From a virus, in IMG/VR virus record IMGVR_UViG_3300020390_000012, positions 1-30,167 of that record: a DNA stretch of 30,167 nt. One strand, written 5' to 3'. The position numbers were made by a program, and so were the translations under genes. Below, piece by piece: positions 1 through 30,167 of this stretch. Position 1 is the first letter of the stretch. Each line of letters opens with the position of its first letter. The notes under the pieces were generated by a model. It worked only from the letters and a program-made list of their open reading frames with translations. It made no database searches and was not told where the DNA came from.

Positions 1-120
1 TAGTCCCTCACTGGTTGCGTTGGTCTCGTTGCACGAGATGTATTCAAAGGAAAAAGGAACATTTGATGTGGTTGCCTCACGCATCCGCTCCAGTGCCTTG
101 TATGCTTTTACTAATGACAT
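1..120 (-). CDS. Partial small protein, N-terminal 40 residues only
   Basis: An open frame starts with ATG at 120 and runs leftward off the window edge; it begins MSLVKAYKALERMREATTSN and shows the mix of charged and polar residues of a real protein. From memory, proteins with this kind of N terminus occur in flavobacterial integrative elements, but I do not know a function. It is divergent from the gene starting at 483, with about 360 nt of control region between them. Confidence 0.5.
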   Translation of the reverse strand, partial: MSLVKAYKALERMREATTSNVPFSFEYISCNETNATSEGL

Positions 121-482
121 TATTAAGCTTTGATACAATACTACTTATTTGGAACGCCTGCGGCTGTGACAATTGGTTGGGGCGCCCCAAACGTGGGTAA
201 AATCATATTTCTACCCCTGTGCAGGTCTGCACATGCAATACAGGAAACTAGCGGGACGTGCTCTATCGAGTATCAAATTTTTTACGAAAAAATTTTTTGG
301 GTTTAAAGGTTCAAAATGAGGCTTCTAGCCTTAAAGCTTTTTAAAATGCGATTAGAACACGATCAAAATTTTCACAAACATTAAAAAATCACCTAAATAC
401 TTGAATTACAGTTAATAACGTGTGTTTTTCTCACGTTTTTATCGTATATTTATAGTATAAATAATAACAAATACTACACATT
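121..482. promoter_or_regulatory. Divergent intergenic region with three dyad symmetries
   Basis: No convincing gene lies in these 362 bases. Visible structure: a 14-bp palindrome at 177-190 centred on GGGGCGCCCC; an inverted repeat TGTGCA/TGCACA at 218-233; and AACGTG/CACGTT at 417-437 followed by a T run, just upstream of an AT-rich stretch leading to the start at 483. The last could be an operator or a weak rightward terminator. Position and symmetry suggest control of the two divergent genes; no consensus promoter could be fixed. Confidence 0.4.
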
Positions 483-881
483 ATGAGTACTACAAAGACA
501 GCCGAAAAGGCACAAACAGCAAAGGCTAACAACAAAACCACCCTTAAAAAAGCGGAGGATGTAAAACCACAGGAAGCCAAAAGCAACACCACGATTAAAG
601 ACATCGTAAATCCGACCGCACAAAGCAGGATTCAGAAGATTAAAAACTTTGAAATTCTTGCAAACAAGTTCAGTTTTTTAGAAAACAAAAAGCAAGAGTT
701 AGAGCAGTTCATTATTAGCAATGACGGAACAAAAGAAAAACTTACGCTTTCAAATGTTAACGGCTACAAGTTCGAGGTTTCCAACTCGCAGGTGCTTGAA
801 AAAGTTGTCGAGTTGCTCGATACCGAGTTAACCACCTTTTTAGAAAAGAGCGAAAAAGAAATCCTAGCGTATAGCATCTAA
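483..881 (+). CDS. Small basic/coiled protein of an integrative element, unknown function
   Basis: A 132-residue protein with a lysine/alanine/threonine-rich, probably disordered first 45 residues and a helical, charged remainder ending in repeated Glu/Lys heptad-like stretches. It has no signal peptide or membrane segment. It is first in a rightward run with the genes at 947 and 1188; all three starts look alike (the first two both begin ATGAGTACTACA), suggesting shared leaders. Proteins of this look often lie beside ArdC-like and orphan methylase genes in Bacteroidota conjugative elements; that is context, not proof of function. Confidence 0.7.
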   Translation: MSTTKTAEKAQTAKANNKTTLKKAEDVKPQEAKSNTTIKDIVNPTAQSRIQKIKNFEILANKFSFLENKKQELEQFIISNDGTKEKLTLSNVNGYKFEVSNSQVLEKVVELLDTELTTFLEKSEKEILAYSI

Positions 882-898
882 AAAATGACAGTAAAACA

Positions 899-932
899 AA
901 ACCCTTGCAGCTTTGGACGGGTGCAAGGGTTT
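899..932. terminator. 11-bp hairpin between two genes
   Basis: AAACCCTTGCA (899-909) pairs perfectly with TGCAAGGGTTT (922-932) around a 12-nt loop. No T run follows on the + strand; on the - strand it is followed by TTTTGTTTT. It may be a processing or attenuation hairpin between 483-881 and 947-1174, or a leftward terminator. Confidence 0.5.
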
Positions 933-946
933 AAAAAGTAAAAATC

Positions 947-1174
947 ATGAGTACTACATCTCAAAATTTACAAGGGCAAAATACAGCCTTTTATACTTCT
1001 ACCCTAGTAAAAAATATACTTCATGAAAAAGGGTTTTCTCACCTGTTCACGTGGGCAGATTACAAATTTTACAAAAACCAATGCAAAGGCGCATTTAACA
1101 AGGCCTACAGTATTGCAAATAAATTTCTCGAGCAAGCCGAGCAGGACAGCGATTTTAACCAATACCCATTTTAA
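947..1174 (+). CDS. 75-residue protein of unknown function
   Basis: A short soluble protein, rich in aromatic and basic residues in its centre (residues 30-60). It lies 65 nt after the preceding gene, behind a hairpin, and 13 nt before the ArdC-N-like gene, so the three are probably co-transcribed. No motif is recognised. An overlapping leftward frame at 1004-1189 is a shadow. Confidence 0.65.
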   Translation: MSTTSQNLQGQNTAFYTSTLVKNILHEKGFSHLFTWADYKFYKNQCKGAFNKAYSIANKFLEQAEQDSDFNQYPF

Positions 1175-1187
1175 AAAATACAACGCC

Positions 1188-1604
1188 ATGACAACTAAAG
1201 TTTACAACGCCACAAAAAAAATGAACATTCAAGAAAAGCGCACCTATCTACGAGAATTAAGCGCCTTAGCGGCAGAATGGAGGGAACAAGCCCTACACCA
1301 AGCCGAGAATGACCAACAATGCCAAGCTTTAAACGATTTAAAAATAAATCAAATCCTTTTAGAGCAATTCTACAAAAACGGCACACATACCGAGTTTAAA
1401 AGCTTCAAAGGCTGGATTAAAGAAGGAAAAGTAGTTCGCAAAGGTGAAACAGCTTTCTTACTCTGGGGCAAACCTACCGAGCGAAAAGAAGACGGAACAG
1501 AACAGCCCATCATGGAGGACGAAGACGGTAACATGTTTTACCCCATTAGTTTCGTTTTCTCTAACGCACAGGTACGAGATAATGAGAAAAAGCAAACCGC
1601 ATAA
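1188..1604 (+). CDS. ArdC N-terminal-like single-strand DNA binding protein
   Basis: I place the start at ATG 1188 (138 residues) because an earlier in-frame ATG at 1023 would run through the upstream gene. The central segment, with a 'FKSFKGWIKEGKVVRKGETAF' type stretch at about residues 65-85 followed by an acidic turn and a 'PISFVFSNAQV' strand, resembles the N-terminal ssDNA-binding domain of ArdC antirestriction proteins (known to protect incoming plasmid DNA). The metallopeptidase half of full-length ArdC is absent. Its neighbours are an unknown protein upstream and an orphan methylase downstream, a typical establishment or antirestriction setting. Confidence 0.65.
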   Translation: MTTKVYNATKKMNIQEKRTYLRELSALAAEWREQALHQAENDQQCQALNDLKINQILLEQFYKNGTHTEFKSFKGWIKEGKVVRKGETAFLLWGKPTERKEDGTEQPIMEDEDGNMFYPISFVFSNAQVRDNEKKQTA

Positions 1605-1840
1605 TTTAAAGAACCTAGGTAGGGGATGAATTTTGCTAGTAGTGCTTTTGAGACTTACCCCTTTAACAAAAACCTGAAAACGCAATCCGTAAAATAGTGC
1701 TTTAGGAGCGACAAGCGCACGTTAAACGCTTAAAATCCCTAGCCGATAGGAGCGATTTTGAAAAAAATCGCCCTTCGGGCGATGTGCAGTCTCCCCTCTG
1801 AGTCAAAGTCCTTTGACTTCTATCCCAATAAAAAAATAAG
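1605..1840. other. Non-coding spacer with strong hairpins
   Basis: These 236 bases carry no gene. They contain a perfect 7-bp hairpin ATCGCCC-TTC-GGGCGAT (1767-1783) and a perfect 8-bp hairpin AGTCAAAG-TC-CTTTGACT (1801-1818) immediately before the methylase gene, plus short direct repeats (TAGTGCTTT twice, TAGGAGCGA twice). The hairpins lack T runs, so a structured 5' leader for the methylase mRNA is more likely than a terminator. Confidence 0.45.
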
Positions 1841-2497
1841 ATGATTAAAAACAGACACCTACCCACGCAAATGCGTGCGTTTAATAACGAATTTTCACGC
1901 CTTGTTAGACGTTACGAACCCTCAAGAGTATTCGATGACCTGTTAAGTATTATCGTGTGCTGTATGGCACGAGAAACGCAGGAGGAGTGGTATTTTGAAG
2001 TGATTAACCGGTATGAAAAGAAAGAACTTGATCACTTTGTCAAAATGCTTGGCCACTTGATGCTGATTTATGAAAATTGTCATGTTACCGGTGATTGGTA
2101 CGACCCGCTTGGTACTTTTTACGAGGAGCTCGCAAGCAACTCAAAAAAAAGCGGGTTTGGACAGTTTTTCACACCGCCGGCACTCTGTGACCTGATGGCT
2201 CAATTCATACTCGAGGAAAACGAGTGGGGCAAAGAAATAAACGAACCTTGTAGCGGTAGTGGTCGTGCTATTCTAGCTGCAAACAAAGTCGCTCCCGGAA
2301 ATTATTACATTGCCCAGGACATTGACCCTGTATGTGCAAAAATGACTGCAATTAATATGTGCTTTCATCACATACGCGGCGAAGTGCATTGTATGAATGT
2401 GATTGCCATGAGCAAACCCTTGTTTAGCCTCTCTATAAACTACGATTGGCACAAGCACAAAACACCGCTTATCCTCAAAATTGAAAACCCGTCTTAG
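1841..2497 (+). CDS. Orphan N6-adenine DNA methylase-like protein lacking the catalytic NPPY motif
   Basis: The 218-residue protein has an N-terminal helical region, then the HsdM-like signature GQFFTPP (107-113, motif X), a SAM-binding motif I variant EPCSGSG (135-141) and an acidic QDIDP (159-163). These are hallmarks of type I/orphan N6-adenine methylases. After motif I the chain runs only another 75 residues and I see no NPPY/F motif IV, so it probably binds SAM but may not methylate DNA, or acts with a partner. It is not an obvious frameshift: the stop sits inside a terminator hairpin, indicating a natural end. No restriction gene is adjacent. Confidence 0.75.
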   Translation: MIKNRHLPTQMRAFNNEFSRLVRRYEPSRVFDDLLSIIVCCMARETQEEWYFEVINRYEKKELDHFVKMLGHLMLIYENCHVTGDWYDPLGTFYEELASNSKKSGFGQFFTPPALCDLMAQFILEENEWGKEINEPCSGSGRAILAANKVAPGNYYIAQDIDPVCAKMTAINMCFHHIRGEVHCMNVIAMSKPLFSLSINYDWHKHKTPLILKIENPS

Positions 2498-2509
2498 TGA
2501 CGGGTTTTC
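2483..2509 (+). terminator. Strong terminator overlapping the methylase stop
   Basis: GAAAACCCGTC (2483-2493) pairs with GACGGGTTTTC (2499-2509), an 11-bp stem with a 5-nt loop containing the TAG stop; TTTTCT follows the GC part. It closes the rightward gene run and separates it from the leftward block. Confidence 0.8.
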
Positions 2510-2512
2510 TCA

Positions 2513-2641
2513 TAATAAGGGCAGGACTCAAACCTGCAGCACGCCATTACCTCGACCATATTCCGTTATTCGATCTCGACTTTGCAGTTTAAACTGCTTT
2601 CAGGGCTTTTCTTTTAAACGGCTACTTGTACCCACCTTATT
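2513..2641 (-). ncRNA. tRNA-like element L (129 nt), oversized centre
   Basis: On the - strand, AATAAGG (from 2641) pairs over all 7 bp with CCTTATT (ending at 2514), followed by discriminator A. The T arm GCAGG-TTTGAGT-CCTGC is perfect in the stem, but the loop has T where C56 is normally invariant. TG follows the acceptor, as in the other tRNA-like elements of this window. The centre is about 97 nt rather than 45-60; it contains a 7-bp stem GTTTAAA/TTTAAAC and no clear anticodon arm. It could be a tRNA pseudogene or the same unusual class as the elements at 25180-25920. Confidence 0.5.
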
Positions 2642-2671
2642 ATTTTACTTACTTGATTTCTCTGAATCCTC

Positions 2672-2995
2672 TCAGGAACCAAACATTAATTTTTTACGTA
2701 ATTTTTGATCTATTTGTGTTCTAGAATTTAATTTACCTACAGATCCAGGAAATTCATTTAAAAACTTTAGATCTCTAACCATTTTTTCTTTTAAAAGTTC
2801 AATGATTTCATTTGTATCAATAATCGAACCTCCTTCAAATTTCAAACCTACCAAAACACCATCTTTAATAGAAACACCATACCCGAGATCCTGATCCGGT
2901 ACCGGTGAATTACCTCTTAATGCTTTTTCAGGATCTGATTGCTCAGGCATCGCAATCTTAGACCCATTGGCCATTGTTAGATATTTTTTACTCAT
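2672..2995 (-). CDS. 107-residue accessory protein, unknown
   Basis: Last gene of the leftward cassette downstream of the terminase. It is a soluble protein with a short N-terminal variable segment, a central glycine-rich beta-like portion (residues 35-60) and a basic helical tail. Its ATG overlaps the stop of the upstream 43-residue gene (ATGA), indicating translational coupling. Its first residues (MSKKY) repeat those of that neighbour. No family recognised; the position suggests accessory cargo rather than a virion part. Confidence 0.65.
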   Translation of the reverse strand: MSKKYLTMANGSKIAMPEQSDPEKALRGNSPVPDQDLGYGVSIKDGVLVGLKFEGGSIIDTNEIIELLKEKMVRDLKFLNEFPGSVGKLNSRTQIDQKLRKKLMFGS

Positions 2996-3123
2996 CGATA
3001 TTTTTCTTTTAATTGAAAGCCCAAGGGATTCAGTACATGTTTTTCAAAATTCAAGAGAGCCGGTTTAAAACTTTCTTTTAATTCATCTATTGAATCGCTA
3101 AGTGATTTATACTTTTTACTCAT
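2992..3123 (-). CDS. 43-residue small protein in accessory cassette
   Basis: ATG at 3123 to TGA at 2992 gives 43 residues beginning MSKKYKSLSDSIDELKESF. It overlaps the stop of the gene upstream by 8 nt and the start of the gene downstream by 3 nt, so the spacing fits a real coupled gene. The sequence predicts one long amphipathic helix. Function unknown; it could be a small partner or antidote-type subunit of a neighbour, which is inference only. Confidence 0.55.
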   Translation of the reverse strand: MSKKYKSLSDSIDELKESFKPALLNFEKHVLNPLGFQLKEKYR

Positions 3124-3316
3124 TGGTTTTTTGTCTTATGCGTTCCTCCTTTAGAATAATGATGTTCTCGTTTTTTAATGTTGCAAACACCCTAAAAATG
3201 AAACCATCCTCAACTATTTCATTAGAAAATATTTCAGACTTCTGAAAGTCTTCAAATTTAAAATAATGAGAGTACCTGCTCAATAATTCTGAGGCGTTAG
3301 GGAAAACATTTCTCAT
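3116..3316 (-). CDS. 66-residue accessory protein, unknown
   Basis: A soluble protein with an N-terminal helix and a beta-rich, charged C-terminal half ('FRVFATLKNENIIILKEERI'). It overlaps the upstream gene by 4 nt and the downstream 43-residue gene by 8 nt. The size and fold look are those of small immunity or inhibitor proteins, but there is no specific signature. Confidence 0.6.
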   Translation of the reverse strand: MRNVFPNASELLSRYSHYFKFEDFQKSEIFSNEIVEDGFIFRVFATLKNENIIILKEERIRQKTNE

Positions 3317-3786
3317 ACTTCAAAACTTTTTACTTCAGGATCAAAAAGAGATCTAAATAACAGATTGTATATATTTTCTTCACTCGTATCAAACGAGATC
3401 ATCCCGAGGGTCTGCCCTTTATACACCAGTAAATATTTCATCGGTACATCTACGTGATGAATGCGCTGCACTTCTTTCCAGGCAATTTCTCCTCCTCCTG
3501 AAACAGCTTCGAGTACCTGATGCTCCAGTCTGCGTTGCTGACCTTCCATTGCCAATTGGGTCAAACTTATAGGCTTTTGATTTTTTAGGTGTTCTAACCA
3601 GGAATCGTCAATCTTTTTTAAATCAAAATCAGAAATCTCTATATCAACCCTATTTGGATAAGATCTGGGTTGATTAATGCGTCCCAAAGTCTTTAAATTT
3701 AAAGGAGTAGCTTCCTCCCCATAAACATAATCCGGAAACGAACTATTCATCTTATTCTTTTCAAACCAAGGTTTATTCTCGCTCAT
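3313..3786 (-). CDS. 157-residue accessory protein, unknown
   Basis: I choose ATG 3786 over the TTG one codon earlier. The protein is soluble, with a proline/asparagine-rich N-terminal third and a C-terminal alpha/beta region (residues 95-157) ending in two strands and a helix. It overlaps the upstream gene by 14 nt and the downstream one by 4 nt. No recognised domain. In the cassette it is flanked by unknown proteins of similar size. Confidence 0.65.
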   Translation of the reverse strand: MSENKPWFEKNKMNSSFPDYVYGEEATPLNLKTLGRINQPRSYPNRVDIEISDFDLKKIDDSWLEHLKNQKPISLTQLAMEGQQRRLEHQVLEAVSGGGEIAWKEVQRIHHVDVPMKYLLVYKGQTLGMISFDTSEENIYNLLFRSLFDPEVKSFEV

Positions 3787-4291
3787 CAATCAAATCTTTA
3801 TAAAACTTATAAAATCGTTTTTCCTGAGAAATACGCTCATTATTGTACTCGTGAATTTCTACCTCAGGCGTATTTTTCCATCCATTAAAATTCAACTGAA
3901 AAAAATTATCGAAGAAAACTTCAGTTGCATCGGAATACACTTGATATCCCTCAGAAAAATTAGTGTACTCCGGTCGCTTTCCGATTATACGATCAACTTC
4001 AGACCTATATTGGTACCTGGCCTGTTCCCTAGTCATCTCACCCCCATTAAATTGCACCGGGTATGATATTCCCTCTCCATGATAAACTTTGAGATAGTAC
4101 TCCTGCACATCCGATATCGGAATCTGCGTACGTCCATCAGGTGCTTCAGTTAAGGCTCTATTGCTAATAAAAAGTTTGAAATCTTCCTGCAGTATTTCCG
4201 GGATCTGATCCATATAAACGGCACCCGACTCCATTGCTAGTTCTTGAAGTTGTTTCAAAAGTTCAGAAACGGTTAGGTCAGTTTTTTTCAT
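3773..4291 (-). CDS. 172-residue accessory protein, unknown
   Basis: Starts with an amphipathic helix (residues 3-20) followed by a mixed alpha/beta, tyrosine-rich body; no signal peptide or membrane segment. It overlaps the DUF4177-like gene upstream by 14 nt and the next gene by 14 nt, so it sits inside a tightly coupled unit. No family known to me. Confidence 0.65.
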   Translation of the reverse strand: MKKTDLTVSELLKQLQELAMESGAVYMDQIPEILQEDFKLFISNRALTEAPDGRTQIPISDVQEYYLKVYHGEGISYPVQFNGGEMTREQARYQYRSEVDRIIGKRPEYTNFSEGYQVYSDATEVFFDNFFQLNFNGWKNTPEVEIHEYNNERISQEKRFYKFYKDLIDERE

Positions 4292-4733
4292 CGTTCAATA
4301 TCTTGATAATCTCATCCACTTTTGTGCCTTGGTTAGCTAAATAAACAGATTTACTTAGTCTGGGATCTTGCTCATCTAAAAAATCAATTGAGTAACATAA
4401 TCTTTTACAATCCTCTCCATCGAGATTCGAGTAAATCATTAGTAAATCATAGGGCTCCATACCCTTTTGATCTTTCAAATTGCCCTTAATTGTTAAGGTA
4501 GATCCTTTGCCCAAGTTTGCTAGAAACTTTTCTTGCTCAAGATTCTTTTTGAAATTGATCAGTCTTTTAAAAATAAAAGTATGATTAGCAAACTCAAAAG
4601 GATCATCTCTAAAAGGTTTTGAAATAACCTGAACTAATTCCCAACCCTGTTTACCTTTTAAATTTAGAAACTCACTCATATTTGATAAGTTCGTTTCGTG
4701 ATTACCTCTGTAAATAGTTTGATATTCCCACAT
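4278..4733 (-). CDS. DUF4177-like protein with extra C-terminal domain
   Basis: The first 60 residues match the DUF4177 pattern: an opening MWEYQTIYRG strand, then 'LNLKGKQGWELVQVI', then an aromatic strand ending FIFKR. DUF4177 proteins are normally about 60 residues and of unknown function; here a further 85-residue charged region is fused on. It is first in the six-gene cassette, 40 nt after the terminase stop, and so is probably transcribed with the late genes. Confidence 0.6.
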   Translation of the reverse strand: MWEYQTIYRGNHETNLSNMSEFLNLKGKQGWELVQVISKPFRDDPFEFANHTFIFKRLINFKKNLEQEKFLANLGKGSTLTIKGNLKDQKGMEPYDLLMIYSNLDGEDCKRLCYSIDFLDEQDPRLSKSVYLANQGTKVDEIIKILNDEKN

Positions 4734-4773
4734 ATTCCTAGCGTTACAATTGCCTAAAAATAAGCAATTCTAA

Positions 4774-6480
4774 CTACTCTGCACCTATTATAATAGGATC
4801 ACTAAAAGTCTGTGTAGAGCTCCTATTGGCAATCTTGACGTAAGACTTCCTGTACATCAAATACTTAAATGCATCACTCATATTGGTAGAATACATCGGC
4901 AACTTAGATAGTGGTAACTTTTCTGAAGTTTTATCTTTATTTAGAATGCTTCCGCCACTACTCGTATATTTCATTTTAATCTTAGCCAGGCGAATACTAC
5001 TGATCAACTGACCGCATTGAAATTTATCAATCTTAAGCTTGGGCATCCGGTTCCAGTGTTCACCCATAAAACCTTTCATAAAACGAAATTCCTGATCGTG
5101 GGTGATGTTGGCTTGATTACGCGACATTAGATTCACACGCCAACCGGTACTCACACCGTCGTATTTTTCTATATGGTCCTTAATTTCTCCCGCCCAATCA
5201 CGGCCTTGTTTCTGGTACTGGTTCCCACTACGGTCGTAATACAGATCCAGCACTTTGTATTGATGGTCCTCGAAAAAATCGATGAACTTTTTAGCGAGCT
5301 CCTTACTGCTTTCCGGTGCCAGGGTAAACATATTCTTGAGAAGGTAATAATAGTTCCCCCGGGGCTGCCCAATTACCAGGCTACACATATCTCCAAAGTC
5401 AAGCCCAGCCTCGAGCTTGCCTTTGTGATCAACATATTTCAGCGCCTGGCTGGAGTCCTTTACTTTATCGGTGAGATTAAATTTATCGTAGTAACTGGCG
5501 TTAATCCCATCATCATACAAATGATGCTCTCCAAAATTTCCGTAGAATTTCTCACCCTTTTTAACGTCCGGTTTCAGAGATAGAATACTGCTTTTAAAAG
5601 CTTCAATCCCGTCACTCTCCAGAACGTCTTTAAAATAACCCACCTGAAGAATATCTGCGTTCGCAAAACTGCTCACCATATAGAAAAAAGAAAGATCCTT
5701 ACGAGCTCTGGCCCATCGCTCTACCCAGCGCTCTAGATTCTTTTTATGCAGATTGGCTTTTTTATAATCGCCTTTATTAAAGGCTTCATAGTATTCTTTA
5801 CGGATATCACTCACCACACAACCACAACGCAGCGCAAGAATGATCTGATCTTTATCCATCAGATCTGCACGCTCTAAGATCCAGTCAAACTCCCCTTCTA
5901 CCACATTTGGCATATCGGTTGTAAATGTGGTACCTCGATAATAAGTAGATCCTGAAACCTCGGGAAACCCACGCCGTGCCGGCATTAGTTTCTTAAGCTT
6001 ATCCGGATTAAAAAATTTGACTTCATCGCCAAAAACGTGCTGAAAACTGTCCCCGGCAAGATTGGCAATACGGTCTAAGCTTCCTAGTTTGAAGATACAG
6101 CCGTTAAAAAGGCTTATCGTATGCTTGTATTGTACTACAGGCTTATAAGGCCTTTTAAAATGCTCTGGTGGTCGCTTATCTGTGACATAATGTACATCTT
6201 CGATCCAACCTTTACGTTCGCGCCATCCTTCAATGATACCAGGCACGATTTTATCCATCGCATTAAAATAGGTATCGCTTACCATTGCAAATTGCGCGCG
6301 AGGCATATCGTAAGATACATCCTGTGTACGCTCTGCCTGTATATCTGTAGATTTTGCAGTACCACGGCCACCTATAAAAAACAGGTTTTTCGGCGCTATT
6401 AAATCAATAGACTGTTTTACCCAACTACCGTACCGGCCTTCTACATTATCATTAAGTGGAACGTGGGTCTTCACCGACAT
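4774..6480 (-). CDS. terL: Terminase large subunit (packaging ATPase/nuclease)
   Basis: A 568-residue DNA-packaging motor. The ATPase half has a P-loop GGRGTAKST (37-45) and a Walker B-like HVFGDE (148-153). The nuclease half has the three acidic positions expected of an RNase H-like fold: AGLDFGD (D361), YYDRSG (414-419) and NMSDAFKYL (D536). The length is normal for the family. It overlaps by 29 nt the 208-residue gene upstream, which lies between it and the small subunit. Known role: it translocates concatemeric DNA through a portal into the prohead and cuts it; no portal gene is visible nearby, which is odd. Confidence 0.93.
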   Translation of the reverse strand: MSVKTHVPLNDNVEGRYGSWVKQSIDLIAPKNLFFIGGRGTAKSTDIQAERTQDVSYDMPRAQFAMVSDTYFNAMDKIVPGIIEGWRERKGWIEDVHYVTDKRPPEHFKRPYKPVVQYKHTISLFNGCIFKLGSLDRIANLAGDSFQHVFGDEVKFFNPDKLKKLMPARRGFPEVSGSTYYRGTTFTTDMPNVVEGEFDWILERADLMDKDQIILALRCGCVVSDIRKEYYEAFNKGDYKKANLHKKNLERWVERWARARKDLSFFYMVSSFANADILQVGYFKDVLESDGIEAFKSSILSLKPDVKKGEKFYGNFGEHHLYDDGINASYYDKFNLTDKVKDSSQALKYVDHKGKLEAGLDFGDMCSLVIGQPRGNYYYLLKNMFTLAPESSKELAKKFIDFFEDHQYKVLDLYYDRSGNQYQKQGRDWAGEIKDHIEKYDGVSTGWRVNLMSRNQANITHDQEFRFMKGFMGEHWNRMPKLKIDKFQCGQLISSIRLAKIKMKYTSSGGSILNKDKTSEKLPLSKLPMYSTNMSDAFKYLMYRKSYVKIANRSSTQTFSDPIIIGAE

Positions 6481-7078
6481 CTATAAATAATTTAGGGTTA
6501 TCAATCAAAGCTTCACGCTTGGCCATCAAACGTTCTTTTTCGGTAAGTGCCGGCAGTTCATCAATAAACTTAGCCAGGTCATAGCGGTTAATAGTAGGTA
6601 GTCCCAAATATTCAGGACTTAAGGAGTACATTTTAAATGGTTTACTGAGTAATTCCTCTGGAAAAGGAACAGGATCCGGTTCATCCAATCGCAGTACTTT
6701 AGCCAGAGAAAGCAAACTCTTATTACTACGTTCCATATCCTGAACGGTCATTGCCATCGTACGCATTACACTGATGTTTTTGTACATAGACTCTGCAATA
6801 ATACCACGCCATGCGTCTCTGGAGAGCTGCTTATCTGCGTGAAAATATTCCATAGCAGTATCGTGATACTTCGCTGCCATATAATGGCTGAGACCGTCAA
6901 ATTTGGTAAGGTGTTTTATAATGGCATCACGAGAACCATACTGGTCAAAGCGCACATGCATACCCCGTACTTTTTCCATCATTTCAACAAACTCCACAAT
7001 CTCAGGCGGAGCTTTGCTAAAATCCCCGTGATCGCGAAACTCAATGATGTGCTCCAGTTCTATATCCTCAATGCGCAT
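6452..7078 (-). CDS. Terminase-associated 208-residue protein, unknown
   Basis: An almost entirely helical, charged protein with several Asp/Glu and His residues and no membrane segment. It lies between the small and large terminase genes and overlaps terL by 29 nt, an arrangement that implies a packaging role or a small-subunit accessory. I do not recognise a domain. It might be the C-terminal part of a small subunit that in other phages is a single polypeptide with the preceding gene. Confidence 0.7.
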   Translation of the reverse strand: MRIEDIELEHIIEFRDHGDFSKAPPEIVEFVEMMEKVRGMHVRFDQYGSRDAIIKHLTKFDGLSHYMAAKYHDTAMEYFHADKQLSRDAWRGIIAESMYKNISVMRTMAMTVQDMERSNKSLLSLAKVLRLDEPDPVPFPEELLSKPFKMYSLSPEYLGLPTINRYDLAKFIDELPALTEKERLMAKREALIDNPKLFIDVGEDPRST

Positions 7079-7084
7079 AGCTTG

Positions 7085-7387
7085 TTACTTCAGAAATAAA
7101 ATGCGGTCCTTGGCCGCTTGAAAATCTTTCTCTTTTCGCTTATTATCAAAAATCTGTACTGCAGTAATGTTTCCACCTTCGGCATTATCACGCAAACTTT
7201 GAGTGATCGTGTTCTCACTCTCCAGACGGCCACGCTCAAAACGTTTACGCACTTCGCTATGCTCCCGGTCATACTCCCTTTGAAAGTCATCAGGATCTAA
7301 CAATAGGATTAATGCAATTTCACGCAGTGTAAAATTGTTAGCAGCTGCCTGCGTAATTTGCCGGTATTCTTCCTCGTGTAGATTCAT
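7085..7387 (-). CDS. Terminase small subunit-like HTH protein
   Basis: A 100-residue protein whose N terminus (residues 8-37) reads as a helix-turn-helix ('AANNFTLREIALILLLDPDD') followed by charged helices, as in phage terminase small subunits that recognise pac/cos DNA. It lies two genes before terL with 6 nt to the next gene, and its ATG overlaps the stop of the Tad2-like gene by one base. The assignment rests on the HTH and position. Confidence 0.7.
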   Translation of the reverse strand: MNLHEEEYRQITQAAANNFTLREIALILLLDPDDFQREYDREHSEVRKRFERGRLESENTITQSLRDNAEGGNITAVQIFDNKRKEKDFQAAKDRILFLK

Positions 7388-7701
7388 TAATCAAGAATTT
7401 CCCAATCTTCAGCTAGTATATCCGCAGGTGAAGGCGCATAACCTTTTGTATAATGACTTAAACCAACTTCAGCAATCTGATCTCCATAGTAAACCGCATC
7501 AATTTGTTCTTCTGGAGTTTCAAAGTTCTTAACGAAATAGTCTTTAACTGTTTGAGGAAGAGACTGCATTACCGGTATTATCGGAGCCAAAATTTGTGCA
7601 GGTACTTGTTGAAAAATAAATTTTCGATCTTCTGACCAGGATTTACGTCTGACTCGTTTCCCTTCTTTTAAAGCCTCAACGGCTTCTCCTATTTTATGCA
7701 T
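7387..7701 (-). CDS. DUF2829/Tad2-like protein, candidate anti-Thoeris
   Basis: The 104 residues carry both end signatures of DUF2829: an N-terminal 'GEAVEALKEGKRVRRKSW' helix-strand (residues 5-22) and a C-terminal 'PSPADILAEDWEIL' (about 90-103). In the middle an insertion replaces the usual short loop. Proteins of this family include Tad2, which blocks Thoeris defence by sequestering the cyclic ADP-ribose signal; whether this one does is inference. It sits inside the late operon between the PLD-like gene and the terminase small subunit, overlapping the latter by one base. Confidence 0.75.
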   Translation of the reverse strand: MHKIGEAVEALKEGKRVRRKSWSEDRKFIFQQVPAQILAPIIPVMQSLPQTVKDYFVKNFETPEEQIDAVYYGDQIAEVGLSHYTKGYAPSPADILAEDWEILD

Positions 7702-7719
7702 TGTTTCAAATTTTAATTA

Positions 7720-8340
7720 TTACTCATTCACCGGTACCAGTTTCCCGGCTACCGTTTTATACCTAATCTCCGTATGTGCAAAAAGCTCTTTTCTAAACTC
7801 AAAGAGTCCGCGGCTTTCTGCAAAGGTGTATTGCTCATACTTGGCATTCTCGCTCCAGTTCCCGGAACCTTCAACCACAAAATGATGTTCTGCAGTTCTG
7901 GCCAAAGCCACCTTTGCGTGAATCCACCCAAACAGCACTTCAACATTTCCCCTGGTACTTTGCATTGCTAATAAATTATCAATCGTCTGGGGGTTCCGCT
8001 TGATCATGCTATCGCTAATTAGAAGCGTTACCCGGGCGATCATACCGGTATCGTGCAGCTCCATAATAGCATCAATTACCCTGCGGCTAATACTGTAGGT
8101 CGTAGCGTACAAATGCTCTATATGAAAAGGCTTGGCTATAAAAGGGATGAACGTAAACGCATTAAAGGATGCTGCACTCTGCAGGAAGATGAATTCATCT
8201 TTGGTAGGCAACCGGTGCAGATCTTCCTCGAGACTCTCGAGCTTTTTAAAATGCGTTGCCAGGTATTTAGATCGATAAGGCAAGGAGGCTTTGGCTTTCG
8301 CCACTTCCTCCTTACGCTTATTTAAATCAAATAGACTCAT
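7720..8340 (-). CDS. Phospholipase D-like phage protein
   Basis: A 206-residue protein with one HKD-type half-motif: HAK (141-143) followed by GSGNWS (158-163), the pattern of PLD-superfamily active sites (HxK...N/GS). Enzymes of the family act as dimers when only one motif is present. The N-terminal 45 residues are a charged helix. It overlaps the acidic 385-residue gene by 14 nt and sits in the head/packaging region, so a virion or DNA-processing role is likely; substrate unknown. Confidence 0.65.
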   Translation of the reverse strand: MSLFDLNKRKEEVAKAKASLPYRSKYLATHFKKLESLEEDLHRLPTKDEFIFLQSAASFNAFTFIPFIAKPFHIEHLYATTYSISRRVIDAIMELHDTGMIARVTLLISDSMIKRNPQTIDNLLAMQSTRGNVEVLFGWIHAKVALARTAEHHFVVEGSGNWSENAKYEQYTFAESRGLFEFRKELFAHTEIRYKTVAGKLVPVNE

Positions 8341-9484
8341 CTAATACAGATTGGTACCGCTCTTCTTTAGGAATCTCCAAACGGGCTTCTACTAACTCAA
8401 GCTCCTTTTCCCAGGCTTTGATCTTCTTGATCACTTCAGCTTTTTTCTTTTCTTCCATCTCCGGAAGCTTTTTGCTCTCGCGCCCTATGTAGTTCTTGAG
8501 CAAGCCTCTGCGCTTAGAAAGATCTTTCTCTTTGTAGTCTGCCACTTTTTTCTGAAGCATATAATCTTCAAAAATCGGATGCTGCCCCAACACTTCTTTA
8601 TGCTCCTGGTAGTAGTCGAGCTCTTCCTGGCCCTGAATGTTCAATTCAAAATTTTCAACCGCTTTTGCAGCTAACTCAAAAATTTCTTCATTAGTCATTG
8701 GTACCGTCTCCGGTTCTGACTTGTCTGAAGTAACTACTTTTTGAAAAAGTTCTTCTCGAGCTGCGATCATATGGAAGTATGCACGACCGTTAATACCTAC
8801 AAGCGTATAAAACTCTTCCGGAGTTTCTTCTTCATTTAAAAACGGGTAGCGCTCACGCAGCTTCACGTCTTTTTTCACTTCTTCCGGAGCAAGTTCAAAA
8901 ACTGTCTCTTTGGTTACGCTATCGGTACTTTTTTGCACGGTTTCCGCATCTTTTACCTCGATATTGGAAATATCTTGATCAGTTGATACTTCCTCCTTCT
9001 TATCAGAAGTTTGAGTTTTTTTGCGAATTTCTTCAGCGTATTTAAGCGAATCAGCTGTATGATCTGAAGTGCTTTGCGAATCTTGAGCCTTTATAGCTTC
9101 TGCATCTTGATCAGTTGTCGCATCTTTTTGCTCTTCGGTAGTTTTAGGAGTTTGATCAGCTGCAGGTGTAGTAGATCCTGCTGCAGTAGTTCCCTCTGGA
9201 TTTTTGCCTGCGTCTGGATCTTCAGGGTTTGTATCTAAAGGCTCAGGCTCTTTGTCTGCAGAAGCTTGTGCAGCTGCTGCGCGTAAGTCTGCACTCTTGA
9301 TGCCATATGCCTGCTTAATGTCATACTCCAGGCTTTTCAAATTGGCCGCCGAATAGCCGGCACGATTGAAATATCTGTGCTGTTGTGGGGCTTTCATACC
9401 GCCTAAAAGCGGTAGTAAATCATTAAATCGTTGACCGCGCTTTGTGTCTTTCTGCAGTCTTTTGATTGCTTCATCTTTTGTCAT
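8327..9484 (-). CDS. Acidic scaffold-like late protein
   Basis: 385 residues. Residues 1-65 are a compact basic region, 70-200 a low-complexity stretch rich in Asp, Glu, Ser, Thr, Gln and Ala, and 200-385 a helical Glu/Lys-rich domain with predicted coiled coil. There is no enzyme motif. Size, acidity and position just after the structural genes suit a scaffold or internal head protein. It is too short and too disordered to be a convincing portal. A terminator separates it from the upstream gene. Confidence 0.6.
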   Translation of the reverse strand: MTKDEAIKRLQKDTKRGQRFNDLLPLLGGMKAPQQHRYFNRAGYSAANLKSLEYDIKQAYGIKSADLRAAAAQASADKEPEPLDTNPEDPDAGKNPEGTTAAGSTTPAADQTPKTTEEQKDATTDQDAEAIKAQDSQSTSDHTADSLKYAEEIRKKTQTSDKKEEVSTDQDISNIEVKDAETVQKSTDSVTKETVFELAPEEVKKDVKLRERYPFLNEEETPEEFYTLVGINGRAYFHMIAAREELFQKVVTSDKSEPETVPMTNEEIFELAAKAVENFELNIQGQEELDYYQEHKEVLGQHPIFEDYMLQKKVADYKEKDLSKRRGLLKNYIGRESKKLPEMEEKKKAEVIKKIKAWEKELELVEARLEIPKEERYQSVLDESI

Positions 9485-9550
9485 AATACCGGTATTATTT
9501 GAATTCTAAAGCAATATCCGAGTTGCACGTGCAAAAGGTTGTGACAACAA

Positions 9551-9582
9551 AAAAACCACGCTTCCGGAGAAACGTGGTTTTT
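9551..9582 (-). terminator. Leftward terminator between structural genes
   Basis: On the - strand AAAACCACG and CGTGGTTTT form the stem with an internal TTTC/GAAG pairing, followed by a run of T. It lies between the 275-residue structural gene and the scaffold-like gene, so it may set their relative expression. Confidence 0.7.
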
Positions 9583-9609
9583 CAACTAACCAACCAAAAA
9601 AATCAAACT

Positions 9610-10437
9610 TTATCTTCGGGCCACCTCTCTAAAAAAGAGTGTGGTACCATCGTCAAATACCTGTAAATCGATCGTCGCATCGCTAAGTGCTACCCAATCT
9701 GCACCGCCCACGAGCTGAACGGTTCCTGCAGTTCCAGCACCGTTGCTCAAGGTAGCCGGACTAGCACCACCGCCACCAATTAGGGTAACAATATCACCGT
9801 GCTCCAGGTCTGTAGCTGCAATGTCGATCGCATCTGCAGCTGCTGAAGTTGGTAATTTGTAAAATGCACCATTAGCTGCTGTAAGACTCAATTCAAAGTC
9901 AGCAGGCTCATACGGTGCCGCTAAAGCTATAGCACCTTCATACGTAGCCGGTACATAGCTTGTGCGCTGCACACTTGCAAAGGTGAAGGTAAAACCTGTA
10001 CGCTCGTTATCTGCAGTAAAAGACCCTTGTAATTTTAAAGGCGCGCAAGGCGAACCATAGAGTTCTTTTCCTGTAGCGTTGTTGCATCCGCTCCAGATCG
10101 CAATAAATCCACGACCGATGTTGTTTTGAAAGAATTCTTTTGCCTCCAACTGATTCCCCGGGTGCATCCCTTCAATTTGATGAATAAAAGACTCGCTGTC
10201 TTCTTCTCCTTCACTTTCATAAGATGGAGTTTGAGTACTTGGAGTCAAGTACAACTCAATCATATTTGCTCCAGGCTTCAGAACAATATTTCCTATCATT
10301 CTCACGCCTTTACTATCTCTGGAGGGCAGCGTTAAAATATCTGTAGTATCTACCAAAACGATATCTGCTTTCTTCGCAGTTACCGCACCGGCATTACTTT
10401 TTACAGGCTTTTTTAAGCTAAACATTAATCCACTCAT
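9610..10437 (-). CDS. Structural protein (tail tube or capsid decoration candidate)
   Basis: 275 residues, beta-rich, Gly/Ala/Thr-rich, no signal or membrane segment. Residues about 195-275 form a module (starts 'DIAATDLEHGDIVTLIGGGG', ends with a VxLxD...FREVARR strand) that resembles the C-terminal 85 residues of the neighbouring major capsid protein. A terminator stands on each side, as expected for a highly expressed virion protein. The N-terminal domain could be a decoration/fibre or a tube protein; the sequence alone does not decide. Confidence 0.6.
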   Translation of the reverse strand: MSGLMFSLKKPVKSNAGAVTAKKADIVLVDTTDILTLPSRDSKGVRMIGNIVLKPGANMIELYLTPSTQTPSYESEGEEDSESFIHQIEGMHPGNQLEAKEFFQNNIGRGFIAIWSGCNNATGKELYGSPCAPLKLQGSFTADNERTGFTFTFASVQRTSYVPATYEGAIALAAPYEPADFELSLTAANGAFYKLPTSAAADAIDIAATDLEHGDIVTLIGGGGASPATLSNGAGTAGTVQLVGGADWVALSDATIDLQVFDDGTTLFFREVARR

Positions 10438-10453
10438 AATTTTAATTTTTAAA

Positions 10454-10479
10454 AGGTAGCCTACGGATGCAGGCTACCT
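10454..10479 (-). terminator. Leftward terminator after the capsid gene
   Basis: A perfect 9-bp stem AGGTAGCCT/AGGCTACCT with an 8-nt loop, followed on the - strand by TTTAAAAATT. It sits 10 nt after the capsid gene stop. Confidence 0.75.
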
Positions 10480-10488
10480 ATAAGGTTA

Positions 10489-12669
10489 TTACTCAACGTT
10501 GTTTTCAACCTCAGTGAATACTCCGTTAATTCGCACGAGCTTGACGTAATGTGCAGCTGTTGCCAGTACAACATCAGCTTTTACTTTTACAGCGCTTTCT
10601 CCTTCTGCAGGTGCGTCGATATCTGTTACAGTAAAATCTACATCAGCAGTATCGGTACCGTAGATGATGATCTCCTGACCATCAACACCGCCTTCAACAG
10701 CTTCTAGTGTAGCATCAGCTGCTCCAACAAAATGGAATTCATTGGACTCCTGAGCGTCAATAGTGGTCGTGTCAAAGTTTACCGGTTCTACTTCCGGAAA
10801 AATTTCAGGTGATGTCGTTCTTGACACTTCTACTAGCGTAGTATCTGTATTGGCATACAAGGTCAATGTACCTCCGGTACTCAAATCAAAGTTTGAAGTA
10901 AGGTTCATATTCCCTGTGCTCAGGACATTTTTAGCCGAAGCTAAGCCTGTGTTTCCTTTGATCTTTACAATCTGACCTTTGTAGATATTCTTAATGTCTG
11001 TGATGTTTGTCTTCCAAGCATCATCAACTTGCACATTAGAATAAGGAAGCGAAACTTCTCCAGTCTCGTAATCAAATACAGGTACGGTGAAGTTATCAGA
11101 GAATTGAGGTAATCCATTATCCCAAACCGTTTGCACTTTAAAGGCATCGGGATCCCCGTCTTTCACTTTGGTACCAATGTGTAATAATCGTGCTCCCCAC
11201 TTATAATCTGCATACACATAAATGATACGCTTTAACGTGTCCATTCTGTAAATAGACTTCTCTTTAGGAAGATTCTCCAAAAGCTCTACGTTGTCATCAA
11301 AAGTGACGAACATGTATAATGGGTTTGGATAATCGTAAATCACTTCAAAGCGTGCTCCAGGATAATTCTCGATCGTCATTTCCTCTCCATCTTTCCAACC
11401 GGTTTCGGTACCGTGAATTTGCTTGTAGCGTGTTTTATACCATCTCAATACATCGGCACTTACATTCACTACGATATTACCTTGGTTACGAACTTCTTCA
11501 GGCATATTCGCTTCGATAGCTCTACCTACGTAATCGACAATGTTCTGCTTAGTTGGAACTCCAATATTGGCACGCTTGTACTTCTTCTCAAAATGATAAG
11601 CTCTCCATAATTGAATCAATAATCCATCTCCACGATTGATCGCAGCACCCGGCTTGGTCTCTTTACCTTTAGGCGGTACAGAGTGCACCCCGGCAATTGC
11701 CACCTTACGATCTTCAACACGCGCTTTTTTGTCCAGTTCTACCAATAAGAACTCTACAAAAGACATTTTGTAGGGAGAAGATCCCGGCTTACTCCAACCG
11801 TTTAACCAAGAGGTTTCGTATTCCTGAAGGTCAATCCCTTCCCATTCAATATCAATGTGTACCGGGAAAACTTTACCTTCTTCAGGCTGAATCATTTGCT
11901 TGTTCTTAGGTAACCAAGCCGCTTTTCTAGCTTGAGAAACTTCAGCCGTGGCGATGTTACCATCAGCTACTCGATCTGATACGTTAGAACGGAGTCTGAA
12001 ATAGCTAGGAAGTTTGAGCATATCTCGATGAAGCGATTTGATACGATCATTCACTTCAGTGTAATGATTGTACATATCTGACTTCAGCTTCTCAAAGGCA
12101 GCGCTTCCTCCATCAGCAGCCCAATCTGTAGGCTTATCAATTAAACCTGCAGCGCGTTGGTTCCAAGGACGAGAATCAAACGCATCAATCTCGCGATTGC
12201 GTCCTAAAAAGTGTGTATTAGAATGTTTCAAATTGTCTTTAGGTGTTACGGTCCCCTTCGCCACCGGATCATCGGGTTCAGGTTCCATCATTAATTTTTG
12301 AATAAGTTCGTTCTGGCCTTTGACCAACTTATTTACAGCTGAAATCATATCCTTTAGAGAAGGATCTGCATCGCCTTCTTTAGCCAATTTCTTAGCTTCA
12401 TCTTCAGTCAAATCGTGCTCATCTAATAGTGCACGAAGCTGAGCACGTGCTTCTGCATCTTCTGCATTGTCTTCTTCATCATTCTCCTGATCCTTGGCAA
12501 TATCATCTGCAAACTTGTCTAGAGCGGCTATCACTCGTTTTGCATCTTTTTCTCCAAGGCGCTTAGTAAGCTCCTCCACTTGCTCTGCAGCAAAGGATGT
12601 CTTCCCATCAGCAATTGGAATCTTGGAGATTGCCAATAAGGCAAGCACTTTCATTACAATTTGTTTCAT
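10489..12669 (-). CDS. Major capsid protein with fused scaffold-like N terminus
   Basis: I take ATG 12669 (726 residues) rather than the TTG two codons before. Residues 1-125 are helical and very acidic, like a delta-domain scaffold; about 150-620 read like an HK97-type shell protein as found in Bacteroidota phages, with a long N-terminal arm, a 'VVNVSADVLRWYKTRYKQIHG' segment and a 'LKRIIYVYADYKWGARLLHIG' segment; the last 85 residues form a beta-rich extra domain. The S49 protease gene directly upstream (20-30 nt away) is the expected maturation partner. Twice the size of lambda-type capsid proteins, which suits the two fused domains. Confidence 0.8.
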   Translation of the reverse strand: MKQIVMKVLALLAISKIPIADGKTSFAAEQVEELTKRLGEKDAKRVIAALDKFADDIAKDQENDEEDNAEDAEARAQLRALLDEHDLTEDEAKKLAKEGDADPSLKDMISAVNKLVKGQNELIQKLMMEPEPDDPVAKGTVTPKDNLKHSNTHFLGRNREIDAFDSRPWNQRAAGLIDKPTDWAADGGSAAFEKLKSDMYNHYTEVNDRIKSLHRDMLKLPSYFRLRSNVSDRVADGNIATAEVSQARKAAWLPKNKQMIQPEEGKVFPVHIDIEWEGIDLQEYETSWLNGWSKPGSSPYKMSFVEFLLVELDKKARVEDRKVAIAGVHSVPPKGKETKPGAAINRGDGLLIQLWRAYHFEKKYKRANIGVPTKQNIVDYVGRAIEANMPEEVRNQGNIVVNVSADVLRWYKTRYKQIHGTETGWKDGEEMTIENYPGARFEVIYDYPNPLYMFVTFDDNVELLENLPKEKSIYRMDTLKRIIYVYADYKWGARLLHIGTKVKDGDPDAFKVQTVWDNGLPQFSDNFTVPVFDYETGEVSLPYSNVQVDDAWKTNITDIKNIYKGQIVKIKGNTGLASAKNVLSTGNMNLTSNFDLSTGGTLTLYANTDTTLVEVSRTTSPEIFPEVEPVNFDTTTIDAQESNEFHFVGAADATLEAVEGGVDGQEIIIYGTDTADVDFTVTDIDAPAEGESAVKVKADVVLATAAHYVKLVRINGVFTEVENNVE

Positions 12670-12695
12670 AATCAATTATTATTTGGGTTTAAAAA

Positions 12696-13607
12696 TTATA
12701 CTCCTGCAGCCTGCAGATCTGCAAGCAATGTGGCTTTTTGGAACGCATCGTCCATCGTGCCGATCGCATCAATCATATTGACGCGCAGCGCATCTTCGGC
12801 CGAAAAGGTTCGGCCGGTCAATACGCCTTCTTCTTCAATTAGATTGGGGTGTGCAGCTCTAACTGCGTTTTGAAATTGAATTGCGATAGGCTTCAGCTGC
12901 TCGCGCATCATTTGCATTCCTTTTTCTTCGTCTTCCTTGAGCTGTCTCCAGATCTCGTTCTTGTGCGAACTTTCATCCGGATAAACTTCTTTTTCAAAAA
13001 TGCCCAGGTTCTCCCAGTACTGTCTTACATCTAACCAGGAAGACACGACACCAATACTGCCAAAGCGGGCGCTTATGGTATTGCCGGCGATTTGATAATC
13101 GGCGATCGCATCAGGAATCCATCGGTGCAAGCTGAGGGAACTATCCATAATTGCTACGATGGGCTTTTGCTTACGTGAAGCAAAATCGATAAATGGTGAA
13201 ATGGCTGATACACTACCTCCGGGACCATCAATCACGATGATGATCGCTTTGATGTTTTTGATATTATTGGCCCATTCTAATTGATGTATCAATTCATCTG
13301 CACCCCAAGCATACCAGGTACCGTATCTAAGCATCACGCCGATCATACTGATCACCGCTACACTTCCTTCCGGTATCTCCTCGATACTGTTAGGGCGTAT
13401 GCTTTTCATATTGTCATCAAAAATGGAGAGCATTTTTGCCTGGCGCTCTTTAGCTATATCCTGAGCACTCATTTGTGGCTGTGCCAACTGAAAATTTTTA
13501 TCCCACAGCTGTCTATAGGAAAACAGGTTGTGAGCGCTCATTAGCCACTCACCCTTTACAAGCTCGTCTAGTAGTGTATTTTGCATAGCCCAAAGATGGG
13601 CAGGCAT
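12696..13607 (-). CDS. S49/SppA-like prohead protease
   Basis: 303 residues with the SppA-like crotonase fold markers: a strand-turn DGPGGSV (127-133), a region SLSLHRW (157-163) at the place of the catalytic serine helix, GSIGVV (183-188) and a late GRTFSAEDAL segment. Phage members of this family cleave the scaffold and capsid during head maturation. The usual ASAGY around the serine is changed, so the nucleophile is probably one of the serines at 156-159. Earliest ATG is used; internal starts at residues 8 and 23 are possible. A terminator lies just upstream. Confidence 0.8.
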   Translation of the reverse strand: MPAHLWAMQNTLLDELVKGEWLMSAHNLFSYRQLWDKNFQLAQPQMSAQDIAKERQAKMLSIFDDNMKSIRPNSIEEIPEGSVAVISMIGVMLRYGTWYAWGADELIHQLEWANNIKNIKAIIIVIDGPGGSVSAISPFIDFASRKQKPIVAIMDSSLSLHRWIPDAIADYQIAGNTISARFGSIGVVSSWLDVRQYWENLGIFEKEVYPDESSHKNEIWRQLKEDEEKGMQMMREQLKPIAIQFQNAVRAAHPNLIEEEGVLTGRTFSAEDALRVNMIDAIGTMDDAFQKATLLADLQAAGV

Positions 13608-13610
13608 AAA

Positions 13611-13634
13611 AAAAACCGTTGTGACACGGTTTTT
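13611..13634 (-). terminator. Leftward terminator before the protease/capsid unit
   Basis: AAAAACCGT pairs with ACGGTTTTT (9 bp, 6-nt loop) and the - strand continues with more T. It lies between the spanin-like gene and the protease gene, separating lysis and head transcripts. Confidence 0.75.
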
Positions 13635-13662
13635 AAGAGTTAGCAGAAATCAACTTTTAAGT

Positions 13663-14277
13663 TTACTTTTTTCTAAAAATCTTTTTTAAAAAGCTGCTTA
13701 TTAAAGATTCCGGCCTGAATTCTAGAATAAGACCAACGGCTAGAACCAAAATCACAAGCCCAATTACAACATAGATCAACGTGGGCCATCTGGAGGATTC
13801 ACTTTCTGAAGTTCGAGATTTCTCCAGTGCTTCTAAAGCAGCAGTCAATTTGGCTTCATACTCTTTCCTGAGTTGAAATTCTACAGATCGATAAATAGAA
13901 TCGTAGTTCACCTCTCGCTTTTCTTCCTGAGATTTTGAAGTATTTACATCAGCATTATTGCTCTCGTAGGTGAAGCCACCATCAGCTTCAGGAGTAAATT
14001 TTACAGTGCTTGGTTTTGAAGGATCAACCGGCTTAAAATTTAATGCCTCATTGATTGCTTTCCAATCGATGGTACTTTTGCTGACCGCAGTACAATCAGA
14101 TTTCACACTTCTTGTTTCTTTTTCTGAAACATTCTGATCAATATCAATGCGCTCTTCTTTGTTCGTTCGATTGGTAACCTTTTGCTTAGTGCTGCAGCTT
14201 TCAGTAGAACAGAAAACTACAGTTAGAAAAATTGCCAAAAGACAGAGACGCAATAGGAGTTGTGCTGTTTTATTCAT
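13663..14277 (-). CDS. Candidate unimolecular spanin (lysis, outer/inner membrane link)
   Basis: 204 residues: an N-terminal hydrophobic segment (6-22) followed by cysteines at 23 and 28 that could accept lipid, a long hydrophilic periplasmic stretch with a predicted coiled coil (125-155), a transmembrane segment (about 165-185) and a basic C-terminal tail. A lipoprotein N terminus plus a C-terminal membrane anchor is the layout of T1-type u-spanins, which fuse the two membranes at lysis. The lipobox is not canonical. Its ATG overlaps the stop of the 59-residue gene upstream, two genes after the endolysin. Confidence 0.6.
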   Translation of the reverse strand: MNKTAQLLLRLCLLAIFLTVVFCSTESCSTKQKVTNRTNKEERIDIDQNVSEKETRSVKSDCTAVSKSTIDWKAINEALNFKPVDPSKPSTVKFTPEADGGFTYESNNADVNTSKSQEEKREVNYDSIYRSVEFQLRKEYEAKLTAALEALEKSRTSESESSRWPTLIYVVIGLVILVLAVGLILEFRPESLISSFLKKIFRKK

Positions 14278-14456
14278 CAGAATTGTTGTCTATAAAGATT
14301 ATCCATTCGCGCCTGAATGAGCTCCCGTCGATCGGGATCTACTTCGGTTAATTTCATCCGGTAGAGATCAGTGCTTTTTTCAGCGCCTTGAACGCGTTGT
14401 ACAAAGTCCGGATCTTGTTCGCTTAATTTTTCGTGGAGGGTTTGGTTTGTGTTCAT
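14277..14456 (-). CDS. 59-residue lysis-region protein
   Basis: ATG 14456 to TGA 14277, starting MNTNQTLHEKLSEQDPDFVQ. A charged helical protein with no membrane segment. It begins 2 nt after the endolysin stop and its own stop overlaps the spanin start by one base, which supports a real coupled gene. Function unknown. Confidence 0.65.
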   Translation of the reverse strand: MNTNQTLHEKLSEQDPDFVQRVQGAEKSTDLYRMKLTEVDPDRRELIQARMDNLYRQQF

Positions 14457-14458
14457 CG

Positions 14459-14815
14459 CTAAATATTCATTTCAAAGTGAGGGGTGTCCATAAATCCGTC
14501 AGGTTTACCGTTCTTGTTCCAGTCACCACCCCAACGGTTGGCCGGATGCAGTTTTGCCCAGAAATCACCTAAAGGTTTGATGTCTTCAAATTTGTATGTC
14601 AGATTTCCATCCTTGAAAAAATTGAAATCTACAGCCAAGCGTCTCCTGTGATTTGAGTTCATTGTTTTACTCTTGCCTGAATTCACATAAATGCGCTGCT
14701 GCTCTTCCGTGCGGTAAGCATCACCAAAGGTTAAACCAATACCTAAACAGTCAGCTTCAGCAATAAGCTTGGCAATGTTTAGCGTAAAAATCTGTTGTTG
14801 TTCACTGAGTTTCAT
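14459..14815 (-). CDS. M15-type L-Ala-D-Glu/D-Ala-D-Ala endopeptidase (endolysin)
   Basis: From ATG 14815 (118 residues; an upstream TTG is in frame but overlaps the preceding stop) the protein has the zinc-peptidase M15C signature: SNHRRRLAVDF with H56 and D63, and TPHFEM with H113, plus an aromatic WGGDW near residue 95. These are the metal ligands and catalytic region of phage peptidoglycan endopeptidases such as those of T5. It lies in a lysis cassette with small membrane proteins before it and a spanin-like gene after it. Confidence 0.88.
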   Translation of the reverse strand: MKLSEQQQIFTLNIAKLIAEADCLGIGLTFGDAYRTEEQQRIYVNSGKSKTMNSNHRRRLAVDFNFFKDGNLTYKFEDIKPLGDFWAKLHPANRWGGDWNKNGKPDGFMDTPHFEMNI

Positions 14816-14817
14816 AA

Positions 14818-15048
14818 TCAATCGGGGATTTTAAATTCGTTATGTGCCTGGTCCTGCTTGATAATAAGTTGGCGAACTTCTACCTTAAGCAGATCTACAT
14901 CGTGTTGCTTTTCATAGACTCGTGGATCCTGCCAAGCTGGATTCACTGCTTCATATTTTGAAATAGGTGGCGGCTTGATCTCTGTAAGCTTTTGACTCAC
15001 CAGAAAAACACCACAAAGGATCAGTATGACGCTAATTGTTGTTTTCAT
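14818..15048 (-). CDS. Small single-pass membrane protein of the lysis cassette
   Basis: 76 residues with one N-terminal membrane or signal segment (residues 5-18), then a proline-rich linker and a charged helix. It overlaps the upstream membrane protein by 17 nt and ends 2 nt before the endolysin start. It may be a holin-type, antiholin or o-spanin-like protein; there is no lipobox. Confidence 0.65.
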   Translation of the reverse strand: MKTTISVILILCGVFLVSQKLTEIKPPPISKYEAVNPAWQDPRVYEKQHDVDLLKVEVRQLIIKQDQAHNEFKIPD

Positions 15049-15355
15049 CTAGTTTTTCTTTGAGTTTTTTAGCCTGGAATAAAAGTTCGCGATACTCTTT
15101 TTCGCTCGCAATAAGCCTTTGCAGGCGTTCATCGTTACAGATCTCCAGTTTACTTTGTAAAGCAGCCTCACGAGCAGAATATCTAGTGACAATGCTGCTA
15201 ATAGTAGCGCGAGACTCATTTCGTACATTTGTTATTTCATTAGAAAACCAAACAATTACAACCACCAATACGATCACAACAGCACCTAACAACATGTTGT
15301 AGCGCTGCTTGAGTGGCATATTTGCCCAGTCTTTTATTTGGCTAAAGTTTAGCAT
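15032..15355 (-). CDS. Membrane-anchored coiled-coil protein (i-spanin or holin candidate)
   Basis: 107 residues: a short cytoplasmic N terminus, a strong transmembrane segment (about 22-38) and a long periplasmic coiled coil rich in Glu, Lys and Arg, the design of Rz-type inner-membrane spanins. With the overlapping 76-residue protein it could form a two-component pair, which would make the u-spanin-like gene redundant, so one of these roles is wrong or the phage carries both. No classical multi-pass holin is seen. Confidence 0.6.
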   Translation of the reverse strand: MLNFSQIKDWANMPLKQRYNMLLGAVVIVLVVVIVWFSNEITNVRNESRATISSIVTRYSAREAALQSKLEICNDERLQRLIASEKEYRELLFQAKKLKEKLDENNN

Positions 15356-15357
15356 TA

Positions 15358-15567
15358 CTAATTACCTCCTAATTTTTCATCAGCAACACCTTCCATAATT
15401 TCCTGTATTAACTTTTCAGAATAACCAGGCATCGCTTGAAGCGCTGCTAACTCTTTTTTAAAATCCTTTATCTGAACACGATCTATCCGTGTACTCTTAA
15501 TTACCTGCATCCAGATCGGCCGCAAGTGATTAACTTTTGCACGTATATTTTTCGCTTCAATACTCAT
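15358..15567 (-). CDS. 69-residue late protein, unknown
   Basis: I use ATG 15567 instead of the GTG nine codons earlier. A basic helical protein with no membrane segment. It ends 2 nt before the coiled-coil membrane protein and follows the tail-fibre gene, so it is part of the late operon. Confidence 0.6.
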   Translation of the reverse strand: MSIEAKNIRAKVNHLRPIWMQVIKSTRIDRVQIKDFKKELAALQAMPGYSEKLIQEIMEGVADEKLGGN

Positions 15568-15627
15568 AGTAACTTGTGTTACGATCTGCCGCACCGAAGA
15601 TGAATGTTAGTATGTGAATTAGGCAGA

Positions 15628-17673
15628 TCATAGCTGACTAATTATGTATTTCGCTATTATTTCCCCACCTCTTGCCGATGGGTGTACACCGTCTTTTAGC
15701 AAAACGTCATTGTTGAAAGGATTCAACCCTGAGTTATTAAGTAAATCAATGAATTGAACCCCCATAATTTGACAGACAGAACGCATTGCATCGTTTCTCA
15801 ATTGGTAGCTTTCGTAAACAGATTGAGTAAGAGGTGTGCTTCCATTATACATAGGCGATATAAAAGCTATTTTAGCTTCTTTGTTTTGGTTGATAGCTTT
15901 GTACAAATAACCTTTCATTGCAGATACAAATGATGGCTCTCCGGGATCACCTTCGTTAACCTCTGCTCCCGTATACATCGCATCCCAAATGTCATAAGAA
16001 GCATCACGCCCATCATTTTGACCACCCTCTAATAGAATTACGCTTGGTTCAAAGTCTTTAATATAATCTGCTCTATAATAAATACTCTCGCCTGCGTCTT
16101 GACCACTAGCACCTGTTATAATAGGCTTAATCGTTGATCCACCTACGCCCATAGGAACGCCATTAGCATCACTACCAATAAGAACACTATTCCGATCAAA
16201 ATTTACACCTATCCCTGCTGCAACTAAAGGCACATAGCTTAATTGCTGAATTATACTATCGCCAATAGCTACAAATGTTTCATCATAATAAGGATTTAAA
16301 AATCTTGTGCCTCTAGATTGCAACTGTTGCGGGTAATTTTCTTTGCCATCTATCTTTTTATTAACATCAAAACTTTGAGGCTCTGAATAGGCTTCAAAAG
16401 GCAAAGCCGTAAAACCGTAGCTAACCATTACAGCATCTGCATAATCACTTGTGTCAGCAGGTGCTTTTATCGTGAACTGTAAAATAGTAGCATTTTTCGG
16501 CGGTGTTAATTTGTCATAATTATATCTAAAGTAACCGTCATATACATTTGCTCCACTTGCATCAATAAATCTAAAATATTTAGTTCCTGTTGTTCCTGAA
16601 CCTATAAGACCAGACACACTAATAGGCTGCCCTTCAAATTCATATAGAGGTATTTGTGCTATTGCATAATCATCCACTTGCTGAAGTATTCCACTTGCTA
16701 TTCTATAATCAGGAACTAACATTGTCTCCTTATCAAAAATCTGATTACCTGTGTAGACTTTCTGAACTTCTGTTATAGCATTTACAGATCCTAAAATATC
16801 AGCATCAAATGCTTTAAAAATCTTCTCAGAACTGCCCGCATAATCTTCATAAGGCAAAGAAGTTATACCATAATTGACCATCACATTATCGTACTGATTT
16901 GACGCTTCTGGACTTTGGCTCGGGTTCAATATTGTGAATTGAATCTTTGCTGCATTTGAAGGCATACCTCTTGTTATAGGGTTGGTAAGTAAAAAAGTTG
17001 AACCTATTAAATCACCATTAGAATCAATAAATCTTCCGCGAAAACTTCCCGCTGTTCCGATACCCACTATACCATTCAGTGTGATGTTTTCTTTTGCAGG
17101 ATCAACTACTATCTCAGCTACTTTTCCACCTGTAGAAGTTCCTGAAGTAGCAAGCGAACCTCCCGAACTTATAATGTAATCAACATATACTATATCATTA
17201 TCCTTGTCAAAAATCTGATTGCCATTGTACACTTTATTTTTTTTAAAAGCATCCCTTACCGCTTTGGTGTTAGCAACGCCATCGGTGTTGATGTCGTTGG
17301 TGGTGTCTGTATAAGTTAAACTTTCAGGCTTCAACAACTGCGTAGTGTTATCACTCGCACGTCTATAGTAATCACCTTTAGGCGCGTCAGGATCGGTAAA
17401 TCGAATTAAAACACTTTTTACCGGAGCGTTTGCTGTGAATTCTGCATCTGCAGCAGCTTCATTTGCAAATAAAAGGAAACCGTCTGCAGCTGCTACCAGT
17501 TCATCTTTAGTTGCTTTTAGTTTGTGAAGCTCTTCGGTAGCGCGGCGCATCTTGTCGAGCTCCTCTGCTGAGAAGTAATATTTAGTGTCGGTACCGGCTA
17601 ATTCTTTTACCCGCTGCGGGTGGTCTTGTTTAGCTTCTATTCCTAAACTTCCTGCATTGTTAAATTCGCTCAT
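15628..17673 (-). CDS. Tail fibre/receptor-binding protein with SGNH hydrolase domain
   Basis: 681 residues. Residues 1-150 are a helical, Asp/Thr-rich attachment region; about 150-290 and 310-430 are two diverged copies of one beta domain, each opening with VYxGNQIFDK and closing with MVxYGxxxLPxE; 471-681 are an SGNH/GDSL hydrolase with GDSI (Ser473), GGQND (550-554) and DGVH (Asp661, His664). Such domains in phage fibres deacetylate surface polysaccharide or capsule; the substrate is not known. Clearly the adhesion component of the particle. Confidence 0.85.
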   Translation of the reverse strand: MSEFNNAGSLGIEAKQDHPQRVKELAGTDTKYYFSAEELDKMRRATEELHKLKATKDELVAAADGFLLFANEAAADAEFTANAPVKSVLIRFTDPDAPKGDYYRRASDNTTQLLKPESLTYTDTTNDINTDGVANTKAVRDAFKKNKVYNGNQIFDKDNDIVYVDYIISSGGSLATSGTSTGGKVAEIVVDPAKENITLNGIVGIGTAGSFRGRFIDSNGDLIGSTFLLTNPITRGMPSNAAKIQFTILNPSQSPEASNQYDNVMVNYGITSLPYEDYAGSSEKIFKAFDADILGSVNAITEVQKVYTGNQIFDKETMLVPDYRIASGILQQVDDYAIAQIPLYEFEGQPISVSGLIGSGTTGTKYFRFIDASGANVYDGYFRYNYDKLTPPKNATILQFTIKAPADTSDYADAVMVSYGFTALPFEAYSEPQSFDVNKKIDGKENYPQQLQSRGTRFLNPYYDETFVAIGDSIIQQLSYVPLVAAGIGVNFDRNSVLIGSDANGVPMGVGGSTIKPIITGASGQDAGESIYYRADYIKDFEPSVILLEGGQNDGRDASYDIWDAMYTGAEVNEGDPGEPSFVSAMKGYLYKAINQNKEAKIAFISPMYNGSTPLTQSVYESYQLRNDAMRSVCQIMGVQFIDLLNNSGLNPFNNDVLLKDGVHPSARGGEIIAKYIISQL

Positions 17674-17742
17674 ATTAGGGACATTGCTTTAATAATGAGC
17701 CTAAAACTACCCTGAGAGGCTTAGATCAACTGTGACACGTGT

Positions 17743-18270
17743 TTATCCTGCAGGAAAAAGATTCTCTGTTTTTTTGATCCAACGGTAGAACTGGCGGCGA
17801 ATAGCTGCTACATCATAGCCATACTCAAAAAGATCATACTTCACGCAAAAGCGCTGTATGCCTTTAGCTAAGCCTTGTTCTCCATCCTTCTGATGCCAGC
17901 CTAAAAGAAAAAACATCATTGAGGTATTGAGATGTTCCTCCAGTTCGGCGTTTATAAATTCGATCGCTTCCGGATCAAATTGTAAAAATGAGTTCTGGCC
18001 ACTCTCATATTTGTAGAATTGCCCAAAATACTTACGCTCGCGAGGATATTCTTCCAGGCTAAAAAAAATACTGTAGGTTATGTCACACCCTTTTTTTTGA
18101 GGTGTTTGCTTCGCTAAATAGCGTATCATTTTACCAAATGGGGTTCGCACATCTACCACTACGCTCTTCACCCGCTTGTTATTGATCCGTGCGGTCTCGC
18201 CCTTGAAGTGCTGATACAGAAAAGGTATTAAATGGGGTTTGATGGTGACGGGGACCAAAGTACGCGACAT
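17743..18270 (-). CDS. 175-residue late protein, unknown
   Basis: A soluble, aromatic-rich alpha/beta protein with no known motif. The middle contains a beta hairpin region (60-75, 'CDITYSIFFSLEE') and the C terminus is helical. It starts 4 nt after the preceding gene and precedes the tail-fibre gene. Late expression and position suggest a virion or assembly protein. Confidence 0.65.
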   Translation of the reverse strand: MSRTLVPVTIKPHLIPFLYQHFKGETARINNKRVKSVVVDVRTPFGKMIRYLAKQTPQKKGCDITYSIFFSLEEYPRERKYFGQFYKYESGQNSFLQFDPEAIEFINAELEEHLNTSMMFFLLGWHQKDGEQGLAKGIQRFCVKYDLFEYGYDVAAIRRQFYRWIKKTENLFPAG

Positions 18271-18274
18271 AAAT

Positions 18275-18768
18275 TTATACGATAGACAAAGGGATTAATT
18301 GAGGTAGCAGTTTTCCGGAAAGATCATTAAAATGTCCTGCAGGGAAAATGGATTGACATTCAAAAGTAACTTGAGTGGTTCTGGTGTTGCTTTCAACCCC
18401 AATGGAGGGTCTCGCATTTTGTTCAACATCATTGCGGCCAATGATCAAGCTTCTACCATTAGTAAGCTTGATGATCATATACCTGGCACGCATTAGTTCC
18501 TGAATACGCGCCGCCATTAAAGCATCGCCATTCGGAAATTGTAAACGAAGTTGTTGCATGTAATGGACTCCACTACGGGTTCGAGTAGATTTTTGATTGA
18601 AGGCTATGGCGCTAATACTCGTATACAAATCTTCAAATACATCAGATAACAGGCTCGTATTTACAAAGCCATTTTCACCAGTCTTTGGATAAGACTTTAA
18701 GCTTTTTGAATACGCTACACCGCATATAAAAGGCTTCTCCGTGCTTTTTTCTGCTAAATCTATGGACA
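18275..18768 (-). CDS. First late gene, possible virion protein
   Basis: I use ATG 18768 (164 residues); a GTG at 18790 is an alternative. Beta-rich, with a surface-like Thr/Asn/Arg-rich middle and a region 'GVHYMQQLRLQFPNGDAL' (around 75-92). No signal or membrane segment. It opens the leftward late operon, facing the AT-rich divergent control region to its right. A baseplate or head-completion role is conceivable but unsupported. Confidence 0.6.
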
Positions 18769-19017
18769 TAATTATGAACTGGGGTTTCACAAATATATCC
18801 TAAAATCCAATGCATTAAAACAAATAAACAATGTAAGTTTATGAAACTTTTAATTATAAAATTACGTTAACCATCGACTATAATTACTAACTTTTAATAC
18901 CACTTTCTCAATAAGAAATAATTATCATCAACTATTGTTGAATAAATATATAATATTCAAAGTGCACACATTCACACGTTTTTGTGTGTATTTTTGTACA
19001 CAGTAAAATTTTTAACC
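18769..19017. promoter_or_regulatory. AT-rich divergent control region between late operon and rightward island
   Basis: No gene. Near the right end, CACAC-GTTTTT-GTGTG (18973-18988) is an inverted repeat followed by TATTTTTG (18989-18996), which fits the -7 box TAnnTTTG of Bacteroidota promoters and would give a short leader for the gene at 19018. Late leftward promoter elements must lie here too, but none could be fixed. Confidence 0.5.
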
Positions 19018-19188
19018 ATGAATACTAAAACACTTTTTAAAACAAGCGATTTCATTACTTCTTTAAGAGATAATGGTGTTGATGTTGTGGTTAATAACAA
19101 TCCAAATCCATCCACTCTTGATAGAATAAAAAGATTAATTAAACACAAAGAACAACTGTTTGATTTTCAAAAATCTTTGTTTAGTTAA
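19018..19188 (+). CDS. 56-residue protein of the rightward island
   Basis: ATG 19018 is preferred to an upstream ATG at 18982 that would lie inside the promoter repeat. A soluble basic protein beginning MNTKTLFKTSDFITSL, with an Asn-rich turn and a helical end. AT-rich, opposite in direction to the surrounding operons, 15 nt before the next gene. Function unknown. Confidence 0.6.
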   Translation: MNTKTLFKTSDFITSLRDNGVDVVVNNNPNPSTLDRIKRLIKHKEQLFDFQKSLFS

Positions 19189-19203
19189 TTTTAATTCTTT
19201 TTG

Positions 19204-19602
19204 ATGCAAATTATCGAAGAAACCACTGCTCTTGGAGTTCCATTTTGTCACTTCAAAACGATAATTCACTCTAATCAATATAATATCACCTTTACAAAAG
19301 GTGAAAATAAAAACCAATACGAAGTTCACTTAATTCCTCTCCATATAAAAAGAAAGGACAATAAAGTGATGTTCGACAGAGATTTAAGAACATTTGTTTG
19401 TAACAAAATTTATGATTTCATTCAAGCTAAAGACTGTGAAGTTTATTTTAGTTTAAACTGTGTAGGATTAGGTAATGAATATTTACTATGGAAATTTATA
19501 AGGTGGATAAAAAGTTTCGACAGACCTATCAATATTAAAAGTAAAGTTACAGTGAGTAAAGATGGGTCTATTAGGTTTTTCGAATTCTTTTTAAACATAT
19601 AG
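19204..19602 (+). CDS. 132-residue moron protein, distantly DUF6169-like
   Basis: Starts at ATG 19204, one codon after a TTG. Strand-rich N terminus ('YNITFTKGENKNQYEVHLIP', 28-47), a helix (65-78), then strand and an aromatic helix (about 100-110). The order resembles DUF6169, but this is a faint pattern match only. With the 56-residue gene it forms an AT-rich two-gene unit pointing against both flanking operons, typical of independently expressed cargo in temperate phages, often defence or superinfection genes; that is inference. Confidence 0.55.
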   Translation: MQIIEETTALGVPFCHFKTIIHSNQYNITFTKGENKNQYEVHLIPLHIKRKDNKVMFDRDLRTFVCNKIYDFIQAKDCEVYFSLNCVGLGNEYLLWKFIRWIKSFDRPINIKSKVTVSKDGSIRFFEFFLNI

Positions 19603-19606
19603 ATAA

Positions 19607-19786
19607 TCACTTCCTGAATTTAAAGGTTCGACGTTTTACAATAGCCGCAGCCTCTATCGCATATTTCTGCTCTTCATTAAAGTCACCTGCTCGACTTAAG
19701 TAATTTACAATATTCATAACTGTACCGAATTCTATCAGTGTTTTACAGTTCAAAAGCGCTTTTGCAATTTCTTTTACGGTGTACAT
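19607..19786 (-). CDS. 59-residue small protein after the NdpA-like gene
   Basis: ATG 19786 to TGA 19607, starting MYTVKEIAKALLNCKTLIEF. Two nt separate it from the stop of the NdpA-like gene, so it is the last gene of the leftward early operon. It is helical and basic at the end, with an HTH-like look in residues 3-25. It converges with the rightward island, leaving 4 nt between the stops. Confidence 0.6.
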   Translation of the reverse strand: MYTVKEIAKALLNCKTLIEFGTVMNIVNYLSRAGDFNEEQKYAIEAAAIVKRRTFKFRK

Positions 19787-19788
19787 AC

Positions 19789-20847
19789 CTATTTGCTTTC
19801 TTTATTAAAATAAACCAGGTAGTAATACATCTGGCGTTCTTCATCCCAACCTTTCTCGATGAATTTGTCATAACTCTCCGGGTTAATGAAATTCATCTTG
19901 ATGGCCACGTTGGTGTCTAGCTCAATCAAACTTTTAAAGTTCTTCGTCGCCGGTGCGATCGCTTCGTTTGATATTGCGAAGCTGCTCAGGTCCTCGATAC
20001 TGTATTTAGATCCTTTATCTAATTTATAATTTTCATACTCTGCCTGCAGTCCCGGATCCCCCAGAACCTCGGTGAGAAATTCATCCTGATCCCACGTGTC
20101 GTGCGTTCGAAAATGATTGATCGCTCGATTCATAAATAAGAGCTCCTCGCGTTTATCACCTGCAGGGCGCACCACATCTTTAGCGAAATCCTGACAGAAC
20201 TTGAGATACTTCTTCGTGTGAAAATGATCATCGTGCAAGGCATCGATGCCCATCACGTTTTCAAACCAATACTTCGTATCATATTTATAGGAATCCACAC
20301 ACAGAATATTGAACCCTGATTCTTGATCGGTATTGATGATGATGGCGCCTTTGTCTAGCTTGCCTAAATGCACACCTTCCTGAAGCAGTAATTCTAATTG
20401 ATTCTCTCCAGTACGAAACTGAAGAAAATCGTGCTTGAGTTCGCTTTTAAAAATTCCGATCGCATTGAACTTTTCATTATCAACCATCACATTGCTGAGC
20501 TTGGCAAAATAAACTTCTCCCGGCTTGACGTGTGGATGATTACTTTGCGCATACATGTGCCGGCTTACCGCTCTTGCGTAATCTCCTAGTTTTAGAGCTC
20601 CACTAAAAAGATTGACCGATTGCCGGTACATCTCGTGAAAATCTAAATCTGACTCGTGTACAAATTGGTACCAGGCTCGATCCTTCTCTCTGAAGGATTT
20701 GAAAAAGAATTCTTTTACTAAAGGTCTTATCTCATCATTCAACTCCGTGCGGTGCTCGTTATAGATAACACCCTCACTACGTGTCTTATTGCCTACTTGA
20801 TTGATGAAGAGCTCCTCGATCTGGACGTTGTATAGATTTATGGCCAT
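19789..20847 (-). CDS. Nucleoid-associated NdpA-like protein
   Basis: A 352-residue soluble protein with the layout of the 37-kDa nucleoid-associated family (YejK/NdpA, PF04245): an N-terminal 'HVKPGEVYFAKLSNVMVDN' type strand pair around 105-125, a central 'AIGIFKSELKHDFL' strand, a 'GAIIINTDQESGFNILCVD' strand pair, a 'YWFENVMGI' segment and a conserved helical end. The family binds DNA; phage copies may organise phage DNA or displace the host nucleoid. It is near the end of the early operon, 3 nt after the gene upstream. Confidence 0.75.
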   Translation of the reverse strand: MAINLYNVQIEELFINQVGNKTRSEGVIYNEHRTELNDEIRPLVKEFFFKSFREKDRAWYQFVHESDLDFHEMYRQSVNLFSGALKLGDYARAVSRHMYAQSNHPHVKPGEVYFAKLSNVMVDNEKFNAIGIFKSELKHDFLQFRTGENQLELLLQEGVHLGKLDKGAIIINTDQESGFNILCVDSYKYDTKYWFENVMGIDALHDDHFHTKKYLKFCQDFAKDVVRPAGDKREELLFMNRAINHFRTHDTWDQDEFLTEVLGDPGLQAEYENYKLDKGSKYSIEDLSSFAISNEAIAPATKNFKSLIELDTNVAIKMNFINPESYDKFIEKGWDEERQMYYYLVYFNKESK

Positions 20848-20850
20848 AAG

Positions 20851-21150
20851 TTATTTTTTTTTTAAGAAATCAGTGATTAGTTTTTTACCGCTGTAATCTT
20901 GGCGCGAACAAGCATCTTCCAAAATTTCATCCGGAACCTCCTGAGCAATTTTTTTTACAAAATCTAAATCCTTATTACATATATCAGAATACCATACGTA
21001 AAGATTTGTACCTCTAAGTGTTTTGCAATTCTTTATTTTGTTGTTAACAGCAATTGTTGTGGCCAGAGGAGTTTCTTTATTTAGAAAAACTTCCATCAAA
21101 AAATTCATTGCTCCTGGATTACCTTGAGACCATTCCATTAATTCATTCAT
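20851..21150 (-). CDS. 99-residue early protein, unknown
   Basis: A helical soluble protein with a lysine-rich C terminus and no recognised motif. Its leader contains the repeated element TAACGCTTAAA 12 nt before the ATG, shared with three other early genes. Residues 42-60 contain two cysteines and aromatic residues. Confidence 0.6.
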   Translation of the reverse strand: MNELMEWSQGNPGAMNFLMEVFLNKETPLATTIAVNNKIKNCKTLRGTNLYVWYSDICNKDLDFVKKIAQEVPDEILEDACSRQDYSGKKLITDFLKKK

Positions 21151-21173
21151 ACTATTTAGTTATTTAAGCGTTA

Positions 21174-21530
21174 CTATTCTTGGGTTTGTGCTACCAGCGG
21201 TAGCATTTGATTGACACGTTCTAGTAGACGTCTGGCGACCGCTCGAGTTAAATCATGTTTTGATATGCTAATTAAATGCTGCAGTGCATTTTGAAAAACA
21301 AATGCCTGATGTTGTTCTAGATTGAGCAATGTATTTGCCGGCAGGCTACGGACCTTTAACTTATTGGCAATCATAAATTGCAGTTCTACACAGATACTCT
21401 TGTAGATATACAGCGCCTGACTTGGTTCACTTTGAATAAAGAAAAACAGATACGCCCCGTAAAGCTCAAGTGTTTCATTAAGCACCTCAAGATCCTGTGG
21501 TTTGAGTTTGTTAAGCTGCAGCTTTTTCAT
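21174..21530 (-). CDS. 118-residue helical early protein, unknown
   Basis: Mostly helical and leucine-rich, without a signal or membrane segment; it could be a small four-helix protein. It overlaps the zinc-ribbon gene by 4 nt and precedes the 99-residue gene by 23 nt. Confidence 0.65.
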   Translation of the reverse strand: MKKLQLNKLKPQDLEVLNETLELYGAYLFFFIQSEPSQALYIYKSICVELQFMIANKLKVRSLPANTLLNLEQHQAFVFQNALQHLISISKHDLTRAVARRLLERVNQMLPLVAQTQE

Positions 21531-21847
21531 AATCGTTCAATTCTAAATGGTTGATTGCGTTCGCCATTACGGTAGAACCGCAGCTGCTGTACTTTACCGG
21601 CATACTTTGGATTCAGTTTAATGCGTTCGGCCATCTTGTCGGCGATGCGATTTTCATCATATCTATTGTACTTGAGATAGGAATACCACACCGGATTGAA
21701 GAGCTTATCTGAATTACCGGATTTGAATTTCAATTCGTCATTTCCGTTTTTCAGCATCACCGTCATTCGCACCTTACTGCAGTTCTTACAGGTTGAAGAG
21801 TTGGCCAGACCGCACCGGCATTTTTTTAATGCTTTGGGTTCGTTCAT
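21527..21847 (-). CDS. Small N-terminal zinc-ribbon protein
   Basis: 106 residues. Cysteines at 10, 12, 20 and 23 (CRCG...CKNC) form a CxC-x7-CxxC knuckle likely to bind zinc; the rest is basic and tyrosine-rich. The combination suggests nucleic-acid binding, for example a regulator or replication accessory. It overlaps the genes on both sides by 4 nt. Confidence 0.65.
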   Translation of the reverse strand: MNEPKALKKCRCGLANSSTCKNCSKVRMTVMLKNGNDELKFKSGNSDKLFNPVWYSYLKYNRYDENRIADKMAERIKLNPKYAGKVQQLRFYRNGERNQPFRIERL

Positions 21848-22236
21848 AATATCTCGTAAATTATATAAGACATAACTTCACTTGCTTCTTTGAAGTAAAT
21901 CATCTGGTAACCTTCATCCTTAGATTTCGTTTGAATAAACATTATTCCACGTCTCGAAAGCTCTGATACCACCTCGGTTACTTTAGAATCTCTAACCTCC
22001 AATTCTCGCATTTCAAAAGGTGAATTTTCCCGTTTCCTGTCAGGGTAAACAATTACAAGATATTCGGAGTTTATGCTGCCATACCCCTCTAAAAAAGCTA
22101 ATTCCCCGGAAGAATTCTTATAAATCAGATTGTCCTTTTCACAGGTGAAAATGATCCCTTTATTTTCGGGTTTTTCTGCCTCAGGACAGCTGTGCATCAC
22201 CACTTGATCTCCCTTTTTAAATTTTGGTTGTTTCAT
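21844..22236 (-). CDS. 130-residue early protein with SH3-like N terminus
   Basis: The first 55 residues ('KFKKGDQVVMHSC...GYGSINSEYLVIVYPD') read as a small beta barrel of the type found in phage proteins that open with KxGDxV; the second half is helical. No enzyme motif. TAACGCTTAAA lies 4 nt before the start. It overlaps the next gene by 4 nt. Confidence 0.6.
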   Translation of the reverse strand: MKQPKFKKGDQVVMHSCPEAEKPENKGIIFTCEKDNLIYKNSSGELAFLEGYGSINSEYLVIVYPDRKRENSPFEMRELEVRDSKVTEVVSELSRRGIMFIQTKSKDEGYQMIYFKEASEVMSYIIYEIL

Positions 22237-22255
22237 AATTTTTAAGCGTTACTAA

Positions 22256-22411
22256 TTATTCATCTGGTTGACTCAAAAGCTTTACTATGCGCTTTTGATA
22301 TTTGGGTTGCTGGATAAGCATATCAAGCTCAATCAGTTCCTGATCATCTAGCGCTTTGAGAAACGCTGCGGGAGTTACCTCAAGCGTGAATATTTTTTGA
22401 ATTTTTGGCAT
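22256..22411 (-). CDS. 51-residue early protein, unknown
   Basis: I use ATG 22411 because the longer frame from 22477 overlaps the replication gene deeply, while this start lies 10 nt after that gene's stop and is preceded by TAACGCTTAAA with 9 nt spacing. An acidic helix pair; function unknown. Confidence 0.6.
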   Translation of the reverse strand: MPKIQKIFTLEVTPAAFLKALDDQELIELDMLIQQPKYQKRIVKLLSQPDE

Positions 22412-22421
22412 TAATTCAGTT

Positions 22422-24278
22422 TTAAGCGTTATAAAATGCATCAAACTCGCGTTTGAAAATTTGAGGCAGTTGATCATTCACTGCAGGGCTTAGATTTTGC
22501 TGCGCATAATCATACACCTCCTGCAGATCTGCATGCCCATTAAAATATTGGCGCATTTTGTCCTGCAGCTTTTTTACATCGGTTTTGTGGCGTAGGGATT
22601 TATTGGCGATGATCTTGCGGCGCTTGTACGTGTCCAGCTTCTCATCCTCCAGTCTAAAATTTCGGTAGGCATATTCAAAACTGTTATGCTCTTTCTGGTC
22701 TCTAGCAGTATCAAAATACAAGCTCGGATAATGCGGGTACCATTCCGGATGGTTCTTCGCGTAAGCTTTCACTTCCTTCAGGACCTCCTTGGTTTTTCCC
22801 CAGAACTCAAAGATGTTGGGTTTACTCATTCGGTATCCGTTGAAGGACTTGAATTTATCGGCCATCCACGTTTTGTAGGCATTCATCCAGGATCCCGGGT
22901 GCACACCGTCGAGTTTTTCGAAAATGGAAGACGAGAATTTAAACAGATCCTGTATCACGAGCTCTGTGTAATCCTCGGGATGCATCGCACCGTAATAGGC
23001 TTCCTGTTGCATCGTTTTTCTGCTGATGCTGTGGTACTTGGTGTATTTTCCTGCCGCCAGACCGCGTACCAGGTACGGCACATCAAAAATCGAATTCTGG
23101 AGCACCGTACTCTGCGGATTCTTGTCGATCGGCTTTTCATTTTCAAGTCCGTGACTTGACCGCGGGGCGGTTTCTGTATTTTCAAGTCCGTGACTTGATT
23201 CTGCTCCTTTTTCAAGTCCGTGACTTGATTTTTCAGCAGCGCTACCTAAAAATTTTTTTTGAGGCCCGACCTCTAGTAAATTATTTTCCGGCGCGGTGTT
23301 AAAATTTTGCGCGGCCCGGTTTTTTTCCACACGCTTTATGGGTGACCTTGTAGAGCCTTGCGCAGCAAACTGGGTGGTTTGCGCGCTAGTGCAAACTCCT
23401 TTATCCCTTATCTTATTCTTATTAACTACATGACCTCTACTAGATACATTATTATGGCGAACTTTGTTTGTTTGACTCTCCCTAAGCGCTTGATTTTCAG
23501 CAACAGCATTTTTTTGAATCCCGTTGTCTGTGATGCTCAAAATTTGGGCGTTTATACGCATTTTAACGGCCCTGTGGTCGCCTCTAAATTCGTATTCACT
23601 AAGCACCCCCGCTTCTTCTAAACGTTCGCGATGGTGCCTTACAGTCTCAACGGAGACGGGTAATGTCTTGTACCCATCACGCTCGTTATCTACAATGCGG
23701 TTGGGATAGATCTCTACCTTGGGCAACTCAGCCAAGTGCGCAATACCTAATTGCTTCCGGAGGCTTTGCCTCTTGAACAATTGCATATTGAACTGGTGAA
23801 GGATGGCCAGGAAGAATTTTTCGCTGTCCTTCTTTACCGGTTGTTTGATATTCCGTTTGCGCAGCTGTTGGCCGTGAATCGCATTGTAGCGCTCTACAGC
23901 ATCATTATACGCTTCAGGATCGAGATCCTTATGCTCTTCCTTCCAGATCGCTTCTTTTACCCGTTGCTCTGTAGGTACCGTTATTTGCTTCCTGTTCCTG
24001 ATCACCTCCCGGTTGTACAGTTTTACAGCTGCATTCAGTTTTGCCACTTTAGCGTTATATGCCTTGATGTGATTGTTGTAGCGCTTGATGGTAATAGCAA
24101 AATCATTCTCTTTGCCTTTACTCGTGAGAATAGGATAGACGAATCTACCCGACTCCGGTTCCTGATCTTGCTCCGGAAGTTGCTTCGATTGCTCCTTCGG
24201 TACCGAAAGGTGTTTGAGCCCCATTCGGTTCTGGAGCAAATGGCCAATCGCCGTAGGTTGTGAATTTGAGTTACTCAT
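22422..24278 (-). CDS. Replication initiator-like wHTH protein carrying the origin
   Basis: 618 residues. Residues 60-150 are helical and basic; 150-245 contain a winged-helix region ('VSVETVRHHRERLEEAGVLS', about 208-227) of the phage replication-initiator type; 250-400 are low complexity and include three SSHGLE repeats (351-379) encoded by iterated palindromic DNA; the C-terminal 200 residues are helical and aromatic-rich. As in lambda O, initiator DNA-binding domain, origin iterons and loader-interaction domain would follow in one gene. No helicase motif, so host or helper DnaB would be recruited. It overlaps the gene upstream by 8 nt. Confidence 0.7.
   Translation of the reverse strand: MSNSNSQPTAIGHLLQNRMGLKHLSVPKEQSKQLPEQDQEPESGRFVYPILTSKGKENDFAITIKRYNNHIKAYNAKVAKLNAAVKLYNREVIRNRKQITVPTEQRVKEAIWKEEHKDLDPEAYNDAVERYNAIHGQQLRKRNIKQPVKKDSEKFFLAILHQFNMQLFKRQSLRKQLGIAHLAELPKVEIYPNRIVDNERDGYKTLPVSVETVRHHRERLEEAGVLSEYEFRGDHRAVKMRINAQILSITDNGIQKNAVAENQALRESQTNKVRHNNVSSRGHVVNKNKIRDKGVCTSAQTTQFAAQGSTRSPIKRVEKNRAAQNFNTAPENNLLEVGPQKKFLGSAAEKSSHGLEKGAESSHGLENTETAPRSSHGLENEKPIDKNPQSTVLQNSIFDVPYLVRGLAAGKYTKYHSISRKTMQQEAYYGAMHPEDYTELVIQDLFKFSSSIFEKLDGVHPGSWMNAYKTWMADKFKSFNGYRMSKPNIFEFWGKTKEVLKEVKAYAKNHPEWYPHYPSLYFDTARDQKEHNSFEYAYRNFRLEDEKLDTYKRRKIIANKSLRHKTDVKKLQDKMRQYFNGHADLQEVYDYAQQNLSPAVNDQLPQIFKREFDAFYNA
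23143..23228. repeat. Three palindromic iterons (putative phage origin)
   Basis: TCAAGTCCGTGACTTGA occurs exactly three times, at 23143-23159, 23182-23198 and 23212-23228. Each is a 7-bp inverted repeat around CGT. To the right lies an AT-rich tract (poly-A/T at about 23250-23262 and 23296-23330) suitable for unwinding. Iterated dyads inside the initiator gene are the arrangement of lambdoid ori. Function inferred. Confidence 0.7.
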
Positions 24279-24564
24279 CTTTTACTAATTTTTCTGAATC
24301 CGTATACAGCGGCTTTCCTGTAAAAGGGCAAAACTTCGCGTATATGTTAAGTTCTTTATACGATTTGGTAAAAACCTCTTGACCTTGTTTACCGCGCTTA
24401 CCCCTGTATTTTACAGGGATCATTAAGTGCCGGCCTTCTTTACTTCCAATCCAAAAAACACCGGCATTAAATCCTGCTTCAGGATCTCCTGTTTTTTCCT
24501 GGCATAATTTTTCGGCATCTTCTATTGCCTTCCAGTTCTCTGTGATCTTTTTACCTTCCTCCAT
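24271..24564 (-). CDS. 97-residue early protein, unknown
   Basis: A basic protein with a Gly/Lys-rich middle ('KYRGKRGKQGQEVF', about 53-66) and a 'KFCPFTGKPLY' segment near the end resembling a half zinc knuckle or a nucleic-acid contact loop. It overlaps the replication gene by 8 nt and shares one base with the gene upstream, so it may help replication. Confidence 0.6.
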   Translation of the reverse strand: MEEGKKITENWKAIEDAEKLCQEKTGDPEAGFNAGVFWIGSKEGRHLMIPVKYRGKRGKQGQEVFTKSYKELNIYAKFCPFTGKPLYTDSEKLVKDE

Positions 24565-24788
24565 TACTTCTTCAGTTTAAACATCAAGCCGTGCACATTT
24601 TGGTGATAAGAGATCTTCTTCTCCCGGCACAGCTGATTAATCGTTTCTTTCAATGTTTCAGTATCCAAGGATACCTGACTTGCGAGGTCCTTAAACAGGA
24701 GGCCGTTATGGCCACCGCTCGCTTCGTGCTTCTTCGTGATCGCCGAAAGCACAAAATATTTATCGGTTTCTTTTACTTCTACTGCCAT
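24564..24788 (-). CDS. Small winged-helix protein
   Basis: 74 residues: helix, helix ('LLFKDLASQVSLDTETLKET'), a recognition-like helix and a beta wing 'ISYHQNVHGLMFKL', the order of a minimal winged helix. It is the first gene after the structured RNA region and stands in front of the replication genes, so it may regulate them or assist replication. Confidence 0.6.
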   Translation of the reverse strand: MAVEVKETDKYFVLSAITKKHEASGGHNGLLFKDLASQVSLDTETLKETINQLCREKKISYHQNVHGLMFKLKK

Positions 24789-24819
24789 ACACTTTAGTCA
24801 ATAAAATCCCTTGTCGGCT

Positions 24820-24952
24820 CCCGATAGCTATCGGGATGCCAGCTTCGTTAAATTCAGGCAATAAAAAGCCTGTGCGCCTAAAGCGCATTTTTTAAAACCC
24901 GGACATTGAGTCCGTTATGTTAGGGCAGTTTTTGCCCAGGCCACCTTGTGGC
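24820..24952 (-). ncRNA. Array of six small hairpins
   Basis: In transcription order: GCCAC-AAG-GTGGC (24940-24952), GGGCA/TGCCC (24923-24937), CGGAC/GTCCG (24900-24914), TGCGC/GCGCA (24873-24887), CAGGC/GCCTG (24855-24872), CCCGATAG/CTATCGGG (24820-24835). The first five have 5-bp stems, three of them with 5-nt loops, spaced 0-12 nt apart; sequences differ but the form is kept. It follows the tRNA-like cluster and precedes the winged-helix gene. No T run marks any of them as a clear terminator. Confidence 0.6.
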
Positions 24953-24977
24953 TATTTTTTAAAGATTCCGACAGCGC

Positions 24978-24994
24978 TCAGGACTCGAACCTGA
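24978..24994 (-). ncRNA. Orphan T arm (tRNA-like element A)
   Basis: TCAGG-TTCGAGT-CCTGA is a perfect T arm with the standard loop, followed by GCGCTGT. No full 5' acceptor strand is found; the best candidate is ACAGC at the right foot of the hairpin at 25099-25117, giving 5 bp and an element of about 135 nt. It may be a broken or unrecognised member of the series. Confidence 0.45.
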
Positions 24995-25179
24995 AATGAT
25001 CTCCTCAGATTACGCTAGTTCCGGTGGGGTTCCTTTTCATTCCCCGGCCAAAGTCAGCAGCATAGATTAACTGTTTACGCGGCACAAACATCTTTTAAAG
25101 GCTGTTCTATGCAGCCTCTATCTATTCCCGTATTTCTTAAACCATAAAGGCCCCGGGATTCATCAATCATAAATTATTG

Positions 25180-25232
25180 TGATCTGGTAGGGATTCGAAC
25201 CCCGAAGCTCCTGCATGCATTCGCTCCAGATC
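25180..25232 (-). ncRNA. Minimal tRNA-like element B (53 nt)
   Basis: GATCTGG (from 25232) pairs over 7 bp with CCAGATC, discriminator A; T loop TTCGAAT in a stem of GGGG/CCCT. Between the acceptor and the T arm only about 22 nt remain, enough for one short AGC/GCT arm but not both a D and an anticodon arm. It cannot be a normal tRNA. Hairpins CACCG-AAAAG-CGGTG and CCTGTTT/AAACAGG lie directly upstream in the spacer. Confidence 0.55.
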
Positions 25233-25346
25233 GCCACCGCTTTTCGGTGAAGCACCTGTTTTTTCCTCGAAACAGGGAAACACCCGAGCAAATTTGAGTT
25301 TTGTTTTCAGTGCGTGTCTCTGCTCGGGAGAATATCCGCACATTCG

Positions 25347-25419
25347 CAACGCGACCAGGGCTCGAACCTGAAACCTTCGGTTTTGGAGACCGACGCTCTA
25401 CCAATTGAGCTATCACGCT
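25347..25419 (-). tRNA. tRNA-Trp (CCA anticodon)
   Basis: A canonical 73-nt cloverleaf: acceptor AGCGTGA with TCGCGTT (two G-T pairs, one at each level), D arm GCTC-AATTGGTA-GAGC, anticodon stem TCGGT/ACCGA with loop CTCCAAA (anticodon CCA), T arm TCAGG-TTCGAGC-CCTGG, discriminator G as tryptophan tRNAs require. The 3' CCA is not encoded. It is the only ordinary tRNA of the cluster. Confidence 0.93.
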
Positions 25420-25422
25420 AAG

Positions 25423-25445
25423 TTGCTAGTCTGTTCCTAGCAGTC
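25423..25445 (-). repeat. Leader hairpin, copy 1
   Basis: GACTGCTAGGAACAGACTAGCAA on the - strand folds as TGCTAG/CTAGCA; it ends a few nt before the tRNA-Trp. A near-identical copy precedes element D (25640-25661). Confidence 0.6.
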
Positions 25446-25528
25446 ACGAGTCTGCAACGCTTCGAGTGTCTATCGATCCGCACTGGTCTCCCACCTGTTG
25501 GTTATTCGATAATTAATTGCGGCTTACG

Positions 25529-25637
25529 TGATCAAGAGAGGAATCGAACCTCAAACCGTGGTCCCCGATCTATGAGCATAGTTCCCACGTCTTATTTTTG
25601 CACCTGACTCGGGTTAGCCGCCTTCGGCCACTTGATC
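25529..25637 (-). tRNA. tRNA-like element D (109 nt), candidate tRNA-Leu(CAG) with 33-nt insert
   Basis: Acceptor GATCAAG/CTTGATC is perfect, discriminator A, TG at 8-9, D arm GCC-GAAGGC-GGC, T arm GAGG-TTCGATT-CCTC. CCCGA (25609-25613) pairs with TCGGG (25564-25568) as a 5-bp anticodon stem around a 40-nt loop GTCAGG...A. Removing 33 nt after the sixth loop base leaves GTCAGGA, a valid loop with U33, anticodon CAG and G37. A73 and a long variable region also fit leucine. The junction is the 37/38 position used by archaeal and eukaryotic introns. No known splicing signal was confirmed. Confidence 0.5.
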
Positions 25638-25639
25638 AA

Positions 25640-25661
25640 TTGCTAGTCTTTCCTAGCAGTC
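25640..25661 (-). repeat. Leader hairpin, copy 2
   Basis: GACTGCTAGGAAAGACTAGCAA on the - strand, one base shorter than the copy before tRNA-Trp and otherwise the same. An alternative longer stem CAATTGCT/AGCAATTG with sequence further upstream competes with it. Confidence 0.6.
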
Positions 25662-25776
25662 CCAATTTTTTCCCTTGTTAAGCAATTGGTTTGCCTCAAA
25701 AACCTCAAGGGTTTTGGGGAGATGAACTCTAGCCGGCACGGATCTCCATTCTCGTGACTTCCCCGGCAAGTATTTG

Positions 25777-25920
25777 TGATCAAGACAGGACTCGAACCTG
25801 CACGAAAAGCCTTCCATAACGCGATTTTTATTTCCTGTCTTTACAGAGGATGCTTCCATTGCACCGTTTTTCGTAGCTTTTCTATCCGTAGTTAGCGTCT
25901 ACCAATTCCGCCACTTGATC
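25777..25920 (-). ncRNA. tRNA-like element E (144 nt), class-II-like ends, no clear anticodon
   Basis: Acceptor GATCAAG/CTTGATC is identical to that of element D, with TG, a textbook leucine-type D arm GCGGAATTGGTAGACGC, T arm GCAGG-TTCGAGT-CCTGT and A73. The centre is 95 nt. TAAC (25891-25894) can pair with GTTA (25817-25820), and GAAAAGC (25876-25882) with GCTTTTC (25804-25810), the two helices crossing. A 5-bp/7-nt hairpin GGTGC-AATGGAA-GCATC lies inside but lacks U33. Either an interrupted tRNA-Leu or a tRNA mimic. Confidence 0.5.
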
Positions 25921-25923
25921 ATT

Positions 25924-25993
25924 AAAAAAACCCGCTCTTAGCATTTACAACTAAAAAAATCTCAAATCATTTAACTTAACCTCGAGCGGGTTT
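25924..25993 (-). terminator. Terminator-like stem with 46-nt loop
   Basis: AAACCCGCTC and GAGCGGGTTT (10 bp) are separated by 46 nt and followed on the - strand by seven T, ending 3 nt before element E. It ends the upstream early operon or gates transcription of the RNA cluster. Confidence 0.6.
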
Positions 25994-26015
25994 AAAGCAC
26001 TCGCTTTAGGGTATT

Positions 26016-26285
26016 TTAATTGGCCACCACGGCGTTTACATTATTCTCAAACTGGATACGTATTCCCGCTCCAGATCGCGCAAGCTCAATGTCGCATTGC
26101 CACGCATCTGCAGTGCCCATCAAAGCATTAAGCTGATTGCTTCCTAGAGGTTGCTCGGTATTTACTTTGGCGCTGTGCATTATGCCGGTTTCATCAATGA
26201 TGGGTTTGATATTACACTCCTCGCCCAGGATCTCCTGGATCTGCTCATTGAATCTGCGCACTTGTACTTCTTTAATATTTTCCAT
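26016..26285 (-). CDS. 89-residue early protein, unknown
   Basis: An alpha/beta soluble protein; a helix (1-20), a beta hairpin and a hydrophobic C-terminal strand. It starts 10 nt after the 71-residue gene and is the last protein gene before the RNA cluster, ending 22 nt before the large terminator-like stem. Confidence 0.6.
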   Translation of the reverse strand: MENIKEVQVRRFNEQIQEILGEECNIKPIIDETGIMHSAKVNTEQPLGSNQLNALMGTADAWQCDIELARSGAGIRIQFENNVNAVVAN

Positions 26286-26295
26286 ATCGTTTGAT

Positions 26296-26511
26296 TTAAT
26301 CGCTGCCGTACATAATCTCGCTTACCAGCTGCTCCCGGTTATCAGGATGAAATATTGCCGGCATCGAGTCGTAGACAGACTTTTTGGTTTTGGTTTTGAC
26401 TTTGGGTTTTGGTGAATCCAGCTTACTCACTATTTGCAGAAAAGCCTGTTGCTCCTCAGGGGGAAGGGCCTTAAATAGCGGCAAGACTGTATGTGCGGTA
26501 AGCTGGCTCAC
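26296..26511 (-). CDS. 71-residue early protein, GTG start
   Basis: Starts with GTG at 26511; no ATG lies before residue 49. The first 30 residues form a hydrophobic helix pair ('VLPLFKALPPEEQQAFLQIV'), then a Lys/Pro linker and a short acidic tail. Six nt separate it from the gene upstream. Function unknown. Confidence 0.55.
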   Translation of the reverse strand: MSQLTAHTVLPLFKALPPEEQQAFLQIVSKLDSPKPKVKTKTKKSVYDSMPAIFHPDNREQLVSEIMYGSD

Positions 26512-26517
26512 TTTTAA

Positions 26518-26805
26518 TTATCTAATTGAAAAACGCAGTTGATTGAACCAGGAAAAGAACTTTGGCTTTTCCGGCACTACGGTTAAAATATGTTTACTGG
26601 TGATTTCGCCCGGGCGGTCAAAGACAATCGCTCTACCTGTTAAGTCCCAATGGCGTTGGGTATCTCTAAGCTGATCTACAAAGATTTGATCTACCGGTGC
26701 ATCCCGGTCTGTGAAATAAGCGATGATCGCTTTGTCTGTCACTTCAATCTGATTTTCAAATGAAGGGTGATTGATCAGGTAATTCATTAAGGTCATATCA
26801 TCCAT
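26518..26805 (-). CDS. 95-residue early protein, unknown
   Basis: The ATG at 26805 overlaps the stop of the upstream 59-residue gene as TGATG, which favours it over a GTG one codon earlier. Acidic N terminus, strand-rich middle ('KAIIAYFTDRD') and a basic aromatic end. No motif recognised. Confidence 0.6.
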   Translation of the reverse strand: MDDMTLMNYLINHPSFENQIEVTDKAIIAYFTDRDAPVDQIFVDQLRDTQRHWDLTGRAIVFDRPGEITSKHILTVVPEKPKFFSWFNQLRFSIR

Positions 26806-26984
26806 CACAGTCCTGTTTTAGGTAAGAAATTCCCTTTTGCTTCTACTTTCTCCAGTTCACTGGTGTAGATGAGGCGCATCGCTTGTTTTTCTTCCGGAGA
26901 AAAATTTGAAGTCTCAAGCGCTTCAAGATTGCGCTTCAGGTTCCGGCGATGGTTAACGCGAATTTTAGCTCGTTGCGATCTCAT
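26805..26984 (-). CDS. 59-residue basic early protein
   Basis: ATG 26984 to TGA 26805, beginning MRSQRAKIRVNHRRNLKRNL. The N terminus is strongly basic (nine Arg/Lys in 20), then an acidic helix. It begins 1 nt before the stop of the LuxR-type gene and is coupled to the next by a TGATG overlap, supporting a real gene. It may bind nucleic acid. Confidence 0.6.
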   Translation of the reverse strand: MRSQRAKIRVNHRRNLKRNLEALETSNFSPEEKQAMRLIYTSELEKVEAKGNFLPKTGL

Positions 26985-26985
26985 A

Positions 26986-27612
26986 TTATACGGCGTTACC
27001 TATTAATATGCGCTCTTCAAATGCTTTGACCATAAGTCCGATTTTGCTGAACACTCCAGCTTTTAGAAAGAGTGATTTTTTATGTTGATTCAACGTATTT
27101 CTCACAATGCCTAATTCAATGGCCACGATCTCATCTTTATCCTCCTGGCTAAAAGAATCGATCATCCTGATCTCTCGCGGTTTTAACGGGATCCCATTTA
27201 TGGTGATGTCCTTCGAGTCAAACTGCAGCGAAATGCAATCGCGCTCGTGCCGGTAATTCTCTGCCGGTTGCAATGCTCCATCTTTGATATCCGGCGCATT
27301 GTCAAGATCACCGTAGCAATAGTACGTATAGAGCATCACCTGTCTTGTGACAGATAGCTTCAGCTCTAGGCCACTCGAGTCTGTAATACACTCCAGAAGT
27401 CTGCGGGCAGAAGCATCACACATATACGCATTCAATAGCATCCTGTAATGCCGGGGTGAAAGGTCTTTAAATGCGTGGTCCTGCCCATTCTGCAGAAATC
27501 TAACTTCTTTAGTTTCTGGTATCCCATAAAACTCAATGTCTTCACTTCCCGGTACCAAACCTGCAATTAGGTGTTGCGCGGGTGTTTGAAATAATGTACT
27601 TTTACCATTCAT
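26986..27612 (-). CDS. LuxR-type HTH early regulator
   Basis: 208 residues. The last 65 resemble the GerE/LuxR HTH: LKPREIRMIDSFSQ (about 141-154), EIVAIELGIVRNTLNQHKKS (the HTH) and a basic helix ending near 200. The N-terminal 135 residues match no sensor domain I know. TAACGCTTAAA is 9 nt before the ATG. Located early in the operon, it is a good candidate for an activator of the middle or late genes. Confidence 0.6.
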   Translation of the reverse strand: MNGKSTLFQTPAQHLIAGLVPGSEDIEFYGIPETKEVRFLQNGQDHAFKDLSPRHYRMLLNAYMCDASARRLLECITDSSGLELKLSVTRQVMLYTYYCYGDLDNAPDIKDGALQPAENYRHERDCISLQFDSKDITINGIPLKPREIRMIDSFSQEDKDEIVAIELGIVRNTLNQHKKSLFLKAGVFSKIGLMVKAFEERILIGNAV

Positions 27613-27644
27613 GATATTTAATTTAAGCGTTACATATTATGACC

Positions 27645-27678
27645 AAAGCTCGCACTGCTATGCGGGCTTTATTTTTTT
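27645..27678 (+). terminator. Rightward terminator inside the leftward operon
   Basis: AAAGCTCGCA pairs with TGCGGGCTTT (one mismatch) and is followed on the + strand by ATTTTTTT. On the - strand the T run is missing. It would stop antisense transcription coming from the left; as a leftward terminator it would be weak. Confidence 0.55.
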
Positions 27679-27691
27679 ACTGTAAGTTGTG

Positions 27692-27820
27692 TCACAAGCC
27701 GTAAACGGCAATAAACACGGCTAAAAGAATAAAGCAAAACAGCAGCAGAATCTTACACACTGTCCAATTACGTCGATCTGCCGCCAATTGTTTTGCTATT
27801 TTTTTATCGAGGTTAGACAT
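27692..27820 (-). CDS. 42-residue single-pass membrane protein
   Basis: ATG 27820 to TGA 27692. Hydrophilic N terminus, then one transmembrane segment (about 23-41) reaching the C terminus. It overlaps the upstream regulator gene by 8 nt. Small membrane proteins at this early position could act in superinfection exclusion or as lysis timing proteins; neither is shown. Confidence 0.6.
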   Translation of the reverse strand: MSNLDKKIAKQLAADRRNWTVCKILLLFCFILLAVFIAVYGL

Positions 27821-28073
27821 TGGATAGAATTTCTTTTCTACGATCTTCCTGCTCTTGCATTTTCATTTTGTAATCAATTGCCGCATCAAAAATTGCTGTC
27901 TCGACCACATCGTGTCTATCTCTACCATTAAAAACTCTTGAAACAAAAGATTGGCTGTAAGGTTCTCCCTCGCGACTGTGAATCTTCTTTTCTACAAAAA
28001 ATTCACGAATCTTAGTAATGTGCTTGGCTCCGAATATTTTTTTGAGCTTTTTGCGTTCCTCATCTGTTATCAT
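27813..28073 (-). CDS. Cro-like early regulator
   Basis: 86 residues, basic; resembles a group of small flavobacterial phage regulators with 'EGEPYSQSFVSRVFNGRDRHDVVE' (about 35-58), where a helix-turn-helix-like element follows a Gly-Glu-Pro-Tyr turn. Divergent from the repressor gene with the operator region between. Likely a lytic switch protein. Confidence 0.65.
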   Translation of the reverse strand: MITDEERKKLKKIFGAKHITKIREFFVEKKIHSREGEPYSQSFVSRVFNGRDRHDVVETAIFDAAIDYKMKMQEQEDRRKEILSNV

Positions 28074-28146
28074 ACAAAGCTTCTATTGCCCAAGCACTAA
28101 CAGTTAGTTATATTTGTGCGTGGTTTTGTTCTTGTTTACTATGCAA

Positions 28147-28254
28147 ACATAACCGAATAAATGCGGATTTACAAAATATATGCGGATATATTTTGTAATT
28201 AATTTATAATTCTCTGATTTTGAGCATACTTGATCGATTAGAAAATATGCGGAT
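28147..28254. promoter_or_regulatory. Operator region of the lysis-lysogeny switch
   Basis: ATGCGGAT occurs three times: 28161-28168, 28180-28187 and 28247-28254 (inside the repressor gene). The middle copy is the centre of a perfect 26-bp dyad with 11-bp arms, ACAAAATATAT (28171-28181) and ATATATTTTGT (28186-28196). Such iterated sites between divergent regulators are operators for one or both. A TATAATT at 28205-28211 may be the -7 region of the repressor promoter. Confidence 0.65.
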
Positions 28255-28672
28255 TCATTACAAACTTTCCAAAGGAGAGTTTGAAAAGGTTATCGATAAA
28301 TCAAGTGGTTACATAAACGCCTTGCGAAAAAAGAATGGAATACCAGGTTCTGATGTTCTAATTAAAATATCTTCGGAATATCCAGAAATTAATACCGAGT
28401 GGCTTCTTCTTGGTCAAGGCTCAATGCTTAAATCTGAAATAGATCAGGTTTCCGAAAAATCAGAAGGTTACCCAAACGATAGTATTGCTTTGGTGCGTAG
28501 TGACATAAAAATGTTGAGCGATGCCCTCTACCAGCCGCTTAAAGACATCAATGATGGTGTTTTTAAAATGCTGCTCGATCAACAAAAAGTTTTACGATTT
28601 ATAGATAACATAGACTTAGACAGCTACAACCAGATTGGTTCTAGCTTGAGAGAGTTTTTAAAAGAGAAGTAG
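28220..28672 (+). CDS. CI-like phage repressor (short form)
   Basis: 150 residues from a TTG start; the ATG ten codons in (28247) would remove the first helix. Residues 4-60 form an HTH of the Bacteroidota repressor type: 'DRLENMRIHYKLSKGEFEKV...SGYINALRK', ending in a motif 'INTEWLLLGQGSMLK'. The C terminus is helical, and there is no S24 peptidase domain, so RecA-triggered cleavage is not expected. The possible promoter element leaves almost no leader, so translation may be leaderless. Confidence 0.75.
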   Translation: MSILDRLENMRIHYKLSKGEFEKVIDKSSGYINALRKKNGIPGSDVLIKISSEYPEINTEWLLLGQGSMLKSEIDQVSEKSEGYPNDSIALVRSDIKMLSDALYQPLKDINDGVFKMLLDQQKVLRFIDNIDLDSYNQIGSSLREFLKEK

Positions 28673-28703
28673 AGGCGTTAACCCACCACGCCTTTAAGGT
28701 GGG
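28673..28703 (+). terminator. Hairpin pair with mutually exclusive folds after the repressor
   Basis: AGGCGT (28673-28678) can pair with ACGCCT (28688-28693), or CCCACC (28682-28687) with GGTGGG (28698-28703); the two stems cannot form together. The second is followed by CATTATTTACATTTT, a weak T run. Confidence 0.5.
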
Positions 28704-28731
28704 CATTATTTACATTTTAAAATGTTATCAG

Positions 28732-29382
28732 ATGAATAAATTTTTACTTGTATTAGTATTTCTGCTAAGCTTCAATGCCTTCACTCAAACTAAGGCAGTT
28801 ACTACTGAGGGAGACACAATCATTATTAATGCCAATGGAACCTGGGAGAAATTAAGATCTTCAATACCCGATGCCGATATCTCAGATTTTCAAATTGAAT
28901 TTGAAACTAGTGTTGATGAATTCACAGGTAATAAAAAATTGATTACTGAGCCTTGGAGAACATTCGGAAAATCAGAAAAATCAAAATCTATTTCCGGATT
29001 TTATGTTAAAATGAAAGATATCTCAGGATTTCAAATAACATATTACGGGGACTTAGGATGTTTTAGTAAAAACTCCACTAAAATGTTAGTCAAACTGACA
29101 AGTGGTGATGTAATTGAAATGACATTTATAAGCGATGTTGATTGTAATTCATCTCATCATTCAGGCCTTTTTGTACCTGTTAATAAAGATGATCTTAATA
29201 ATCCAGATTATGAATCAATAATGTATGAAAACATCGCATTACTAAAAAAATATGACTGGGAAAGCATTAGAATTTATGGGTCGAAATATTATTCAGACTT
29301 AAAACCAAATTCTACAAGAAAGGTTGAATTTCCTGAGCAGTTTTTTAGACAAAATTTAATTGTAGCTGATCAAAATTTTTAA
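28732..29382 (+). CDS. Exported protein of unknown function, possible lysogenic conversion gene
   Basis: I use ATG 28732 (216 residues) because the GTG at 28699 lies inside a hairpin and would put 11 residues before a standard signal peptide. Residues 1-19 are a Sec signal peptide ('MNKFLLVLVFLLSFNAFTQ'). After it comes a 'TTEGDTIIINANGTWE' strand region found in many Bacteroidota envelope proteins, then a beta-rich domain. AT-rich, behind the repressor on the same strand: a typical place for genes expressed in the lysogen. Confidence 0.65.
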   Translation: MNKFLLVLVFLLSFNAFTQTKAVTTEGDTIIINANGTWEKLRSSIPDADISDFQIEFETSVDEFTGNKKLITEPWRTFGKSEKSKSISGFYVKMKDISGFQITYYGDLGCFSKNSTKMLVKLTSGDVIEMTFISDVDCNSSHHSGLFVPVNKDDLNNPDYESIMYENIALLKKYDWESIRIYGSKYYSDLKPNSTRKVEFPEQFFRQNLIVADQNF

Positions 29383-29385
29383 ATA

Positions 29386-29514
29386 TCAACTTCGCCATTT
29401 CCGTTCAAATTCGGATTCAATTTTCTTTTGTTCTTCTAATGTATAAGAATCTTTCACTTTTAAATATTCTAAAAATAAGCGCAAGCTGTCGCCCTGCTCT
29501 GGTTTTGAGCTCAT
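29386..29514 (-). CDS. 42-residue small protein
   Basis: ATG 29514 to TGA 29386, opening MSSKPEQGDSLRLFLEYLKV. One amphipathic helix with a basic end. It is convergent with the exported-protein gene (3 nt between stops). Composition is protein-like, but evidence is only the frame. Confidence 0.45.
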   Translation of the reverse strand: MSSKPEQGDSLRLFLEYLKVKDSYTLEEQKKIESEFERKWRS

Positions 29515-29591
29515 TAAGTTGGTTAGGGTTGGCAGGGGGTTTTGCTTCTAAAATATACTAGTAAAAATGATTAATCTAAAAACTAAATAAT

Positions 29592-29780
29592 ATGCAAAAA
29601 GTAATCGTCGTGAACTGCCTGGTTCAATTAACTAATGATGGTACAGGTAAAACCTATAGAGAGGACTTGCCATCAGAACTTAACACCCATCTTGAGGATG
29701 GTTGGGTGATACAAAAAAGTACGGTCGTAACGACACAAAGCAACTCTTATTTTAGTGTGGTTTTTGAACTTGCTAAATAA
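29592..29780 (+). CDS. DUF4177-like 62-residue protein
   Basis: Opening strand 'KVIVVNCLVQL', then 'LPSELNTHLEDGWVIQKSTV' and a final 'YFSVVFELAK' strand: the beta-alpha-beta-beta order of DUF4177-type proteins with the conserved Gly-Trp. Role unknown. Convergent with the next gene, overlapping by 8 nt. Confidence 0.6.
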   Translation: MQKVIVVNCLVQLTNDGTGKTYREDLPSELNTHLEDGWVIQKSTVVTTQSNSYFSVVFELAK

Positions 29781-29919
29781 GGAACTTTCCCTCAGTTAAA
29801 GTATAGGGCTGCGTAGCTGTTTTCTTTAGAATGGTTAGCCCGCAAAACTTAACTGTAGTACGCTTCGTGTATTTGTTATCTGCTTCAGAAATTTCAACAT
29901 CTTTTTTGATCAGTGGCAT
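29773..29919 (-). CDS. 48-residue small protein
   Basis: ATG 29919 to TAG 29773, beginning MPLIKKDVEISEADNKYTKR. Basic, with a 'TTVKFCGLTIL' strand. It ends within the 3' end of the convergent gene. Likely real from composition; function unknown. Confidence 0.5.
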   Translation of the reverse strand: MPLIKKDVEISEADNKYTKRTTVKFCGLTILKKTATQPYTLTEGKFLI

Positions 29920-30118
29920 AGCTTTGATTTTAAAGTTTGAGACAATTTATTTCTATGCTTAATAAGAAGTTGTGACAGTAAAAATTACGCTCCCTCAACC
30001 GAGCCTGTTCTTTTAAATATCCGTCAAAAACGAAAATCATCAATCAATTAAAAACGAAGGGTTTATGCAAATCCATCGGTGGGTTTTAAAACTTAAAATC
30101 CAATGAACATTAGTTCGT

Positions 30119-30143
30119 ACGGGTTCAAGTCCCGTCCCGAGTA
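30119..30143 (+). other. Truncated tRNA 3' end, candidate attachment site
   Basis: ACGGG-TTCAAGT-CCCGT is a perfect T arm, followed by CCCGAGT and A. No matching ACTCGGG acceptor strand or D/anticodon arm lies upstream, so only the 3' part of a tRNA is present. This is what remains at one end of an element integrated into a tRNA gene. The element would lie to the left, host DNA to the right. Confidence 0.6.
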
Positions 30144-30167
30144 CAGAGAACCTCTAGTAATGCACTA

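Follow-up and report, generated by a model that had tools for sequence, protein, structure and literature searches.

The window analysed here, i.e. the whole stretch of about 30 kb (30,167 nt) from an IMG/VR virus record, carries phage genes for a head-maturation protease and a tail fibre. It also encodes, on the minus strand (19789-20847), a 37-kDa nucleoid-associated protein (NA37, PF04245, E = 6e-35), which is unexpected in a small phage genome. The region 24800-25990, about 1.2 kb long, is largely non-coding and comprises, in the order of the minus strand, a terminator-like hairpin, the tRNA-like elements E and D, an ordinary tRNA-Trp, the tRNA-like element B, and a piece of lower quality, A (Table 1).

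Table 1. Features of the largely non-coding region of the window
Feature	Coordinates	Strand	Length (nt)	Sequence and remarks
Terminator-like hairpin	25923-25994	minus		AAACCCGCTC...GAGCGGGTTT, then T run; ends 3 nt before E
tRNA-like element E	25920-25777	minus	144	A73 at 25777
E, acceptor		minus		GATCAAG/CTTGATC; 7/7 pairs
E, D arm		minus		TGGCGGAATTGGTAGACGC; full, Leu-type
E, middle		minus	93	non-tRNA
E, helix S	25882-25876 and 25810-25804	minus		GAAAAGC + GCTTTTC; 2 nt before T stem
E, T arm		minus		GCAGG-TTCGAGT-CCTGT; stem 5/5, one G-U
Leader hairpin of D	25640-25661	minus		TGCTAG-GAAAGA-CTAGCA; directly 5' of D
tRNA-like element D	25637-25529	minus	109	A73 at 25529
D, acceptor		minus		GATCAAG/CTTGATC, as in E; 7/7 pairs
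D, D arm		minus		TGGCCGA-AGGC; short, D loop reduced
D, middle		minus	66	
D, predicted pseudoknot, first helix	25613-25609 and 25568-25564	minus		CCCGA + TCGGG
D, predicted pseudoknot, second helix	25589-25585 and 25561-25557	minus		CGTGG + CCACG
D, T arm		minus		TGAGG-TTCGATT-CCTCT; stem 4/5
tRNA-Trp(CCA), ordinary	25419-25346	minus		ARAGORN; Rfam 64.1 bits; CCA tail not encoded
tRNA-like element B	25232-25180	minus	53	A73 at 25180
B, acceptor		minus		GATCTGG/CCAGATC; 7/7 pairs
B, middle		minus	21	D arm not clearly present
B, T stem		minus		CGGGG/CCCTA; 4/5 only, T arm weak
Fragment A	24973-25025	minus		T arm good, acceptor poor

Elements E, D and B are alike in combining a perfect 7-bp acceptor, a T arm and A73 with the absence of an anticodon arm. 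Such elements are expected at 0.01 per dinucleotide-shuffled window, against three in the real one, and the original prediction of tRNA-like RNAs with intact acceptors around one ordinary tRNA-Trp is thus borne out. It had further credited all three with good T arms and E and D with D arms. T arms are indeed present in all three, but the stem is fully paired only in E; likewise, the D arm is full and of the Leu type in E, but shortened in D. The cluster had been proposed to start at 24978, where we do find the T arm of fragment A, but this piece is of lesser quality and has no perfect acceptor partner.

Compared with the canonical tRNA (RF00005), the 7-bp acceptor stem and the TTCRA T loop are present in E, D and B, and E has a D arm with the complete set of U8, A14 and G18G19; D has a shortened D loop, and the arm is missing from B. 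In agreement with the abnormal middles predicted earlier, neither ARAGORN nor Rfam detects an anticodon arm (5-bp stem, 7-nt loop, U33) in any of the three, and none is called as a tRNA by ARAGORN or by Rfam at the gathering threshold. At permissive Rfam thresholds, matches other than tRNA are at chance level, e.g. that of B to mascRNA, which under lax filters reaches 19.5 bits (E = 0.52) and falls below the cut-off. A tmRNA is not found in the window either: ARAGORN, run for both tRNA and tmRNA, calls only the tRNA-Trp, and the Rfam tmRNA match is a 9.9-bit fragment confined to a T arm.

Within the middle of E, helix S occupies the place where a class II variable arm has its 3' strand. The pseudoknot predicted in D, read off the sequence, has a p of about 0.07 against shuffles and is suggestive only. 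B and fragment A may be weaker members of the group, perhaps remnants. B is possibly a miniature representative or a remnant; elements of 47-58 nt with paired acceptors occur also in relatives (L078, L051, L104). Fragment A matches the 3' part of the tRNA-Trp at 78% over 32 nt and looks, by this resemblance, like a shortened tRNA-Trp.

The hairpin upstream of E, an inverted repeat of 10 bp without mismatches and with a T run after it, resembles an intrinsic terminator, so that transcription of E would need either read-through or a promoter located in the hairpin loop. Its near copy is found at the same position in a prophage of Leeuwenhoekiella marinoflava (L002, about 2946-3018, plus strand). 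A different hairpin lies directly 5' of D, and a near-identical one (TGCTAG...CTAGCA, 25423-25445) directly 5' of the tRNA-Trp, while E and B are devoid of it; this suggests a duplicated leader or a processing signal.

The 618-aa protein encoded next to the cluster has a sole relative in the viral and genome collections, namely in the prophage of L. marinoflava DSM 3653, the only one among the carrier phages for which the host is established. Between the same genes, this prophage possesses the upstream hairpin, a homolog of E (L002:3021-3152, plus strand) and the tRNA-Trp, while D, B and A are missing. The tRNA-Trp genes are identical at 72 of 73 positions and the end regions of E at 49 of 51. 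The middles of the two E elements, on the other hand, align no better than shuffled sequences (72 of 500 shuffles were as good). Constant ends combined with a free middle are the opposite of what decay predicts, and therefore E does not appear to be a decaying tRNA.

To find further members of this group, we scanned viral sequences for a Leu-type D arm and a T arm spaced by 65-95 nt, the acceptor not being part of the pattern, and obtained at least 120 loci. Among the 120 matches listed, 104 can form at least six of the seven acceptor pairs, against 1.3% by chance, and they do so with dozens of different acceptor sequences; the 16 matches without acceptor pairing are in part neighboring tRNAs and in part one-base slips. 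We then scanned with the 3' end that is most frequent (the AGTCAGG type), again obtaining at least 120 loci. In the loci of both scans taken together there are at least 290 AGTCAGG-type elements. ARAGORN misses 240 of them, and the 50 that it does call look mostly spurious, being scattered over 14 isotypes or "???". The elements are mainly 60-150 nt long and form part of tRNA islands, where genes and tRNAs surround them; a single phage has up to 9-11, and their middles, of which at least 234 are mutually dissimilar, differ even within one phage. The acceptor and T arms of the relatives, which random mutation should have eroded had the original prediction been wrong, are instead conserved and covarying. 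This agrees with its claim that the ends are under selection.

A search with the 3' end of E and D returned five viral loci, four of which represent such elements: the E homolog of the prophage, two GATCAAG elements of 118 and 141 nt, and an element with GGTCAAG that belongs to the family F1 described below; the fifth is an ordinary tRNA-Arg. As these matches include members of the class, we assign E and D to it, and there is little doubt in our minds that they are part of a large and conserved class of phage RNAs, with hundreds of members in environmental phages. None of 395 Bacteroidota genomes contains the AGTCAGG type, and in 199 Flavobacteriaceae genomes the long pattern of the Leu type picks up only the prophage and one artefact caused by tandem Leu tRNAs. 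BLAST searches of annotated phages with one element and with the cores of families F1 and F2 gave no match, and a BLAST with the short 3' end led to MW202828 (L247:523-629) and to the 735-kb LR756501 (L248), in both of which the elements are unannotated. For some members of the class Rfam 15 reports "tRNA" only, and its other families do not fit. Clustering of the ORFs from 164 loci did not reveal a shared protein partner, as the commonest family occurs in 17 loci only. We found no description of the class in the open-access literature, and it is apparently undescribed so far.

Several variants deserve separate mention. LR756501 possesses long tRNA-like elements at 6864-6980, 9917-10026 and 19409-19524, one of which has a class I D arm (TAGCTCAGTTGGTAGAGC); the phenomenon is thus not confined to Leu-type shells. 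Tandem long elements with class I D arms were found also in L107 (1505-1777) and L096, with similar inserts in one phage (CATGAGCCTACAAGC and CATGAGCCTACACGC) that constitute a separate insert family. Another family, of about 84 nt, is present in L151, L190, L199 and L202; it has the AGTCAGG acceptor, a conserved ATAGGTCGTAAGCCCTAA, and a covarying D stem (CTACA/TGTAG, CGACA/TGTCG). In the Tenacibaculum phage pT24 (L243) there is a near-identical pair annotated as "tRNA-Undet" (7790-7868 and 8157-8235), which ARAGORN reads as Ile(TAT).

The composition of the shell was calculated from 120 elements that had been found without the use of the D arm. U8 is present in 94% of them, A14 in 82%, A15 in 87%, G18G19 in 76%, U48 in 81% and A73 in 93%; A15 and U48 occur jointly in 74%, and A20a is retained in only 47%. 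In E. coli, leucine identity depends on A73, A15-U48, G18G19, A20a and contacts between the D and T loops, and a tRNA-Leu deprived of both its anticodon arm and its variable arm continues to be charged (PMC9976931). E has all of A73, A15-U48, G18G19 and A20a, and the whole set is found in 39 of the 41 normal Leu tRNAs of the same loci. Since much of it is shared by Gln, Ile and Arg tRNAs, the likeness to leucine rests on the complete set together with the TGGCGGAATTGGTAGACGC arm. To judge from these positions, the phage RNAs seem to keep the parts needed by LeuRS and to replace the dispensable ones, and for this reason we infer that they mature as tRNAs and may be leucylated, and that they cannot decode. 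The Leu-like features may also have been inherited rather than used, and the AGTCAGG acceptor differs from those of the host Leu tRNAs. The class has, in addition, a mark of its own, the T stem RCAGG, present in 29 of 45 elements with other acceptors, against 24 of 296 ordinary tRNAs and none of the 41 Leu tRNAs. C74 is nearly universal in the class, but ordinary tRNAs from these phages have it just as often. The leaders favor A at position -4 and U at -1, a combination that suits bacterial RNase P.

Analysis of the 234 middles reveals no common sequence motif beyond displaced pieces of the D arm. They are more structured than their shuffled versions (mean z -0.64, standard error 0.065), and the only feature of the middle found throughout the class is helix S, whose 3' strand ends precisely 2 nt ahead of the T stem, i.e. 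at the position of the class II variable arm, in 40 of 127 cases, with 12.5 +/- 3.3 expected. Its 5' strand mostly begins 9-25 nt past the D arm, so that a large loop is enclosed. Pseudoknots formed across this helix were seen in single cases (E, D, L002 and the L027 family), while a universal H-type pseudoknot was not significant class-wide (11.1 vs 10.3 +/- 0.35; 8% at p <= 0.05). A role as antisense guides finds no support within the same locus, where the complementarity of the middles does not exceed that of shuffles (longest complement 10.1 vs 10.0 nt). Some elements, including several F1 members, carry an additional hairpin in the D loop, directly in front of G18G19, that leaves the elbow bases undisturbed; it occurs in L052 (17-161), L261, L264, L268, L272, L277, L278, L091 (843-975), L111, L173 and L099.

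Two families of middles are conserved: F1 in at least 23 contigs and F2 in at least 41, each of them within shells of varying acceptors, T stems and D loops. In the F1 structure 98.7% of cells are paired and 15 of the 28 pairs show two-sided changes; the corresponding values for F2 are 99.5% and 10 of 19, and in either family none of 500 shuffles was as good. The strands of the F1 pseudoknot and a part of that of F2 had been prescribed in the search patterns and carry no information on covariation. The middles of E and D belong neither to F1 or F2 nor to any other conserved family found here.

Among the possibilities raised by the original prediction, tRNA mimicry turned out to be the most plausible heading. 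The explanation we lean towards, on balance, is that E and D are non-decoding tRNA mimics, in which a leucine-type shell holds an exchangeable structured domain. Selection keeps the shell, i.e. the acceptor stem, A73, the D arm with A14, A15 and G18G19, U48 and the T arm, and a structured RNA domain stands in for the anticodon and variable arms. According to the proposed mechanism, the elements would be transcribed within the phage tRNA island, trimmed like tRNAs by RNase P and the 3' machinery of the host, and provided with CCA. The L-shaped shell could then confer stability, recognition as a tRNA, and perhaps leucylation, and the inserted domain, distinct in each paralog, would bind a specific partner, be it an RNA or a host factor involved in defence or translation. 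The RNA would thus act as an effector or decoy delivered by a tRNA and would never decode.

The main competitor is that the elements are pure decoys, of which only the acceptor-elbow half matters, titrating a host factor directed at the ends or elbows of tRNAs. Their targets might be e.g. CCA-tail nucleases (Cas12a3), tRNA-modifying toxins, variable-loop nucleases (Septu) or LeuRS itself, and the middles would merely avoid decoding and block recombination between copies. The constant ends with very different middles in one phage and the presence of multiple copies per phage speak for such decoys, as do the known host defences that engage the acceptor, T arm and CCA tail or cleave the variable loop; phage tRNA has been proposed to serve as a "decoy or supplement" (PMC12851939, PMC13096335). 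Mere filler, however, would not need middles that are conserved and covarying over as many contigs as those of F1 and F2. Because the middles form conserved families, we favor scaffolded effectors, and regard the restriction to pure decoys as rather unlikely.

The elements might also be tRNA-like hairpins whose sole role is to mark where RNase P and RNase Z cleave a polycistronic RNA, another possibility considered originally. The RNase P-like preference of the leaders and the location in islands amid genes and tRNAs are consistent with such punctuation, but the AGTCAGG acceptor, the RCAGG T stem and A15-U48 exceed what RNase P needs, and the conserved, covarying middles, for which a processing signal has no use, are left unexplained; we consider this reading improbable. 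Very improbable, in our opinion, are interrupted tRNAs, likewise considered originally, from which an unknown splicing reaction removes the insert to give decoding tRNAs. The ends and the D and T arms are tRNA-perfect, a 5-bp stem at the anticodon position surrounds the insert in L043, L070 and L108, and helices that begin just past the D arm are slightly enriched, all of which would suit splicing. Against it, hidden anticodon arms (5-bp stem, 7-nt loop, U33 and R37) are not enriched in the 234 middles (16 vs 13.6 expected), the middles share no splice-site motif, several F1 members have inserts in the D loop, and group I and II intron families are not called; furthermore, RtcB is encoded in none of 25 carrier records and a T4-type tRNA ligase in only five. 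Finally, descent by decay from a phage tRNA-Leu, suggested by the Leu-like shell, by the poor quality of B and A, and by the resemblance of A to a shortened tRNA-Trp, is possible for A and B, but is contradicted for E, D and the class, which is too frequent and too uniform and whose ends are conserved and covarying while the middles vary, and as a general account it is barely credible.

Of the known systems, the engineered "tRNA scaffold" comes close in architecture, as it retains the acceptor stem and the T and D arms and has an RNA inserted for the anticodon arm, and the fusion is handled as a tRNA and protected in E. coli (PMC3753655). The phage elements differ in being natural, phage-borne and arrayed, with a Leu-type shell, and their inserts take also the position of the variable arm and form covarying families. 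With tRNAs encoded by phages, among them those that escape tRNA-cutting defences (PMC10264068), they share the tRNA islands, the same ends and probably the same maturation, but they have no anticodon arm, measure about 50-150 nt, and are unable to decode. tmRNA (RF00023 and its relatives) also has tRNA-like ends, a long middle that contains pseudoknots, and no anticodon; the elements, however, have a real D stem, are less than half its size, have no established tag frame, and lack the alanine determinant G3-U70, position 3-70 being T-A in both GATCAAG and AGTCAGG. mascRNA and menRNA (RF01684) and the 3' tRNA-like structures of plant viruses are likewise small RNAs that mimic tRNA in order to be processed or to recruit proteins, but they show no homology to the elements, which are free-standing genes in bacterial viruses. 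The theta (HDV-like) ribozymes are structured RNAs accompanying tRNAs of Bacteroidota phages (PMC10879173); they are located 3' of complete tRNAs, whereas in the elements the structured RNA lies within the tRNA shell.

More broadly, and tentatively, the elements could represent a new and widespread class of phage non-coding RNAs, free-standing, unable to decode and encoded in arrays, in which a leucine-acceptor shell is the shared handle for interchangeable pseudoknotted effectors, one per partner, that counter the defences or the translation of the host. The tRNA islands of phages are commonly viewed as a source of codon supplements or of replacements for cut tRNAs. If many phages carry non-decoding RNAs of tRNA shape, these islands would contain a second, overlooked class of genes, which programs for tRNA detection pass over or wrongly label with isotypes that are spurious or undetermined. 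Their architecture would be a natural precedent of the engineered tRNA scaffold, and the conserved inner domains are candidates for anti-defence or host-takeover RNAs.
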